Assembly (NCBI GenBank): GCA_018267365.1
Contig: JAFDYQ010000024.1
Coordinates: 1 to 64,000 of the forward strand
Direction: 5' to 3'
From: Bacteroidota bacterium
GTDB lineage: Bacteria; Bacteroidota; Bacteroidia; Chitinophagales; LD1
DNA length: 64,000 nucleotides
Shown: positions 1 through 64,000 of the stretch, piece by piece
Position numbering within the stretch: position 1 is the stretch's first letter
Layout of the letters: each line of letters begins with the position of its first letter
Program-made: the position numbers and the translations under genes
Notes under the pieces: model-generated
What the model saw: the letters and a program-made list of their open reading frames with translations, nothing else
Database searches by the model: none
Told to the model about the DNA's origin: nothing

Positions 1-458
1 ATAAATTTATTATGAATATAATTTATGTTAACTTTTTGGAATGGCTGTGGTGCCTATCTATAAACTGAAAGCTTAACTTAAGGCGGGACTAAGCTGGAAG
101 CTTAGACCAAAAAGCCCCTGAGTAGTATTGAATGTGTCGCGGAACTAAGTTTCGCAGCAGCCGTCTGTTTTTGGCAACGGAACTAAGTTCCGCGCCAGTA
201 GGACTGTCAAGGACTAAAATTTGTTTTCCGGATACATATATCTACATTTAAGCTTGTAAACAAGTGATAAAGAGTAGAACTAAACATATTTCTGTTGCTG
301 GTATCTCCAGTAAATGAATAGAGGCACTTCCAATGCAAATCAGGGAATGTAGCTTGGTAGTGGCACTTAAAGTACCTAGAACGCTATTTGTTGTGTTTGC
401 GGGTAGTCGAGAAAGTGGATGTTTCTGCACCTCTTTTATTTGAATAAATCTGACTAAC
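1..458. other. Gene-poor AT-rich stretch with short palindromes
   Basis: I see no convincing gene here. The stretch is AT-rich and holds two near-identical palindromic words, GCGGAACTAAGTTTCGC at about 140-156 and CGGAACTAAGTTCCGCG at about 178-194, plus a related GGGACTAAGC word near 85. An open frame on the minus strand (248-478) has no family-like features and I do not call it. The palindromes look like members of a small dispersed repeat family rather than a terminator, because no U-tract follows them. Confidence 0.5.
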
Positions 459-860
459 ATGAGATACCTATTCAGCATTATTTTTTTGTTTTTTTATTTC
501 TCGTCATATTCTCAATACTATTTAGGCTACACCGAAAGAGAACTTTTATCTATTGCAAAATCTGATGTCAATGTTACGACTGTCGAAGATGGTAGCAGAG
601 CTGTCGCATGGAAAGATTCTAGCTTGGAATGTACAATCTATAATTATTTGGATGGTGTTGGAAAATGCTCTTCAACGATGGTTTTTTTCTGGAAGGCTGT
701 GGGTATGAATGGATATATTGAAGCTTTAAATAAGTACGCTGTGACTATCTCTAGTCAAAAGTGGAGGATTTATAAGCGAGGTATTACTCACGGCATAAAT
801 CTATGTTATGATGAAAAGAGAGGCTTATATTTTTTTCTAATCCTAAAAGAGTCGAATTAG
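459..860 (+). CDS. Hypothetical secreted protein, 133 aa
   Basis: I do not recognise a family. The protein starts with a hydrophobic, phenylalanine-rich segment (residues about 2-18) ending in SYSQ, which looks like a Sec signal peptide of the Bacteroidota type. The mature part is about 115 residues, contains two cysteines in the middle (SLEC and GKC) and one near the C-terminus (NLCYDE), and has no membrane segment, so it is probably exported. Base composition is much more AT-rich than in the rest of the window, suggesting a recently acquired or poorly conserved gene. The ATG at 459 is the only start that keeps the signal peptide. Confidence 0.55.
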   Translation: MRYLFSIIFLFFYFSSYSQYYLGYTERELLSIAKSDVNVTTVEDGSRAVAWKDSSLECTIYNYLDGVGKCSSTMVFFWKAVGMNGYIEALNKYAVTISSQKWRIYKRGITHGINLCYDEKRGLYFFLILKESN

Positions 861-990
861 TCTGTTTACAATATTTTCCTGTCATTGTTAGTTGCCAGTC
901 CTGCGTGGAAGGGTAAATACCACTCACATCAAGTGTCAATTGCTAGTTAAATCAATAACCACGTTCTGAGTTCAATTGTAAAGTAAACAC

Positions 991-1173
991 TTATAAAATC
1001 TTCTTGGATTTATAGAGTAGCCACCTATAAGATATTAGCTTATTGCGGAGCTCCCTGCATTCATCAATTAATGTGGTACCAATTGAGGTGTTAAGTTCAG
1101 TAATTTGTTTTGATTTCTTTTCCAGCTGATTTTGAAGGTCAGTTATTGTTAGAAATAGCTCTAAATTATTCAT
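991..1173 (-). CDS. Small coiled-coil-like protein, 60 aa (doubtful)
   Basis: A short frame of 60 residues beginning MNNLELFLTITDLQNQLEKK. Leucines, glutamates and lysines are spaced in a way that could form a coiled coil over residues 10-50. No family is recognised, and no neighbour suggests a role. It lies in the AT-rich patch where chance frames are common, so it may not be a gene. Confidence 0.25.
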   Translation of the reverse strand: MNNLELFLTITDLQNQLEKKSKQITELNTSIGTTLIDECRELRNKLISYRWLLYKSKKIL

Positions 1174-1312
1174 TGTTATAGTTTTGCGACAATTTGGAAA
1201 TACAATACAACATTCCCAAATTTATAACCGAACTAGATTATTTAGATTATAAATTATTCCTGTATAAGTGACAATAATCCTTGGTAAATATTAACGGTAT
1301 TAGGCCCTTGTT

Positions 1313-1372
1313 GTTCCAAGTGTTACTTAGTAAAACTTGGAACTCTGAATAGGATGAAGTCTCTGACTTCAT
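1313..1372. repeat. Two adjacent palindromes in a 460-bp gene-free gap
   Basis: The gap 1174-1635 carries no gene that I can support. It holds an inverted repeat with arms GTTCCAAGT (1313-1321) and ACTTGGAAC (1335-1343). Just after it is a compact palindrome, ATGAAGTCTCTGACTTCAT (1354-1372). Neither is followed by a T-run on either strand, so they look like small dispersed palindromic repeats rather than terminators. Confidence 0.5.
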
Positions 1373-1511
1373 GGCGCATTTGCCCTAAAGTACTATACTT
1401 TGATGATTAAAGCATGGAGAGAGTTGTCAGAATCTCCCGACCTACGGATTGTCCTCGTTTAAATGCGATGTTTCAGCAGTAAAATTGTATATCATCTGTG
1501 TGCTGCTATTG

Positions 1512-1610
1512 TGCTTTAGGGTGCTGTCTCAAATCCCCCTGGCCCCCTTAGAAAGGGGGAATGTCAGCCATTTTGCGCCATGGGCAAAATTAGTTTTACG
1601 ATGTTTTCAG
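1512..1610. repeat. Direct repeat, copy 1 (3' side of the PKD protein gene)
   Basis: A segment starting TGCTTTAGGGTGCTGTCTCA, followed by a C-rich/G-rich hairpin (about 1536-1560). Positions 1512-1572 match 4092-4152 with only two substitutions, and weaker similarity continues to about 1610, where both copies contain TACGATGTTTT. A third partial copy of the right half starts at 4247. The two full copies lie in the same orientation, 2580 bp apart, on either side of the gene at 1636-3927. Confidence 0.85.
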
Positions 1611-1635
1611 ATTGGGATGGTATGTTGAGCGCTGG

Positions 1636-3927
1636 TTATCTTTTGCTGACGGATAGGACCTCTGTCTGTCCTGCTGTATAGGCCACTACGCAATAGTAGA
1701 TACCAGCAGCATAGCTGCTGAGGTCAAAGACGTAGGTGCCCGCCTGTGATAGTTCATGTGGCGCAGACCAGAGCATGGTGCCGCTGGCACTGAGTAGTCC
1801 GAGGGTGGCGGGTGCTGCTACCTGTACGTTGATTTTATCTCCTGTAGGGTTAGGATAGAGGAAAGTGCGATAGCGCGCTACCTCACCGATGCCGGCAGTG
1901 GTCACCGTTATCGCTTGTGCTGTACTGCTATGGCCACAGGAATTATAGACTATCGCACTGACTAGATAGGTGTCGTCATGCTGATAAATGTGTTGCACGG
2001 TATCTGCCATAGCCGTAGTACCATCATCAAACACCCAAACGATGCTGTCGTAAGAACCTGTCACAACAGGAGATAGCCTCAAAGTGTCTCCTGACAGCAG
2101 ATATGTGAATGAAATCTGAGGCGCAGCGCATCCCCCACTCACTGTGACCTGGCGCACGAGGCTGTCACGGCCGCAGGCATTGTAGGCTATAGCCGTAACT
2201 GTGTAGGTGCCATCGTGTGCGTAGGTATGGCGGAGCGTATCTCCCTTGCCAGAGGTGCCATCACCATAGTGCCAGATGATGCTATCGTGCTGGCTGGTGG
2301 TGGTGGCTGACAGGCGTAGAGTATCGCCTGAGGTAGAGACGGTGAAGCTAACACCCGGTGTAGGACAGGCACAGCTACTGGTTCCGATCTTAGTTATGAA
2401 GAAATTTCCAGATGCTCCATCGGTGTTGGTCACATTACCCGCAGGCGTGTGCATGTAGTTTGTGATGCTGCCGCCCAGGTAAACATTGCCGCGCCAGTCT
2501 TTGGCACCGGAGCGGATGGCATCGCCCCCACCATATACATTTTGATTGATCGTGCCGAGATCAGCCGTGAAATTTTGTAGGATATTTCCATTACTGTCAA
2601 TACGACTAATGACAGTGTAGTAATTAGAGCAGTTGTAAGGACAATTTCCAGTGCCTGTCGTAATAGTATCATGGTGATTATAAACTATGGTGCCATTTGT
2701 TGGCATACTCCAGGCATAATCAGCTAATGGCATGAACTTAAAGGTATATCCATATGCAGCATTGCTCGCAGTTATATTCTTACCCCAACGAACATTCCCA
2801 TTGACGTCAATGCTAAGCATTCCGTTACTAAAATCTTGCTGAGTAAAATGACTTTGTGTTCTGATGGTATCGTGTACGAAGATACTTATAGTATCCAACT
2901 GTAAGGCAGCAACTATTTGACGTGTCTGTGAGTTGTAATTACAAGGCCCCATCGTTGTGTAAAAAATTCTTGAAGTATCCCGAACTATAAATCTAAAATT
3001 GCCGGATTTATCCAAAGAAAAAATAAAAGGTGTTGAATTACATTTTGCCGTATCATCAATAAAAGTACGTGATGACAATTTTAATGTATCTCCACCGGAA
3101 CCAAAATCACCGTATATGTTTCCGCTTTCATAATAGTTTTCATTTTCATCTATAGTCCAAAAGGCATTAGGGTCGGCTGTATGGGACAGAAAATAATTGT
3201 TAGCGGCATAATACCCGCTAATAATGGCTCCATTTAAAGGGTTTATTTGAAGAATATAATGGCCCTTTTGAGTAGTTGTAAAAGTAGACGATAACCTATA
3301 ATTACTATCTAACATTGTACTTGCCCATAAATTTCCCGAAGTGCCAATCCGTAACCCATAACTATAGTTGTGTTGGGTATTATAAGTACTATCACTTTCA
3401 TAATTTCTAAACCAAACCAGTTTGCCTAAGCTGTCATATTTTATCATGCAAAGGTAGTGCTGTGCTAGAAATGACGCCGGCGGATCTATGACCGTATCAC
3501 CTAAATGTAAACGAAGACCGCCATTACCATATCTAAAGTTAGTTGTGAAATAAGTATTTCCTTGCGGATCGGTCTTCACATCATAAAGAAGTAGGTCTCC
3601 CCACTCGGATCCAATTTGTTTTGCCCAACGCATATTGCCAGCGCAGGTATAGCTAAATAGCAAGTAGGATACACCCGCACCTGTTTGTGAATAGCTCCCT
3701 GAACTACTGAAGGTGTCAAACGCCATATTCTGACCATTAATAACTCCGGCTGCATATACATTCCCTTTTGCATCACATCCACCAATAGCGCAATGTGCAG
3801 CCGTGGGTAGGGCATTATTGTCAGAGACACTGCCTCCGGCTTTGACCCATTGCCAGCTCTGGGTCTGGGCGTGTGTGGTGGTGACAATACAAAAGGAGAG
3901 GAGTAGAAGGGGTAGGGTCAACTTCAT
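1636..3927 (-). CDS. Secreted PKD-domain protein with T9SS type A sorting domain
   Basis: A 763-residue exported protein. Residues 1-20 are a Sec signal peptide ending TTHAQ. Residues about 20-520 resemble the SBBP/beta-propeller-like region of large Bacteroidota surface proteins, with recurring 'DxxGNxxW/Y' elements such as DPQGNTYFTT and DWRGNVYLGG. Two tandem PKD domains follow (about 522-680), each with the HDSI/YDSI..W..DGT and 'HxYxHDxTYxVxAI' pattern. The last 80 residues start with FLYPNPTGDKI and match the Por-secretion type A tail, so the protein should be exported through T9SS and attached to or released from the surface. No catalytic domain is seen. It is bounded by direct repeats and stands alone on its strand. 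Confidence 0.85.
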   Translation of the reverse strand: MKLTLPLLLLSFCIVTTTHAQTQSWQWVKAGGSVSDNNALPTAAHCAIGGCDAKGNVYAAGVINGQNMAFDTFSSSGSYSQTGAGVSYLLFSYTCAGNMRWAKQIGSEWGDLLLYDVKTDPQGNTYFTTNFRYGNGGLRLHLGDTVIDPPASFLAQHYLCMIKYDSLGKLVWFRNYESDSTYNTQHNYSYGLRIGTSGNLWASTMLDSNYRLSSTFTTTQKGHYILQINPLNGAIISGYYAANNYFLSHTADPNAFWTIDENENYYESGNIYGDFGSGGDTLKLSSRTFIDDTAKCNSTPFIFSLDKSGNFRFIVRDTSRIFYTTMGPCNYNSQTRQIVAALQLDTISIFVHDTIRTQSHFTQQDFSNGMLSIDVNGNVRWGKNITASNAAYGYTFKFMPLADYAWSMPTNGTIVYNHHDTITTGTGNCPYNCSNYYTVISRIDSNGNILQNFTADLGTINQNVYGGGDAIRSGAKDWRGNVYLGGSITNYMHTPAGNVTNTDGASGNFFITKIGTSSCACPTPGVSFTVSTSGDTLRLSATTTSQHDSIIWHYGDGTSGKGDTLRHTYAHDGTYTVTAIAYNACGRDSLVRQVTVSGGCAAPQISFTYLLSGDTLRLSPVVTGSYDSIVWVFDDGTTAMADTVQHIYQHDDTYLVSAIVYNSCGHSSTAQAITVTTAGIGEVARYRTFLYPNPTGDKINVQVAAPATLGLLSASGTMLWSAPHELSQAGTYVFDLSSYAAGIYYCVVAYTAGQTEVLSVSKR

Positions 3928-4091
3928 GCGGTGTCAATTTTTAATAAACTTAGAATATATCGTGCTGATAGCAAAGGGAGGCGGTGTTAAAATGATGTGT
4001 TCGGGGTTGTGTCCGAATCCACAAGTGTGCGAGCTTTTTAAAAGGTGATCAGATAGTAATGGGTAGCAGGTCATTTTTGTGGTGCTGCTTT

Positions 4092-4190
4092 TGCTTTAGG
4101 GTGCTGTCTCAAATCCCCCTGGCCCCCTTAGTAAGGGGGAGTGTCAGCCATTATTCTGTTTGGGTAAATGTGTTCTACGATGTTTTTGAT
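4092..4190. repeat. Direct repeat, copy 2 (5' side of the PKD protein gene)
   Basis: The second copy of the repeat at 1512-1610, in the same orientation; 4092-4152 differs at two positions. A partial third copy (GTGTCAGCCATTATGCGC and onward) begins at 4247. The gap 3928-4397 holds these repeats and a terminator but no convincing gene; a short frame at 4059-4310 is only a translation of the repeat. Confidence 0.85.
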
Positions 4191-4324
4191 GCATTACGTT
4201 TGTTTAAAGCCGCTTACTACCAATTTATAGGTCATCGCCATAGGCGAGTGTCAGCCATTATGCGCTGTGGGCAAAGGTGGCTAACAATGTTTTTGGGTGA
4301 TATAGCTTAGGTGATGCGTGGCTA

Positions 4325-4360
4325 TTAAAACGAAGCTGCCGCACCCGGGGGCACGGCAGC
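4325..4360 (-). terminator. Rho-independent-like terminator of the OmpA-family gene
   Basis: Arms GCTGCCG (4335-4341) and CGGCAGC (4354-4360) form a GC-rich stem. Read on the minus strand the stem is followed by TTCGTTTTAATAG. It lies 38 bp beyond the stop codon of the lipoprotein gene that ends at 4398. Confidence 0.65.
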
Positions 4361-4397
4361 ACTGTTTAACCAATCCTCGTAAAAACAAGCAGCAAGT

Positions 4398-5255
4398 TTA
4401 CTTTTTGACCAGGAGGTCAAAGAACTGATCCAGTTGTGGTAGTATGACGATGCGGGTGCGGCGGTTCATAGAGCGGCCCGCAGGTGTATCGTTAGTCGCT
4501 ACGGGCAGGTACTGGCTGCGGCCTGCGGCAGTCATGTGTGCCGGTGGTATGTGGTACTCGCGCTGCAGGATGCGCACTACAGAGGTGGCACGCTTCACGC
4601 TCAGGTCCCAGTTGTCTACCAGCTCGGCAGTGTGTATCGGCACATTGTCTGTATAGCCCTCTACCATAAACTCGATCTCAGGATGAGCGAGGAGCACTTT
4701 GGCCACCTTGCCGAGTACCTGGTGCGCAGCCTTGGTCACCGTGTAGCGGCCGCTATTGAAGAGCATCTTGTCAGATATGTCTACATACACCACGCCCTTC
4801 TCTACGTTTATGTTGATGTCCTTGTCATTCATATCGCCCACGGCACCCTTGAGGTTATTGACCAGGGCCATATTCAGCGAGTCCTTGCGCGCCATAGCAG
4901 ACTGCAGGCCATTGATGTAGTTGTCCTTGGCATTGATCACGTCGAGAGATTTCTTGACGCTCTCGGCCTGCTTGGCGCTCATCACAGAGACATCCTGCAG
5001 GGTGTTGAGTATTTGCGCATTGTCTTTGCTGGCGCCGGCCAGGCGTTTATTGAGGTCGTCTATCAGGCTCTGCAGCGAGGCTACCTTTGCACTGAGTTTG
5101 CTGTTTTCATCTTTGGTGCTGGCCAGCTGGTCCTGGCAGTTTTTGACATCTATGGTCAGTTTTTTGTTGGCATCGGTGAGTGCGGCCTTCTTGGTAGCGC
5201 AGGAACTGAGCGCTGCCAGACTGACGATCACGAGAGCCATTTTGATCTTTTTCAT
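4398..5255 (-). CDS. OmpA/MotB-domain lipoprotein with coiled-coil N-terminus
   Basis: A 285-residue outer-membrane-associated lipoprotein. The start at 5255 gives a lipoprotein signal (MKKIKMALVIVSLAALSSC) with the acylated cysteine at residue 19; a longer frame upstream would bury this signal. Residues 25-120 are rich in K, D, L and S with heptad-like spacing and should form a coiled coil. Residues about 155-275 are an OmpA-type peptidoglycan-binding domain with VEGYTDNVPI, LSVKRATSVV, AAGRSQYLPV and NRRTRIVI. It likely tethers the outer membrane to peptidoglycan. It is divergent from the AraC-type gene at 5417, with 161 bp between. Confidence 0.9.
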   Translation of the reverse strand: MKKIKMALVIVSLAALSSCATKKAALTDANKKLTIDVKNCQDQLASTKDENSKLSAKVASLQSLIDDLNKRLAGASKDNAQILNTLQDVSVMSAKQAESVKKSLDVINAKDNYINGLQSAMARKDSLNMALVNNLKGAVGDMNDKDININVEKGVVYVDISDKMLFNSGRYTVTKAAHQVLGKVAKVLLAHPEIEFMVEGYTDNVPIHTAELVDNWDLSVKRATSVVRILQREYHIPPAHMTAAGRSQYLPVATNDTPAGRSMNRRTRIVILPQLDQFFDLLVKK

Positions 5256-5416
5256 TGTGATGATGTATTGATTTAGGTTAGAAAAAATAATACGTGGCTC
5301 TAAGGTGCCCACAAAAGTACTGCCAGCCTGAAGGCGTGTATAGCACTATCTGAAAGGGCCGTGGTACTTTTTATCTTTTAGCATTTTTTATCATTCATAC
5401 TTACTCTATTTGCAGC

Positions 5417-6301
5417 GTGGTTCATCGCGACAAAATACCCTCCTACCATATAGGTGAGATCAAAAAGAAAAAAGCAGCGGCAGCAGATTTTGAGTTTTAC
5501 CGCTTTGAGTATTTTGTGAGTGATATAGACCACCTCAAGCATCCCCACCGGCATGATCATTTTGCCCTCTTCTTTGTGACGGGTGGCCAGGGTGAGCACC
5601 TGATAGATTTCAAAAGCTATGAGCTGCGGGCGCGGCGTGTATTTCTGATCGCACCGGGGCAGGTGCATGCGTGGCAGCGATTTCAGGGTGTGACGGGTTT
5701 TGTACTGCTATTCACCAAGGAGTTTTTTACGCTCACGCTGCAGTACAAGGAGCTACGCGCCTATCTTTTCTTTAATAATATATACCGGCATGCCTACCTC
5801 GATCTGGAGAAGGAGGAGGAGGCACACCTGGAGCGGCTGCTGCTGGATGTAGAGCGCGAGCACCTGCATCCGCGCAGCTATAGTCAGCACATCATCCGCG
5901 GGTATATCAATATTATACTCTTTGAGCTATCGGCTGTGTATGAGAAGGCGATGCCTGCTGCGGCAGATAATCATGTGATAGATAGCCGCCTCAGAGAGCT
6001 GGAGATGCTGGTGGAGAAAAACTTTCGCAAGTGCCATCTCGTGGCCGACTATGCAGCTATGCTGCACGTGACGCCAAACTACCTGAATGCCATCTGCAAA
6101 AAACATAAGGGCAAGCCTGCCGGCGAGTTTATCAGAGACCGGGTGATGCTGGAGGCGCGCCGCCTGCTCACCCACTCAGACCGTACTATCACGCAGATAG
6201 CGTATGATCTCGGATTTGAGGACAATAGCTACTTTGGCCGCTTCTTTCGCAAGTATGGGGGCATGACGCCGGCCTCTTTTCGCGAGAGCCTCCACCAGTA
6301 A
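5417..6301 (+). CDS. AraC-family transcriptional regulator
   Basis: A 294-residue regulator. Residues about 25-170 form a cupin-like sensing domain (HPHRHDHFALFFVTGGQGEH, then a second histidine in APGQVHAW), and residues about 195-292 are a double helix-turn-helix AraC/XylS DNA-binding domain. The first helix pair includes VADYAAMLHVTPNYLNAICK and the second TITQIAYDLGFEDNSYFGRF with the usual FRKYGGMTPASFR ending. The ligand is unknown. The divergent lipoprotein gene at 4398-5255 is a possible target because the two share a 161-bp intergenic region, but nothing in the sequence proves this. Confidence 0.9.
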   Translation: MVHRDKIPSYHIGEIKKKKAAAADFEFYRFEYFVSDIDHLKHPHRHDHFALFFVTGGQGEHLIDFKSYELRARRVFLIAPGQVHAWQRFQGVTGFVLLFTKEFFTLTLQYKELRAYLFFNNIYRHAYLDLEKEEEAHLERLLLDVEREHLHPRSYSQHIIRGYINIILFELSAVYEKAMPAAADNHVIDSRLRELEMLVEKNFRKCHLVADYAAMLHVTPNYLNAICKKHKGKPAGEFIRDRVMLEARRLLTHSDRTITQIAYDLGFEDNSYFGRFFRKYGGMTPASFRESLHQ

Positions 6302-6442
6302 AAAGTACCATACATCGAATGAATAATACCAATGCTATAACATTGGTAGCCATAGCTTTGTATCCTCTTCTGGGATTTAGGTTTTATACCTCCTTCGAAG
6401 CTTTGGGACCGGTAAATCAGCTGTAGGGGGATCTGCACAGGT

Positions 6443-7780
6443 TTATCTCATAGCGTCCCAAAGCTTTCGGAGGCGGTCCAGACTAAGACGGCCGCCAGGC
6501 CCTACTGTAGCTGAGAGCTTATGCATTTCTTCCCCCATTTCTACCTGTATAGCCGAGGCCTTTTTAGTAGACAATATCTGTGATGGATAGATGCTGCGGT
6601 GACCTGTCATGAGAAAGCTGATGACACAACTGATGGCTGCATAGGTAGCGACAGCCGGGCCAAATAGCTCCAGGCCCATGATGCTGGCGGCGATGGGGGT
6701 ATTGGCGGCACCGGAGAGCAGGCTCACCATGCCGATAGCGGCAAAGGTCGCATTGTCTACATGCAGTATCTGTGCAAAGAGGCTACCCGCTGCCGCGCCG
6801 ATGAAAAAGATAGGCGTCACTACGCCACCGCTACCGCCAAAGCTCAGCGTGATGATGGTGAAAAGCATCTTTAGCAGAAAGTCATACCAGAAGGCATATT
6901 CCTTGCCGGCCAGCTCCAGCTCTACGGTCTCTACACCCAGTCCGGCATATTTAGCAGAGAATAAAAAGATGAAGGCTACCAGTGCAGTACCGCCTATAAA
7001 ATTTTTCAGGTATTCATTCAGCTGCCACTTCTCTACATAATGCTCTACAGCACGAAACGACTCTATAAAGGCAAAAGAGATAGTGCCAAACACAATGCCG
7101 GCAAACATCACAATGAGAAAGAAGGACTGCGAGAAAGTGGGGAGAAAATTGATATGGCTATGGAAATAGGTGATGCCAAAGGAGATACAGACATGGTAGG
7201 CTATGATGCCGGAAATAAATGAAGGCAGCATCACATCATACATCACAGCCCCTACATAGAGTACCTCCAGGCCAAAGATGGCACCTGATATAGGCGTGCC
7301 AAATACGGCTGCAAAACCTGCACTGATACCGCAGATGACGAGCTTCTTGCGGTCGCGGTCATCCAGGCGGAGGATATCGGAAAAGAGGGAGGCCAGACCT
7401 GCACCGATCTGTCCACTCGGACCTTCCTTGCCTACTGAGCCACCGGCAGCTATAGTGATGATGGTGGTGAAAAGTTTGATAGGTATCACACCTACATTGA
7501 TCTTGCCATTGCGCTTGTGTACCGCTTCTATCACCTTCTCGGTGCCGTGGCCTTTGGATTGAGGGGCGAGCTTATTGATGATAAACGCACATATCACAAA
7601 AATAAAGGGCAGCGAAATATAGTAGTAAGGCACCTGATACGAATAGCCGGTACTGATCTGCAGAAGCTTGAGGAAAACTGTGGTGGACCCACCCACCAGC
7701 ACACCTATGATCACAGCCAGTGTGATCCACTTTACTATACTTAAAAAAATAGCCGTTTGCTCCTCAAAACTTTCTTTCAT
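6443..7780 (-). CDS. ClC-family chloride channel/transporter
   Basis: A 445-residue polytopic inner-membrane protein of the voltage-gated chloride channel family. Visible family signatures are GKEGPSGQIGAGL in the first third, which supplies the gating glutamate of the GxEGP motif, and GGSGGVVTPIFFIGAAAG near the middle, which corresponds to the second pore motif (GxFxP; here valine replaces the usual phenylalanine). About ten hydrophobic segments follow the family pattern. No CBS domains are attached, so this is the short form. Keeping the gating glutamate is compatible with either proton-coupled exchange or gated channel activity; the sequence alone does not settle which. It is not tightly linked to a neighbour. 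Confidence 0.9.
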   Translation of the reverse strand: MKESFEEQTAIFLSIVKWITLAVIIGVLVGGSTTVFLKLLQISTGYSYQVPYYYISLPFIFVICAFIINKLAPQSKGHGTEKVIEAVHKRNGKINVGVIPIKLFTTIITIAAGGSVGKEGPSGQIGAGLASLFSDILRLDDRDRKKLVICGISAGFAAVFGTPISGAIFGLEVLYVGAVMYDVMLPSFISGIIAYHVCISFGITYFHSHINFLPTFSQSFFLIVMFAGIVFGTISFAFIESFRAVEHYVEKWQLNEYLKNFIGGTALVAFIFLFSAKYAGLGVETVELELAGKEYAFWYDFLLKMLFTIITLSFGGSGGVVTPIFFIGAAAGSLFAQILHVDNATFAAIGMVSLLSGAANTPIAASIMGLELFGPAVATYAAISCVISFLMTGHRSIYPSQILSTKKASAIQVEMGEEMHKLSATVGPGGRLSLDRLRKLWDAMR

Positions 7781-7927
7781 GATCCCTCATTGACTTTTTT
7801 ATATACAAAGAACATACCTGAGCGGTATGCCGGATACTGATCAAAAAAAGGGGGGATCTTCTTTTGGCGGTGCAAAGGTAATGCAATGACAAGGCATATA
7901 CTACCCTTTTGCAAATATTTTAAAGCT

Positions 7928-8773
7928 TTATGCCTTTAACGCCTGACGCTCATGGTATTCCAGTATCCTGTAGACAGGCTGCGGGTCTACGGCACCGAGG
8001 GTACACCTATACTCGTGTGCCACCTGCTCCAGCTCCCTGCGAAAGTGATAGGCAATAGAACCTACGAAGTGTACCGGCATATTGTCATACCCAGCGAAAC
8101 ACTGCACATCATGCTCAAAAAACTCGCGGAAGCCATCCAGCACCAGCTGCACCATATAGTCCCGATCGGGTGCGGTAGTGAGCACCATGGCAAAGCCCGC
8201 CATATACACATTGGCATGCGGCTCATTATACACGGCCCAGAGTATTTTCTCTTTGGTGAGGTCGTAGGTCTTTAGCATAAAGTCATAAGTAGCCTGAGGC
8301 AATTCTTTATACAGAAACGCCTGCAGCAGTTTGCGGCCAAAATAGCTGCCGCTGGCCTCATCGCCCAGTATGTAGCCCATGCCGCGCTGTATGGTATAGT
8401 CTATCCGGCCGCCATCATACATGCATGCATTGGACCCGGTGCCCAATATGCCTACTATACACGGGTGCCCGTCATATGTGGCTATGCAGGCTCCCATCAT
8501 ATCGTGATCTACATGTATATCTGCAGTGGGAAAGAATTTTTTCAGCCCCTGGTAGACTATGTCTGTACGCTCAGGGCTGGAGACACCCGAGCCGTAAAAC
8601 CAGATCTGTGTCACCTTCTCACGTATGGCGTGCAGTCCGTCGCTTTTCATCAGCTCACGATAGATAGCGTCTGATGTGTAGTAAAAAGGATTGAGACCGA
8701 TGGTGTGTATCATCTCCCCGCCGCGGGCCAGCCAGCTGGTCTTGGTAGATCCTGAGTCTGCTACGAGTATCAT
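7928..8773 (-). CDS. BadF/BadG-type ATPase, probable N-acetylglucosamine kinase-like enzyme
   Basis: A 281-residue sugar-kinase-fold (ASKHA) protein. The phosphate-1 loop is MILVADSGSTKT at the very N-terminus, the phosphate-2 loop is GILGTGSNACMYDG, and the family's GDEASGSYFGRKLL follows. These fit the BadF/BadG/BcrA/BcrD ATPase family as found in Bacteroidota, where members resemble N-acetylglucosamine or N-acetylmuramate kinases of cell-wall recycling. The substrate here is inferred, not shown. The start is set at 8773 because a longer frame runs back across the divergent gene at 8870 and would place the phosphate loop nearly 190 residues in. Confidence 0.85.
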   Translation of the reverse strand: MILVADSGSTKTSWLARGGEMIHTIGLNPFYYTSDAIYRELMKSDGLHAIREKVTQIWFYGSGVSSPERTDIVYQGLKKFFPTADIHVDHDMMGACIATYDGHPCIVGILGTGSNACMYDGGRIDYTIQRGMGYILGDEASGSYFGRKLLQAFLYKELPQATYDFMLKTYDLTKEKILWAVYNEPHANVYMAGFAMVLTTAPDRDYMVQLVLDGFREFFEHDVQCFAGYDNMPVHFVGSIAYHFRRELEQVAHEYRCTLGAVDPQPVYRILEYHERQALKA

Positions 8774-8869
8774 TGCGTCATTTTTTTGTGCTGTCCAAGA
8801 TAGGCATTTCTGCAGGAGGCTAAAAAAATCCCTAGTTTTGGCAGGCGCTGTAGCGCACATAGAAATGCC

Positions 8870-9823
8870 ATGAGTACCGCGACCGGACAGGACATCAAAT
8901 ATGCTGCAGACCTTCTGCGCGCAGGAGAGCTGGTGGCTATACCTACTGAGACGGTGTACGGCCTGGCGGGCAATGCGCTGAATGAAGACGCGGTGATCAG
9001 GATATTCAAGGCTAAAGAGCGCCCCTTCTTTGATCCGCTGATCGCACATACGCATTCTATCAGCGAGATCAGAAAGTATGTGGCCGAGATACCGGCACGG
9101 CTGCTGCCGCTGATGGAGCGCTATATGCCGGGCCCGCTGACGGTACTGCTGCCGCGTCAGCGCATCATACCTGATCTCGTGACGTCGGGGCTGGAGCGTG
9201 TGGCCTTTCGCATACCGCAGCATGATGTAGCGCTGGCGCTGCTGCGCAGTCTCGACTTCCCGCTGGCGGCTCCAAGCGCCAATCCTTTCGGCTACATCAG
9301 CCCTACCACGGCAGCGCACGTGTACGCCCAGATGCATGACCGTATACCGTATATACTGGATGGAGGTGAGTGCCGGGTAGGCATAGAGTCTACCATAGTG
9401 GGTATGGAGGGAGATACAGTAGTGGTCTATCGCCTCGGCGGGCTGGCTCTGGAGGAGATACAGTCGCTGGTAGGAGCGGTGCAGGTAGCTACCAGCAGCT
9501 CATCAGACCCCTCTGCTCCGGGCATGCTCACGTCTCACTATGCTCCGCGCAAACCGCTGGTGATAGGAGATATCCCTACATTGATCCAACAATATCAAGG
9601 CAAGAAGATAGCAGTCATCAGTTTCGCAGAGAGCTATGATGTACCCTATCAGTATATACTCAGCCTGGGCGGTAGTATAGATGAGGCAGCCAAGCGCCTC
9701 TTTGCCGCTATGCGTGAGATGGATGGGACAGATGCAGATATCATAATAGCAAAAGACCTCCCGGAGGGAGGTCTTGGCAGAGCTGTGAATGACAGGCTAA
9801 AGAGGGCTTCGCACCCTCTCTGA
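8870..9823 (+). CDS. L-threonylcarbamoyladenylate synthase (Sua5-type)
   Basis: A 317-residue cytoplasmic enzyme that makes threonylcarbamoyl-AMP from threonine, bicarbonate and ATP for the t6A37 modification of ANN-decoding tRNAs. Residues about 5-200 are the YrdC/TsaC domain, with IPTETVYGLAGNA, the K/R-rich FKAKERPFFDPL and GGECRVGIESTIVGM. Residues about 215-317 are the extra Sua5 domain found in the long form, joined by the linker SAPGMLTSHYAPRKPL. A perfect hairpin (AAGACCTCCC-GGA-GGGAGGTCTT, 9753-9775) lies within the last codons, and a second (AGAGGG...CCCTCT) overlaps the end of the gene; they may act in termination. It is divergent from the BadF-type kinase, 96 bp away. Confidence 0.92.
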   Translation: MSTATGQDIKYAADLLRAGELVAIPTETVYGLAGNALNEDAVIRIFKAKERPFFDPLIAHTHSISEIRKYVAEIPARLLPLMERYMPGPLTVLLPRQRIIPDLVTSGLERVAFRIPQHDVALALLRSLDFPLAAPSANPFGYISPTTAAHVYAQMHDRIPYILDGGECRVGIESTIVGMEGDTVVVYRLGGLALEEIQSLVGAVQVATSSSSDPSAPGMLTSHYAPRKPLVIGDIPTLIQQYQGKKIAVISFAESYDVPYQYILSLGGSIDEAAKRLFAAMREMDGTDADIIIAKDLPEGGLGRAVNDRLKRASHPL

Positions 9824-9838
9824 CCTACATTGTATTTC

Positions 9839-10819
9839 TTATTTATCTTTCAGATAGCCCATCATCAGCAGAGAGCCGGAGAGACCTGAGGCAGAGATCG
9901 TCTGGCCTGCATCTGCAAAAGAAATATCTTTGTTATTGGTGTACATAGTAGTCAGACCATTCACTGTATAGTAGCTGTTCCAACCGTTTGTACTGCTGCC
10001 GATGAAGTTCTTGATCACAAGTACTTTATTGGCCGGTACTGTATAGTTTCCTACGTTGAGGTCAAACAGTACCCACGAGTATCCTTTTGCCACGGTGAAG
10101 CCCACCAGAGATGAACCGCATGAGGTAGAGGTGATAGCGTTGCCCTCAGGTATAGTGATAGGATAGAGGCCAGACACCTTGCCGCTGGTAGCACTAGGAG
10201 TGCTGGATCCCACTGTACCCGGTGTAGTGCTGGTATTGCCAGACGCGAGGTAGGCACCGTTGACCACTGCACCATAATCGGTGCAGGTAGCGCTGCCATT
10301 GTGTGTCAGTTGCGTCACATAGAGCGTCTTGCCTGTAGGTACTACATAGTTGAAGTTGCCATCCAGGCGTACCGGAGTGACGGACATCAGTCCATCAGGA
10401 TAGTCTGCACTGGCTATGTTGCTCTTGTCGGCATACTGTGCATATGGTACAGATAGAAACTGTACAGTACCCACATTGATGTAGCTGGTGCCGCCAGTGG
10501 TATCTATCTCAGTCTTGAGGTAGAAAGCGCCCTTGGACCATGTGATACCGGAGAATGTACCAGATAGCACAGTCCCGTTTCCTATCTGCAGGTTTACGAG
10601 ACCTGAGTTGTCAGTAGTAGCTGTCTGCCTTTCCTGATAGGCCAGCGTGCCGGTAGGGCTGCCGTCCAGGACAGAGAGACGCAAGGCTACGCTTTTCAGC
10701 TTGACCGGGGCGCCAGTGGGACCGGTAGCTACGGCCTGATAGTTGAAGGCCTGTGGGGCTCCGCAATACGCGACTATCGTCACGAGCAGAGCAAAGAGGG
10801 ACAGGGTAATTTTTCTCAT
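9839..10819 (-). CDS. Secreted protein with Bacteroidota 'FNYQAV' N-terminal domain
   Basis: A 326-residue protein with a signal peptide (residues 1-20, ending VAYCGAPQ). Residues about 22-130 carry a domain very common in exported Bacteroidota proteins (APQAFNYQAVATG, VALRLSVLDGS, then FLSVPYAQYADKS), usually placed in front of variable or fibre-like C-terminal regions. The rest (about 140-326) is rich in G, S, T and N and may form a beta-rich domain; I recognise no catalytic residues. No T9SS tail is seen. It starts 2 bp after the stop of the T9SS protein at 10822, so the two are almost certainly co-transcribed. Confidence 0.75.
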   Translation of the reverse strand: MRKITLSLFALLVTIVAYCGAPQAFNYQAVATGPTGAPVKLKSVALRLSVLDGSPTGTLAYQERQTATTDNSGLVNLQIGNGTVLSGTFSGITWSKGAFYLKTEIDTTGGTSYINVGTVQFLSVPYAQYADKSNIASADYPDGLMSVTPVRLDGNFNYVVPTGKTLYVTQLTHNGSATCTDYGAVVNGAYLASGNTSTTPGTVGSSTPSATSGKVSGLYPITIPEGNAITSTSCGSSLVGFTVAKGYSWVLFDLNVGNYTVPANKVLVIKNFIGSSTNGWNSYYTVNGLTTMYTNNKDISFADAGQTISASGLSGSLLMMGYLKDK

Positions 10820-10821
10820 TG

Positions 10822-11304
10822 TTATTGTTTTGTGATTTTGGTGTTTATAATTGTTTTATCCTTTGACATAGCCTGGAGCACATATACGCCCGGTGCGAGG
10901 CCGGAGAGGTCGGCCCCCTGGGCCTCATAGTCTCCGCTGTAGACCTGCTGGCCTACCATATTGAATACATAGATGTGTATATTGTCTTCCAGTGCTGCTA
11001 CATGTACCCGTGTAGAAAAGGGGTTAGGATATACGATAGCTGCCTCGGCCGGGGCCTCAGCTATACCGGTGGCTTCTTCAGTATTGACTATAGAGCGGCT
11101 GGCCACCAGAAATCCCTGGGATACTGCGGCATCTCTGGTCTCTACCATGCCTACTACCGGCTCACCTACAGATAGGAGCATCTGTATGCCGCCCGGAGTA
11201 CCGATGGTACCTCCTGTGGAGTTTAGAACCATCCGGCCGGTAGACTGCGCAAAGGAGGCTGCAGCCAGCATAGATGATAAGATCAAAAGGTAGGTTTTTT
11301 TCAT
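10822..11304 (-). CDS. Small T9SS-sorted secreted protein
   Basis: A 160-residue exported protein. A signal peptide (MKKTYLLILSSMLAAASFAQ) is followed by a short region typical of Bacteroidota (GGIQMLLSVGEPVVGMVET, then AVSQGFLVASR), and residues about 85-160 are a type A T9SS sorting domain beginning IVYPNPFSTRV and ending NTKITKQ. The small mature part ahead of the tail suggests a surface or secreted accessory protein rather than an enzyme. It leads the two-gene unit with the protein at 9839-10819, 2 bp downstream. Confidence 0.85.
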   Translation of the reverse strand: MKKTYLLILSSMLAAASFAQSTGRMVLNSTGGTIGTPGGIQMLLSVGEPVVGMVETRDAAVSQGFLVASRSIVNTEEATGIAEAPAEAAIVYPNPFSTRVHVAALEDNIHIYVFNMVGQQVYSGDYEAQGADLSGLAPGVYVLQAMSKDKTIINTKITKQ

Positions 11305-11494
11305 TGTTTATGTTTTTCTTATTCACGTTTACGGCTACCTGTTTCATTTTGTTTCAGATAAAAAGAAAAACCTGTTAAAAAATGGTTTCCTACCTGCGGG
11401 GTGAGAGCTGAAAGCCCTTTCAGCAGGAAAGGAGATGGGGCCTGAGATATATTATATTAATATTGCAGCCTAACTAATCCCCCGGTTCCCCCTC

Positions 11495-12811
11495 TTGAAA
11501 AATTTTTTTACGCTCATTTGCTGGGTCGTGCTCTGCCATATGGGCATGGCGCAGATCATAGCCACAGATACTGTGAGACAGCAGCGGTGGAATATCCACT
11601 TTCAGTCTACGGTCATAGGCCAGTGGCATCCCCCATTCACAGATCCTTACAGCGGGCGCAATAGCCTGCGCTCTCATGAGGGGGCCAAGGTGTCTATCAC
11701 TACTACACTATTCGCCGGGGTCAGACTGTGGAAAGGAGCTGAGTTCTATTTCAACCCTGAGATATCAGGAGGCGAGGGCCTGAGCCTGGCGCTCGGGGTG
11801 GCCGGCGCGCTGAATGGGGAAACATTCCGTGTAGGCTCCGCTACACCCAAGGTATATGTAGCGCGACTCTTCCTACGGCAGTATATAGCACTGAGCAAGG
11901 AATATGAGTGGGTAGACAATGACTTTAACCAGCTGCATGTGAAGCGGCCGGTATCCTATCTGTCCTTTCTGGTGGGGCGCATCAATATAGCCGACTACTT
12001 TGACAATAATAGTGTAGCGCATGACGCGCGCAGACAGTTTCTCAACTGGTCTCTGATGGGTGCCGGCGCCTGGGACTATCCGGCTAATACACGCGGCTAT
12101 ACATACGGTGCCGCCGCCGAGTGGAGATACAAGCGCTGGGCACTGCGGTATGCCTTTGCTACGCTGCCTAAATCGGCCAATGCATCGAATATGAACTATG
12201 ATCCGCGCCTGGCCCTGGGGCATGTGCTGGAGGCCGAGGGCGGATGGCAGCTCAAAAACGGGCTACAGGGCACTGTGCGCCTGCTAGGATACGCCAATGT
12301 AGCCAATATGGGCAACTATAATCTGGCCAGTATGATGGATACGCCGGATGTCACTGCTACAAGGAAATACTCACGGACCAAGTTTGGTTTTGGCATCAAT
12401 GCTGAGCAGCAGGTCACGCCGGAGGCTACGGTATTTGCGCGCTATAGCTGGAGTGATGGGCAGAATGAGACCTGGGTATTTACCGAGATAGATAACTCAC
12501 TAAGCGCCGGTGCGGTGACATCGGGCAAATACTGGAAGCGCCCCCTGGACAATATCGGCCTCTCTGTAGTGACCAACGGTATATCAAAGGCGCATCGCGA
12601 CTACCTGGCTAAAGGAGGCTACGGATTTATAATAGGAGATGGCCGATTAAACTACGGGCAGGAGTTTATCACGGAATTGTATTACTCCTTTGCGGTGTAT
12701 AAGAATTACATCTTTGTCACCCCCGACTACCAGTTTGTGCTGAACCCGGGCTACAATAAAGATCGAGGGCCTGTCAATGCTTTTGCTGTGAGGTTGCACG
12801 CGCAGTTTTGA
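11495..12811 (+). CDS. Carbohydrate-selective porin, OprB family
   Basis: A 438-residue outer-membrane beta-barrel protein. The pattern of alternating aromatic and small residues, the 'WNIHFQSTVIGQWHPPFTDP' opening, FYFNPEISGGEGLS, LVGRINIADYFDNNS and the barrel-like end with YGQEFITELYYSF and a C-terminal HAQF fit the OprB carbohydrate-porin family, which passes sugars across the outer membrane. The gene most likely begins with TTG at 11495: only this start supplies a full signal peptide (MKNFFTLICWVVLCHMGMAQ), since the next ATG cuts into it. The C-terminal phenylalanine matches the usual barrel-insertion signal. No sugar-utilisation genes lie beside it. Confidence 0.85.
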   Translation: MKNFFTLICWVVLCHMGMAQIIATDTVRQQRWNIHFQSTVIGQWHPPFTDPYSGRNSLRSHEGAKVSITTTLFAGVRLWKGAEFYFNPEISGGEGLSLALGVAGALNGETFRVGSATPKVYVARLFLRQYIALSKEYEWVDNDFNQLHVKRPVSYLSFLVGRINIADYFDNNSVAHDARRQFLNWSLMGAGAWDYPANTRGYTYGAAAEWRYKRWALRYAFATLPKSANASNMNYDPRLALGHVLEAEGGWQLKNGLQGTVRLLGYANVANMGNYNLASMMDTPDVTATRKYSRTKFGFGINAEQQVTPEATVFARYSWSDGQNETWVFTEIDNSLSAGAVTSGKYWKRPLDNIGLSVVTNGISKAHRDYLAKGGYGFIIGDGRLNYGQEFITELYYSFAVYKNYIFVTPDYQFVLNPGYNKDRGPVNAFAVRLHAQF

Positions 12812-12880
12812 GCTGATATAGGGATCTTACTGCGTAGCCTCCCGTCAGCGATGTAAGAAACAACAGCGGTCAAAAACTGA

Positions 12881-13159
12881 TTATCGCTTATTTTCTATCA
12901 CCACGACATTATTCTGATAGCGGGAGATCATTTTGCGGAGGGCCTTTTGTATGTCGGCGGGTGTGTGGTCAGGATAGCGGCGGTAGAGTTTGTGCAGGGC
13001 GGCATTGAGATCCAGTACAAAGGCGGCTGTAGCGCTCTCTGCCTTGGTGCTGATATCCTTGTCACTGAAAAGGCTATCGTACGATACGAAGATCTGGTGC
13101 GCTCGCAGGATGGTGTCTAAGATGGGTTCAAACGCTTTCTCTATCTCCTCCAAAGTCAT
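12881..13159 (-). CDS. Hypothetical protein, 92 aa
   Basis: I do not recognise the family. The 92 residues are soluble, with no signal peptide or membrane segment, and look mostly helical (EEIEKAFEPILDTILRAHQ, then AAFVLDLNAALHKLYRRY and IQKALRKMISRY). Codon use resembles the neighbours and the frame has a normal acidic-basic balance, so it is probably a real gene. It lies just outside the REP patch and is convergent with the porin gene. Confidence 0.55.
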   Translation of the reverse strand: MTLEEIEKAFEPILDTILRAHQIFVSYDSLFSDKDISTKAESATAAFVLDLNAALHKLYRRYPDHTPADIQKALRKMISRYQNNVVVIENKR

Positions 13160-13360
13160 GTCCGGGTTTATTTGCCGGCATAATTAAAAACATCATTTAC
13201 AATTATTGGAGGTGCAAAGAACAACAAGCTGCAAACTTTGGTAAAAACAACAATTTTATATGTGTTTATTTCAATAAATGTATGCTATGTGAGGGTGAAT
13301 TTTGTTCGTTTGTCTGCTGCGCTTGGAGGGTAGCGAACGGACAATCCTGCCTTCTCGTGC

Positions 13361-13464
13361 TGTCGCAGGGCGATGCCCTGCTCTGGGATATGTCGCCCCT
13401 TCGGGGCTGGACGTATAGCGGTGTAAGATCGCCAACCGCAGGTCGATGCGCTGCTCTGGCATAT
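13361..13464. repeat. REP unit and a degenerate second unit beside the transposase
   Basis: One full unit (13361-13410) has a palindrome CAGGGC-GAT-GCCCTG (13366-13380), then CTCTGGGATATGTC and a second palindrome GCCCC-TTC-GGGGC (13395-13407). A degraded relative, GCAGGTCGATGCGCTGCTCTGGCATAT, follows at 13437-13464. The same unit recurs beyond the transposase gene at 13982 and 14123. The 331-bp gap 13160-13490 holds only these repeats. Confidence 0.9.
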
Positions 13465-13490
13465 ATCGTCTTTGGCGCCGGAGCGTGAAA

Positions 13491-13943
13491 CTAATCCCAG
13501 AAGTACCTTTCGTCGTAATCCAGGTCATATCTCTTCAAAAGCTTACGGCACTCATCCTGGTAGGTAAAGAGGTCATGATGCTCCTTTTGATGGCGGATGT
13601 AATCTGCTACGCGGTCCAGCTCACTACTACCTACTGAGAAGGCGGCATAGCCATCCTGCCAATAGAAATGAGCCAACTGCTCGCTCTTTGTTTTCATCCA
13701 CTTGCTGGAGCTTTTCTTCGCTTCTTCCAGTAGTTTCATCACAGTGATCTTGCGCGATAGGAGACAGAGGATATGGACGTGGTCATAATAGCCACCGATC
13801 TGGATAGGTGTACACTCCAGTGCAGCGCAGACGCCTCCCAGATAGGTGTATAGCTCCGCGGCTATATTGTCGTCTATTAGAGCTTCTCTATTTTTTGTGC
13901 TGAAGACGATATGCAGGTATATTTTCGCCAGGGACTGTGACAT
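13491..13943 (-). CDS. IS200-like Y1 transposase, REP-associated (RAYT) candidate
   Basis: A 150-residue single-strand DNA endonuclease/transposase of the Y1 HUH class (Transposase IS200-like domain). The HUH metal-binding pair is H55-V-H57 in GGYYDHVHILC, and the likely nucleophilic tyrosine is Y115 in RVADYIRHQKEHH. Family features include YLHIVFSTKNRE at the N-terminus and FYWQDGYAAFSV. Length is that of a complete member. There is no accompanying TnpB and no IS200/IS605 hairpin ends; instead the gene is flanked on both sides by REP palindromes, which is the arrangement of REP-associated tyrosine transposases. These proteins are usually domesticated and move REP sequences rather than themselves. 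Confidence 0.9.
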   Translation of the reverse strand: MSQSLAKIYLHIVFSTKNREALIDDNIAAELYTYLGGVCAALECTPIQIGGYYDHVHILCLLSRKITVMKLLEEAKKSSSKWMKTKSEQLAHFYWQDGYAAFSVGSSELDRVADYIRHQKEHHDLFTYQDECRKLLKRYDLDYDERYFWD

Positions 13944-13981
13944 GATCCAAAGCTAAAAATGGATTTTTAATTTTTGAGATC

Positions 13982-14081
13982 CGCAGGGCGATGCCCTGCT
14001 CTGGGGTATGTCGCCCCTTCGGGGCTGGATCGTGAGACAGCCCTGAAGGGGCGTGATATGGGAGCGTGCGGAATCGCCGTG
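13982..14081. repeat. REPIN-like inverted pair 1
   Basis: The forward half (13982-14027) is the REP unit CGCAGGGCGATGCCCTG...GCCCCTTCGGGGCTGG. After a linker of about 11 bp the reverse half (14039-14081) carries the same unit inverted: AGCCCTGAAGGGGC, GATATGGGAGC and GGAATCGCCG. The two halves can fold into a long imperfect cruciform or hairpin, as in a REPIN/BIME. Confidence 0.9.
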
Positions 14082-14122
14082 GGCAGATTGAGGTATGCGC
14101 CGTTTGTTCATTGGTCTGTGCG

Positions 14123-14238
14123 TGTCGCAGGGCGATGCCCTGCTCTGGGATATGTCGCCCCTTCGGGGCTGGGTGCAGTATCGGTCAATAGGGCAGCCCT
14201 GAAGGGGCGTGATATGGGAGCGTACGGCATCGCCGTGC
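14123..14238. repeat. REPIN-like inverted pair 2
   Basis: The forward half (14123-14172) repeats the unit of pair 1 almost exactly; the reverse half (14194-14238) contains CAGCCCTGAAGGGGCG, GATATGGGAGC and CGGCATCGCCG. The linker differs from that of pair 1 while the halves are conserved. The gap 13944-14389 holds these two pairs, then a separate C-rich hairpin (TCCCTCTCCCGGGCGGAGAAGGGA, near 14307-14330), and no gene. Confidence 0.9.
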
Positions 14239-14389
14239 GTAGACTATTTGGGGTGCTATGGCACCCTGCGTGTGTCCTCATCCCTCTGCCCGCCGCGGCG
14301 GACATCTCCCTCTCCCGGGCGGAGAAGGGAGAACCTTGTGAGCGCGTTGGCGTTGGTTGCTGGTCAGGTGAGCGGCAACCGAAGACATC

Positions 14390-15202
14390 TCAGATTGTTT
14401 CAGACCTTTTGTTTAATAGATCGTTCGAAAACATTCTAATCAGTGCGGCTTCCAGTTTATCGATGAAATCATATTCAACGGAATAAGCTGTGAAGTACGA
14501 TGCTATATCATGTAACTTTACCTCTTGATTTGTTATCTTACTATTTTTTGAAGGCTTACCATTCTTTAGATAAGAAACTCTTTTGATTTCTTGGTATTTT
14601 CTTGGCCTATTGTATGCATTATTCATTTCAGCCCATAGACTTTGATCTTTGGCTTTGCCAGAATAGATGGCTTTACCCATGGAGTCATAAAATATATAAA
14701 TGCCTTTTAAAGAAATTAATTCTTCTCTTATTGGCTTCCCCTTACCCTTTTGATCAACTATTTCAAATTTAGTTTTTTGTAGAGATTGGGTTTTGCATAA
14801 AGGATAAAACTCTACAATAGGAACTAATAAATTGTCTGCATGCGATTTTTTTGCCTTTTCTATTATATCCACTACCATTCTAATGGTAATATCTTTCTTT
14901 TTCCACCCCGGAAGGGCAGCAGGAGTAACACCTAATAATGCAGCAACTTCGATGTCTGTAGTAGTGCCGTGTTTAGCTTTTAATTTTTGAATAAAATCTT
15001 TACCCTTAAATGTATTTTGTTCTTTCTCGAGAATTTTTTTTAAAACGCTTTGAAAAGTCTTTTTTGTGACTGTTTTCTTCGCCCAATTTCCGATCGTAGG
15101 CGAATTGCTATTGCCAATCAGTATCTTAGCTAGGTGGGCATTGTTGTTAGCTCCGTAAGCTTTCTTTAGTACTTGAACAAGTTCTTCTCCTGTAATCTCC
15201 AT
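14390..15202 (-). CDS. Double CI-like HTH protein fused to a GIY-YIG nuclease-like domain
   Basis: A 270-residue protein with an unusual layout. Residues about 5-60 and 68-118 are two related helix-turn-helix modules of the phage CI-repressor type (AHLAKILIGNSNSPTIGNWAKK; then VAALLGVTPAALPGWKKK). Residues about 165-265 resemble a GIY-YIG endonuclease: GIYIFYDSMGKAIYSGKAK supplies GIY (167-169) and a Y-S-G variant of YIG (180-182), E251 in DKLEAALIRMF fits the metal-binding glutamate, and N264 the late asparagine. The arginine usually found a few residues after YIG is not evident, so activity is uncertain. The gene is strikingly AT-rich and sits between the REP patch and nrdJ, suggesting horizontal acquisition. 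Confidence 0.7.
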   Translation of the reverse strand: MEITGEELVQVLKKAYGANNNAHLAKILIGNSNSPTIGNWAKKTVTKKTFQSVLKKILEKEQNTFKGKDFIQKLKAKHGTTTDIEVAALLGVTPAALPGWKKKDITIRMVVDIIEKAKKSHADNLLVPIVEFYPLCKTQSLQKTKFEIVDQKGKGKPIREELISLKGIYIFYDSMGKAIYSGKAKDQSLWAEMNNAYNRPRKYQEIKRVSYLKNGKPSKNSKITNQEVKLHDIASYFTAYSVEYDFIDKLEAALIRMFSNDLLNKRSETI

Positions 15203-15222
15203 ATATTTTATACTTGTTTTTT

Positions 15223-15254
15223 AAAAAAGCCCCATCTCTCACGAAATGGGGCTT
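15223..15254 (-). terminator. Terminator downstream of the class II RNR gene
   Basis: Arms AAGCCCCAT (15227-15235) and ATGGGGCTT (15246-15254) form a strong stem. On the minus strand the stem runs straight into TTTTTTAAAAAA. It lies 32 bp beyond the stop of the gene ending at 15286 and just upstream of the HTH/GIY-YIG gene. Confidence 0.85.
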
Positions 15255-15285
15255 CTGTTATTTGTATTATCTAATGTCTCCAGGA

Positions 15286-18200
15286 CTACGAGCAGCCCAT
15301 GCTGTTGCCGCAGTTGAGGCACTTGTAGCAGGTACCGGAGCGGAGGGTGATGTTGCCGCACACGTTGCACGGTGGAGCATCGCCGCCCATGTCCTTCAGG
15401 TGGTTATTGAGGTTGCTCAGCGCAGGCTGTGCCGCCAGTTTCATCACCTTAGGCTCCTGTGGCTGTGCCTTAGGCTTCTCTACCATCTCAGGGTGCAGCG
15501 GCTTCACGGTCTCCTCTTCTATCTCTGTGGTGAGGTCCAGGGTGCTCACCTCGCGGCTGGCCAGCTCACTAGGAGTGACGTGCACGAGGTCTGTGCGGCC
15601 CAGGTACTCAAACGCCAGGAGGCGGAAGATATAGTCTACGATAGAGCTGGCGTTTTTGATATTCGGATGGTCTACCATGCCGCTCGGTTCAAAGCGCGTG
15701 AAGGTGAACTTATTGACAAACTCCTCCAGCGGCACGCCATACTGCAGGCCGATGGATACGGAGATGGCAAAGCAGTTCATGAGGGAGCGGAAGGATGCGC
15801 CCTCCTTGTGCATGTCTATGAAGATCTCACCGAGGGTGCTATCGCTATACTCACCTGTGCGTACGAAGACGGTCTGTCCGCCCACCTTTGCCTTTTGGGT
15901 AAATCCATTGCGGCGGTGAGGCAGGGCCTTCTTCTCTACGATGCGGGAGAGGGCACGCTTGAAGCTGGTGTCTGTAGACTCCTGCATCAGCACGCGGGCT
16001 GCCTCCAGTACCTGCTCAGGTGTCAGCTTGCTAAACATCTCTGCAGGGGCTGACTCAGCAGGGGCCGCAGTAGTAGTAGTACTTGATTTTTCTTCTTTCT
16101 CTTCGTCCTTCTTGTTGGAGAGTGGCTGGGAGAGCTTGCATCCGTCACGGTAGAGGGCGTTAGCCTTCAGGCCGAGCTTCCACGAGAGCTCGTATGACTG
16201 CTGTATGTCTTCTACGCTGGCTTCATTTGGCAGGTTGATCGTCTTGGAGATCGCGCCGCTGATAAATGGCTGTACAGCTGCCATCATCTTGATATGGCCA
16301 AAAGCATGGATAAAGCGGGTGCCCTTGGTACCGCACTTATTGGCAGTGTCAAATACCGGCAGGTGCTCTTCCTTGAGGTACGGAGCGCCCTCTACGGTCA
16401 TGGTGCCGCAGACGTACTCATTGGCAGCCTCTATCTCAGCCTTGCTGAAGCCCAGCTCGCGGAGGAGGTTAAACTTGCCACCATTGTACTGCTCTGCAGT
16501 AAAGCCGAGGCGCTGTAGCGTAGCCTCGCCGAGGCTGTATACGTTGAATGCAAAGGTCACGTCAAACGCAGCCGGCAGGCCAGCTTCTACCTTCTCGATA
16601 TCTGTATTGTCAAAGCCCTTGGCGCGGAGTGAGTCAGGATTGATAGCCGGGCATCCGTACAGGCTGCCGTGGCCCTTGGCATATTTCACGATCGCATCCA
16701 CTTCAGATGGCGTGTAGCCGAGGTTCTTCAGCGCAGCAGGTACCGACTCATTCACGATCTTGAAGTAGCCGCCACCGGAGAGCTTCTTAAATTTCACCAG
16801 TGCAAAGTCCGGCTCTACACCTGTGGTATCGCAGTCCATCACCAGGCCGATAGTGCCTGTAGGCGCTATCACCGTGGTCTGGGCATTGCGGTAGCCATGC
16901 TTCTCTCCGAGCTGGAGGGCCTCATCCCAGGCATTGCATGCTGCGGTGAGCAGGTAGTCCGGGCACTGGCGCTGGTCTATACCTACCGGCTTCACGTCCA
17001 GGCCTTCGTAGGTCTCAGGGCTGGCGTTGTAGGCTGCATAGCGGTGATTCCTCATCACGCGCATCATGTGTTTCTTATTGCGCTCATAGCCGGCGAATGG
17101 TCCGAGTACGGAGGCCATCTCTGCAGAGGTCTTGTAGGCAGTACCGGTCATAATGGCGGTGATAGCGCCGCCTATCGCGCGGGCCTTGTCACTGTCATAG
17201 GCTATGCCGGATACCATCAGCAGGGTACCCAGGTTAGCAAAGCCAAGGCCGAGCGTGCGGAACTCATATGATAGTTGGGCTACCTCCTTGGACGGGAACT
17301 GTGCCATCAGCACAGATATCTCCAGTACCATGGTCCAGATGCGGCTCATGTGCTCGAAGCCCTTCACATCCAGTGTCAGGGTGTCTACATCATAGAACTT
17401 CATGAGGTTAAAGCTCGCCAGATTGCAGGCAGTATTATCGAGGAACATATACTCCGAACATGGATTAGATGCGCGGATAGGGCCATCCTCAGGGCAGGTA
17501 TGCCACTCATTGATAGTGGTGTCAAACTGTACACCCGGATCGGCACAACGCCATGCAGCCATACCTACCTTGTCCCACAGCTCGCGGGCAGGGATGGTCT
17601 TCATAGTGCGCCCATCGGTACGGGCCTTGAGCGCCCAGTTGCCGTTTTCTTCCAAAGTCTTGAAGAAAGAGTTTGGTACACGTACAGAGTTATTAGAGTT
17701 CTGGCCGGCTACCGTGCGGTAAGCCTCGCCTTCGTAGTGATTGCTATAGCCGGCATCGATGAGGGCCTTTACCTTGTCTTCTTCCTTCATCTTCCACTCT
17801 ATAAAGTCTACCACCTCCGGATGGTCCAGGTCGAGGCAGACCATCTTGGCCGCACGGCGGGTAGTACCACCGGACTTGATAGCACCTGCGGCGCTATCGC
17901 CTATCTTGAGGAAGCTCATGAGGCCGGATGAGGTACCGCCACCGGAGAGTTTCTCCCCTTCGCCGCGGATGCTGGAGAAATTGGTACCTACGCCGGATCC
18001 ATATTTGAAGATACGTGCCTCGCGTGTCCAGAGGTCCATGATGCCGCCTTCATTTACCAGGTCATCTGTCACAGACAGGATAAAGCAGGCATGCGGCTGC
18101 GGGCGCTCGTAGGCGGAGGTAGATTCTGACAGCTTGCCGGTATCTGGGTCTACATAGTAGTGGCCCTGTGGCTTGCCGGCTATACCATACGCTGTATAGA

Positions 18201-18645
18201 GGCCTGTATTAAACCACTGCGGTGAGTTTGGCGCAGCCATCTGGCCCAGCAGGGAGTATACCAGCTCGTCATAGAATACGGATGCATCTTTAGCTGAAGC
18301 GAAGTAGCCATATTTCTCGCCCCACTGCCTCCAGCAGTCGGCCAGGCGGTGTGCCACCTGCTTGATAGACCTTTCGCCACCCAGGCTACCGTCTGCCTGT
18401 GGTACGCCGGCGCGGCGGAAGTACTTCTGCGCCAGGATATCTGTAGCCACCTGGCTCCACTGGGCCGGCACTTCTACATTATGCATCTCAAATACGGCGT
18501 CGCCGGCGGGGTTTCGGATCACTGAGCTGCGTAGCTCGTATTGGAAGAGGTCGTATGCTGATACACCATCTTTAGTGTAATATCTGTCGACGGCTAGTCC
18601 TTTCTGGCCGGTGGATTGGCCTTTTGCTGTTGTTTTCTTTGCCAT
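15286..18645 (-). CDS. nrdJ: Adenosylcobalamin-dependent (class II) ribonucleoside-diphosphate reductase
   Basis: A 1119-residue cytoplasmic enzyme that reduces ribonucleotides to deoxyribonucleotides with adenosylcobalamin as radical source, so it works with or without oxygen. The catalytic barrel is visible in [20 protein letters not shown], in [19 protein letters not shown] (the conserved N-x-C-x-E active-site element) and in [21 protein letters not shown] linker around residues 850-890 is rich in K, E, T and A. The C-terminal tail has paired cysteines (CNVCGN, CYKCLNC, MGCS), the zinc-ribbon-like and redox tail of this group. Length is normal for the vitamin-B12-dependent class. No cobalamin riboswitch is seen upstream. 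Confidence 0.95.
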
Positions 18646-18995
18646 AATCTTTAAGGGTATATTTAGAGTCTATTATTGTATTGTTAAGTGGTAGGGATTT
18701 GCTGTTTGGTACCCCGAATTTATTCCTGTCAGGAAAATAAAGCCAGTGCTTTTATCAACAAACTTTGTGCAAAGGGTAGCCGATAAATATCAAATCATGG
18801 ACAGTGCTTGATTCCAGCCTGTGGAAAAGACAAAGTGGATAAAATGGGGAAAAAATAAGTTGGTTTTGTTGGGTTTGTACGGGCCCGCGGGCAGGCCTGC
18901 AAAAACGTTAAATCCCCGATATTTTTCTGCACCTTTACGGTCATAAAGATACAGCTTAATCCTGAGAAAGGAGCCTGCCCGTCAGGCCACTCCGC
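18646..18995. other. 350-bp divergent intergenic region
   Basis: This gap separates nrdJ (leftward) from the GGGP synthase gene (rightward). I looked for a B12-box and cobalamin aptamer on the minus strand and for NrdR-like palindromes and found neither. What is visible is a repeated word CAGTGCTT (about 18752 and 18804), a GC-rich palindromic patch GGGCCCGCGGGCAGGCCTGC at about 18881-18900, and a short hairpin GCCTG-N5-CAGGC (18973-18987) just before the rightward start codon. Confidence 0.4.
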
Positions 18996-19742
18996 ATGAC
19001 AGAAATCTTAAAAATGACTAAATCCGTCTACTCACAGCTCGATACCGCCCGCACCCATCTGGCAGTGCTCATAGACCCTGACAATCAGACTGCGGAGAGC
19101 CTGCATGATATGGCAGCCCGGATCAATGCGGCCAGGGTAGATGTAGTGCTGGTAGGCGGCAGCCTGCTGCTGGAAGATAGATTTGAAGAAACTATCCGGA
19201 TACTGAATAAAGAGACCGGCGTACCAGTGGTCATTTTCCCGGGCAATAACTACCAGGTGAGCCGGTCGGCAGATGCTATCCTGCTCCTGAGCCTGATATC
19301 CGGCCGCAACCCTGAGTACCTCATAGGCCAGCATGTGGTGGCAGCTCCGCATATCCGTGAGTCAGGCCTGGAGGTGATACCGACCGGCTACATGCTGATA
19401 GACGGCGGCAGGGTGTCTACCACCTCCTACATGACCCAGACCGTACCCATACCGCATGACAAGGCCGATATAGCTGTGGCTACCGCCATGGCGGGCGAGC
19501 TGCTGGGCCTGCGCGCCATCTACCTGGAGGCCGGGAGCGGTGCCAAAAGCGCTATCCCGGTAGAAATGCTGCAAGCCGTACGTAGGGCGGTCTCTATCCC
19601 CCTGATCACTGGTGGTGGCATCCGCACCCCTGAGCAGGCCGAGGCGCTGGCCCAGGCGGGGTCAAACCTGATAGTAGTCGGTAACATACTGGAGAAGCAG
19701 CCCGAGCTGCTGCTGGAGATTTCGCTGGCGGTGCATGGGTGA
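18996..19742 (+). CDS. Geranylgeranylglyceryl/heptaprenylglyceryl phosphate synthase family protein
   Basis: A 248-residue TIM-barrel prenyltransferase that joins glycerol-1-phosphate to an isoprenyl diphosphate, forming the ether bond known from archaeal lipids. Family signs are AVLIDPDNQ near residue 24 (metal-binding aspartate), VVLVGGSLL, VVIFPGNNYQVS, the IYLEAGSGAKS loop and the phosphate-binding ends LITGGGIRTPEQAE and NLIVVGNILE. Bacteroidota carry a distinct group of these enzymes; the chain length and the physiological product in this organism cannot be read from sequence. An in-frame second ATG at 19014 would remove only six residues. Confidence 0.92.
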   Translation: MTEILKMTKSVYSQLDTARTHLAVLIDPDNQTAESLHDMAARINAARVDVVLVGGSLLLEDRFEETIRILNKETGVPVVIFPGNNYQVSRSADAILLLSLISGRNPEYLIGQHVVAAPHIRESGLEVIPTGYMLIDGGRVSTTSYMTQTVPIPHDKADIAVATAMAGELLGLRAIYLEAGSGAKSAIPVEMLQAVRRAVSIPLITGGGIRTPEQAEALAQAGSNLIVVGNILEKQPELLLEISLAVHG

Positions 19743-19795
19743 GGTGGCAGGTGTTTTTTCAAAAGCGTATATTGATCTATTTTAGGGTTTTCAAA

Positions 19796-22700
19796 ATGAT
19801 GAACATGAAAGCGAAACTTCTGGCTTTTTTTCTGATGGTGATCTGCGCGCACCAATGCAATGCCGGCTGGACCCCCTTGATCACCGGTATCAATAGTGAC
19901 CTGAATGGTGTAGTGATCGTAGACTCTACGGGTGTAGTAAGCAGCCGTGAAGGTCTTTTTTACACACACAACGCATATGGAGGCCCCAGTGCATGGCACA
20001 GGCTGGTGCTTTCTGGCCATACGGCAGACTCTGTGATAGTGAGCCATACCAGATTTAACCACTGCTTTATGACGACTAACACGCGTGTAGTATATGCGTG
20101 TGGAGAAGACACTGTAGCCAGAAAAGCGGTGATACTCACCCTGAATATAGATACACCAGCCTATACCCTGCCATACATCGGACCGGCAGGGTCTGCATTA
20201 AACCATATTGCTTACAATGCCTACTTCGGAGAATATGAGGCGGTAGGCAATAATGGCCTCGTGGTAAGCCTGGATGGCACGGCAGTGACCGTGCTGAATG
20301 CTCATATCACCAGCGATTTGATATCGGTCAGTTTTGAATACAGCCGCTTTGGGATCGTATCACGTGATTCTCTTTATATCGGCGACTACAACAATGTACT
20401 GGTACCGCCTACTTTGGTATCTCAGCCGCTCACTCCATTCGGCGCTGCCTTTAGGGATGTCTGCTTGACAGATGCTCTGCATGGCTTTGCGATAGGCAAT
20501 AAGGAGATCGGCTGGTCTCAGACCACAGCCAGAGAGCTGACAGAGTATGATTACGGCCCGCTAAATGGACGCTGTGCCTATGCGCATGCCTACCGCCTCT
20601 ATGTAGGTACGGATCATGGGATTTTTGTCTCTGATGCCGGCATGACTGACCTGGAGTACCAGCCCTCCTCCCAGCAGTATCGTATCAATAGCATCTGGGC
20701 AAAGGACAATACCCAAATGTATGCCTGTGGAGATAGCGGCACACTGCTGGTGCTGCGTGGAGTAGGAGAATCTAAGCCGGTAGTGAATATACATATGACA
20801 GGTGGCTGTGCTAATACGACCCAGGTACTGAATGCCTCGGTCGGTACGTCTACCCTCTGCCAGTGGTTTATCAATGACAGTCTGACTGCCTACCGTTGTC
20901 AGAATGTGGTATTCAATTTTCGCAATCCGGGCCTGGATACGATCCGCCTCATAGCTTTGAATGATAGTCTGTATGGCGACACCAGTATTCAGATCATACA
21001 AATAGTGCCTGTACCTTCGGTGACCCTGCCACATACCCTGAGCCGCCCTTTTATCTGCCACTCAGAGCCTGAGGTGATCACTATAGACTCCAGCCAGTCG
21101 GGAGTACGCTATGTGATGGCGCGCTATGGCACGGTCCAGACCTATGGAGAGGTCACTGGCACCGGGGGTACAGTGCTGCTCACCAGTGACACGATCTCTA
21201 CCCCCGGGGGGTACTACCTGCAGGCCAGCAGCACTGTGGTGCAGTGCTCTGCCCGCTTCAGAGATACGCTGAAAATTGGGGTGGAAAAAACACAGGCTGA
21301 TTTCCATGAGAGTTTTATCAATGCCCGGCCCGGCGAGGTCACTACCTTTTACCAGCACTGCATAGATGCTGGGCACTACCAGTGGTCATTCAGCCCGCTG
21401 CCGTCTGCCCAGAGTGGAGCATATGATAGTGTAGCTACTGTCACCTATACCGCACCGGGCACGGTGCAAGCCACGCTCATCTGCTACTCTGACCATGGCT
21501 GCTACGATACGCTCACGCGCAGTAGTACCCAGTACGTAATAGAAAACGGCCAGCCTGATGACTGCTGGCAGCTACCTGTGTCAGGGCCGGACCTGCCGTG
21601 GAACGGGCAGGGCATGGCAGATATAATATCTACCAGTCCATGCAGGGATAGTGGCTTTGTAGTCTGCGGCGTCTACAGCAATGAGCGATTCTCATCCTAC
21701 TATGGTAGTAGCAGCGTACCGGTCAGACCGGCTCAGGGTGGCTACTGTGCACGCTACACCAGCAGGGGCAGCCTGCGGTGGATGGTATATGACGATAATA
21801 TCTTTACGGCAAGGACGGCCTCTATCTCTGGTGCTGTAGAGGATCATGACGGCAATATTTATATCTCCGGCTACGGTACTTACCTGAAAGACAATAAAGG
21901 CGATAGCATAGTGCTCCTGAGAAACTATCAGGTCGGCTTTGTAGCCAAACTGGATTCAAACGGCAAAGTTTTATGGAGACTTTCTATCGGAGATAATTAT
22001 TCAGCAGGCTTTGGAAGGATATACATAGACAATGACAACAACCTGATGGTAGGCATGGATGAACCATACCCTACCATCCATAAAGCGGTCTATCTGAACG
22101 GTGTAGTAGTAGATTCCCTCCACACGCATGGGCAAATAGTCAAAATCGATCCAAACGGTCAGATACTATGGGCCATAGGACTAAAGATAGACGGTACCAA
22201 CTATGGCGGCGGCGGTGAGCCACGCTTTGATAGCGCCGGCAACATATATATGGCCGGATATTACGAGTTTGGCGTTACTTTCTATTCTGCAGGAGATACT
22301 ACAGGGAGCTATATGCCGGGTCACCGCGACTATGGCAGCAGTGGCTTTATGGCACGATTTGATAAAAACGGCCTGCTACAATGGAAAACACGCACCATCA
22401 CTATAGGTGATACCATCACAGCCAATGTGATAATGGAGATGGCTACTGACAGGCATGGTAATATGTACCTGACCGGCAATAATGATGTAAGGCCGGGACG
22501 GGTGCAGGTGATAGAAAGTACTGATGGAACTATCAAGACTACCACCGGAGGGCCTTTTTATGTAGCAAAAATAGACAATCGCGGTGTATGCCAGTGGCTG
22601 CAGACTGTGAGAGGTGGTGCTACTGTCACTGCAGAGGCAGGCCTGTGGCAGTCCGGCAATGAAGTCAGTGTGCTGGGGCACCTCTCACTGCTGGCGCATG

Positions 22701-23854
22701 ACACGACTTATGCCTTTACCAGTCACGATGGCTATGACCTCGCTCCGGATTTTACCCCTTTTCTGCATTTTCTCGTCAGCTATGATACAGAGGGCAATGT
22801 CAGAAGGCTGATAGGAGATGGATACAATCAGGGAGCTACGCTACCCAGCGGCGGCGGTAATGATTTATTTAAGCTGGGGAGTAGCTATTATTACCACGAG
22901 CTATATACTTTCAATCAAGGGTCATATAGCAACTTTGGTATGCCGATACCTTCTTCTAATGGCTCCGATGGTCTGATCACAAAATTTAGCTCCGGGTGTG
23001 GACTCCTGTATTATACTCATAGCTCGAATATTACAGATTATGTATGTCCCGGAGCACCATACTGGTTTCACGGCCATCTGCTCACGCATACAGGATCGTA
23101 TACAGATACGCTGGCCGGAGCAGCAGCGGGCGGCCTGGACAGTATAGTGAGGCTCACACTGATCATGAGTAGTGTACTGTCCCGTCATCTGTATGATAGC
23201 GCGTGCGCCGGAGCGGCGTACATTTTCCGGGGCAGGACCGTCACTGTACCGGGTGTCTATACGGATACACTGACTGCTACGGCTGGTTGTGATAGCGTGG
23301 TGGTGCTCCATCTCACTTCGCGACACGTGCCGACTGTCACCTGGGCGCAAACTGACACCGCCGTCATCATCTTTTGTGGCCAGTTACTCCCTCCGCCAGG
23401 TATCAGGCATGCAGTGCCGGCAGGAGGTCACTATACCGGTACCTATGTAGCAGGAGATAGTATTTTCCCCTCAGGTACTGCGGGTTTTGCCTTACCCATG
23501 CGCGATAGTGTATTTGATATCACATATACCTACACAGATGGTGCCGGCTGTACCAGCTCACTCTCTAAACGGTTTCTGCTGCTGTATGAATGTGAAGGAG
23601 TCGCAACGATCAGCGGCACATCAGCCACGTTGCACCTGTATCCGGATCCCAATAAGGGGATGTTTACACTTGAGGCAGAAAATGCCACGGACGCACATTA
23701 CGATATTTATGATGTGATGGGACATCAGGTAGCACATGGCTACATGGTGTCAGACCGGCAGGCCATAAGCATGCCAGGTGTAACCTCAGGTGTGTACATG
23801 TTGGTCTACCGCAGTGAGAGTGGAACGGGAGCGATAAGATTTGCGGTAGAATAG
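19796..23854 (+). CDS. Giant secreted T9SS protein with propeller-like, SBBP and repeated C-terminal modules
   Basis: About 1352 residues. The start at 19796 places a signal peptide (MMNMKAKLLAFFLMVICAHQ) at the N-terminus; a longer frame overlaps the preceding gene. Residues about 20-320 look like a sequence-poor beta-propeller; about 320-580 resemble Ig/PKD-like domains (PGEVTTFYQHCIDAGHYQWS); about 600-1080 contain SBBP-like repeats with GNIYISGYG, GNIYMAGYYEF and GNMYLTGNNDV. Two 'C-G-x2-Y-x-F-x-G ... G-x-YTDTL ... DS-V-x-L-x-L' modules follow (VCPGAPYWFHGHLL; ACAGAAYIFRGRTV). A type A sorting tail starts at LHLYPDPNKGMFTLE. It is probably a large cell-surface protein; no enzymatic motif is seen. 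Confidence 0.85.
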   Translation: MMNMKAKLLAFFLMVICAHQCNAGWTPLITGINSDLNGVVIVDSTGVVSSREGLFYTHNAYGGPSAWHRLVLSGHTADSVIVSHTRFNHCFMTTNTRVVYACGEDTVARKAVILTLNIDTPAYTLPYIGPAGSALNHIAYNAYFGEYEAVGNNGLVVSLDGTAVTVLNAHITSDLISVSFEYSRFGIVSRDSLYIGDYNNVLVPPTLVSQPLTPFGAAFRDVCLTDALHGFAIGNKEIGWSQTTARELTEYDYGPLNGRCAYAHAYRLYVGTDHGIFVSDAGMTDLEYQPSSQQYRINSIWAKDNTQMYACGDSGTLLVLRGVGESKPVVNIHMTGGCANTTQVLNASVGTSTLCQWFINDSLTAYRCQNVVFNFRNPGLDTIRLIALNDSLYGDTSIQIIQIVPVPSVTLPHTLSRPFICHSEPEVITIDSSQSGVRYVMARYGTVQTYGEVTGTGGTVLLTSDTISTPGGYYLQASSTVVQCSARFRDTLKIGVEKTQADFHESFINARPGEVTTFYQHCIDAGHYQWSFSPLPSAQSGAYDSVATVTYTAPGTVQATLICYSDHGCYDTLTRSSTQYVIENGQPDDCWQLPVSGPDLPWNGQGMADIISTSPCRDSGFVVCGVYSNERFSSYYGSSSVPVRPAQGGYCARYTSRGSLRWMVYDDNIFTARTASISGAVEDHDGNIYISGYGTYLKDNKGDSIVLLRNYQVGFVAKLDSNGKVLWRLSIGDNYSAGFGRIYIDNDNNLMVGMDEPYPTIHKAVYLNGVVVDSLHTHGQIVKIDPNGQILWAIGLKIDGTNYGGGGEPRFDSAGNIYMAGYYEFGVTFYSAGDTTGSYMPGHRDYGSSGFMARFDKNGLLQWKTRTITIGDTITANVIMEMATDRHGNMYLTGNNDVRPGRVQVIESTDGTIKTTTGGPFYVAKIDNRGVCQWLQTVRGGATVTAEAGLWQSGNEVSVLGHLSLLAHDTTYAFTSHDGYDLAPDFTPFLHFLVSYDTEGNVRRLIGDGYNQGATLPSGGGNDLFKLGSSYYYHELYTFNQGSYSNFGMPIPSSNGSDGLITKFSSGCGLLYYTHSSNITDYVCPGAPYWFHGHLLTHTGSYTDTLAGAAAGGLDSIVRLTLIMSSVLSRHLYDSACAGAAYIFRGRTVTVPGVYTDTLTATAGCDSVVVLHLTSRHVPTVTWAQTDTAVIIFCGQLLPPPGIRHAVPAGGHYTGTYVAGDSIFPSGTAGFALPMRDSVFDITYTYTDGAGCTSSLSKRFLLLYECEGVATISGTSATLHLYPDPNKGMFTLEAENATDAHYDIYDVMGHQVAHGYMVSDRQAISMPGVTSGVYMLVYRSESGTGAIRFAVE

Positions 23855-23859
23855 TCCAG

Positions 23860-24450
23860 CTAGCATTTATGCCATATAAACAGCCAGGTCAGCAAAAGCT
23901 TGACAGGCCACATTAGTATGGCTAGGATAAAGTCCATCGCAAATCCAATGACTGGAACCAAAACATACAGCCCCCAATGGTACCGGAAGCCATATACGCG
24001 GGATGTAAGGCTCTTAATGGCCTGCACTACCACAGCCTTATCATAATAGAGGATGGCCAGATCGCATATTATCATCCCTGCCAGTCGCACCGGCAGCGCC
24101 ATACCAAACATGCCGGTGGTAAAGCACACATCTATCAAGAAGATTTGAACCAGTACCGGTAGCAGTACCAACGCACCTATCAGCCGGGTGCGAGGTAGCA
24201 CGATAAGTATGGCACCACCTATCTGCGCCAGGCCTACTATCCAATTGAAAATGCGACTGCGGCCAAATAGGTGCCAGGCCAAATGGAAGGTGTCTACGTC
24301 TTTTAATGGCTTGGAGAGAAGGGACGGATCCCAGATGCCGAATTGTCCTCCAGTGATCTTTGCTATACCATAGTCCGCCATGGAGTAGGCGAGGTACCAG
24401 CACAGGCAGAGGATGAGGTAGTGGTAGGCTTGTTCCTTCTGTAGTCTCAT
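23860..24450 (-). CDS. DoxX-like integral membrane protein
   Basis: A 196-residue membrane protein with about five hydrophobic segments (YHYLILCLCWYLAYSMADYG, FNWIVGLAQIGGAILIVLP, LIGALVLLPVLVQIFLIDVC, LPVRLAGMIICDLAILYY and a final VLVPVIGFAMDFILAILM). The four-helix layout with a G-x-A-Q-I-G-G helix resembles the DoxX/SURF4-like family, but I rate that assignment as moderate. Function is unknown. It is tail-to-tail with the giant T9SS gene with only 5 bp between, and no terminator is visible between them. Confidence 0.65.
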   Translation of the reverse strand: MRLQKEQAYHYLILCLCWYLAYSMADYGIAKITGGQFGIWDPSLLSKPLKDVDTFHLAWHLFGRSRIFNWIVGLAQIGGAILIVLPRTRLIGALVLLPVLVQIFLIDVCFTTGMFGMALPVRLAGMIICDLAILYYDKAVVVQAIKSLTSRVYGFRYHWGLYVLVPVIGFAMDFILAILMWPVKLLLTWLFIWHKC

Positions 24451-24574
24451 AGCCTATCGCAAACGCTGACAGGCTAAAAGATTGTAGCAGGTGGCATTGC
24501 TAAATGGCAGATTAGGACTTTTTAAGAGCTTGATACTGCATTCCGGCGTCCGCCAACCAACACCCGCCACCATA

Positions 24575-25012
24575 TTATTTACAGTCGCAGGCAAACTCGT
24601 CATCGCGGTCTATACAGGTCACGACTTTTACCTCTGTTTCACATTTGGCAAGGACGATGCGTAGGCGGACGTGGTCGCTATTGCGCTCATCCTCTATGGC
24701 GTAGGCCGGGCAGCGGCCGGATTCTTGTTTGCTCTTGGCCTCATTCACATGGCCCTCGCGCAGTACCTCGCGGATGTCAGCCTCAGTGATATGCCGGCAG
24801 GCCATACGGCAGCGGGCGTGCCTGGTATAGATGAGTCTGGTGCCGGGATCTATGAGGGTCTGGTGGTCCGTGCCCGGCCCTTTGGTATCTGTAGCAGGTA
24901 GGATGGTATCAGTCGCCGCCGGCCTGCTGTGGTCCTGCTCACGGGGTGCAGTATCACAACCAGCTAAGGCTAGTAATAGGGTAAATAATACAATATAGTA
25001 CTTGTATTTCAT
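24575..25012 (-). CDS. Lipoprotein with DUF4258 domain
   Basis: A 145-residue protein with a lipoprotein signal (YIVLFTLLLALAGC, cysteine near residue 19), a proline/threonine-rich linker (about 22-55), then a DUF4258-like domain. The latter shows YTRHARCRMACRHITEADI followed by VLREGHV, GRCPAYAIE, HVRLRIVLAKC and VKVVTCID. DUF4258 relates to small toxin-like folds; seeing it on a lipid-anchored, cysteine-rich protein is unusual. It carries eight cysteines in the mature part, so disulfides in the periplasm are likely. Function is unknown. Confidence 0.75.
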   Translation of the reverse strand: MKYKYYIVLFTLLLALAGCDTAPREQDHSRPAATDTILPATDTKGPGTDHQTLIDPGTRLIYTRHARCRMACRHITEADIREVLREGHVNEAKSKQESGRCPAYAIEDERNSDHVRLRIVLAKCETEVKVVTCIDRDDEFACDCK

Positions 25013-25093
25013 TGTGGCTCAGATGTTATATGATTTATGTCATTTGACGGGCCTTTGCATGGGACTTACTTTATCAAAAATATATTTTAATAA

Positions 25094-26980
25094 ATGGGTT
25101 TGAAAGAAGAGCCTTTGTCGGGATCGATCACAGATATACTGCGGGCTATGGTAGAGTATGGTGAGGATATTATCACTCTCTTTGACGGGACCGGCAAGGT
25201 TATGTTCAGTAGCTCATCGCACAAAAACGTGTTAGGGTATGATGCTACAGATATTTTCAATCAGCAAGGAATAGAACTGATCCACCCCGATGACAGGGAA
25301 GCTATGATAAACTCGTTTTACGATATGCTATCGACGCCTTCTGTGAGATTTGCCAGCCGCTGGCGCCAGCGCCATCAGGATGGGCACTACCTATGGATGG
25401 AGGGTACCGGTATCAATAAACTGGAGGATCTGCATATCCGAGCTATCATCTGCAACTATCGCGACATCTCCGGCCATATAGAGGCGGAGCAAAAGCTAAA
25501 GCAGACCAATGCGGAGCTGACCAGAGTCTTCAATAATATAGACGAGGTGATCTACAGTGCCCGGCGAAATCCGTATGAGGTGACGCAGTGGTCTGAGGCA
25601 TGCTATAAGGTATATGGATACCGGTCGGAAGAATTTCTAAGCAACTACTATCTGTGGTATGAGCTGATCCTGCCGGAAGATAAATGTATGATAGATGAAC
25701 TGAATGAAATGCTCCAAACCGGGCGCATCAGTACCGTGCAGTACCGCATCAGGCACAGAGATGGCAGCATCCGCTGGATAGAGGCCCGTGTCACCCCTAC
25801 GCTGAATGAGCGGGGTGAAATAACCCGCGTAGATGGGGTCAATCGTGATATCACTGACAAAAAGCTGTCAGAGCAGATACTGCAGAATAGCGAGCGGAAA
25901 TTCAGGGCACTGATAGAGAAAAGCAAAGATGGCGTAGCCCTGTCAGACAAAGATGGAATCATCAGATATGTGAGTCCAGCTATTCACTCCGTACTGGGCT
26001 ACGAGCCATCAGATATGGTAGGAAAAGCGACGGCTATCTTTAGGTTTCCTGATGAGTCGGGAAGTATAAATACACAAGGGTGGACCCTTTCCCCTGGTGG
26101 CTCTGTTACAAAGATGCTATATGCGAGGCACAAAGATGGATCGTTGCGCTGGCTGGAGGTCACCGCTACTAACCAGTTTGACAATCCTGCGGTAAATGCC
26201 ATTGTCACTAATTTTCGCGATATAACTGATCAAAAGGTAGCTCAGATGCGGGTGGAGAATAGTGAAAAGCGGTTCCGGGCATTGATAGAAAACAACAAGG
26301 AGGGGATAGCCCTGTCAGACAGGGAGCGTAGGTTCATATACCTGTCTCCGTCTATACAGGATATACTGGGATACACGCCAGAGGAGATGGTAGGCGCTAC
26401 TGCCCTGGAGCTATATCATCCTGATGACAGGGGCAAGATACGCGACCTGGTGCTGGCTATATCCAGTGGGCAGCGGATGCATGGATCTATACAGATACGT
26501 ATCTGCCATAAAAATGGCAACTATCGCTGGATAGAACTGGTACTGAGCAATCAGTTTGACGATCCGGCGGTACAGGCCATGGTCACAAACTTTCGTGATA
26601 TCACCGAGCAGCGTGAGGCCGCAGAGGCGCTGGCCAATAGTGAACAGCGCTTCAAATACCTGATAGAGAAAAACCAGGATGTGATCGCGCTCTCCAGTGG
26701 CGAGGGCGCTATCACCTATATCAGTCCGGCGGTCACAGACGTGCTGGGCTACCTGCCCGAAGAACTGATAGGTACATCAGCTATGGCGCTCATGCACCCG
26801 GACGAGCTGCCTGCCAATATAGGGCACCTGACCTGGTGTAACGAGAATCCCGGCAAGTCTATGTTTATGACCCTCCGCCTCCGGCACAAGGACGTAGCTG
26901 GCGATGGATGGAGGCCAGCTCTATCAGCCATCTCAATAGCCCTGCCGTCAACGCCATCGTGTCTAACCTGCGCGATGTGA
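25094..26980 (+). CDS. Multi-PAS sensor histidine kinase, N-terminal part (cut by a frameshift)
   Basis: 628 residues, nearly all PAS domains. Four complete PAS/PAC units begin near residues 15, 140, 265 and 390 and a fifth near 515. Each ends in an 'RDI(S/T)' PAC motif (RDISGHIEAEQK, RDITDKKLSEQ, RDITDQKVAQM, RDITEQREAAE). The last three PAS domains are close copies of one another (ERKFRALIEKSKDGVALS, EKRFRALIENNKEGIALS, EQRFKYLIEKNQDVIALS). No membrane segment is seen, so it is a cytoplasmic sensor. The frame is lost at about 26894: the last 30 residues are out-of-frame read-through. The histidine kinase core is in the next entry, in the +2 frame. Confidence 0.85.
   Translation: MGLKEEPLSGSITDILRAMVEYGEDIITLFDGTGKVMFSSSSHKNVLGYDATDIFNQQGIELIHPDDREAMINSFYDMLSTPSVRFASRWRQRHQDGHYLWMEGTGINKLEDLHIRAIICNYRDISGHIEAEQKLKQTNAELTRVFNNIDEVIYSARRNPYEVTQWSEACYKVYGYRSEEFLSNYYLWYELILPEDKCMIDELNEMLQTGRISTVQYRIRHRDGSIRWIEARVTPTLNERGEITRVDGVNRDITDKKLSEQILQNSERKFRALIEKSKDGVALSDKDGIIRYVSPAIHSVLGYEPSDMVGKATAIFRFPDESGSINTQGWTLSPGGSVTKMLYARHKDGSLRWLEVTATNQFDNPAVNAIVTNFRDITDQKVAQMRVENSEKRFRALIENNKEGIALSDRERRFIYLSPSIQDILGYTPEEMVGATALELYHPDDRGKIRDLVLAISSGQRMHGSIQIRICHKNGNYRWIELVLSNQFDDPAVQAMVTNFRDITEQREAAEALANSEQRFKYLIEKNQDVIALSSGEGAITYISPAVTDVLGYLPEELIGTSAMALMHPDELPANIGHLTWCNENPGKSMFMTLRLRHKDVAGDGWRPALSAISIALPSTPSCLTCAM
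26891..26898 (+). other. Single-base frameshift site in the PAS histidine kinase gene
   Basis: The sequence reads AAG GAC GTA GCT GGC GAT in the upstream frame. With one extra G it reads AAG GAC GGT AGC TGG CGA TGG ATG, giving K-D-G-S-W-R-W-M. The parallel PAS repeats have KDGSLRWLE and KNGNYRWIE at this spot, so the missing base is well located. It may be a real mutation, a phase-variable change or a sequencing error. Confidence 0.85.
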
Positions 26981-27762
26981 CAGAGCGCAAAAAGATACAG
27001 GATGAACTTTATGAATTGAACCGGTCACTGGAGGAGAAGGTAAAAGAAAGGACGGCGCAGCTGGAGGAATCAAACCGTGCGCTGGAGTCCTTCAGCTCTC
27101 TGGCCGCGCATGACCTACAGTCGCCCCTTCGTGTACTCACCGGCTATATAGGCCTGCTGAAGAGAGAGTATGAGAATGAACTGCCTACAGATGCGCATAC
27201 CTTGATGGATGTCATTATGAAGCAGACTAACCGGATGAAGGAGCTGATCACGGATCTCCTGAAGTTTTCGCGTGCATCGCACGCTGCGCTGGAGAGAAAA
27301 CCGGTACAGATGACATCACTGGTGCAGGATCAAATAGATGAACAGCTGCTGGTAGGTAGCGGCCATACGATACCTCGGATAGTGATTCATGATCTGGGCG
27401 TATCAAACTGCGATGCGGGCCTCATGCGTGAGGTCTGGGCTAATCTGATCTCAAATGCCATCAAGTATTCTACTAAGAATGTAAAGCCGCGTGTAGAGAT
27501 AGGCTCCCGACCGTCAGAGCAGGAGCAAGTATATTACATATCTGATAATGGAATAGGTTTTGACATGAAGGCCGCAGACAAAATGTTTCAGCTATTCCAC
27601 CGCCTGCATAGTAGTTCAGACTTTGAGGGCACAGGCCTGGGACTGGCCCTCGTGAAAAATATTGTGAATAAACATGGTGGCCGCATCTGGGCAGAGTCTG
27701 TACAGGGCGAGGGGGCAACGTTTTATTTTACCCTCCCAGAAGCATCATTTGATCACGCCTAG
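26908..27762 (+). CDS. Multi-PAS sensor histidine kinase, C-terminal kinase part
   Basis: 284 residues visible after the frameshift. It starts within the fifth PAC motif (AIVSNLRDVTERKK), passes a coiled coil (about 30-60, SLEEKVKERTAQLEESNRA), then the dimerisation/phospho-acceptor helix with histidine in SSLAAHDLQSPLRVL, the N box (VWANLISNAIKYS), G1 (ISDNGIGFDM), F box-like FQLFHRLH and G2 (EGTGLGLALVKNIVNKHGG). These are all the parts of an active HATPase core. Adding one G to GACGTAGC (26891-26898) restores RHKDGSWRWMEASS and joins this part to the PAS array. The gene overlaps kbl tail-to-tail by 18 bp. No response regulator lies next to it. Confidence 0.85.
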   Translation: MEASSISHLNSPAVNAIVSNLRDVTERKKIQDELYELNRSLEEKVKERTAQLEESNRALESFSSLAAHDLQSPLRVLTGYIGLLKREYENELPTDAHTLMDVIMKQTNRMKELITDLLKFSRASHAALERKPVQMTSLVQDQIDEQLLVGSGHTIPRIVIHDLGVSNCDAGLMREVWANLISNAIKYSTKNVKPRVEIGSRPSEQEQVYYISDNGIGFDMKAADKMFQLFHRLHSSSDFEGTGLGLALVKNIVNKHGGRIWAESVQGEGATFYFTLPEASFDHA

Positions 27763-28932
27763 TTTCTTACCCACTTTTTCAAATGCTGCAATAGCCTGGT
27801 CCAGGTGCTCCTTTTTATGCGCAGCAGATAGCTGTACGCGGATGCGGGCCTGCTCCTTAGGTACTACGGGAAAGAAGAACCCTATCACATAGATACCCTC
27901 TTTCAGCATCTCATCGGCAAAGACCTGAGATAGCTTGGCATCGTAGAGCATGACGGGCACGATGGCAGATTCGCCGTCTTTGAAATCAAGGCCAACTTTC
28001 TTGAGGCCATCTTTGAAATAGTTGATATTCCACTCCAGCTGGTCGCGGAGGGCGGTGCTCTCGCTCAGCATGTCAAAGACCTCTATCGCGGCACCGGCTA
28101 TAGATGGTGCCAGTGAGTTAGAGAAAAGGTATGGACGTGAGCGCTGGCGCAGCATATCTATGATCTCTTTCTTGCCGGTGGTGAAGCCGCCCATCGCGCC
28201 ACCGAGGGCCTTGCCTAGCGTGCCTGTGATAATGTCTATACGTCCCATCACATTGCGCAACTCTACGGAGCCGCGGCCTGTTTTGCCGATGAAGCCTGTG
28301 GCGTGGCTCTCGTCTACCATGACCATAGCGTTGTATTTATCTGCCAGGTCACAGACTTTGTCGAGCTGCGCTACATAGCCGTCCATAGAGAAGACGCCGT
28401 CTGTCACTATGATGCGGTTTTTCTGGGCCTGAGACTTTTTCAGGCACTCCTCCAGCTCGGCCATGTCGTTATTGGCATAGCGGTAGCGCACAGCCTTGCA
28501 GAGGCGCACGCCGTCTATAATGGAGGCATGGTTCAGCGCATCAGAGATGATCGCATCGTTCTCATCAAAGAGCGGTTCAAATACGCCACCATTGGCATCG
28601 AAGCAGGCTGCATATAGTATAGTATCCTCTGTACCGAGAAAGGAGGCGATCTTGGCCTCCAGCTCCTTGTGTATATCCTGTGTACCGCAGATAAAGCGCA
28701 CAGAGCTCATGCCGAATCCGTGCGTATCGAGCGCTTTTTTCGCGGCGTTTATCACCCGCGGGTGAGAGGAGAGGCCGAGGTAGTTGTTGGCGCAGAAGTT
28801 GACCACTTCACTGCCGTCCTGTAGTTTGATCACCGCGTCTTGTGGCGTGGTGATGATGCGCTCGCGCTTGTAGAGGCCGTTTGCATCGATATTTTGCAAT
28901 TCCTCGGTGAGTTTATCTTTGATAGTGTACAT
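27745..28932 (-). CDS. kbl: Glycine C-acetyltransferase (2-amino-3-ketobutyrate CoA ligase)
   Basis: A 395-residue PLP enzyme of the alpha-oxoamine synthase group that cleaves 2-amino-3-ketobutyrate with CoA to glycine and acetyl-CoA in threonine breakdown. Visible features: NFCANNYLGLSSHP at the N-terminus, GMSSVRFICGTQ, SDALNHASIIDGVRL, the PLP aspartate in VMVDESHATGF, and the Schiff-base lysine in ITGTLGKALGGAMGG. Length and motifs match Kbl better than the related KAS/ALAS enzymes. Its usual partner, threonine dehydrogenase, is not in this window. A 10-bp inverted repeat (ACCAGCGCTG...CAGCGCTGGT, 28975-29013) lies just upstream, between this gene and sdhC. Confidence 0.93.
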   Translation of the reverse strand: MYTIKDKLTEELQNIDANGLYKRERIITTPQDAVIKLQDGSEVVNFCANNYLGLSSHPRVINAAKKALDTHGFGMSSVRFICGTQDIHKELEAKIASFLGTEDTILYAACFDANGGVFEPLFDENDAIISDALNHASIIDGVRLCKAVRYRYANNDMAELEECLKKSQAQKNRIIVTDGVFSMDGYVAQLDKVCDLADKYNAMVMVDESHATGFIGKTGRGSVELRNVMGRIDIITGTLGKALGGAMGGFTTGKKEIIDMLRQRSRPYLFSNSLAPSIAGAAIEVFDMLSESTALRDQLEWNINYFKDGLKKVGLDFKDGESAIVPVMLYDAKLSQVFADEMLKEGIYVIGFFFPVVPKEQARIRVQLSAAHKKEHLDQAIAAFEKVGKKLGVIK

Positions 28933-28974
28933 GTATTGTTGCTTTAGTGGGGCTAAGGTAGAAATAAGCCGAAT

Positions 28975-29013
28975 ACCAGCGCTGCAATGCCTAAGATGTA
29001 TATCAGCGCTGGT
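28975..29013. promoter_or_regulatory. Perfect 10-bp inverted repeat between kbl and sdhC
   Basis: Arms ACCAGCGCTG (28975-28984) and CAGCGCTGGT (29004-29013) are exact complements, 19 bp apart. They lie 43 bp upstream of the kbl start and about 190 bp upstream of sdhC, in a divergent intergenic region. The position fits an operator or an RNA hairpin in the kbl leader; no T-run follows on either strand. Confidence 0.45.
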
Positions 29014-29164
29014 TCTTAAAAACTGGAAAACAAACTGGTAGATTTATTTGTTATTGCATATGAAAATGATGGAATTTTGGTGCCCGCTTAAATTGAATCA
29101 TTCTAAATAAGCGGCTGTTCACGCAATAAAGGTTCAAAATCCTTTCATTTGTCAGACTGTACAT

Positions 29165-29172
29165 TAATTTTG
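29165..29172 (+). promoter_or_regulatory. TANNTTTG-type -7 element upstream of sdhC
   Basis: TAATTTTG matches the Bacteroidota -7 consensus TANNTTTG, 29 bp before the sdhC start codon. A TTTG at 29148-29151 is present upstream, but the spacer is only 13 bp, shorter than the usual 17-23, so the -33 assignment is uncertain. Confidence 0.4.
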
Positions 29173-29201
29173 GCACCGCATTAACAAAAATCTAATACAA
29201 G

Positions 29202-29912
29202 ATGTCTGCTGCTACGCACAAATCTTCAGCCCTCTTCAAATCATCGCTCGGCAAAAAATACCTCATGGGCCTGACGGGACTTTTCCTGATCAGCTTCCTC
29301 GTGGTGCACTGCTTTGTCAATGCGATGGTATTCTTTGACAGCACGGGTCAGCTTTTCAATGAGTATGCCCACTTTATGGGTACCAATATCATCATCCGCA
29401 TCATGGAGGTGGTACTCTTTGGCGGTCTGCTGCTGCATATCATAGATGGCCTGATGCTCTACTTTCAGAACCGTGCCGCCCGTCCGCAGGGATATGCTTA
29501 TAATAAGCCTAGTGCCAATAGCACCTGGTACAGCCGCAGCATGGCCATACTCGGTACGCTGCTGCTCATCTTCCTGATCATGCACCTCTACCACTTCTGG
29601 CTCAAGTCGCGTTTCCTGGGCCTGCCTGAGGTACAGCATCCACAGTTTAATGTACAGATGCTGGATCTCTACTCAGAGATGTCTATCGTATTCAGCTTCC
29701 TGCCGGTAGTGATCGTGTATGTACTGGCACAGGTGGCGCTGGCATACCACCTGCTGCACGGCTTCTGGAGCGCCTTCCAGTCACTGGGCTTGAATCATAC
29801 CAAGTATAACAAGGGAATCCATCTGGCGGGTACAGCATTCGCGGTAGTGATACCTTTCATCTTTGCCCTGATGCCGATCGTGATCTATCTGCGCACGCAA
29901 GGAATACTCTAA
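29202..29912 (+). CDS. sdhC: Succinate dehydrogenase cytochrome b subunit (b558 type)
   Basis: A 236-residue membrane anchor of complex II. Five hydrophobic segments carry histidines suited to two hemes (LVVHCFVNAM, LHIIDGLML, LIMHLYHFWL, AYHLLHGFW). This single-subunit, five-helix type replaces separate SdhC and SdhD and is usual in Bacteroidota, where it passes electrons between succinate and menaquinone. KSSLGKKYLMGLTGLFLISF is the familiar start of the first helix. It leads the sdhC-sdhA-(insert)-sdhB operon. Confidence 0.95.
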   Translation: MSAATHKSSALFKSSLGKKYLMGLTGLFLISFLVVHCFVNAMVFFDSTGQLFNEYAHFMGTNIIIRIMEVVLFGGLLLHIIDGLMLYFQNRAARPQGYAYNKPSANSTWYSRSMAILGTLLLIFLIMHLYHFWLKSRFLGLPEVQHPQFNVQMLDLYSEMSIVFSFLPVVIVYVLAQVALAYHLLHGFWSAFQSLGLNHTKYNKGIHLAGTAFAVVIPFIFALMPIVIYLRTQGIL

Positions 29913-29935
29913 TCATTCAAATAGTATTTGCATTG

Positions 29936-29973
29936 TCTCAATACTCAATACTCAATACTAACTACTCAATATT
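29936..29973 (+). repeat. Short imperfect tandem repeat between sdhC and sdhA
   Basis: TCTCAATACTCAATACTCAA, then TACTAACTACTCAATATT: a 7-8-bp ACTCAAT word repeated about four times, filling most of the 70-bp gap. It sits directly upstream of the sdhA start region. It resembles short low-complexity repeats scattered in Bacteroidota genomes; a role is not evident. Confidence 0.6.
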
Positions 29974-29982
29974 AAAAAAGAT

Positions 29983-31917
29983 ATGGCTTTAGACTCAAAA
30001 ATACCTGAGGGAAAACTCCAGGAAAAGTGGGAAGAATATAAGGAGCATGCCAAGCTCGTAAACCCTGCCAACAAGCGCAAGGTAGAAGTGATCGTAGTAG
30101 GTACGGGCCTGGCCGGTGCCTCTGCTGCGGCTACACTCGCAGAGCTGGGCTACAAAGTGAAGGCATTTTGCTTTCAGGATTCTCCACGCCGTGCCCACTC
30201 TATCGCGGCACAGGGGGGTATCAACTCTGCCAAGAACTATAAGAATGACGGCGACTCGGTTTACCGCCTTTTCTACGATACGATCAAGGGTGGCGACTTC
30301 CGCTCACGCGAGGCCAATGTGTACCGCCTGGCGCAGGTGTCTACAGACATCATAGACCAGTGCACGGCACAGGGCGTACCTTTTGCACGTGAGTACGGCG
30401 GCCTGCTGGACAATCGTTCCTTTGGCGGTGCCCAGGTGTCACGTACATTCTACGCACGTGGCCAGACCGGTCAGCAGCTCTTGCTGGGTGCCTACCAGGC
30501 CTTGGAGCGCCAGATAGGCCTGGGCAATGTACAAATGTACTCCCGCCATGAGATGGTAGACGTGGTGATCATAGATGGCAAGGCCCGTGGTATCATAGCG
30601 CGCAACCTCATCACCGGCAAGCTGGAAAGGTATTTCGGCCATGCAGTGGTGCTCGCATCAGGTGGCTATGGCAACGTATTTTACCTATCGACAAATGCGA
30701 TGGGCAGCAACGTGACAGCGGCCTGGAAAGCACACAAGAAAGGCGCATACTTTGCCAATCCATGCTACACACAGATCCACCCTACCTGTATACCGGTATC
30801 GGGCGACTATCAGTCTAAGCTGACGCTGATGTCTGAGTCCCTGCGTAATGACGGCCGTGTATGGGTGCCAAAGACCCGTGAGGATGCTAAGGCGATCCGC
30901 GAGGGTAAGAAGCGTGCAGAAGACATTAAAGAAGAAGATCGTGACTACTACCTGGAGCGCAAGTATCCATCATTTGGCAACCTGTGTCCGCGTGATATTG
31001 CATCGCGCGCTGCCAAAGAGGCCTGTGATGATGGCCGGGGCATCGTGCCTTCAGGTTTTGGTGTGTTCCTCGATTTTTCGGATGCTATCAGGCGCCTCGG
31101 TATAGATACGGTCAAGGCCCGCTATGGTGAGCTCTTCCCGATGTATCAGAATATAACTAATGAAGATCCGCTGAAGACGCCGATGAAGATCTATCCTGCC
31201 GTACACTACACTATGGGCGGCCTGTGGGTAGACTATGAGCTGATGACCTCGATACAGGGTCTTTACTGCCTCGGCGAGGCTAACTTTAGCGATCACGGTG
31301 CCAACCGACTCGGAGCATCTGCGCTGATGCAGGGCCTGGCAGATGGCTACTTCGTACTGCCATATACCATAGGCAACTATCTCTCTGCAGAAATATTCAC
31401 TAAGGCGATACCTACAGATCACCCTGCCTTTGAAGAAGCGGCCAAGGCAGCTGACGAGCGCATGAAGAAGCTACTCTCTATCAATGGTAAGCAATCAGTA
31501 GAGGACATACACCGCAAGCTGGGCAAGATCATGTGGGAATACTGCGGTATGGCCCGCAACGCAGAAGGCCTGACCAAGGCCCGCAAGCTGATACAAGAGC
31601 TGCGCGAAGAGTTCTGGAGTGATGTGAAGGTGACGGGCCAGCAGAATGAATTCAATACTGAGCTGGATAAGGCAGGTCGTGTGGCTGACTTTCTGGAGCT
31701 GGGCGAGCTGATGGTGATAGACGCGCTGAACAGGAACGAGTCTTGTGGCGGTCACTTCCGCGAGGAGTACCAGGAGCAGGGCGAGGCCAAGCGTGATGAT
31801 GAGCACTATCTGTATGTAGCAGCATGGGAGTTTAAGGGGGTAGGTGCCGATCCCGAGCTGCACAAGGAAGAGCTGAAGTATGAGAATATCAAACTGCAGG
31901 TGAGGAGCTACAAGTAA
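29983..31917 (+). CDS. sdhA: Succinate dehydrogenase/fumarate reductase flavoprotein subunit
   Basis: A 644-residue catalytic subunit with covalently bound FAD. The dinucleotide fold is [20 protein letters not shown] (about residues 36-55), the flavin-linking histidine lies in [17 protein letters not shown], and the substrate-binding histidine/arginine region includes [24 protein letters not shown] and [20 protein letters not shown]. The C-terminal helical domain is complete. Succinate is oxidised to fumarate, or the reverse under fermentation. The stop codon at 31915-31917 is part of the left repeat of the following insert. Confidence 0.96.
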
Positions 31918-31953
31918 TTTGAAAATGTGCTGATTTGAAAATTTGAAAATGAT
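31916..31953. repeat. Left 8-bp-modular repeat of the IVS-like insert
   Basis: AATTTGAAAATGTGCTGATT TGAAAATTTGAAAATGA: built from 8-bp words ATTTGAAA, ATGTGCTG, ATTTGAAA, ATTTGAAA, ATG. It overlaps the sdhA stop codon. The right repeat at 32386-32422, read on the other strand, uses the same words in a different order. Confidence 0.85.
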
Positions 31954-31997
31954 AATACAGATGCCGAAAGGCGGATGTATTTATAAATGAGACTGAG

Positions 31998-32345
31998 ATG
32001 TGTGATGATAAAAAGAATTTAATTGTTGATCTGACTTTTGAATTCTCTTTGAAGATCATTGAATACACCGAGTTGCTGGAAAGCAAACGTAAATTCAATA
32101 TGGCAAATCAGTTGTTCAGGGCAGGAACTGCTATAGGAGCAAATGTGAACGAAGCTCAAAATGCGGAAAGCAAAAAAGACTTCGTACACAAGATGAAGAT
32201 TGCGGCCAAAGAATGTGATGAGAGTTCTTATTGGCTAAAGCTTTGTAAGGCTGCTCCCAGCTATCCAGATCCGGATGGACTAATGGAAGATGTGATAGTG
32301 CTAAACAAAATTTTGTCGAAAATCATTTCATCAAGCAAAGAATAA
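31998..32345 (+). CDS. Four-helix-bundle protein, 23S rRNA intervening-sequence (IVS) type
   Basis: A 115-residue all-helical protein of the family first found in insertions of 23S rRNA helices (also called S23 ribosomal or four-helix-bundle protein). Family signs: LTFEFSLKIIEYTELL, ANQLFRAGTAIGANVNEAQ, AESKKDFVHKMKIAAKECDE, SSYWLKLCK and the final NKILSKIISSSK. The protein is thought to be basic and RNA-associated; its exact role is unresolved. It sits between sdhA and sdhB, on the same strand, is more AT-rich than its hosts and is flanked on both sides by matching modular repeats, so it looks like an inserted element. Start by ATG at 31998; no nearer good alternative. Confidence 0.88.
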   Translation: MCDDKKNLIVDLTFEFSLKIIEYTELLESKRKFNMANQLFRAGTAIGANVNEAQNAESKKDFVHKMKIAAKECDESSYWLKLCKAAPSYPDPDGLMEDVIVLNKILSKIISSSKE

Positions 32346-32385
32346 GATATTAGAAACAAGGAGGTGCAGTTTTGATTTTGTATTT

Positions 32386-32422
32386 CATTTTCAAATCTGC
32401 ACATCTTCAAATTTTCAAATAA
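32386..32422. repeat. Right 8-bp-modular repeat of the IVS-like insert
   Basis: On the minus strand it reads ATTTGAAA, ATTTGAAG, ATGTGCAG, ATTTGAAA, ATG, the same set of words as the left repeat at 31916-31953 but permuted. It ends one base before the sdhB start codon, so it replaces whatever leader sdhB originally had. Confidence 0.85.
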
Positions 32423-32423
32423 T

Positions 32424-33176
32424 ATGAAACTTAATCTCAAAGTCTGGAGACAAAAGAATGCCAATACAACCGGCAAGCTGGTAGACTATACTGTAGACGG
32501 ACTGAATCCGGATATGTCTTTCCTGGAAATGGTAGATGTACTGAATGACCAGCTGGTCAAAAAGGGCGAAGAGCCGGTAGGTTTTGACCATGACTGCCGC
32601 GAGGGTATCTGTGGTATGTGCAGCATGTATATAGATGGCCGTGCCCACGGTCCGCAGCATGCGGCTACTACCTGCCAGCTGTACCTGCGCTCATTCAAGG
32701 ATGGCGATACCGTACACGTAGAGCCGTGGAGGTCGAGGGCATTCCCTATCGTAAATGACCTCGTGACTGACCGCTCAGCATTTGACCGTATCATCGCTGC
32801 GGGAGGCTTCGTGAGTGTCAATACCGGACAGGCGCAAGATGCCAATAACCTGCCTGTAGAGAAACTGAACGCCGAGAAGGCAATGGATGCCGCTGCCTGC
32901 ATCGGCTGCGGTGCCTGCGTGGCCGCCTGCCCTAACGGCGCTGCGATGCTCTTCGTTTCTGCCAAGATATCTCAGCTCGCCCTCCTGCCGCAAGGCCAGC
33001 CTGAGCGCGACCTCCGCGCCCTGCGCATGGTGGAGCAGATGGATGCCGAAGGCTTTGGCAACTGCTCTAACATCGGCGCCTGCGAGGCAGAGTGCCCTAA
33101 AGAGATCAAGCTGACCAACATCGCCCGTATGAACAGGGACTTCCTGGTGGCGTCTGTGGGTAGCGAGACGGAGTAA
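32424..33176 (+). CDS. sdhB: Succinate dehydrogenase/fumarate reductase iron-sulfur subunit
   Basis: A 250-residue subunit that carries electrons from FAD to the membrane anchor. The [2Fe-2S] site is [15 protein letters not shown]; the [4Fe-4S] and [3Fe-4S] sites are supplied by [15 protein letters not shown] and [15 protein letters not shown]. Length is normal for the Bacteroidota b558-type enzyme. The start codon at 32424 is only 1 bp after a repeat belonging to the IVS-like insert, so translation initiation must use repeat sequence (TTTTCAAATAAT) as leader. Confidence 0.96.
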
Positions 33177-33205
33177 AGTAAATTACCATAAATTAATATT
33201 TGCAG

Positions 33206-33240
33206 GGACAAGGCCACCACGGTCTTGTCCTTGCTATTTT
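33206..33240 (+). terminator. Terminator after sdhB
   Basis: Arms GGACAAGG (33206-33213) and ACCGTGG-flanked CTTGTCC (33224-33230) form a stem, followed by TTGCTATTTT. It lies 30 bp past the sdhB stop and closes the sdh operon. Confidence 0.6.
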
Positions 33241-33266
33241 GTAGCTTTATCATATAAACTACGCGC

Positions 33267-33965
33267 GTGAAAAAGATCACCATCGGCGTCACTATCACCG
33301 AGGCCCGCTACGAGAACTACCCTAAATGGATAAAGGGTGATGATGATAGCATCAGCATCATAGAGCTATCTGCTGAAAACCAGAACTGGGACGAGATAGA
33401 GGACTGTGATGGCATACTGCTGACCGGTGGCGTGGATATGCATCCGCAGTTTTATGATAGTAAAGAGCTGCGCTATCCGCATGCGCCGGCGGAGTTCAAT
33501 ACAGCACGCGATGAGTTTGAAATGCACGTCTTCGAGACGGCGCTCAATTTTGAGCATCCAATACTCGCCATCTGCCGCGGTCATCAGTTGGTAAACGTAG
33601 CCCTCGGTGGCAACCTGATACAGGACATAGGCGATACTGCAAATGAAGTACACAAGCGCGGTGAAGAAGACAAACAACACGGCATCACTACTGAGCCAGG
33701 TACGCTGCTGAGTGAAATTAGTGGAGCCTCCGGCACTATCAATAGCGCCCACCATCAGGCCATCAAAAACCTCAGTGACGAACTCATAGCCAATAGTCAC
33801 TCTTCGGACGGTATCATAGAAGGTGCCGAGTGGAAAAGCAAGGAAGACAAACCCTGGCTGCTCACCGTACAGTGGCACCCGGAGCGTATAGCGAATAAGG
33901 AGACCAATCCTTTCTCGCATAATATCCGGGAGGCTTTTTTAAAGGCTGTACGTGCTACGGTGTAA
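33267..33965 (+). CDS. Class I amidotransferase-like gamma-glutamyl hydrolase (peptidase C26)
   Basis: A 232-residue hydrolase of the type that cleaves gamma-glutamyl bonds, such as gamma-glutamyl-GABA hydrolase (PuuD-like). The triad is visible: cysteine in ILAICRGHQLVNVALGG, histidine and glutamate in VQWHPER, with ILLTGGVDMHPQFY and SAHHQAIKN as further family marks. The gene starts with GTG at 33267; no ATG lies in frame before the first conserved strand (KKITIGVTITEARYE). It is followed 132 bp later by an aldehyde dehydrogenase of the succinate-semialdehyde type, which supports but does not prove a GABA or putrescine route ending in succinate. Confidence 0.85.
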   Translation: MKKITIGVTITEARYENYPKWIKGDDDSISIIELSAENQNWDEIEDCDGILLTGGVDMHPQFYDSKELRYPHAPAEFNTARDEFEMHVFETALNFEHPILAICRGHQLVNVALGGNLIQDIGDTANEVHKRGEEDKQHGITTEPGTLLSEISGASGTINSAHHQAIKNLSDELIANSHSSDGIIEGAEWKSKEDKPWLLTVQWHPERIANKETNPFSHNIREAFLKAVRATV

Positions 33966-34097
33966 GCCGTTAAAAAATCTTTGCGTACTCTGCGTCCTTT
34001 GCGGTTAATCACACCTCGTACTCAGTTTTGATTTATATTTGAGCCGCTCAAATTATTTTATCGTTTTTCCCGGCAGGGAAAGTAAAACATCTCATAC

Positions 34098-35462
34098 ATG
34101 AAGATCGTCAATCCGGCTGACGGCAAGGTCATAGCCAATGTCAAGGAAGATTCTAAAAAGTCTATCACTACCAAGCTTGCTACCCTGCGCAAAGGCCAGG
34201 AGAAATGGGCAAAGGTGCCGCTGGCAAAGCGTGTAGCAGTGCTGCAAAAATTTGGCAAGCTGCTGGAGAGCAATATCAAAGAGTGCGGCGCGATACTCAC
34301 CTCAGAGGTAGGCAAGCCGCTACAGCAATCATACAATGAAGTGAACGGCGCGCATGCGCGTATCAAGTGGCTGACCGAGAATGCAACAAAGTACCTCAGT
34401 GATGAGGTGGTGAGCAATGCGCCGGGCATGACAGAGAAGATATCCTACGAACCGCTCGGCGTCGTGTGCAATATTTCTGCGTGGAACTATCCCTATCTCG
34501 TCGGTACCAACGTATTCGTACCTGCGCTGCTGGCGGGTAATGCAGTGTTGTACAAACCATCTGAGTTTTCTACCCTCACCGGCCTGCAGATAGAGAAGCT
34601 GCTGAAGAAAGCCGGCGTGCCTGATGATGCTTTTCAGGTAGTAGTGGGTGCAAAGGAGCAAGGAGAAATACTGCTGGACCTGCCGCTGGATGGCTACTAC
34701 TTTACTGGTTCGTATAAGACGGGTGACTATATCTACAAGCGCGTAGCGCCTAAGATGGTGCCATGCCAGCTCGAGCTGGGCGGCAAGGACCCGCTGTACG
34801 TAGCTGATGATATCAAGGATATAGCTGCTGTGGCGGCCGGTACTGCTGATGGTGCATTCTACAACAATGGTCAAAGCTGCTGCTCTGTAGAGCGCATCTA
34901 TGTGCACAAGAAAGTATATGACAAGTATGTAGAGGAGTTTGTGCGCGAGGTAAAGGGCTACAAGGCCGGCAATCCTACTGAGCCTGGTGTCTACATCGGT
35001 GCTATGACGCGTGCGGCGCAGCTGGATGTGCTGGATGCACAGGTAAAGGATGCTGTAAAAAAAGGCGGCAAAGTAGTGACAGGCGGCAAGCGCATAGCCG
35101 GCAAGGGCAACTACTATGAGCCGACTGTGATCCTGAATGCGAATAACAAGATGGCTGTGATGCAGGAGGAGAGCTTTGGTCCGGTCATCGGTATCATGAA
35201 GGTGAATAGCGACAAGGAAGCGCTCGAACTCATGCAGGATACACAGTACGGCCTCACTGCCTCTGTCTATAGCGCAGATGAGAAGCGTGCGGAAAAGATA
35301 CTCTCTGCGGTCAACTCCGGCACTGCCTATTGGAACTGCTGCGACCGCGTGAGCGCAGGCCTGCCGTGGAGCGGCAGGAAACATTCAGGTTTTGGTGCCA
35401 CGCTGTCACATCTCGGTCTGCGTGCGTTCACCAAGCCAAAGGGGTATCATTTGCGTGGATAA
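34098..35462 (+). CDS. NAD(P)-dependent aldehyde dehydrogenase, succinate-semialdehyde type
   Basis: A 454-residue enzyme of the ALDH superfamily. Visible sites: NISAWNYPYLVG (substrate asparagine), KPSEFSTLTG (nucleotide-binding lysine/serine), YFTGSYKTG, catalytic glutamate in LELGGKDPLYVAD and catalytic cysteine in NNGQSCCSVERIYV, followed by EESFGPVIGIM. The short N-terminus and NPADGKVIANV opening resemble succinate-semialdehyde dehydrogenase-type proteins in Bacteroidota. The substrate is inferred: a small omega-oxo acid, perhaps succinate semialdehyde, which would feed the neighbouring succinate dehydrogenase. Confidence 0.88.
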   Translation: MKIVNPADGKVIANVKEDSKKSITTKLATLRKGQEKWAKVPLAKRVAVLQKFGKLLESNIKECGAILTSEVGKPLQQSYNEVNGAHARIKWLTENATKYLSDEVVSNAPGMTEKISYEPLGVVCNISAWNYPYLVGTNVFVPALLAGNAVLYKPSEFSTLTGLQIEKLLKKAGVPDDAFQVVVGAKEQGEILLDLPLDGYYFTGSYKTGDYIYKRVAPKMVPCQLELGGKDPLYVADDIKDIAAVAAGTADGAFYNNGQSCCSVERIYVHKKVYDKYVEEFVREVKGYKAGNPTEPGVYIGAMTRAAQLDVLDAQVKDAVKKGGKVVTGGKRIAGKGNYYEPTVILNANNKMAVMQEESFGPVIGIMKVNSDKEALELMQDTQYGLTASVYSADEKRAEKILSAVNSGTAYWNCCDRVSAGLPWSGRKHSGFGATLSHLGLRAFTKPKGYHLRG

Positions 35463-35470
35463 TTGTACTG

Positions 35471-35546
35471 TGTAGAGACACATTATTATGCGTCTTCATC
35501 TGATCAATCCTTGCTCTTGAAAGCCGCATAATGATGCGGCTCTACA
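35471..35546. repeat. Inverted palindromic repeat between convergent genes
   Basis: Left arm TGTAGAGACACATTATTATGCGTC (35471-35494) and right arm GCCGCATAATGATGCGGCTCTACA (35523-35546) are imperfect inverted copies of one word family, TGTAGAG-N-CGCAT-N-ATGCG. The inner part of the right arm (GCCGCAT-AATG-ATGCGGC) is itself a hairpin. It lies between the stop codons of two convergent genes and could end transcription from both sides. Confidence 0.75.
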
Positions 35547-35551
35547 AAAAA

Positions 35552-36496
35552 TTATAAAGAAGTTTCTACTGACTCTCTCTGAGTATCCGGGAGAGTCATT
35601 TTTTTGTCCCGGCTAAAGATGCGCAGAACGGAGTCTCTGGCTACGGCCAGCGAGCGGAAATAGCTACGCAGGATATCACGCACATAGCCGTCTTTATTGA
35701 ATTCATTATCCGGTAGGCCAAATGCTATCTGCTGTGTCGTATCCGGCTCATAGTAGGTGCCAAAGAGACGATCCCAGATGATAAAGGTTACGCCAAAGTT
35801 GCGGCCGTAGTGCTCAGGGTTTTTGCTGTGGTGTATGCGGTGCGCAGCCGGTGAGACGAGGATATAGCGGCCCAGCCAGCCCCAGTCAGAGTTGATCTGA
35901 GAATGCGTGAGCTTTTGGTGTGCCTGATGTACGAGATTGACCAGCAGATATGTCTCTGCCGGCACCCCCATCAGTACAAATACGATCATGGAGAAAAAGT
36001 CTGTCAGCACTCCTTCTGCGGCATGGCTGCGAAAAGAAGTCAGAATGGTCATATCCTCCGCAGAGTGATGAAAGCGGTGCAGCTCCCACACCCAGCCCAG
36101 GTGATGGCGGTAGTAGTGGATCACATAATCGCGGAGATCTGTGACGAGCAGCATGATAAAAAACTGCAGCGGCACACTAGGTATCGAGGCGATCAGATGA
36201 AAATTGACATGCTTCATCACCTGTCCGTAGATGAAGTAGAAGATGCCGGCATAAAAAAGCAGACCTGCTAACTGCGTTAACCCTGTAAGGAAAAACAGGA
36301 AAGAAAAAACGTCATTATGAAGCACCCGGCCACGCGTAGCGAGCTGGTACATAGATGACCGCCGCCATCCTACAGAGATAGCCTCGATGACCAGGCAGGC
36401 CGCAGTGACCCCTATGGTCAGGAGCATAGCCTGCCATGGGAAGTGGTCATAGTGCGCTACACTATTGAACTTTTGTATGAAGTAATCGAATAACAT
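35552..36496 (-). CDS. Sterol desaturase/fatty-acid hydroxylase family protein
   Basis: A 314-residue membrane di-iron oxygenase-like protein. The histidine clusters typical of the family are present: HYYRHHLGW, ELHRFHHSAED, HQKLTHSQINS and AAHRIHHSKNPEHYG, followed by FGVTFIIWDRLFGTYYEP. Four to five hydrophobic stretches precede or separate them (VTAACLVIEAISVGW, FLFFLTGLTQLAGLLFYAG). Such enzymes hydroxylate or desaturate sterols, fatty acids or carotenoids; the substrate here is not evident. It is of interest because a sterol-reductase-like gene lies 9 kb away, but the two are not linked in an operon. Confidence 0.88.
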   Translation of the reverse strand: MLFDYFIQKFNSVAHYDHFPWQAMLLTIGVTAACLVIEAISVGWRRSSMYQLATRGRVLHNDVFSFLFFLTGLTQLAGLLFYAGIFYFIYGQVMKHVNFHLIASIPSVPLQFFIMLLVTDLRDYVIHYYRHHLGWVWELHRFHHSAEDMTILTSFRSHAAEGVLTDFFSMIVFVLMGVPAETYLLVNLVHQAHQKLTHSQINSDWGWLGRYILVSPAAHRIHHSKNPEHYGRNFGVTFIIWDRLFGTYYEPDTTQQIAFGLPDNEFNKDGYVRDILRSYFRSLAVARDSVLRIFSRDKKMTLPDTQRESVETSL

Positions 36497-36585
36497 CTAC
36501 AGCATAAAAATAACCAATCCACTCCGCACAGTGAAATCATTTGATTTTGTGGGCGTTTAGGATTTTTCATACCTTGTCGCTAGCG

Positions 36586-38727
36586 ATGCAGCACACCCGC
36601 TCCGTGTGGAACCAGATGCCTATGGTCAGGCTCCTTTTGCCCTTTATGATGGGCATTGGTATTTGTATTGCCTCCTCTGCGCTACTCATACTATTTATTG
36701 CACTGCTGGTGCTATCTGTTGCATTTCTGATATGGACTAATCTGCTGAAAGATGTCGCTGCTGTCTACCGCTGGCGCTATGTAGCGGGTGCGAGTGTAGT
36801 GGCGATCATGCTCTCGCTGGGTTATACAGTGACCTGGCTCAATACAGATCCGACCGCACAGTGGGATATGTCGCATCTCGCAATGCCCGCTACTGAGTAT
36901 GAAGGCATCATCACCGAACCGCCGGTGATAAGGGAAAAGACTATCGGTGCCCTCGTCACTATCTCTGGCATCTCTACAGGTGATACCGTCATACCTGGCA
37001 GCGGTAAAGTGCTCGCAAGCATCGTGAGAAATGAAAAGAGCGAAGCACTGCACTATGGTGATAGGGTGACTTTCCGCGGAGCGGTAAAGGAGTATGACCT
37101 ACCGAAAAATCCTGACGAGTTTGACTACCGGCAGTATCAGGCGCTGCATCATGTCTATCATCGTGCCTATCTACAGCCGGGCACATGGAAAGTGATCGCA
37201 TCAAATGAGGGGAATGCATTGCTGTCTCGCATCTATGCTATCAGAGGTTACTTCCTTACGCTGATCAAAAAGCATGTGCACGGCGAAACCGAACTGGCCG
37301 TGGCCACCGCACTTACCCTAGGCTATCGCGACTATGTGACAGATGATGTGATGCAGGCCTACTCGGCCAGTGGTGTGCTGCATGTGCTGAGTGTATCGGG
37401 GCTGCATGTCGGGGTTATGTACTTTGTACTGAACCTGCTGCTCGGCTGGATGGATAAAAGACGCAGGACAGAGATTCTCAAAGGTTTAATCGTGATCACA
37501 GTGATGATCTTCTATGCTGGTCTCACAGGCCTCAGCCCACCTGTGCTGCGTTCGGTGTGGATGTTCTCACTGCTGGCTATCGCAAAGCTACTGGACCGTG
37601 ATGTGAGTATTTACAATGTACTGGGCCTATCGTGTTTTGTGCTGCTCGTGTGGGATCCATACTATCTCGCGGATGTAGGTTTCCAGTTGAGCTACATCGC
37701 TGTGGCGGGTATCGTATTGATCTATCCGCTATTCTTTGGTTTGATACCGGATACGGACATTGTCAAACGCAATGTACCCTACCTGACCCGCGCACTCAAC
37801 TGGCTCTCGCGCTGGACCTGGGGCCTGATCTGTGTCTCTCTCGCTGCGCAGCTCGCCACGCTACCCGTCAGCCTGCTCTACTTTCACAACTTTCCTTCCT
37901 ACTTCCTCCTGGCCAATCTCGCCGTTATACCTTTGAGCAACTTCGTCCTTGTAGCCGGCATGCTGCTCTTCTGCGTAGGATGGATACCTTATGTCTCTGA
38001 TGTAGTAGGTTGGCTTTTTGATCACCTGCTGATCTGGACCAATCAGGCAGTCCACACCATCGAGCATTTCCCCCACGCGATATCGCGGGGTATTATGGTC
38101 AGCACGCCGGAGATGCTGCTGCTGTATGTGGTGATCGGCCTCATAATCTGGTATGTGTTTGACAGGCGGGCTAAAGTACTGATAGCGGCGCTTTCAGCTT
38201 TGCTTATCGTTTGTACAGCTTTCTCTTACGATACTATTCGTAAGGATAACCTGCATGAAATATGCGTTTATTCTGTCAAGGGAAAGAAAGCTATCAGCCT
38301 GATCTCGAGAGGAGCTGTCGTTTATGATTTTGATACGGCCGTATACAATAATGACAAGACCATGCGCTATCACATACGTGACCACTGGTATGCCGATGGT
38401 GTGGAGCAAGAGGTTCCAATGGATAGTGCTAAAGATTGTATCACTTTACCCTATGGCAAAATCTACGCCGTGGAAGGCAAATGCCTTATGGTGATCGATA
38501 AGCCAGTCACTACACTACCTGCCAAAGCCATAGATGTAGACGTACTGGTAATCTCACATGGATACACCGGCACGATAGATGCGCTGCGGCAGTGCGCTCG
38601 CGCGGGAAAGATAGTTTTTGATACGTCCATCACCCCCTGGCAGCTAAAAAAGTGGAAAAAAGAGTGCGAGATGGTCCGTATTCCATATCACGACTGTGCG
38701 GAAAGGGCCTTTATACTTAAATGGTAG
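36586..38727 (+). CDS. ComEC/Rec2-family DNA-uptake channel protein
   Basis: About 713 residues, an integral inner-membrane protein. The N-terminal DUF4131-like soluble region (about 60-200) contains EYEGIITEPPVIREK and YGDRVTFRGAVKEYDLPKNP, followed by the competence domain with HVLSVSGLHVGVMYFVLN, GLTGLSPPVLRSVWMF and LWDPYYLADVGFQLSYIA. About ten membrane helices are seen. The C-terminal region (about 560-713) corresponds to the metallo-beta-lactamase-like part but lacks its HxHxDH signature, so it is degenerate or missing. It likely moves single-stranded DNA inward in transformation. The ATG at 36586 is preferred over a TTG at 36541. Confidence 0.88.
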   Translation: MQHTRSVWNQMPMVRLLLPFMMGIGICIASSALLILFIALLVLSVAFLIWTNLLKDVAAVYRWRYVAGASVVAIMLSLGYTVTWLNTDPTAQWDMSHLAMPATEYEGIITEPPVIREKTIGALVTISGISTGDTVIPGSGKVLASIVRNEKSEALHYGDRVTFRGAVKEYDLPKNPDEFDYRQYQALHHVYHRAYLQPGTWKVIASNEGNALLSRIYAIRGYFLTLIKKHVHGETELAVATALTLGYRDYVTDDVMQAYSASGVLHVLSVSGLHVGVMYFVLNLLLGWMDKRRRTEILKGLIVITVMIFYAGLTGLSPPVLRSVWMFSLLAIAKLLDRDVSIYNVLGLSCFVLLVWDPYYLADVGFQLSYIAVAGIVLIYPLFFGLIPDTDIVKRNVPYLTRALNWLSRWTWGLICVSLAAQLATLPVSLLYFHNFPSYFLLANLAVIPLSNFVLVAGMLLFCVGWIPYVSDVVGWLFDHLLIWTNQAVHTIEHFPHAISRGIMVSTPEMLLLYVVIGLIIWYVFDRRAKVLIAALSALLIVCTAFSYDTIRKDNLHEICVYSVKGKKAISLISRGAVVYDFDTAVYNNDKTMRYHIRDHWYADGVEQEVPMDSAKDCITLPYGKIYAVEGKCLMVIDKPVTTLPAKAIDVDVLVISHGYTGTIDALRQCARAGKIVFDTSITPWQLKKWKKECEMVRIPYHDCAERAFILKW

Positions 38728-38729
38728 TT

Positions 38730-39320
38730 TTAGCTTTTGAAATTCATCAACCGCGCCACGTATTTCCCTACGATATCAAACTCCAGATTGACCCTTGTGC
38801 CGGGCTTTACCTCATGGATATTAGTATGCTCATAGGTGTAGGGGATGATCGCTACCTTGAATCTATCCTCCACAGCATCAAAGGCCGTCAGGCTCACCCC
38901 ATTGATACAGATAGAGCCTTTCTCTACAATCATATTTTGCGCCGAAGGCTTGTAGCGAAACTCATACAGCCAGCTGCCGTTCTCATCTTTCACAGAGAGG
39001 CACTCACCCGTCTGGTCCACATGCCCCTGCACGATATGCCCGTCAAAGCGGCCATTGGCTGCCATGCAGCGCTCTATGTTTACCACCTGTCCTTCGCGCA
39101 GCTCGCCGAGGTTGGTCTTGCGCAGCGTTTCTTCTATCGCCGTGACGCGGTGACGGCCCGGTGCCAGCTCTACCACTGTCAGGCAGATACCATTGTGAGA
39201 CACACTCTGGTCTATCTTCAGCTCGCTACTGATGGGAGAGGAGACCCAGAGTTCGAGATTGCCTTTATCATGTGTGATGCTGGCGGCAGTACCTGTCGCC
39301 TCTATGATGCCAGTGAACAT
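38730..39320 (-). CDS. ribE: Riboflavin synthase
   Basis: A 196-residue enzyme that dismutates two 6,7-dimethyl-8-ribityllumazine molecules into riboflavin and a pyrimidine. Two lumazine-binding repeats are visible: residues 1-about 95 (MFTGIIEATG, SVSHNGICLTVVEL) and about 97-190 (GHIVQGHVDQTGECLSV, SICINGVSLTAFD), with the expected internal duplication. It ends 2 bp from the ComEC stop codon (tail-to-tail) and starts 4 bp beyond the stop of the 915-residue gliding-type protein, so it is probably translated from the same message. Confidence 0.95.
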   Translation of the reverse strand: MFTGIIEATGTAASITHDKGNLELWVSSPISSELKIDQSVSHNGICLTVVELAPGRHRVTAIEETLRKTNLGELREGQVVNIERCMAANGRFDGHIVQGHVDQTGECLSVKDENGSWLYEFRYKPSAQNMIVEKGSICINGVSLTAFDAVEDRFKVAIIPYTYEHTNIHEVKPGTRVNLEFDIVGKYVARLMNFKS

Positions 39321-39324
39321 TTGG

Positions 39325-42072
39325 TTATTTGCCTCTTATCAAATGGATAAAGCCACCTCCGTTTTTCTGTGGCAGTGGTTTGCGTACCTCGCCGCGCAGG
39401 CCCAGCTCCCAGTAGTAGCCGGAGTAGTAGTAGACACCCTCCGAGAGTGGCTGCCCGGATTTTTGATCTTTGCCGTCCCAGCGCAGCTCAGGGTCTGTGG
39501 TCTCAAATACCTTATCACCCCAGCGGGTAAATACTTTAAACTCAACCCTCGTGATAAAGCGGTATGGATGCCGTGGCGTGAAGAGATCGTTTGCTCCGTC
39601 TCCGTTGGGCGTAAAAGTGTTAGGTAGCTCATAGTTAGGGCAGTCATCTATACATACCCGGTTGACTTTGGGGCTTTCATTATTATGCCGGTCTACGGCT
39701 GTCACTACATAGCAGCCTGCTATATTCAGGTCCAGTATGTGATTATAGGTCGTATTGCCTATACCCGAGATCGAGTCTATCAGCGTCATGGCACCGGAGT
39801 CAGGCGCATAGTATATGCGGTATTTGATAGTATTGGAGGCACAGGAGTCTGTAAAGGTCTGCCAGCTCAGGTAGTTGATGTAGTAAAAGGTATCCGGCGC
39901 AGGATTGGTACAGTTATTTGTCACGACGACCTGTGGCGGACATGGCGGTATGGTGTCGATCGGTATGCCACATTTGACCTCAGACAAATTGATCAGTGGC
40001 TTTTTGATCAGGCTGCTGGTGTAGTGGCCATAGGCGCTCACATAGTAGCAGTAGATAGAGTCATTCGTGAGGCCCGTATCTATGAATGCCGGTGTACCGG
40101 TAGTAGCCACGTAGTGGAATACTGTGCTGCTCGTATCCCGCCTGTATATCTGAAATGTATCCTGAGTCCATGGTACACTGTAGTCCCATGTCAGTCGCAT
40201 CTTGCTATCGCTGGGATGCAGTTTCAGATAGACAGATGAGGCACTGCTGGTGCCGCCCACAGTATCACCGGTAGAGTAGAAGAGCACCTTATATGTGTAC
40301 GGCGTATCGGCAGTATTGAGCAGTGTGTCAGTATACATAGTATCTACCAGAGAGGCAAAGTCAGGGCGTGTCACTGTATTGATCAGTGTGCCGGCTCCCA
40401 TGGTATAGCCCGGATTGCGATACAGGTCAAACCGGTACGGCGGCGGATTGAGCACAGTATCCAACCCTCCGGCTCCGGCCTTGGGCCTGGTCCATTCCAC
40501 ATACATTTTGCCCAGAGATGGGTCTGTCTCCAGTACGCTCACATTCGTGATCACCGGCACGTCATAGGGCAGCGAGTCGCAGGTTTCATTTGATGGTACA
40601 CTTACTACCATGTCATATTCATACTGACCATTAGGCGACTTGCGTGAGAAGTGTGCTAGTATGCGGTAGCATAGCTCCTGCCCACCTACTGCAGACTGAT
40701 CCAGATAGGTAGTGTCAAATATTTTCTCTGCTATCATAGTGTAGCCGCGGCCTGCCAGGCCGGTCTCACAGTAGTCCGGTATAAATGGATTGCTGCCTAC
40801 CCGCTTCCATACTGAGAAGCCCCGGAACGTACTGATGCTATCGCACAGGTAGGAGTGCCAGGCCAGGCGCACCTTTTTGGATGCGATGGTAGAGTGCAGG
40901 TCCAGCGGTGGTGGCGGTATGACTTGTATATTGAATGTTTTGAGATCTACCAGCGGCGGATTGTAGTTGTCTGTGGCCTTGACCAGTACCTGATAGGGCT
41001 GGCTGCGTATGTCCTGGCACACCGTATTCCAGATCATGCGCCCGCTGGCAGCATTGCCCGGTGTCTGACTAAAGGTAGCCGGGCTGAGGCTATCGGGCAC
41101 CGCAAAGGGGCCCCCATAGGCAGAGAGCGTCACAGTCTGCGTCAGATCCGGATCGCTCCCTGAGAAATTGACCCGCAGCTGATCTCCGGCGCGGATGCAG
41201 GTATCCAGTACCTGCGCTACATAGGGAGGATTATTAGGGGAGTTATTGACTATGATCTGCATATCGCGGATGATCGTACTGAGCAGAAACTTTCTACGGT
41301 ACTCCCGCACTATGAATGCCACATTATAGATATTGGTCCGCTGGGGTACTGCCCACATGTACATACCGGTATGCCGGTCCAGTGTCTCTGTATCACCCAT
41401 CACATACGGATTAGTATACGGCGGAAAATAGCCCGGTACAGGGTTGCCCAGGCTCTGTAGCGGCACTATCTGTATGAAGTCCAGGCTATCACCATCCGGG
41501 TCATAGGCCAGCGGATTGTGCCAGAAGGTATCATTCACATTGGCAAAATCTATCGGAGGGTTGAGCAGGATAGGGGAGTGATTCAATCCTATATTCTGGA
41601 TATTAGTAGGGTAGAAGATCGTATCCTCCAGGTAAAACTGAATGCCTACAGAGTTGCCCGCATTGATATTTGCTATCCCATCATTCCGGTTTGGGTCGGT
41701 CATAGAGATCACATAGAAGTTATTGGGCGGCGATGGAGCACCGGGATAGGTATGCACACCTACATAAATATTCTTTTTAATGTCATTGCCCAGGGATTCA
41801 CCATTGTGATACCCGCGTGAGTTGATCGGCCCGTTGGTACGATACACTATATCGTCCGGGCTGCCATCGCCCCAGTGCAGCGGCAGGCTGTCACGGTCTG
41901 CCTGGATGCTGCTCTCCTTGGTATACGTGGTGATAGTAGCACGTATGGTATTGGATGCTATAAACTCATAGGTGATCTCGCCGGCGCGATTGTGCGTAGC
42001 AGATACGATGCCCGGCAGGAGAAATAAAGTCAGGAAGACGACCAGCGCAAATAGGAAGGCGCGTTTGTTCAT
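39325..42072 (-). CDS. Large secreted protein with gliding-motility-type (CHU_C, T9SS type B) C-terminus
   Basis: About 915 residues, exported. The ATG at 42072 gives a signal peptide (MNKRAFLFALVVFLTLFLLP ending SAT); an upstream TTG is less likely. The first half is rich in strand-like repeats and contains THNRAGEITYEFI and FNIQVIPPPP, typical of a large Bacteroidota surface family. Three fibronectin-III-like segments follow (RLAWHSYLCDSISTFRGFSV; YVEWTRPKAGAGG; RLTWDYSVPW). The last 90 residues (NTFTPNGDGANDLFTPRHPY, then RVEFKVFTRWGDKVFET and WDGKDQKSGQPLSEGVYYY) are the CHU_C domain that sends proteins through T9SS. It is probably a cell-surface or adhesin-like protein. Confidence 0.9.
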   Translation of the reverse strand: MNKRAFLFALVVFLTLFLLPGIVSATHNRAGEITYEFIASNTIRATITTYTKESSIQADRDSLPLHWGDGSPDDIVYRTNGPINSRGYHNGESLGNDIKKNIYVGVHTYPGAPSPPNNFYVISMTDPNRNDGIANINAGNSVGIQFYLEDTIFYPTNIQNIGLNHSPILLNPPIDFANVNDTFWHNPLAYDPDGDSLDFIQIVPLQSLGNPVPGYFPPYTNPYVMGDTETLDRHTGMYMWAVPQRTNIYNVAFIVREYRRKFLLSTIIRDMQIIVNNSPNNPPYVAQVLDTCIRAGDQLRVNFSGSDPDLTQTVTLSAYGGPFAVPDSLSPATFSQTPGNAASGRMIWNTVCQDIRSQPYQVLVKATDNYNPPLVDLKTFNIQVIPPPPLDLHSTIASKKVRLAWHSYLCDSISTFRGFSVWKRVGSNPFIPDYCETGLAGRGYTMIAEKIFDTTYLDQSAVGGQELCYRILAHFSRKSPNGQYEYDMVVSVPSNETCDSLPYDVPVITNVSVLETDPSLGKMYVEWTRPKAGAGGLDTVLNPPPYRFDLYRNPGYTMGAGTLINTVTRPDFASLVDTMYTDTLLNTADTPYTYKVLFYSTGDTVGGTSSASSVYLKLHPSDSKMRLTWDYSVPWTQDTFQIYRRDTSSTVFHYVATTGTPAFIDTGLTNDSIYCYYVSAYGHYTSSLIKKPLINLSEVKCGIPIDTIPPCPPQVVVTNNCTNPAPDTFYYINYLSWQTFTDSCASNTIKYRIYYAPDSGAMTLIDSISGIGNTTYNHILDLNIAGCYVVTAVDRHNNESPKVNRVCIDDCPNYELPNTFTPNGDGANDLFTPRHPYRFITRVEFKVFTRWGDKVFETTDPELRWDGKDQKSGQPLSEGVYYYSGYYWELGLRGEVRKPLPQKNGGGFIHLIRGK

Positions 42073-42223
42073 AAACCGCAAGTTAGCAAAATATAGACGG
42101 ATAAAATGGTTAAAAAGTAGCCTCCTGCGGATGAAAGAACATTGTCACGGGAGTGTCAGAGATGACAAACTTTCCTATGACTAGCTGTGAGGGAATGAAG
42201 GTGCGTATATTTTCAGTACCCCT

Positions 42224-42547
42224 TCACCTGCATATCACAAATGGAGTGCGATCTATGCCTTTCGCCCCCTTGGTCTGCAAGATATACTCCCCATCAGCCA
42301 GGGCGCTGAGATCAATATCCATATCCGGCTGAGGCATATCAGTGTATTGCCAGACTTTGTGCCCGGAGGCCGTATATATAGCTATCTCAGAAAAAACCTG
42401 TTTGGTAGAAAGATGTATGTGGTCACTGGCTGGAATAGGTGCATCCTTATTTGCTTCAAGGGTTTCACCCGGATAGGATCCCGCATGGGTCAAAAATGGC
42501 AAGAGGGTCATGCCAGCGGCCAGGAAATATAGGTTGCGTGTCTTCAT
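42224..42547 (-). CDS. Small exported protein with a T9SS-tail-like fold
   Basis: A 107-residue protein with a signal peptide (residues 1-22, ending LTHAGS). The rest (about 45-107) resembles a stand-alone sorting-tail-like beta sandwich: SEIAIYTASGHKVWQY, MDIDLSALADGEYIL and a final FVICR. It may be a mini-surface protein or the remains of a larger one. It lies 75 bp downstream of the adaptor gene on the same strand, so it may share its message. Confidence 0.55.
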   Translation of the reverse strand: MKTRNLYFLAAGMTLLPFLTHAGSYPGETLEANKDAPIPASDHIHLSTKQVFSEIAIYTASGHKVWQYTDMPQPDMDIDLSALADGEYILQTKGAKGIDRTPFVICR

Positions 42548-42622
42548 GCCTATAAAGATAATACAACCTTATAAAAGCAATGTTAAATATTAGCAGCAGT
42601 CAGGATCCGTGGTTTGAGCCAT

Positions 42623-43972
42623 TTACTTTCCACCACCCTTATACAGCTCCTTCTCGCTCACCACCTGGATCTTGTCACCATCCTCCAGCGTCTTGGATAT
42701 CAGCTTAAATGGCGCCTTGATCACCATGTCGCCCTCCTTGAGGCCAGAGGTGATCTCGATATTGGTAGCATCCTGTATGCCGGTGGTCACATTCACCATT
42801 TTGGCGGTTCCATTATTAGCTACGAAGACCACTTCCTGTACTTTCTTTTTGTCCTTCGTGTCACTATCCTCAGCACCGTCGCCTTTGCCGGCCAGATGCG
42901 TGCTGTCTTTCTTTTCGCGAGTGGTCACTGACTGTATGGGCACCGTCAGGATGTTATCCTTGCTATTGGTGCGAATATCTACAGTAGCAGACATACCGGG
43001 GCGGAAGGGGTACTTCAGCCTGCGGCCCTCTTCAGTCAGGTTGGCATACGATTCTTTCAGCAGCTTTACTTTGACCGAGAAGTTGATAGCCTGCGAGGTA
43101 GCCACTGTGGCTGTAGATGTAGAGCTGGAGTAGGCTATCTCGCTCACCACCCCCAGAAACTTCTTGCTCTGGTAGGCATCTACCTCTACGGAGGCGGTAT
43201 CGCCTACTTTCACCTTCAGTACATCGTTTTCGCTCACGTCTACCTCTGCCTGCATTCGGTCCAGGTCTGCTATGCGGATCAGCTCGGTCCCGGCCATCTG
43301 GGCAGTACCTACTACGCGCTCACCTAGCTTGACGCTGCATAGGGATATGATACCACTCATGGGCGCATAGATGCGGGTCTTTATCAGGTTGTCATTGGCC
43401 TGCTGGAGCTGCGCCTCGCTGCTATTCACAGCGTAGCGGGCTGCATTCCGCTGCTCCTGGCTGGTAGCCAGCGCAGTCTCGGCATTCTTCAGATTATTAC
43501 GCGCCATATCAAAATCCTGATCGGAGATGATCTTTTCATCGTGGAGTTGCTTCTGCCTGTTATAGGTGATCACTGCCTGATCATATAGTATCTTGTTATT
43601 CTTGGCAGTAGCCTCTGCTGCCATACGGTTGGCCCGCACCTGACTCACGCCGGCCTGGCTCTGTGTGACCACAGACTCATAGATCACAGGATTGATCTCC
43701 AGCAGCAGGTCCCCTTTCTTTACGCTATCACCTTCCTTGACCTGCAGCTTTATGATCTCGCCTGACACCTCAGAGCTGATCTTTACTTCTGTCTCTGAGT
43801 GTATTTTGCCGCTGGCTGTCACGGTCTCTATTATCGAGCGCTTTTGCGCCTTTTCTGCAGCCACATGCTCCCCGTCACCTTTGTGGAAGAGGCCATTTTT
43901 GCCACCTAGCACAGCTGCGAGTATGATGAGGGCTACGACACCTATTACTATCCAGACTATCTTCTTATTCAT
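42623..43972 (-). CDS. MacA/HlyD-type periplasmic adaptor of a tripartite exporter
   Basis: A 449-residue membrane-fusion protein. One N-terminal helix (KIVWIVIGVVALIILAAVLG) anchors it in the inner membrane. The biotinyl-lipoyl-like hairpin domain shows SGKIHSETEVKISSEVSGEI and LLLEINPVIYES; an alpha hairpin follows (about 95-215, with QKQLHDEKIISDQDFDMA), then lipoyl-half APMSGIISLCSVKLGERV and the beta-barrel VEVDAYQSKKFLGVVSEIAY. It ends with a K/S/D-rich stretch (THLAGKGDGAEDSDTKDKKK) inserted in the last domain. It is 7 bp downstream of the TolC-like gene. The ABC permease expected with a MacA-like adaptor is absent from the window. Confidence 0.9.
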   Translation of the reverse strand: MNKKIVWIVIGVVALIILAAVLGGKNGLFHKGDGEHVAAEKAQKRSIIETVTASGKIHSETEVKISSEVSGEIIKLQVKEGDSVKKGDLLLEINPVIYESVVTQSQAGVSQVRANRMAAEATAKNNKILYDQAVITYNRQKQLHDEKIISDQDFDMARNNLKNAETALATSQEQRNAARYAVNSSEAQLQQANDNLIKTRIYAPMSGIISLCSVKLGERVVGTAQMAGTELIRIADLDRMQAEVDVSENDVLKVKVGDTASVEVDAYQSKKFLGVVSEIAYSSSTSTATVATSQAINFSVKVKLLKESYANLTEEGRRLKYPFRPGMSATVDIRTNSKDNILTVPIQSVTTREKKDSTHLAGKGDGAEDSDTKDKKKVQEVVFVANNGTAKMVNVTTGIQDATNIEITSGLKEGDMVIKAPFKLISKTLEDGDKIQVVSEKELYKGGGK

Positions 43973-43979
43973 TCGGGTT

Positions 43980-45413
43980 TTAGTTTAGCGTGATGGGTTT
44001 TCCTTCGTAAAAGTCGAGCACTTTCACACTGAATATGTAATTGTATTTGGCCTGTACAGCGCTGCTCTGTGCACGTGACAGGTTTGACTTAGATATCTCC
44101 AGGTCATAGTTGGTAGCCAGGCCGGCACTATAGCGCTTATTGGCTGTCTCAAAAGCTCTCTCCGATGCCTCCAGCGCTTTGAGATTGGCACTGTATGTCT
44201 CGGCATTTCCCTTGGCATTGGCATAGCTCTGATAGATGTCTCGCTCCAGATTATTGCGCACTGTCTGGAGATTCAGCTTTTGCAGCTGCATCTGCAGTTT
44301 ACTATTGGCCATATTGGTCATACGCTGCCAGCTGCTGAGTATAGGCACGCTGAGGTTAAATGAAAACCCATTAGCAAGGTTGTTTTTAAACTGCGTAGGA
44401 AAATCTACCGACCGCGTGGAATAGGTAGTATAGGGGATATAACCCAGCTCTACCCCGGTAGGTGAGTAGATGACCTGCTGCTGGACCACCGCTGACCCCG
44501 GCTGGGTGGCCAGGTTAAACCAGTTGTCGTGTGTAAAGGCGCTGAGAGAGATAGTGGGGCTCAGGGCACCCTTGGCTATCTTCATGCTGTACATGGCGCT
44601 GGTCACGCGTGCCTGAGCTGCCTGTATAGTAGGCTGTGTGCCTAGTGCGTACTGATAGATGTCATGTGCGCTCACATTGTCAAAGGTCATCACCGAGCCT
44701 ACATTGATCTCCGGTGTGATGATATCAAAGGCCTGATCGTCCGGCAGCTGGAGGGCTATTTTCAGCGTGATGTTGGAGATCATTTCGGCATTTTTCTGCG
44801 TACTGAGCGAGGCCTGGTCGCGCGCCAGCTGCGCCTGAAAGTCATAGATAGATGACTCCGGCATCGTACCTGCGCGTATCTTGGCAGACTGCTGGTCCAG
44901 CTGATTTTGAGAGATGTCTACTTGCTTCTGTGCTACTTTCACCAGTTCTTTATTCACCACCAGCTGCAGGAAGATATTAGTCACATTCAGCACAGTATTA
45001 TTGACGGCGGCAGACAGGTCAAAGCTTGTAGCCTGCAGGTCGTATTTGTTCTTCTCTATATTATGTATCTGCTGCAAGCCTGTCCAGAGGTTGAGATTGC
45101 CCTGTATATTTGGCGAGAAGGATTGTGAGTTTTGCTTTACATAGTTATAGGTAGTAGGGTTGATCGAGTTGCCAAAGTTGAAATTATAGCTCGCATTGGC
45201 TGAGACGGTGGGTAGCAGAGCCAGCTTGCTCTGCAGGTAGTTATTCTTGCTCATCCGCTTGTACAGGTCGGCCTGCAGCACGGAGATGTTATTCTCTGAG
45301 GCATAGTGCAGGCACTCCTCCAGGGTCCAGAGTGTGCGTGTGGGTGCCGGCTGCTGTCCCATAGCCATGAGGAGCGGCATACACAAAATGACAAGGACAA
45401 GTAAACGTTTCAA
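43980..45413 (-). CDS. TolC-family outer-membrane efflux protein
   Basis: A 477-residue protein with a signal peptide (residues 1-19, ending MAMGQQP). Two TolC repeats of long helices are visible, each beginning with a WTLEECLHYASENN-type motif (LWTLEECLHYASENNISVLQ) and containing FSPNIQGNLNLWTG and LSVPILSSWQRMTNMANSKL. It forms the outer-membrane exit duct for the adaptor encoded 7 bp downstream. The gene leads the operon. Confidence 0.92.
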   Translation of the reverse strand: MKRLLVLVILCMPLLMAMGQQPAPTRTLWTLEECLHYASENNISVLQADLYKRMSKNNYLQSKLALLPTVSANASYNFNFGNSINPTTYNYVKQNSQSFSPNIQGNLNLWTGLQQIHNIEKNKYDLQATSFDLSAAVNNTVLNVTNIFLQLVVNKELVKVAQKQVDISQNQLDQQSAKIRAGTMPESSIYDFQAQLARDQASLSTQKNAEMISNITLKIALQLPDDQAFDIITPEINVGSVMTFDNVSAHDIYQYALGTQPTIQAAQARVTSAMYSMKIAKGALSPTISLSAFTHDNWFNLATQPGSAVVQQQVIYSPTGVELGYIPYTTYSTRSVDFPTQFKNNLANGFSFNLSVPILSSWQRMTNMANSKLQMQLQKLNLQTVRNNLERDIYQSYANAKGNAETYSANLKALEASERAFETANKRYSAGLATNYDLEISKSNLSRAQSSAVQAKYNYIFSVKVLDFYEGKPITLN

Positions 45414-45548
45414 CGCTGAAAAAATTTGGAGTCAAAAGTAATGATTTTAACAACGAATACAGACCGATAATATTGGGCGGCTCACCGCTATAGTGGCCCG
45501 GAATGACATCATTCATATGAGCAAAAGATAATATTATACGCACGGCGT

Positions 45549-46913
45549 ATGGAAATACGCCCGATTATTGTTTCATTACAGCAAAATCCATACATGACAG
45601 ATTGGTCCAGTACCCCTAGCAATTTTTTTACACGCAGCGTGGTCCCTCTTTTTCTGGTCATAGTCACGCCACCTGCCGCCATGCTGCTGTGGCATACGCT
45701 GGCAGAGCTGGACGGCTCGGCCTCGGCACTGATCAATGAGCTGACAGGCAAGGGATTTCTGAAGCTGATACAAGAGGTTTGGCTCTCACGCTTTTTGGGC
45801 AGCAGAGTGGCATGGGAGATGATCGGCATATTTGCTGCACTGCAGATCATGATGATGTGGTGGCTACCCGGCAAAAAATATTACGGTACAGTGACCCCAA
45901 AGGGCAACCAGCCCGAATACAAGGATAACGGCCTGCTATCTTATATCATTACTTTTGTATTGTTCTTTTTCTGCTCTGTATATCTTCATTTGTTTTCTCC
46001 GGCCATCATCTATACACATATGGGCGACTTGCTCGGCGCGCTCAACTTTGGCGCCCTGGTGTTTTGTCTCTTTCTATACTTCAAGGGGCGCTTCTTTCCA
46101 TCCTCATCAGACCACTCGACTACAGGCAACTTCATCTTTGACTACTACTGGGGTACCGAGCTATTTCCCGTCATAGCGGGAATCAATGTAAAACAGTTTA
46201 CCAATTGCAGATTTGGTATGACGGGCTGGGCCCTGGCAGTGGTATCATTCGCATATGCACAGCAGGAGATATACGGCGTGGCTGATCCGGGTATCATCGT
46301 CTCAGCTACGTTGATCTTTATCTACCTCTTCAAATTTTTCATCTGGGAGAGTGGCTATATGAAATCAATGGACATACAAGTGGACCGCGCGGGTTTTATG
46401 ATCTGCTGGGGCTGCCTGGTGTGGGTGCCGGCCGTATACACCTCACCGGTGATGTATATGGTGCGCCATCCGCAGGGACTCAGCTATCTGGTAGCGGGGC
46501 TGATCTTTGTAGCCGGATTTATATCTATCTGGGTGAACTACTGGGCGGACTACCAGCGCCAGTCCGTGCGCAGTACCAATGGCGAAACCACCATCTGGGG
46601 CCAAGCGCCGGTGCTGATACACGCGGAGTACAAAACAGAGAGCGGCGAGAGACGTACTAATCTGCTCCTGGCGTCCGGCTTTTGGGGTGTGAGCCGGCAC
46701 TTTCATTATGTGCCGGAGATCATGTCGGCATTTTTCTGGAGCTGTGCGGCGGGCTTTGATTCTTTCCTGCCATATTTCTACGTCACGTTTCTCATCGTGC
46801 TGCTCACGCACCGCGCATATAGAGATGATATGAAGTGCCGCAATAAATACGGAGCCTCGTGGGCGCGCTACTGTGAGCTGGTGCCCTACAAGATCATCCC
46901 CTGGGTGATATAA
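45549..46913 (+). CDS. Delta-7 sterol reductase-like (ERG4/ERG24, DHCR7-type) membrane protein
   Basis: A 454-residue integral membrane protein with about nine hydrophobic segments that matches the eukaryotic sterol reductase family. The best signs lie in the C-terminal third: LLASGFWGVSRHFHYVPEI (NADPH/sterol site region) and CRNKYGASWARYCELV followed by PYKIIPWVI, the diagnostic ending. Also seen is YYGTVTPKGNQPEYKDNG, like the cytosolic loop of DHCR7 and C14 reductases. It probably reduces a double bond in a sterol or related ring. A shorter start at 45594 (MTDWSSTPSNFF) is possible. It is an isolated gene; no other sterol biosynthesis gene (for instance oxidosqualene cyclase) is in the window. 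Confidence 0.88.
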   Translation: MEIRPIIVSLQQNPYMTDWSSTPSNFFTRSVVPLFLVIVTPPAAMLLWHTLAELDGSASALINELTGKGFLKLIQEVWLSRFLGSRVAWEMIGIFAALQIMMMWWLPGKKYYGTVTPKGNQPEYKDNGLLSYIITFVLFFFCSVYLHLFSPAIIYTHMGDLLGALNFGALVFCLFLYFKGRFFPSSSDHSTTGNFIFDYYWGTELFPVIAGINVKQFTNCRFGMTGWALAVVSFAYAQQEIYGVADPGIIVSATLIFIYLFKFFIWESGYMKSMDIQVDRAGFMICWGCLVWVPAVYTSPVMYMVRHPQGLSYLVAGLIFVAGFISIWVNYWADYQRQSVRSTNGETTIWGQAPVLIHAEYKTESGERRTNLLLASGFWGVSRHFHYVPEIMSAFFWSCAAGFDSFLPYFYVTFLIVLLTHRAYRDDMKCRNKYGASWARYCELVPYKIIPWVI

Positions 46914-47078
46914 GGGACTTGTTTCTCCGTAGTCTGAGTGCGCTTTTCCCCAAGAAATGTAAAATAACGCCCATGCTGCATATGAATGGGTATGCACGTA
47001 GCGTTACATATTCAGTTGGCATGGATTTTACATTATGGTGATCAGGATGGCCTTATTAAACCCCCATCCACCAGCTAT

Positions 47079-47384
47079 ATGAATCTCAACTATAGTGCGA
47101 CGACAGAGCAGCTCAGCGAGCTGATACAGATGGCCCAGCATACCAGTACGCACCATCTGGTCATAGATTTTGATGGCGAGGTAGTGATAGACCCGGAGGT
47201 ATACTTTCCGGATGTAGCACTGGACAAATATAAATTTAGTACCAGGATCATGGATGCTACGCTCCGAAATGAGCAAACGGCACAGGCGCTCTATGCGGCA
47301 TTGTATGTGATCTATGAGTCACTGCAGGAGCCGATGCTGCCCGCCTACGTGACCGGAGAAAGTGATATGGGCCTAGCAGCCTAA
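47079..47384 (+). CDS. Hypothetical protein, about 101 aa
   Basis: I do not recognise a family. The start at 47079 (MNLNYSATTEQLSELIQMAQ) is preferred because the upstream part of the open frame, beginning at 46986, reads as poor protein. The chain is short, acidic and soluble, with VIDFDGEVVIDPEVYFPDV as its most distinctive stretch. It is followed by a strong terminator at 47445-47478 that ends this transcription unit. Confidence 0.6.
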   Translation: MNLNYSATTEQLSELIQMAQHTSTHHLVIDFDGEVVIDPEVYFPDVALDKYKFSTRIMDATLRNEQTAQALYAALYVIYESLQEPMLPAYVTGESDMGLAA

Positions 47385-47444
47385 ACAGCTACAACTACTC
47401 TATATAAATGTCAGCAAGCAGATGCTATCATCTGTGGCGCTGAG

Positions 47445-47478
47445 AGAACCCCGGTCATATGATCGGGGTTCTTTTTTT
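47445..47478 (+). terminator. Strong intrinsic terminator
   Basis: Arms AGAACCCCG and CGGGGTTCT (47445-47472, with a short loop GTCATATGAT) followed by seven T residues. It is a textbook plus-strand terminator 60 bp after the stop of the 101-aa gene. Confidence 0.9.
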
Positions 47479-47539
47479 GATTGCAGAGATCACCCGGTAC
47501 TAAATGGCTCTTTCTTTATCCCGGTAGAGAAAGAAACCC

Positions 47540-48070
47540 TCACCATCCAAATTCTTTTTCTATCCGCTTCAGCTGGGCCTCATGGTGGCGAAAGTGCATA
47601 TGGCACAGGCTGACCCACTCACCCGCATTGAGATAGCCGAGAAAGGGGTGCCGCGCCCTGATAGATAGATCTGCCTGTGGCAAGCGCCGGATATAGGCGG
47701 TGACTATATCGCGTATCTCCATCAGTTTAGCTTTGGCCTGCTCTATAGACTCCGGCTGCCGCGGCTCTACGGCTACCTGATCCGGCATGCGTACCCGCAC
47801 TGTGGGCATTCTGCCCATCACAAAAACAAGTATCCCTTTCCAGTTTTTGCCCTGAGCCTTTACGGTTCCCTCGCCCCCGGTCAGGCAGAGGTCCGCTTTT
47901 CTAAAGAAAAAACCTTTGGCGCTCATCCATAGGTGTATGTACACCTGGCCTATAGACCAGGAGCCGGGTGCAGGCTGCTGTATCAGCTGCTCGTAGGTAT
48001 AGTGATCCAGCCTTTGGATATACTCGTCTATCAGGCGGTGGGTCTTTTGCTCCAGTGCTGTAGCATTCAT
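47540..48070 (-). CDS. DinB-like four-helix metal-binding protein
   Basis: A 176-residue protein starting MNATALEQKTHRLIDEYIQR. It resembles the DinB/DUF664 superfamily: helix 1 about 5-30, PAPGSWSIGQVYIHLWMSAK with the first histidine, and the closing SLCHMHFRHHEAQLKRI with two more, which could bind a metal. Proteins of this fold are bacillithiol- or mycothiol-linked transferases or stress proteins; no specific role can be given here. The longer frame beginning at 48109 uses TTG and adds an unlikely leader. Confidence 0.75.
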   Translation of the reverse strand: MNATALEQKTHRLIDEYIQRLDHYTYEQLIQQPAPGSWSIGQVYIHLWMSAKGFFFRKADLCLTGGEGTVKAQGKNWKGILVFVMGRMPTVRVRMPDQVAVEPRQPESIEQAKAKLMEIRDIVTAYIRRLPQADLSIRARHPFLGYLNAGEWVSLCHMHFRHHEAQLKRIEKEFGW

Positions 48071-48167
48071 CAGTGTGGGTTTTGCAGCAAGATAAATAAG
48101 CGTACTCAAAATAAAAAAGTGCCCCGCAGACGGTGCACTCTCAGTGTGAACAAAATATAGTAGGGGA

Positions 48168-48917
48168 TTACTGATCAGCTGTAGCGGGAGCCAGAGGATC
48201 TACCACATGGATGCCGCTGGCAGTCGCTGCATACATATTGTCGTTGTCCTTATATACTTCACCTTTGTAGGCTATAGACGGCTCGATGATCACCTCACGG
48301 TTGCCCTTGGTCATAGACTTGATGGTCTTAGACAGGTTCTTGATATCTTCTGCATTGTTGATGCGTATATGGTTGTCAGTATTGCAGCCTGCGCAGCTCG
48401 CTACTGCCACATCTACTGTCACTGCGGTAGGGTCTACCTCTATCTTCTCCTGCACGTCCGGAGTATTAAACTTAGGACGGGTGAAAGTATAGTTCAGCGC
48501 TACGGCATCACCATGGTTGGCATCTATCTGTACAGATACTTTCTTGGGAGAGGCGGTCTTCTCTACATTCTGGCTCACCTCCTGGCCATTGATCATGGTA
48601 GAGAGGCGGATAGTATAGTTTTCTTCAGAGCCCAGCTTGGTATCTGCAGTATTTACATAGGCACCCTTGCCGCTGGCTACTGTCTTGCCTGCTCTGTCCT
48701 TCACTTCATACTTGATCAGGAATGATGGCACCTCTATGATATCACCGGTAGCTTCGTCCTTCACAGTATAGTGCATATAGGAATAGTCCCAGCTGTTTTG
48801 CGTGGTATTGAGATTTACAAACTCAAACTTAGATGGTTTAGATGGTTCTGTGCCGCCGGCTATAGATGGTAGGGTACCTGCTATCAGGGCTATGAGTGCG
48901 ATGCTAAACTTTTTCAT
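48168..48917 (-). CDS. Secreted protein with conserved CxxC, paralog A
   Basis: About 249 residues with a signal peptide (MKKFSIALIALIAGTLPSIAG). I do not recognise the family, but it is clearly a paralog of the next gene upstream on this strand (49086-49880). Shared features in order: SWD at about residue 40, SGKGAYV, DTKLGSEENYTIRL, the TASPKKVSVQ block, RPKF, and a pair of cysteines CAGC (about residue 175). Two similar beta domains may be present (38-125 and 140-230). The gene is 97 bp upstream of the DinB-like gene. It is predicted periplasmic or surface-exposed; the CxxC could form a disulfide or bind metal. Confidence 0.6.
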   Translation of the reverse strand: MKKFSIALIALIAGTLPSIAGGTEPSKPSKFEFVNLNTTQNSWDYSYMHYTVKDEATGDIIEVPSFLIKYEVKDRAGKTVASGKGAYVNTADTKLGSEENYTIRLSTMINGQEVSQNVEKTASPKKVSVQIDANHGDAVALNYTFTRPKFNTPDVQEKIEVDPTAVTVDVAVASCAGCNTDNHIRINNAEDIKNLSKTIKSMTKGNREVIIEPSIAYKGEVYKDNDNMYAATASGIHVVDPLAPATADQ

Positions 48918-49033
48918 AATCAATGTTTAATACTGGGTCATACGCAGGAGGACAGATGGTGTTACGCAAAAGCGCCATAATAAGTTACAATCGGCCTGTT
49001 GTTTGCTTTGATTATGAGTGCATTATAAGTAAA

Positions 49034-49061
49034 GCCCGCCGGAGGTATACCTCCGGCGGGC
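49034..49061 (-). terminator. Palindromic terminator between the two CxxC paralogs
   Basis: GCCCGCCGGAGGTATACCTC and the rest of the palindrome (49034-49061) form a perfect 13-14 bp stem with almost no loop. On the minus strand it is followed by TTTACTTATAA. It lies 25 bp past the stop of the upstream paralog (ending at 49086), so the two paralogs are probably separate transcription units. Confidence 0.75.
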
Positions 49062-49085
49062 TGTATGATAAATATATTTCTGCCT

Positions 49086-49880
49086 TTATTCTTCCACCTC
49101 GGGTTCGGCTGCTGTCGCATCGCCTACGTGCAGCTCCTGTATGCGTGTAGGAGATACCTCAAAGTAGCTCTCGGCATAGCGGTAGTAGCCATCTTTGGTA
49201 GTGACCGTGGGGCGTAGCATCACCTGCACCTTGCGGCCGCGGTCCATCATGTTATTGATCTTCTGGTCAAAGCTGCTATAGCTATCGGCATCCGAGAGCG
49301 TCGTATGCGGCGAGTTGTCTGTGATACGGACGGTGGAGCAGTCGCGGCAGTTGGCTACCACGGCCTCCACACTCATAGATATAGCCTGTACGTTCAGCTT
49401 CTCATAGTCTGTCGGGCTACTGTACTTTGGGCGCATCACCTTGTAGGCAAAGGAAGTACCGTATTGCTGCAGCACCATTTTCTTGGGCGATGCCTTGCGG
49501 TAGATAGACTGTGTGATGCTCTCTTTGTGTATATGGGCAGTGATGGCGATCGAGTAGTTTTCCTCGGATTCCAGTTTGGTGTCATTGATATCTACAAAGA
49601 TACCCTTGCCGGAGGCTATCGGATTGCTGCGGTGGTCCCGCACTGTGTACGTGATCTGCGAGGCAGGTACGGATACCTCCCGGCCTGCGGCGTCTGTGAT
49701 GCGGTAGATGATAGAGGTGTGGTCCCAGCTGGTCTCTGTAGCCTCCAGCCTGTCAAACTTATAACCGCCGGCAGCCGAAGCAGCGCTTTTGGTTTCTTTG
49801 CGCGGCCTGTCGCCGCGGGCGGAGGTGCTCATACCACCTATGGTGGTCAGGAGCAGGATGATGCATATAATTTTTCTCAT
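49086..49880 (-). CDS. Secreted protein with conserved CxxC, paralog B
   Basis: About 264 residues. The ATG at 49880 gives a signal peptide (MRKIICIILLLTTIGGMSTS); the longer frame would begin with GTG at 49904. It shares its layout with the paralog at 48168-48917: SWD, SGKGIFV, DTKLESEENYSIAI, RKASPKKMVLQ, RPKY and CRDC. Identity is moderate, so the duplication is not recent. An acidic tail (TAAEPEVEE) replaces the end of paralog A. It ends in a palindromic terminator. Function is unknown. Confidence 0.6.
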   Translation of the reverse strand: MRKIICIILLLTTIGGMSTSARGDRPRKETKSAASAAGGYKFDRLEATETSWDHTSIIYRITDAAGREVSVPASQITYTVRDHRSNPIASGKGIFVDINDTKLESEENYSIAITAHIHKESITQSIYRKASPKKMVLQQYGTSFAYKVMRPKYSSPTDYEKLNVQAISMSVEAVVANCRDCSTVRITDNSPHTTLSDADSYSSFDQKINNMMDRGRKVQVMLRPTVTTKDGYYRYAESYFEVSPTRIQELHVGDATAAEPEVEE

Positions 49881-50107
49881 GACAAGGGGGTTTAATACCC
49901 TCACGTACGAGAACCTATCCTATATGTTACGTTTTGCGCTAAAGCCTGCTGTTAATTATAACAAACGGCCATACCCCCAGCATCCCAGAGAGGTTCACCG
50001 CACAATAAGCTATACACCCAGATCAACCTCCTATGTGCTTTCCTCCGTGTCCAGTGTCTAAGCATTTTCTTAATTTCCATTTATCAACCACTTTAAATTG
50101 TGCATCA

Positions 50108-52594
50108 ATGGCTAAGGGATTAAGTGCTGCAGAGGCTTCAGAAAAACTGAAGACGCATGGCTATAATGAGCTGCCCTCCTCCAGGCCTAAGAGTATCCTC
50201 CGCATAGCATGGGAGGTTATGAAGGAGCCCATGTTCTTGTTATTGATCAGCTGTGCGGTCCTATACATGGTGCTGGGAGACTACAAGGAGGGCAGTATGC
50301 TGCTATCATCCATATTGATCATCATCTTTATTACCTTTTACCAATACCAGAAGACAGAGAAAGCACTGGATGCGCTGAAAAAACTCTCCGCACCACGCGC
50401 CCTGGTGATACGAGATGGCCAGGAGGTACGGATAGCGGGACGGGAGATAGTACCGGGAGATCTGATCATCGTAAACGAGGGCGACAGGATACCCGCAGAT
50501 GCGCGCCTGGAAGAAGCCACAAATCTCACCATAGATGAGTCACTGCTCACGGGCGAATCCCTACCTGTATCCAAAAGCATTTCGCCCGCAGCGCAGGATG
50601 CTCACGGCCTCGTATATAGTGGTACGCTGGTGGTACAGGGCCGTGGGCTCGCCGCTGTGTTTGCCACTGGTCAGGATACTCAGTTTGGCCAGATAGGCAA
50701 ATCTCTGGAGTCCATAGAGCAGGATACTACGCGCTTGCAAAAGGAAATGAGTGTATTGATCAGAAACCTCTTCATCATCGGTGCGGTCATTAGCCTGGGA
50801 GTGGTTGCAGCATTTTACTTCACGCGCGGCGATCTGCTGCACTCCCTGCTCAGCGGGCTCGCAGCCGCTATGGCTATCCTGCCGGAGGAGTTTCCTGTTG
50901 TCCTTACTGTTTTTCTCGCGCTGGGAGCATGGCGTCTCTCCAGGCAAAATGTACTGACGCGCAAACCCTCAGCTATAGAGACCCTTGGGTCTGCCACAGT
51001 CTTGTGCAGTGACAAAACAGGCACGATCACCCAAAACAGAATGGAGGTCGCAGCGCTCTATGATGGGCAGGCTATGGTCCTGCGAGAGGCTTTCATGCAG
51101 CAGAGCGCCATACGCGTACTGGCCTGCGCCTTTTATGCCTCACCCCAAAACTCTGTAGATCCTATGGAGCTGGCATTTCGGAGAGCATTTGAGCAGCTCA
51201 CTCCTGAGCGTGCAGCATTGGAGCTGGTCAGGGAGTATCCGTTTAGCAGGCAGCTTTTGGCCATGACGCGCGTGCTGCGGGGCGCTGATGGCTGCCATGC
51301 CTATTGCAAAGGTGCACCCGAGGAGGTCTTCAGGCTGTGCCAGCTGCCGGACGGTGCTGCAGCGCAGCTGATGGCAGTGGTAGAGCAGATGGCTGATAGA
51401 GGATACAGGGTGCTGGCAGCAGCCCGCTGTGATGCCCGGCCTGAGGCTCTGCCTGATGAGCAGCCGGGATTCGGATTTACCTTCGTCGGGCTTTTAGGAT
51501 TGGCAGATCCGGTGCGGCCCGAGGTACCACAGGCTGTCAGGGAGTGCCAGGAGGCTGGTATCAAAGTGGTCATGATCACAGGTGACTTCCCTGCCACTGC
51601 CAGGAGTATCGCCTCGCAGGCTGGTATAGATACAGGTGGTGAGGTACTGAGCGGCGATGAACTCAAGGCTATGACAGATGCAGAGCTACAAGCCAGAATC
51701 AGCAGGGTCAATATTTTCGCAAGGGTAGTACCAGATCAGAAGCTGAGGATCGTCAAAGCTTTTATGGCCAATAATGAGATCGTAGCTATGACCGGAGATG
51801 GTGTGAATGATGCTCCGGCACTCAAGGCTGCCGATATTGGCATCGCTATGGGTAGCCGGGGCACAGATGTAGCCAGGGAGGCGTCATCCCTGGTACTGCT
51901 CGATGATAATTTTGCCTCTATCGTAGCTGCCATACGTCTGGGCCGGAGGATATTTGACAATCTGCAGAAGGCCATGTCTTATGTCATGGCTATCCATATA
52001 CCTATCATCGGCCTCGCGCTGCTGCCGGCATTTTTTACATCGCTGCCGGTGCTGCTCATGCCGCTGCACATCGTGTTTATGGAGTTGATCATTGATCCTG
52101 TATCCTCTGTCGCTTTTGAGACTGAGCCAGAGGAGAAGGGTATCATGTCACGCCCTCCGCGCAACCCTACTGAGCGCTTCTTTGGCTGGCGCAGGATCGC
52201 TACCAGCATCCTGCGGGGGCTACTGCTACTGGCCGCCGCGATGACAGTTTACTTCCTCTCCATCCGCGAGGGTCATAGTGACGGAGAGGTGCGCGCTATT
52301 GCATTTTCATCACTTATCATTGGCAATGTGTTTCTTATTCTCACGTCCCTCTCGCGCACCCGGAGTTTTGTTTCAGTCATACTGGAGAGGAATATCGCGG
52401 CTCTGAGCATCATGGCCGTAGCACTCACCATGCTCGCACTGGTCACCCTGGTGCCGGCACTCGAGCGGCTCTTCAGCTTCGACTATCCGGGTTTCAGGCA
52501 TTTTGCTATTTCCATAGCAGCTGCCAGCGCGATGTTATTGCTACTGGAGGTAGTGAAGCTCATCCGCTACAGGCTTGGCAAGAGCAACAGTTGA
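50108..52594 (+). CDS. P-type cation-translocating ATPase (P2A-like)
   Basis: An 828-residue ion pump with about ten membrane helices. The N-terminal cation-ATPase domain (AEASEKLKTHGYNELP) is followed by the actuator LLTGESLPVSKS, the membrane-site motif AILPEEFPVVLTVFLALGAW (PEEFP where calcium pumps have PEGLP), the phosphorylation site CSDKTGTITQNRME, and the hinge MTGDGVNDAPALKAADIGIA. The layout fits P2 ATPases (calcium or other divalent ions); the ion is not determined, and the altered PEEFP motif makes a typical calcium site less certain. The start at 50108 is chosen because the upstream frame lacks family similarity. No accessory gene lies beside it. Confidence 0.9.
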   Translation: MAKGLSAAEASEKLKTHGYNELPSSRPKSILRIAWEVMKEPMFLLLISCAVLYMVLGDYKEGSMLLSSILIIIFITFYQYQKTEKALDALKKLSAPRALVIRDGQEVRIAGREIVPGDLIIVNEGDRIPADARLEEATNLTIDESLLTGESLPVSKSISPAAQDAHGLVYSGTLVVQGRGLAAVFATGQDTQFGQIGKSLESIEQDTTRLQKEMSVLIRNLFIIGAVISLGVVAAFYFTRGDLLHSLLSGLAAAMAILPEEFPVVLTVFLALGAWRLSRQNVLTRKPSAIETLGSATVLCSDKTGTITQNRMEVAALYDGQAMVLREAFMQQSAIRVLACAFYASPQNSVDPMELAFRRAFEQLTPERAALELVREYPFSRQLLAMTRVLRGADGCHAYCKGAPEEVFRLCQLPDGAAAQLMAVVEQMADRGYRVLAAARCDARPEALPDEQPGFGFTFVGLLGLADPVRPEVPQAVRECQEAGIKVVMITGDFPATARSIASQAGIDTGGEVLSGDELKAMTDAELQARISRVNIFARVVPDQKLRIVKAFMANNEIVAMTGDGVNDAPALKAADIGIAMGSRGTDVAREASSLVLLDDNFASIVAAIRLGRRIFDNLQKAMSYVMAIHIPIIGLALLPAFFTSLPVLLMPLHIVFMELIIDPVSSVAFETEPEEKGIMSRPPRNPTERFFGWRRIATSILRGLLLLAAAMTVYFLSIREGHSDGEVRAIAFSSLIIGNVFLILTSLSRTRSFVSVILERNIAALSIMAVALTMLALVTLVPALERLFSFDYPGFRHFAISIAAASAMLLLLEVVKLIRYRLGKSNS

Positions 52595-52616
52595 TTTACT
52601 CATAGCCTCAGAGAGG

Positions 52617-53384
52617 CTAGGTTTTTATTTCTCTCCTCCACTCTACTATGCTGATACTGAGCAGTAGCCAACCTACGCCCAAGCAGTATCCTGCCATCAC
52701 ATCGCTGAGGTAGTGCACACACAGATACAGACGGCTGAGGCCTATGAGCAGTACGATGCACAGTACGATAGCTGCCAGCGCCATCCGGGCCGCAGTGCCT
52801 CGCACAGATCTCAGTACCAGGTACAGGAGGTATAAATAAAAAGATGCAGCCACCGTAGCGTGACCACTCGGAAAGCTAAACGACGACTCATGATAATAAG
52901 CAAACTGATGTGGCCTGTTCACCTCAAATATGTGCTTGCCCGAGGCCATAGTGATCACGCTGCCCGATAGCGTGATGAGCAGGCCCCATAGGGCTATCCA
53001 GTGCCTGGACCGGATCAGCAGCAGGGTGGAGGCAAATGCGACTCCCGCTACAGTATATACGCTGGCCAGTTGCGTCACTGCGTAGAAAAACCGGCCACCA
53101 GTGTGTGTCCTGATGCTGTAAAACCACCGGGTGGCATTGTTATCCACCAGAATAATACCCTCCGCATTGACCACATCCTCTGCCAGATCTGCCAGCAGAA
53201 GAGTATTGGCTATGAATACGGCAGTCAGTACTGTGAGTGGCAAGCCCATAAAGGAATGCAGACCAAAACGTGCTACGGTCCAGTGGTATGCTCTGGGATA
53301 TCTGTGCGCTAACCCCTTGACCGCCTTACTGCCCAGCAGTCTGGAGCCGAGAGCCTCCATAAATGTGCGTATGCCGGTCTTCAT
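52617..53384 (-). CDS. PAP2-family membrane phosphatase
   Basis: A 255-residue membrane enzyme with six hydrophobic segments and the three-part phosphatidic acid phosphatase signature: KHIFEVNRP, FSFPSGHATVAAS and SRLYLCVHYLSDVMAGY, containing the catalytic histidines and the nucleophile-assisting serine/arginine. It removes phosphate from lipid phosphates, perhaps undecaprenyl diphosphate or phosphatidic acid; the substrate is not shown by sequence. Tail-to-tail with the P-type ATPase gene. Confidence 0.93.
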   Translation of the reverse strand: MKTGIRTFMEALGSRLLGSKAVKGLAHRYPRAYHWTVARFGLHSFMGLPLTVLTAVFIANTLLLADLAEDVVNAEGIILVDNNATRWFYSIRTHTGGRFFYAVTQLASVYTVAGVAFASTLLLIRSRHWIALWGLLITLSGSVITMASGKHIFEVNRPHQFAYYHESSFSFPSGHATVAASFYLYLLYLVLRSVRGTAARMALAAIVLCIVLLIGLSRLYLCVHYLSDVMAGYCLGVGWLLLSISIVEWRREIKT

Positions 53385-53405
53385 GATATATAGAATAACA
53401 GGTGA

Positions 53406-54251
53406 CTAAGTCAGGCCGCGGGTGCAGAGCTCTTCACTTTCTACCACTATATTTTTTATTCTTTCCTGAGAGATACCGATCTGCGATAGCTGCCCCTGAT
53501 GCCGGGATACATCCCGCGCCAGAAATAACCCGTCTGCCATCAGTTCCTGTTTCTCAGCGGTAGTTAGTGTGGTCAGACAGGTGAGCGGATAGAGGCCTGT
53601 CTCATCTATCTGCTCGCGCAGGCTCTCCCTGGCCGGGTAGTCCCAGCCCAGCAGGTGTAGGCCTGCACAGGTGCCGTACTGTACCGCGTCTGTAGTGAAG
53701 CGCGTGTTGGTCACCACCCAGCCCTGATAGGACCTGCCCTTCTGATCAGGCTCTTTGTCCCAGCCTTCGGTCACATCACGAAATCTGGAATGAATGTATA
53801 ACGGGATCTTCACATCACAGACGAATCCCGGATTATTGTGAAACTTGCACTCGATCACATATTGCCATTGATCTTTGGTGGCGATGATATCTATTTCATG
53901 GCTTACACACCTGCCTTGCACGATCTGTCCCACACGGGCATCGAAGCCTTTCTGGCGGAGTAGCTCCGCTACATATTTTTCAAAAACGAAACCATTAGGG
54001 CCCAGCTCCATGATGGCATGCTTCAGCTTATACTTAGCTGCCGTCACAGTGGTTTTATGTTTGAGCAGGTCAAAGGCCAGGTGATAGATCTCTCGGGTAG
54101 TGATCCCCTCAAATAGTTGTCCGGTTATCTTTTGTACGATCTCTTTGACTGCAGCATCATCGGCTCCTGCACGTTTCAGTGAGTTCTTGAGCTTGGCTGC
54201 GGAAAATAGGGCCTTCTCACCGGATGCTTTTGTTATGACTACCTCCTTCAT
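53406..54251 (-). CDS. ATP-cone domain fused to a PD-(D/E)xK (Mrr-like) nuclease domain
   Basis: A 281-residue protein. The start at 54251 yields an N-terminal ATP-cone (about 1-85: MKEVVITKASGEKALFSAAK, GITTREIYHLAFDLL), as in NrdR and ribonucleotide reductases. Residues about 88-235 look like a restriction-endonuclease-like domain with catalytic residues D121 in HEIDIIATK and E134-C-K136 in YVIECKFH, then a conserved WVVTNTRFTTDA. This suggests an ATP/dATP-sensing nuclease. I have no substrate. The fusion is known in some Bacteroidota proteins but its role is undefined. It has no restriction-methylase partner nearby. Confidence 0.8.
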   Translation of the reverse strand: MKEVVITKASGEKALFSAAKLKNSLKRAGADDAAVKEIVQKITGQLFEGITTREIYHLAFDLLKHKTTVTAAKYKLKHAIMELGPNGFVFEKYVAELLRQKGFDARVGQIVQGRCVSHEIDIIATKDQWQYVIECKFHNNPGFVCDVKIPLYIHSRFRDVTEGWDKEPDQKGRSYQGWVVTNTRFTTDAVQYGTCAGLHLLGWDYPARESLREQIDETGLYPLTCLTTLTTAEKQELMADGLFLARDVSRHQGQLSQIGISQERIKNIVVESEELCTRGLT

Positions 54252-54477
54252 AAATAGTTTTTCAATAGCTCCATAGCAAAAACTGCATGGCACAACGATG
54301 CCAGATGAAGCCGTATAAAACTATATTATTATCTGGTAAAATTAACCCGAGCAATCCTATGTCTGCACTAAGAGGAGACGATGCAAAAGGAGAGGCCTCT
54401 ATCTGATCCTTGTCATCGCATCACTATTTTGCCCTTGGGATCGTTCTCAAGAAATGGATGAGGCGTTTGTATTTAAG

Positions 54478-54496
54478 CCTTCCCCATTGGGGAAGG
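54478..54496. repeat. Small C/G-rich hairpin near the DUF962 gene
   Basis: CCTTCCCCATTGGGGAAGG is a perfect stem of eight pairs. It lies 15 bp beyond the stop of the DUF962 gene (minus strand). It may be a terminator or a dispersed palindrome, similar in type to the hairpins at 63381 and 63488. Confidence 0.6.
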
Positions 54497-54510
54497 TTTG
54501 GATGGGACTA

Positions 54511-54846
54511 CTATCGCGCCTGGTGCGCATCGTCCAGCCGCTTCTGTATCTGCCCGGTCAGGATATGCCAGAACATGACAAAGTCCGACCCGAGGCTCCA
54601 CAGCGGATAGGTAAAAGTGGCAGGCTTGTTCTTCTCTATAAAGAAGTGGCCCACCCACGCAAAGCCATAGCCGAGAAAGGGAATGGCCGCAAAGAAATAC
54701 CACTTCATCGTCACCAGTCCTGCCAGGAAGCTCATGATGACCAGGCCAGTACCGATAAAGTGCAGGGTACGGTTCACCGGGTCAGAGTGCTCCCTGAGAT
54801 AGTAAGGATAGAAACTCCAGAAGGTCTTGTATTCTTTGTCTGCCAT
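54511..54846 (-). CDS. DUF962/Mpo1-like membrane protein
   Basis: A 111-residue protein matching DUF962. The signature YYLREHSDPVNRTLHFIGTG with histidines, and GYGFAWVGHFFIEKNKPATF, are characteristic. Two to four membrane helices are predicted. Yeast Mpo1 of this family is a dioxygenase for 2-hydroxy fatty acids; the activity in bacteria is not established. It is divergent from the winged-helix cluster. Confidence 0.9.
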   Translation of the reverse strand: MADKEYKTFWSFYPYYLREHSDPVNRTLHFIGTGLVIMSFLAGLVTMKWYFFAAIPFLGYGFAWVGHFFIEKNKPATFTYPLWSLGSDFVMFWHILTGQIQKRLDDAHQAR

Positions 54847-54925
54847 GGCTATCTATTTTATCTCAATTTAGAAAGACTGTGCCGATAGCCCAAACTTCAT
54901 CTTTACATTTTTTTTGAATCAAAGG

Positions 54926-54956
54926 TTTGGAGATATGATTTTCAATAGTAGCTTTG
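54926..54956 (+). promoter_or_regulatory. Bacteroidota-type promoter for the winged-helix operon
   Basis: TTTG (54926-54929), a 19-bp spacer, then TAGCTTTG (54949-54956), matching TTTG-N17-23-TANNTTTG very well. The -7 box overlaps the left arm of a CTTTG-N5-CAAAGT operator, so binding there should block transcription. Confidence 0.8.
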
Positions 54957-54976
54957 CATCACAAAGTACTTTTAAA
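54951..54976 (+). promoter_or_regulatory. Candidate operator, copy 1
   Basis: GCTTTG-CATCA-CAAAGTACTTTTAAA: inverted arms CTTTG (54952-54956) and CAAAG (54962-54966) with a 5-bp spacer, followed by ACTTTT. It directly precedes the start codon at 54976. The same element occurs before the gene at 56037, and the winged-helix gene at 55651 is the obvious candidate binder. Confidence 0.7.
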
Positions 54977-55638
54977 TGAGTCAGAAAGCAGATCATTTAC
55001 AGCAGCTCGCCGAGATCAAGACCATGATGGAGCGCAGCAGCAGGTTTCTCAGCCTGAGCGGATTGTCAGGAGTCTTTGCGGGCTTCTTTGCCCTGGCCGG
55101 TGCCGCAGCGTTTTACATCTTTATCAATCAGCGCATCGGCTACGGCTATAGCGAGCTGGCCCACCGCCTGCCTATAGACCTCGATATGGACTTTTATACT
55201 TTCTGCTTCGTAGATGCGGGCGCTACATTGTTTCTCGCGCTGGCAGTCGGCAGCTACTTTACCGCGCGCAAGGCCAAAGAAGACGGACAGCGCATCTGGG
55301 ACCTATCCGTGCTCAGGTTTATGTTCAACCTTTTCATCCCGCTGGCTACCGGTGGTCTCTTTGGGCTCATACTGTTGTTTAAGTTTCACTGGTTTGGCAT
55401 CCTGCCGCCGGTCACGCTGATATTCTACGGCATGGCCCTGCTCAATGCGTCTAAGTACACGCTGGACGAGGTGCGCTGGCTAGGCCTCTCTGAGATCGTG
55501 CTCGGCCTGATAGGCTGCCTCTATCTGGGCTATGGCGTGACCCTGTGGGCTATCGGATTTGGTATACTGCATATAGTGTATGGGCTGATCATGTACATCA
55601 GGTACGAGGCCAAACCCAAAGAGAAGAAGTACTGGTAA
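54976..55638 (+). CDS. Hypothetical integral membrane protein, 220 aa
   Basis: I recognise no named family. Five to six hydrophobic segments are seen: SGVFAGFFALAGAAAFYIF, FVDAGATLFLALAVGSYF, FIPLATGGLFGLILLF, ILPPVTLIFYGMALL, LIGCLYLGYGVTLW and GFGILHIVYGLIMYI. An amphipathic N-terminus (MSQKADHLQQLAEIKTMMER) precedes them. It is the first gene of a unit that continues with the winged-helix regulator 12 bp downstream, an arrangement seen in Bacteroidota for membrane proteins with a dedicated small regulator. Confidence 0.75.
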   Translation: MSQKADHLQQLAEIKTMMERSSRFLSLSGLSGVFAGFFALAGAAAFYIFINQRIGYGYSELAHRLPIDLDMDFYTFCFVDAGATLFLALAVGSYFTARKAKEDGQRIWDLSVLRFMFNLFIPLATGGLFGLILLFKFHWFGILPPVTLIFYGMALLNASKYTLDEVRWLGLSEIVLGLIGCLYLGYGVTLWAIGFGILHIVYGLIMYIRYEAKPKEKKYW

Positions 55639-55650
55639 GGAGATAGTGAC

Positions 55651-55950
55651 GTGAAAAATTTTATAGACAGGCTCAATAAGGCGTTCGAAAACAGGATCAG
55701 GCTCGGCATCATGTCTGCGCTCATGGTCAATGCGAGTGTGGACTTTCTCACGCTCAAGGAGCTGCTGAATGTGACCGACGGCAACCTGGCCAGCCACATC
55801 ACGGCGCTGGAGAAGCTGGAGTACATAGCCGTGAAAAAAGAGTTTGTAGGCAAGAAGACGAAGACGACCTATGTGGCGACCAAACTCGGCAAAATGGAAT
55901 TTAACCATCATCTGAAGGCCTTGGAGGATATGATCCGCCAGAGCGAGTAG
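55651..55950 (+). CDS. Winged-helix transcriptional regulator
   Basis: A 99-residue DNA-binding protein of the small winged-helix class (PF13601-like). Helices and wing are visible in NRIRLGIMSALMVNA, FLTLKELLNVTDGNLASHIT (recognition helix) and ALEKLEYIAVKKEFVGKKTKTTYVATKLGK. The gene starts with GTG at 55651, 12 bp after the preceding stop. No ligand domain is attached. Two copies of the same palindrome, before 54976 and 56037, lie on either side of the gene, consistent with autoregulation and control of the neighbouring operon. Confidence 0.9.
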   Translation: MKNFIDRLNKAFENRIRLGIMSALMVNASVDFLTLKELLNVTDGNLASHITALEKLEYIAVKKEFVGKKTKTTYVATKLGKMEFNHHLKALEDMIRQSE

Positions 55951-55968
55951 GGTGATCTGAAAAAAGTG

Positions 55969-55994
55969 AGGAGGTGTACCCTCCTGTTTTTTTG
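55969..55994 (+). terminator. Terminator after the winged-helix gene
   Basis: Arms AGGAGG (55969-55974) and CCTCCT (55980-55985) with loop TGTAC, followed by GTTTTTTTG. It lies 18 bp past the stop codon and separates the two units of the cluster. Confidence 0.8.
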
Positions 55995-56001
55995 CTCAAT
56001 T

Positions 56002-56026
56002 ACTTTGTATTGCAAAGTGCTTTTTA
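56002..56026 (+). promoter_or_regulatory. Candidate operator, copy 2
   Basis: ACTTTG-TATTG-CAAAGTGCTTTTT: arms ACTTTG (56002-56007) and CAAAGT (56013-56018), 5-bp spacer, then GCTTTTTAAA. It has the same geometry and flank as copy 1 at 54951, and lies about 10 bp before the start codon at 56037. A TA-CTTTG -7 type box overlaps the left arm. Confidence 0.7.
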
Positions 56027-56036
56027 AATTATACAA

Positions 56037-56537
56037 ATGGATAAGGAAACCAACAGCTACCGCAGGCAGATCAGATACCTGATCGTATTTTTTATGATCT
56101 CACTCATCATCAGCGGCCTCACGGCTATGCCTGCCAGAGAGGGCGTGAGCTGGCTGGTCAGCGTAGTACCACAGTCGTGGACGGTGATACAGGCCTACCT
56201 CATCTCAGTGCGCGAGGCACTCTATCAGTGCAACTCTATACTCTTCTACGGCTACGACTGGCTCGCCTTTGCACACATTGTGATAGCAGTACTCTTCATA
56301 GGCGTGCTGCGCGACCCTGTGCGCAATGTATGGGTGGTAGAGTTCGGCATGATAGCCTGCATGATGATCCTGCCTTTCGCCTTTGTGATGGGAGAGGTGA
56401 GGGGCATACCTGTATGGTGGCGGCTCGTAGACTGCTCTTTTGGTGTGGTAGGCATCATGCCGCTGTGGTTTGTACGTGATCGTATCAAGAGGCTGGAGCA
56501 CACCATCAGCATTGAGCGCCTCAATACAGTTTTCTGA
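56037..56537 (+). CDS. Hypothetical integral membrane protein, 166 aa
   Basis: Unrecognised. Four hydrophobic helices: YLIVFFMISLIISGLTAM, FAHIVIAVLFIGVL, FGMIACMMILPFAFVM and LVDCSFGVVGIMPLWFV. The chain has a basic loop between helices 2 and 3 (DPVRNVWV). It opens the second unit of the winged-helix cluster, directly behind the shared operator, and the next small gene begins 1 bp after its stop. Confidence 0.75.
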   Translation: MDKETNSYRRQIRYLIVFFMISLIISGLTAMPAREGVSWLVSVVPQSWTVIQAYLISVREALYQCNSILFYGYDWLAFAHIVIAVLFIGVLRDPVRNVWVVEFGMIACMMILPFAFVMGEVRGIPVWWRLVDCSFGVVGIMPLWFVRDRIKRLEHTISIERLNTVF

Positions 56538-56538
56538 T

Positions 56539-56742
56539 ATGTTCCGCCTGGTCAAAATGATCATCACGCTCACCTCACTGCAGTGGACACGGCGCGCGCT
56601 GCGGCAGTCGCTGCGCCATATACCTGGACCGGCTGTGCAGCAAGAAGAACCACAGAACCTGCATACTGATAAGGCCTTCAAAAGAAAGATGCTCCTCGTC
56701 AGTACACTGCATACGCTGCTTGGCGCCTTGTACAATGACTAA
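56539..56742 (+). CDS. Hypothetical small protein, 67 aa
   Basis: A 67-residue frame starting MFRLVKMIITLTSLQWTRRA, 1 bp after the previous stop, and followed 50 bp later by the DUF4173-like gene. It looks amphipathic and basic, with no known family. The tight spacing within an operon supports it as a real gene, but its small size leaves doubt. Confidence 0.5.
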   Translation: MFRLVKMIITLTSLQWTRRALRQSLRHIPGPAVQQEEPQNLHTDKAFKRKMLLVSTLHTLLGALYND

Positions 56743-56792
56743 ATCCAAACCCGCATGAAGCTAAGCTCTACCTAAACCAAAACACAATCATC

Positions 56793-58340
56793 ATGAAAAG
56801 AAATGACGTCCCTATCCTGCTGGCTACTGCCGCCTATAGTTTCCTCTTCTACCGGCAGTCCGCCGGGCTCAACTATTTCCTCTTTGACATACTGCTCATC
56901 ATACTGCTGCTCGTGCGGGATATGTCCCTGCTCAGGCGCATGACCTTTATCGCTGCGGCGGCGGGGTGTATCGTGTCTTCTTTTTTTGTGTTTTGGTACG
57001 GTACCACCCTGCCTTTCGCAGCCAATGTGATCTCTCTGGTAGCGCTGGCAGGCTTCAGCATGGATCCGGAGTCGTCCTTTATCATCGCGTGGCTGCACTC
57101 CTTTTTCTCTATGACCTGTGTGGTCATTTTTATGGCGGCTGATATGCTGTCGGGCATCATATCTCCCACACCCGCCGGCGGCAGGAGCCGCGCCTTCCAT
57201 AGGATCTTCCTTGCTATCATTCCCGTATTCATTTTCTTCATCTTCTTCCTCATCTACCGCCAGAGCAACCCCATCTTTGACCAGCTGGCCAGCCGTATCA
57301 ATTTTGGCTGTCTGTCTGTGGGCTGGTTGTTTTTCACCTTTAGTGGTTTCCTGCTCATGTATGGCTTTTTCCGGCAGCGCGTAGCCGCCTCTATGCAGCA
57401 GCGGGATCATGATACCTCGGACGATCTGGCCGTGATCACAGCGGAGCAGGATACCATGGCGCAGATCACCAGTGCTGCTAACCTGGTGTACACGGGAGTA
57501 CTGCTGCTCATCTTGCTCAATGGTCTACTGGCCGTAGTCAATGGCCTCGATGTGTACTATCTCGGTATCGCGCACCGCATACCAGCGGGTATCACCTATA
57601 CGCAGTTTCTGCATAACGGAACCAACGCGCTGATCCTCTCTATCATCCTCGCCATCAGCATCATCCTTTTCTACTTTCGGGGCTATCTGAATTTCTATGA
57701 AGGCAACAGGTGGATCAAGCTGCTGGCATACCTCTGGATCGCGCAGAATATCGTACTCGTGCTATCCACCTGCTCTCGCAACTACTCCTATATCTCCAGC
57801 TATGGCCTTACCCATAAGCGTATCGGTGTCTATGTCTACCTCGCACTCTGCATCACTGGCCTCGTCACTACTTTGATCAAAATACTGGCCGCCAAAAACA
57901 ACTGGTTCCTCTTTCGCAAGAATGCCTGGATCATGTACGCTATGCTGATCGTGGCCGTGCCCGTAGACTGGGACACGGTGATAGTAGATTTCAATATCAG
58001 CCACTTTCAGGCCGATCAGAAAATGGAGATAGACCAGTGCTACATGGCTGACCTAAGTCATACCGATCTCGCGCAGCTATTCCGATACTATGTAGTGGAG
58101 CAGAAGTCGCTCAATGCAGTAGTAGATAGCAGCAACACCTACAGCGAGACAGGCCGCCGGGGAAGCACAGCTTACAATATCGAGATACAAAACATGCTCT
58201 GGTATAGCTATCTGCACCTCGATGAAGATTACTCCCATCACGACTGGCAGAGCTACTGTGAGAGCAAGACCCGAAATCTCGCTGCGGTGCAGGAAATGAT
58301 CGCCACGCATCACCTCATCTGCCCGGTATCCCTGCGCTAA
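56793..58340 (+). CDS. DUF4173-type large membrane protein
   Basis: A 515-residue integral membrane protein with about ten hydrophobic segments in two blocks: a first block to residue about 200 (SLLRRMTFIAAAAGCIVSSF, IFFLIYRQSNPIFDQL) and a second from about 230 with LAVVNGLDVYYLG and SIILAISIILFYFRGYLNFY. It closes with a soluble region (about 400-515, VIVDFNISHFQADQ and following) typical of DUF4153/DUF4173 proteins. Function is unknown; such proteins often sit with small winged-helix regulators in Bacteroidota. Confidence 0.85.
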   Translation: MKRNDVPILLATAAYSFLFYRQSAGLNYFLFDILLIILLLVRDMSLLRRMTFIAAAAGCIVSSFFVFWYGTTLPFAANVISLVALAGFSMDPESSFIIAWLHSFFSMTCVVIFMAADMLSGIISPTPAGGRSRAFHRIFLAIIPVFIFFIFFLIYRQSNPIFDQLASRINFGCLSVGWLFFTFSGFLLMYGFFRQRVAASMQQRDHDTSDDLAVITAEQDTMAQITSAANLVYTGVLLLILLNGLLAVVNGLDVYYLGIAHRIPAGITYTQFLHNGTNALILSIILAISIILFYFRGYLNFYEGNRWIKLLAYLWIAQNIVLVLSTCSRNYSYISSYGLTHKRIGVYVYLALCITGLVTTLIKILAAKNNWFLFRKNAWIMYAMLIVAVPVDWDTVIVDFNISHFQADQKMEIDQCYMADLSHTDLAQLFRYYVVEQKSLNAVVDSSNTYSETGRRGSTAYNIEIQNMLWYSYLHLDEDYSHHDWQSYCESKTRNLAAVQEMIATHHLICPVSLR

Positions 58341-58357
58341 ACCCTAAAAGAAACACC

Positions 58358-59017
58358 ATGAACAACCAAAATAAAATGACGCTCGCGCTGGCGTTCTTCA
58401 GTGTCTTTTGCATCGCATTGGAGGTGGTACGTATCCATCTGTCCGACACCGCTTCTTTCTGCTTCCTCATCTGGAATCTCCTCCTCGCCTGGGTGCCCTA
58501 TATACTAGCACAGGCATTCACCACACAGGACCTGCGCCGGCAACCGCTCATAGCGCTGGGCATCCTCGCTATCTGGGTGCTTTTCCTGCCCAATGGCCCC
58601 TATATCATCACAGACCTGCTGCACCTGCGCCAGCGGATAGAGATACCGCTCTGGTATGATGTGATACTCGTGAGCAGCTATGCCTGGCTGGGCCTTCTGC
58701 TCACCCTCCTCTCTGTCCGCCAGATCCATCATAAACTCAAAGACCACTTTGCTCCCGGAAAACTCTGGATCGCGCTGCCGGTACTATTCCTCAGCTCAGG
58801 TTACGGCATCTACCTCGGCCGTTTCCTGCGCTGGAATAGCTGGGATGTCTTCTTCCGCCCTATCTACCTCCTGCGCCGCTCCCTTGTAGAATTGATACAT
58901 CCTTTCAGCCATCCGCAGCCGCTACAGGTCACGGTAGTGATCGGGCTGCTGCTCACCCTGAGCTACGCAGTGTTCTACTTATCTCACCATCAAAATCTCC
59001 GTCATGAATCTGAATAA
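58358..59017 (+). CDS. DUF1361 membrane protein
   Basis: A 219-residue membrane protein of the DUF1361 family: FCFLIWNLLLAWVPYILAQ, LFLPNGPYIITDLLHL with its characteristic NxPYxxTD, and SGYGIYLGRFLRWNSWDVF. Six hydrophobic segments. Function is not established. The 3' end overlaps the next gene by 14 bp, showing translational coupling within the operon. Confidence 0.92.
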   Translation: MNNQNKMTLALAFFSVFCIALEVVRIHLSDTASFCFLIWNLLLAWVPYILAQAFTTQDLRRQPLIALGILAIWVLFLPNGPYIITDLLHLRQRIEIPLWYDVILVSSYAWLGLLLTLLSVRQIHHKLKDHFAPGKLWIALPVLFLSSGYGIYLGRFLRWNSWDVFFRPIYLLRRSLVELIHPFSHPQPLQVTVVIGLLLTLSYAVFYLSHHQNLRHESE

Positions 59018-59459
59018 CGTTTTCGCAAAGACACTTGGTCTCTCTCTGGCGCTGGGCCTGCTCATATTCATGATAGGCGTGCCTATTGGTTTCCTGACCA
59101 TGGATCACTTCAAGATAGCCGAGGACGACGGTTTCCTTATCATCATAGCCATTGCTATGTACATCGTTTACTGGCCTGTCCAGATCACACTGTCCATCAC
59201 GCACAGGCTAGTGTCACAGTACTGGCGTACCCCTTCTTCCTCAGCTGTGTTGCAGAGCCTTTTTGTGTGCGAGTGGATCTTGTACCTGATCGTTTATCTT
59301 TTCTGTGTGTGCGCATTCTATGAAAAAGATATCTGGCTCACTATCTTTCTCTTCTCGATCCCTTATATCATCTGTTGCACCATCTCTGTCTACTTGTATA
59401 AGAACTTATACGAGAAAGAATTGAAACGCTTCCCTGACTCAGCTCCCGAAATCCAATAG
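59004..59459 (+). CDS. Hypothetical integral membrane protein, 151 aa
   Basis: Unrecognised. Four hydrophobic stretches (LGLSLALGLLIFMIGVPIGF, FLIIIAIAMYIVYWPVQITL, FVCEWILYLIVYLFCVCAFY and IFLFSIPYIICCTISVYLY) and a lysine/glutamate-rich C-terminal tail (YEKELKRFPDSAPEIQ). It overlaps the DUF1361 gene by 14 bp and is followed after 1 bp by the Coq4-like gene. Confidence 0.75.
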   Translation: MNLNNVFAKTLGLSLALGLLIFMIGVPIGFLTMDHFKIAEDDGFLIIIAIAMYIVYWPVQITLSITHRLVSQYWRTPSSSAVLQSLFVCEWILYLIVYLFCVCAFYEKDIWLTIFLFSIPYIICCTISVYLYKNLYEKELKRFPDSAPEIQ

Positions 59460-59460
59460 T

Positions 59461-59928
59461 ATGACCTGGTCATTGATGAAACTCATAGACATCAGTTTCC
59501 TGATGGCAGGCCGCCTCTTTGGCGGCAATACACTCACCGAGTCGCACGCGCAGCTCCGCACTCTGCCACGCGGCACCGTAGGCCGCGAGATAGCTGATAC
59601 ACTGGATAGCCGCGGCTACGAGCTGCTGCCCTTCTTTGCAGATCATGATATGAAGCACATTATACTCGGCTACGACATGACAGAGGCCGACGAGCTCCGT
59701 ATGCAGCTCTACATGATAGGCAACGGCAACCGCAGCCTCGCTTGCCTCTTGCCCACTATAGGCAGCATCGTTTTTTATCCGAGGCTGTGGTGCGAGATAT
59801 CTTATCACTATCATCTGGGTAGAGTCGGCAGACCCATCTCTCGTCTCCGCTTGTCAGAGTGCAGGCAGCGCCCGCTATCAGAGATCAAAGCCCTATACGG
59901 CAGGCCTCCAAGTGCCACGATCATTTAG
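59461..59928 (+). CDS. Coq4-like protein
   Basis: A 155-residue soluble or membrane-associated protein. It shows the zinc-ligand signature of COQ4, H-D-x2-H-x11-E: H62, D63, H66 in ADHDMKHIILGYDMTEADE and E78. RTLPRGTVGREIADTLDSRG just ahead also resembles the Coq4 core. COQ4 acts in ubiquinone (coenzyme Q) biosynthesis. Bacteroidota normally make menaquinone, so the substrate here must be different or unknown. The gene closes the operon and overlaps the thioredoxin-family gene tail-to-tail by 8 bp. Confidence 0.7.
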   Translation: MTWSLMKLIDISFLMAGRLFGGNTLTESHAQLRTLPRGTVGREIADTLDSRGYELLPFFADHDMKHIILGYDMTEADELRMQLYMIGNGNRSLACLLPTIGSIVFYPRLWCEISYHYHLGRVGRPISRLRLSECRQRPLSEIKALYGRPPSATII

Positions 59929-61126
59929 CTCCGGCAGCAGCTTCATCCTTCTTGATTGCATCTTTCAGCGCCTGCGCAGATAGAGGATTTACCTTCTCCT
60001 CTTTGGCTTTGATGATGGCATAGTCGCAGGCTTTGGTGGCCTCAGACTTATTGCCCAGCTTATATTGCAGGTAGGCGTAGGTCGTATTATTAGTACTGTT
60101 GTTTTGCAGGTTTACTGCCTTGTATGCCCACTGGGAGGCTTTCTTGAGATACTTGTCGTCATTTGTATTGATGTAGTACTGCCAGGCCACATCGTTCAGC
60201 AGTTTGGCATCATTCGGTGCGTACTTCTTGATGTATTCACTCACATACTTGTCATAGGTATCAGCATTGGCAGTATTAAAATAGTAGTCCATTTCCATTT
60301 TGGCGGCAGCCTTTTTGCTCTCCGCGCCTCCGGCTTTCTTAGTCAGGTCCAGTGCCACGGCCAGTACCTTAGGGTCTGTCTTGCGGCGTGCAGTCTCGGC
60401 AGCATCTTTGGCTATAGACAGCAGTTTTTGGTCATAAGCCTTTTCGCCCACCTTGGCCGCAATGCCAGATTTATCCTTCTGCAGTGCCTCCAGTCCCGGC
60501 GACTCATAACTATTGGTCATCTGGTAGATGGTCATGAGCGTACTCTCTTTGGCCCAGCCTTGCTTTTGCGCCTGAGCGAGATACTCGGCAAACACCGCAT
60601 CATAGTTGCGCCCGGAGGCTTTGAAATTCTTCAGATAGTCCTCCATAAAAGCCTGACTGCGCTCACCTGCGCTATATTTTTTATTGAGATCATTCATGAT
60701 ATCCGGCAGCGGGTCGGCAGCTTCATGCGCGCTGCTCATCAGCGTAGGGGCATCTATCAGACCCATGGTGCGCTTTTTCACTGAGCCATTGGCGTCCAGC
60801 CACAGCATAGTGGGATAGGCGGTAATCTGGTAGCGCGTGGCTACCTGCGGGCCTTCGCCTTTCTCCATATCCACCTTTATATTGATGTAGTTGTTATTGA
60901 AGTATTGCCCCACAGCGCTATCCATAAAGGTCGTAGCCGCCAGCCGCTTGCAGGGGCCGCACCAGGAGGTATAGCAGTCTATAAAGACGAGCTTGCCTTC
61001 GCGCTTCGCCTTGTCCAGCGCATCCTGAAATGCGATCTCATGGTCAAACTCTATGCCTCCGGCCAGAACCTGTACGGCCTGCAGCATGGCCAGTGTGATA
61101 GTGAGTATCCTGATAGCTTTTTTCAT
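59921..61126 (-). CDS. Exported thioredoxin-family protein with helical C-terminal domain
   Basis: A 401-residue protein with a signal peptide (residues 1-23, ending VLAGG). Residues about 25-150 form a thioredoxin domain with the active site TSWCGPCKRLA and the cis-proline in ITAYPTMLWL. Residues about 160-400 are a helix-rich region with TPR-like features (AWQYYINTNDDKYLKKASQW, LQYKLGNKSEATKACDYAII). It is likely a periplasmic thiol oxidoreductase bound to partner proteins. The 3' end overlaps the Coq4-like gene by 8 bp on the opposite strand. Confidence 0.88.
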   Translation of the reverse strand: MKKAIRILTITLAMLQAVQVLAGGIEFDHEIAFQDALDKAKREGKLVFIDCYTSWCGPCKRLAATTFMDSAVGQYFNNNYINIKVDMEKGEGPQVATRYQITAYPTMLWLDANGSVKKRTMGLIDAPTLMSSAHEAADPLPDIMNDLNKKYSAGERSQAFMEDYLKNFKASGRNYDAVFAEYLAQAQKQGWAKESTLMTIYQMTNSYESPGLEALQKDKSGIAAKVGEKAYDQKLLSIAKDAAETARRKTDPKVLAVALDLTKKAGGAESKKAAAKMEMDYYFNTANADTYDKYVSEYIKKYAPNDAKLLNDVAWQYYINTNDDKYLKKASQWAYKAVNLQNNSTNNTTYAYLQYKLGNKSEATKACDYAIIKAKEEKVNPLSAQALKDAIKKDEAAAGAK

Positions 61127-61179
61127 ATTGCCAAAGTTAGAAAGACTGATCTAAAGAAATGCTAAAATATCGACGTGTG

Positions 61180-63264
61180 CTAGTGTATGACCGATACTCT
61201 GACGGAGCGCAGCGTATGGCTGCCATCTGTGAGTGATAGCAGGTAGATACCATCACTCGGCGCCGTCAGGTCTATATACTCCTTCTGCAAGCCACTGCGG
61301 ATATTTATGGCGTGCCGCTCTATCTCTTTGCCGGTCATATCTGTCAGCACATACTGCGCCTCCCGCGCCCGCTCCGACCGGATCAGCAGGGTAGCAGTAC
61401 CGGAGGTGGGATTGGGGCTGAGCGTCAGGTAGGAGATATCACTACTCTCCGCGATACCTGTATAATATACACCGATGAAAGTATCTATGAAGCAGCCTGT
61501 GGCATTCAGCACCCGAAACTGATACAGCCCCGGTGTGTCTATCACAAATATATCGCCGGACTGTATCGCACCGCCATTCATCTGATAGTAGAGAGTGTCA
61601 GTACCTGCACTGGCATTGATCACTACGTTTCCATTGGCCGGGCCCGCCAGTGGCACTACATTTATGCTATTGATGTGTATAGCGGCAGGCTGGTGCACTG
61701 CAGCGGTCAGTACCCGCTGGCAGCCGCCGCTATCAGACACAGTGAGCTGGTAGAAGCCCGCAGGTACCTGGGCCAGCACTGTGCCGCTATCTCCATTGCT
61801 CCACACAGCGTGGTAGCTATTGCCCGGGCCACCGCTTACAGTGGTCTGTATACTGCCGCTGGAGTCACCGTGGCAGCGCACATCTGTCTGGGCAATTTTC
61901 TGTACCGAGAAAGGGCACCTATCACAACTGTAGGAGCGCTCGGCCATATATGCATGATATAGATTGAGCCTGCCGCCTGTGGTGGTCAGATTGGCCAGGT
62001 CGCTCAGCGGGTCTACTGACTCAAAGAGATAGTCCCGCATGATCAGTGCTATGGAATCGGGATAGGCCATGTAGTCATTTACCATGTCCACGCACGCATT
62101 GGCCCACATAGCCCCGATAGCACCAGCCACATGGGGCGAGGCCATAGAGCAGCCGGAGAGATTGCCGTAGCTATTGCCGGGTATGGTAGACTTGATAGAG
62201 GTACCCGGCGCACCGAGGTCTATACTCACAGGGCCATAGCCTGCACCTGTATTCCTTGTATCATTGATTGTCGTATTGGTCACAGCTATCATCCACTTGC
62301 TGGGGCACTGGGTGGGGATATCACCTGTCACGTCTACATTCCAATTTCTGTTTGCCGTAGCTGCGGCGCTCAGGATGCCGTATCGGCCCATCGAGTCATA
62401 GAGCGCACACCAGATGGGATAGTCTGCAGGGTGCCCCTGATCTACACCAAAGGAGGAGTTGGTAGATACGATGAAGGCGCCTTTCGCTCCGCTGGTCTGA
62501 TCATACAGGCGGCGCATCTCTATCACGTAGTCATACGCTTTCACCACATCGCTCTCGACAGTAGAGGAGCCATCTATGGCCAGCACCTTGCAGCCCCAGC
62601 ATACACCTGCCACTCCTATACCATTGTTGGTTTTGGCAGCTGCTATACCGGCCACGTGCGTGCCGTGCTCATCCGGTCCATCATACATAGAGTCATTATT
62701 CATGTACACATTCCAGCCGCGGTAGTCATCTATGTAGCCATTGCCGTCATCGTCTATACCGTTGTGCGGTATTTCCTGTCGGTTCACAAAGAAGTTGACA
62801 TCCTCATGGTATACGTCAAAAGGGTCATCTATCACCGCTATCACGATCGTATCTCCCGTACGGGTCACAGCATTATGATTGATATCCCAAGCCTGCGGCG
62901 CACTGATATCAGCGCCGGGGTGTGTCAGGTTTTGCATATTCCACTGATCTGCAAAGTAGGTGTCATTGGGCACCAGAGATCGGCGCGTCACATTATTGTG
63001 ATTGTACTGCGCAGCTATGATCTGTTTGTCAGACTTGAGACGGTCCAGTATACCTTTCTCTTCCGATTGGATCAGCCAGATATTCATAGAGGCAGAGAGA
63101 CACTGTATCGCCGTAGCGTCATAGTTTGCCTTCAGGAAAGCCTCGCAATCTATACCCCCTTGCAGGTGAATGATATATTGGCCGGGCAGAGTAAAGTCTG
63201 CCACCTGGGCAGAGGACAAAAGTGCCACAGCGCATAGCCATAGCGAGAGTACTATCTTTTTCAT
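61180..63264 (-). CDS. Subtilisin-family (S8) protease with T9SS sorting domain
   Basis: A 694-residue secreted serine protease. Signal peptide residues 1-19 (ending LLSSAQ). The catalytic triad is visible: aspartate in IVIAVIDDPFD, histidine in DEHGTHVAGIAAAKTN, and serine in SGCSMASPHVAGAIGAM, with NSSFGVDQGHP between as the oxyanion region. After the catalytic domain (to about residue 440) there is an SprB-type repeat (CHGDSSGSIQTTVSGGPGN, VWSNGDSG), then a type A T9SS tail from about 610 (LTLSPNPTSGTATLLI). It digests external protein or matures other surface proteins; the specificity is not readable. Confidence 0.93.
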   Translation of the reverse strand: MKKIVLSLWLCAVALLSSAQVADFTLPGQYIIHLQGGIDCEAFLKANYDATAIQCLSASMNIWLIQSEEKGILDRLKSDKQIIAAQYNHNNVTRRSLVPNDTYFADQWNMQNLTHPGADISAPQAWDINHNAVTRTGDTIVIAVIDDPFDVYHEDVNFFVNRQEIPHNGIDDDGNGYIDDYRGWNVYMNNDSMYDGPDEHGTHVAGIAAAKTNNGIGVAGVCWGCKVLAIDGSSTVESDVVKAYDYVIEMRRLYDQTSGAKGAFIVSTNSSFGVDQGHPADYPIWCALYDSMGRYGILSAAATANRNWNVDVTGDIPTQCPSKWMIAVTNTTINDTRNTGAGYGPVSIDLGAPGTSIKSTIPGNSYGNLSGCSMASPHVAGAIGAMWANACVDMVNDYMAYPDSIALIMRDYLFESVDPLSDLANLTTTGGRLNLYHAYMAERSYSCDRCPFSVQKIAQTDVRCHGDSSGSIQTTVSGGPGNSYHAVWSNGDSGTVLAQVPAGFYQLTVSDSGGCQRVLTAAVHQPAAIHINSINVVPLAGPANGNVVINASAGTDTLYYQMNGGAIQSGDIFVIDTPGLYQFRVLNATGCFIDTFIGVYYTGIAESSDISYLTLSPNPTSGTATLLIRSERAREAQYVLTDMTGKEIERHAINIRSGLQKEYIDLTAPSDGIYLLSLTDGSHTLRSVRVSVIH

Positions 63265-63380
63265 TTATAAACTATCGTAACGGTAGTCATAAAGATACGG
63301 AATAAAAGGCGCACCATAATATGGCTGTTAAAGCCTCCCTTCGTAGAAGTTTGGAGGGTAGTAGTTCCTGTATTGGCTGT

Positions 63381-63407
63381 TACCCTCTCCTTTTTTAGGA
63401 GAGGGTA
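63381..63407. repeat. Palindromic hairpin, dispersed type 1
   Basis: TACCCTCTCC-TTTTTTA-GGAGAGGGTA is a perfect ten-pair hairpin in the 273-bp gap between the protease and kmo genes. A similar hairpin follows at 63488. The flanking word GTAGTTCCTG occurs twice (63361 and about 63440). Confidence 0.75.
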
Positions 63408-63487
63408 AGGTGAGGTAGGGCGAGTCGCAGGGGCTGTTCGTAGTTCCTGATTTGATGATCAGTGAGATAGTTAAATACATCAGGGGC

Positions 63488-63510
63488 TTCCCTCTCCCTC
63501 GGAGAGGGAA
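63488..63510. repeat. Palindromic hairpin, dispersed type 2
   Basis: TTCCCTCTCC-CTC-GGAGAGGGAA is a ten-pair hairpin about 30 bp beyond the kmo stop codon (minus strand). It shares its CCCTCTCC/GGAGAGGG core with the hairpin at 63381 and with the motif near 14307. It may serve as a terminator for kmo, though no T-run is seen. Confidence 0.7.
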
Positions 63511-63537
63511 GCTGCCGAAGGCTGATGGGTGAGGTGA

Positions 63538-64000
63538 TTATGCCTCCGCGGCGAGCCATTCCTCCGCTATCTTCAGCACCTCTGCGCTATCCCATCGCTC
63601 TGCTATGTTGTCCATGGCCATGATCCGGTCCAGCAGTACGCTCTGGTGCTGCGCCCGCGACTGTGCCTCAGCGTATGGCACCCGGTCAAAGGTCACCATC
63701 GAGTATAGGGTATTAAACCGGCCAGGGAAGTGGGCAGCAATATGCTTCTCTATTTTCAGGCGCAGCTGAAACTCCGGTTGCCCCGAGAGGTCGCGCATTT
63801 CTATATAGTTGTATAGGGCGAGATCTGCTATCGCATCAGCATTCTCCTTGCGGGACTGCTGGTACTGATCCAGCGCTACGGTCCAGTTGCCATCGCTCGC
63901 AGTCAGGATATCATCCAGCACATCTACATCTTCAAAACCGCAGTTCATACCCTGGCCGTAGAAAGGCACTACTGCATGTGCGGCATCTCCTATCAGTGCA
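63538..64000 (-). CDS. kmo: Kynurenine 3-monooxygenase, C-terminal part (runs off the window)
   Basis: Only the last 153 codons are inside the window; the gene enters from beyond base 64000. The visible start reads ALIGDAAHAVVPFYGQGMN, the FAD/ribityl-binding motif (GDAAH followed by PFxGQGMN) diagnostic of kynurenine 3-monooxygenase within the class A flavoprotein hydroxylases. Then come CGFEDVDVLDDIL and the helical tail. The enzyme hydroxylates kynurenine to 3-hydroxykynurenine in tryptophan breakdown toward NAD. A shorter frame starting at 63969 is not the real beginning, since the conserved motif lies before it. Confidence 0.9.
   Translation of the reverse strand, partial: ALIGDAAHAVVPFYGQGMNCGFEDVDVLDDILTASDGNWTVALDQYQQSRKENADAIADLALYNYIEMRDLSGQPEFQLRLKIEKHIAAHFPGRFNTLYSMVTFDRVPYAEAQSRAQHQSVLLDRIMAMDNIAERWDSAEVLKIAEEWLAAEA

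Follow-up and report, generated by a model that had tools for sequence, protein, structure and literature searches.

The Y1 transposase gene tnpA of the window (the whole stretch of DNA analysed, 64,000 nt) and the two-hairpin repeats that bracket it appear to form a REPtron with a class-1, IS200-like enzyme. Acido-Lenti-1 (RF01687) would then be the REP of the group to which this enzyme belongs, TnpAY1 subclass 1.2, with TnpA presumably acting on the units. We put the probability of this reading at roughly 0.8. It draws on direct observations: the anatomy and dispersal of the units, their linkage to and orientation around tnpA, their co-occurrence with the gene across genomes, the subclass of the enzyme and the RF01687 match. 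That subclass 1.2 has REPs, Acido-Lenti-1 among them, is supported by independent tests across several phyla. A broader interpretation, which we hold probable with slightly less confidence, is that RF01687 is the single-stranded DNA (ssDNA) on which a widespread class-1 Y1 transposase acts and that subclass 1.2 represents an independent origin of REPtrons in several phyla, with an AG-tagged two-hairpin unit and with tnpA inside an inverted unit pair (Bacteroidota, Planctomycetota, Verrucomicrobiota, Acidobacteriota and others).

The transposase gene and its flanking units

The tnpA gene (13491..13943, minus strand) is an open reading frame for a Y1 HUH transposase of 150 aa (Pfam PF01797, Y1_Tnp, 86 bits; NF033573, 70.7 bits). 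Six unit copies, each 45-50 nt long, surround it, in keeping with the initial annotation, which described a two-palindrome repeat of about 48 bp on both sides of the gene. A unit consists of hairpin P1 (8-bp stem, GAT loop), CT and a linker, and hairpin P2 (5-bp stem, TTC loop). Units were sought with two models. R1 was trained on copies from the window's own genome, the degraded one included, and matches those by construction, while R2 was built from units of the window's genus alone, taken from four genomes.

REP unit 1 (13364..13408, plus strand) matches RF01687 over the full model length (30.4 bits, E=1.4e-4); its P1 hairpin reads CGCAGGGC-GAT-GCCCTGC and is followed by the CT tag, the linker and the P2 hairpin GCCCC-TTC-GGGGC. 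A degraded unit with 64% identity to unit 1 adjoins the 3' end of tnpA (13437..13482, plus strand) and scores 46.6 bits with R1, in whose training set it was itself included. On the other side, unit 2 (13982..14026, plus strand) lies 39 bp upstream of the tnpA start with P1 toward the gene and forms the left half of an inverted pair with unit 2' (14039..14083, minus strand), a weak RF01687 match of 17.8 bits. The second inverted pair joins unit 3 on the left (14126..14170, plus strand; RF01687 30.4 bits) to unit 3' on the right (14195..14239, minus strand; RF01687 27.4 bits, E=9e-4; R2 57.6 bits). This is the arrangement first described, with one unit and a degraded one on one side and two inverted pairs on the other. 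In the window, the side upstream of tnpA fits the anatomy usual elsewhere (see below), whereas the downstream units are direct rather than inverted and one of them is degraded.

The 50-nt stretches 13361-13410 and 14123-14172 have the same sequence, which excludes chance. The halves of a pair had been said to match in reverse complement; they are indeed inverted, but their complementarity is just 70-78%. The linkers differ between halves, as claimed, in that the 3' halves have a linker of their own, together with a different upper P1 stem (ACGGC...GCCGT). Variation among units, which had been placed nearly wholly in the linkers, is concentrated there but also occurs elsewhere, and P1 stem pairs co-vary.

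A class-1 enzyme

The survey of Quentin et al. (2018; PMC6006769), the only one found that gives the REP status of subclass 1.2, defines this subclass by Y---Q--HH, DH[VI]H, WQ and a length of about 150 aa with a conserved C-terminal tail. It reports few and dissimilar copies per genome (36% identity), lists REP as 'no' and notes that the subclass was not described by Bertels; RAYTs proper are class 2, with a Y---NP motif (PMC6006769). The window enzyme carries DHVH at 54-57, WQ at 95-96 and Y115-IRH-Q119-KE-H122-H123, that is, Y---Q--HH. The HVH metal pair and Tyr115 of the initial annotation are thus in place (D54-H55-V56-H57, W95-Q96, Y115). Twenty aligned relatives (29-69% identity) all keep the Y---Q--HH positions, and of 80 homologous loci taken from named genomes 75 have the full motif. 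Four residues of the C-terminal tail (D144, E145, Y147 and W149) are nearly invariant, and the length of 150 aa is that of subclass 1.2. The window gene also agrees with the published subclass in its few, dissimilar copies and in its origin from Bacteroidota, one of the groups listed for the subclass. An AlphaFold model of the protein (pLDDT 90.9) has its best fold matches in the TnpA of IS608 and ISDra2, and the RAYT structure 4er8 ranks 30th. Because the motif is Y---Q--HH rather than Y---NP and the nearest folds are those of IS608 and ISDra2, the enzyme is, as judged from its sequence, a TnpAY1 of subclass 1.2 and no RAYT of the known groups, contrary to its first designation as a RAYT.

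The window's genome (G000) contains two subclass-1.2 tnpA genes, 29% identical, within the range of 1-10 per genome seen in Bacteroidota, and nine class-2 Y1 genes, eight with Y---NP and one truncated. The window-type tnpA is single copy and the other Y1 genes are divergent; an IS200-type multicopy, near-identical element was not found in G000. On this point the expectation of the initial annotation, a single-copy transposase without such an element, holds.

The second subclass-1.2 gene of the genome (C33:207562-207987, L012) has CCGGACTTTAGTCCGG hairpins just outside both ends (207509 and 208168). Apart from two chance-like sites, these hairpins were not found elsewhere in G000 at up to one mismatch, and the gene looks like a solo IS-like copy with private ends.

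Units across the genome and the genus

The genome comprises 4.6 Mb in 76 contigs and holds about 20 units: 22 matches with R1 at E<=0.1 and 20 with R2 at E<=0.001. The exact pattern GCCCCTTCGGGGC has only 6 sites and is too strict for counting. Six units lie within 300 bp of the window tnpA, and the rest are found singly or in pairs on other contigs. At all 13 dispersed loci that were inspected the unit is intergenic, in several within 25 bp of the 3' end of a gene; the open reading frames that overlie units at L005 and L045 are probably spurious and overlap larger ones on the other strand. REPIN-type pairs occur with P1 outward (13982-14083, 14126-14239 and C33:241131-241251) and with P1 inward (on C23 and C15). 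The repeat is dispersed, extragenic, partly paired and clustered at a single-copy tnpA, which upholds the initial view of a REPtron-like locus. The expected tens to hundreds of dispersed REPINs are borne out as to dispersal and partial inverted pairing, but about 20 units is the low end of that range.

The window tnpA is syntenic between G000 and its congener G004. A conserved 92-aa neighbour (12881..13159, minus strand), a synteny marker outside the tnpA/repeat system, has counterparts of 84-85% identity next to the G004 tnpA and, in a second congener, G005, at the site that lacks tnpA. The latter genome, 95% complete, holds 24 units, and a subclass-1.2 tnpA was not found in it; its syntenic site has the same neighbours and a lone unit, with tnpA absent. 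A third congener, G002, has tnpA, and its units are only the two beside the gene. Within the genus, the presence of tnpA and the number of units do not correlate. About 40% of the unit sites of G000 are common to G004 and a partly different 40% or so to G005, which implies slow turnover, and no recent movement is claimed for the window's lineage. Unit similarity is 0.766 within genomes against 0.732 between them (permutation p<0.001), and this likeness is clearest in the linker, with GATATG in G000 and GAGGCG in both G004 and G005. The repeats outlast the gene and turn over slowly, as has been described for REPs.

Two function-unassigned genes, 12881-13159 and 14390-15202, are conserved around the tnpA site in congeners; their G005 counterparts are 85% and only 47% identical, respectively. 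The genus has another palindrome family, TTTGTTCGTTCGTTCGC...GCGAACGAACGAACAAA, seen at L051 and L256 and in degenerate form at 13300-13345 of the window, with several copies near the tnpA locus.

The best-surviving rival, which we regard as unlikely, takes the locus for an ordinary insertion sequence of the IS200/IS605 type, its terminal hairpins surviving as solo ends. It differs from the REPtron reading in degree, an IS-like origin against a maintained REPtron. Elements such as IS608 and ISDra2 share with the window locus the fold, the HUH-Y1 chemistry (predicted for the window tnpA) and hairpins near both tnpA ends, and the rival is favoured by the class-1 enzyme with these nearest folds, by the inverted hairpin units that bracket the gene and by the resemblance of the second subclass-1.2 gene to a solo element. 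Unlike IS200/IS605, however, the window system is no multicopy identical element: its tnpA is single copy and syntenic between species, non-autonomous units outnumber it by about 20 to 1, and inverted pairs also occur without tnpA. Units that vary in concert within a genome, and the few, dissimilar subclass-1.2 copies of the published survey, likewise argue against this rival.

Linkage to subclass-1.2 genes in other genomes

For linkage beyond the genus, 80 loci from named genomes were chosen by protein alone and the two 700-bp flanks of each were compared. The flanks share at least 20 nt at 54 of 73 testable subclass-1.2 loci, against 29 of 1588 control windows (1.8%) from the same contigs (p=1.5e-63). 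Distant relatives within the subclass (29-39% identity) show such sharing in 12 of 20 cases. The generic two-hairpin anatomy is present in 84% of subclass-1.2 flanks and in 13.5% of controls. With R2, in a test that left out the locus L079 (= G004, one of the four training genomes), 102 of 110 matches (E<=0.001) fall within 1 kb of tnpA, at 46 of 79 loci, a 92-fold density. A bias toward intergenic DNA, estimated at about 8-fold or less, cannot account for this enrichment.

Upstream of tnpA, 31 of 37 loci have their nearest unit on the minus strand; downstream, 27 of 33 have it on the plus strand (p=2e-8). The usual anatomy is thus P2-P1-[tnpA]-P1-P2, with a median distance of 62-69 bp between these units and the ends of tnpA. 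These loci extend the known range of subclass 1.2 to Planctomycetota, Verrucomicrobiota, Acidobacteriota and others. In G334, the genome of L145, dispersal can be seen: unrelated sites (L169-L182) carry 14 near-identical composites, each about 300 bp long and with inverted units.

These composites are non-coding and contain several hairpins, and their imperfect inverted ends read TAGAGCA...TGCTCTA.

The Acido-Lenti-1 match

In cmscan, units of the window match RF01687, an Rfam family of type sRNA, over positions 1-46 of 46 with 27-30 bits, below the gathering threshold of 37; a copy elsewhere in the genome (C6:32678-32722) reaches 41.2 bits, above it. The RF01687 consensus, an 8-bp hairpin, CUA, a linker and a 5-bp hairpin with a UUC loop, is the anatomy of the unit. 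The family was described from Acidobacteria and Lentisphaerae in a discovery paper that called it 'probably' RNA.

RF01687 was then scanned for in 39 genomes chosen only for subclass-1.2 tnpA and in 14 controls. At E<=0.001 it occurs in 34 of the 39, above gathering in 25, with up to 116 copies per genome, and in 0 of the 14 controls. Among 146 Planctomycetota genomes, with the query omitted, the family is found in 31 of 34 with tnpA and in 6 of 112 without (odds ratio 183, p=2e-22, kinship ignored). The corresponding figures for 246 Bacteroidota genomes are 35 of 110 and 13 of 136 (p=1e-5, kinship ignored); in the 75 tnpA-bearing Bacteroidota genomes where RF01687 went undetected, the units have perhaps diverged. 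Matches within 1 kb of a subclass-1.2 tnpA number 15 in Bacteroidota and 16 in Planctomycetota, against 0.26 expected in each. We propose that Acido-Lenti-1 is the REP of subclass-1.2 TnpA rather than an RNA gene. A link between RF01687 and a transposase was not met in the literature searched, whose scope left out most subscription journals, and an earlier statement elsewhere is possible.

Three Planctomycetota genomes (G351, G396 and G435) contain RF01687 copies (16 in G351, many of these paired), and no subclass-1.2 tnpA was detected in them. Gene loss, an assembly gap or another enzyme are candidate explanations.

The catalogued identity of RF01687 suggests a second rival, that the units really are a structured small RNA, the Acido-Lenti-1 sRNA, and that tnpA is found nearby since mobile genes insert beside such RNAs. 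We consider this a little less likely again than the insertion-sequence rival. Its classification in Rfam and the wording of the discovery paper favour it, as do two conserved hairpins and their covariation: 139 distinct aligned units show 292 two-sided (compensatory) changes. Yet G-U pairs are nearly absent, at about 0.7% of standard pairs in the units against 7.0% in eight tRNAs from the same loci (p=8e-8); the 139-unit alignment was fitted to the structure and the tRNA comparison is small. The structure-free R2 training alignment (MAFFT) agrees, with 18 two-sided changes and zero G-U. Covariation with scarce G-U is what DNA hairpins under selection should show. An RNA also sits poorly with an inverted unit pair about 65 bp from both tnpA ends in unrelated phyla, with inverted pairs on both strands at tens of copies per genome, and with unit presence that follows tnpA.

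Other candidate owners of the units

The nine class-2 Y1 genes of the genome, and the fact that known REPs belong to class 2, raise the thought that the units are those of a class-2 RAYT of G000 and lie beside the window tnpA by coincidence. This is very improbable: units within 1 kb of the nine genes number 0, against 6 at the window tnpA, and the association recurs at subclass-1.2 genes across phyla, at the 46 of 79 loci given above. With none of the nine having nearby units, a class-2 RAYT was rejected as their owner.

Chance likeness among bidirectional transcription terminators is as improbable, for although several dispersed units lie a few bases 3' of genes (L040, L043, L045), no T run follows the stems, the identity between upstream and downstream flanks and with distant sites exceeds terminator likeness, and terminators would not follow tnpA across genomes.

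Proposed mechanism and relation to known systems

Read on one strand, the 8-bp P1 of a unit is followed by the CT(A/G) tag, about 12 nt of linker and the 5-bp P2; the opposite strand reads P2, linker, (T/C)AG and P1. The tag 5' of P1 on this complementary strand has frequencies of 0.84 for T/C, 0.96 for A and 0.79 for G, and a leading G is unconserved; the CT directly 3' of P1 correspondingly has C at 0.79 and T at 0.96. Class-2 REPs carry a GTAG tag 5' of the hairpin, the AG of which is thought to choose the CT cleavage site (PMC8266576).

On the REPtron reading, subclass-1.2 tnpA would be kept vertically at low copy and would act on the two-hairpin ssDNA repeat that brackets it. Where the lagging-strand template or other DNA is single-stranded, a TnpA dimer would bind the P1 hairpin and perhaps P2 as well. 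Y115 would cleave at the CT beside P1, guided by AG, and whatever lies between two inverted units would be excised or copied. The full-length form would then be the tnpA copy with inverted units on both sides; REPINs and single units would derive from it and lack tnpA. Binding, cleavage site, strand choice, the guide role of AG and the mobilisation of ssDNA by TnpA are steps that we infer. Several findings weigh against the REPtron reading: the pattern within the genus (24 units in G005 despite the missing gene, two in G002 despite its presence), the slow turnover of sites, the direct orientation of the window's downstream units, the private hairpins of the second subclass-1.2 gene and the absence of an RF01687 match from 75 of 110 tnpA-bearing Bacteroidota genomes.

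Among the closest known systems is the REPtron of class-2 TnpAREP-RAYT enzymes with REPINs (E. coli TnpAREP, Pseudomonas RAYTs). Like the window locus, it has a Y1 HUH gene in low copy number with palindromic repeats on its flanks. In both, the repeats are extragenic and scattered, some of them as inverted pairs, and an AG stands at the hairpin's 5' base, in class 2 as part of GTAG. The systems differ in the motif of the enzyme (Y---NP against Y---Q--HH) and in the tag (GT[AG]G against (T/C)AG); the window unit has two hairpins, and, unlike the class-2 REPtron, window-type tnpA lies inside an inverted unit pair. Subclass 1.2 itself was published without REPs, whereas repeats flank most of its loci in the present analysis. 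RF01687 shares the 46-nt two-hairpin anatomy and is catalogued as an sRNA, against a DNA repeat tied to tnpA here.

If the reading is correct, a transposase subclass reported to lack any REP gains a cognate repeat, and REPtrons extend from class-2 to class-1 enzymes, which bears on the domestication of IS200-type transposases. RF01687, of unknown function since 2010, would be reclassified. Acido-Lenti-1 matches have been taken as regulatory RNAs in genome papers, for example near the KLIKK proteases of Tannerella (PMC13298647), and such calls would need to be read again as mobile DNA repeats.

Other hairpin repeats at distant subclass-1.2 genes

Other hairpin repeats border distant subclass-1.2 genes (L057, L061, L063, L065 and L071; L059 and L073). 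One type is tagged CTATAAAC/TTTATAG and another GCCCACGGTTTAAACCGTGGGC, and they look like separate REP types of the subclass. At L060, a long array of CTACCAAGGTTTTGCTCCGATGGAGCAAGGTT... hairpin units flanks a subclass-1.2 tnpA on both sides.
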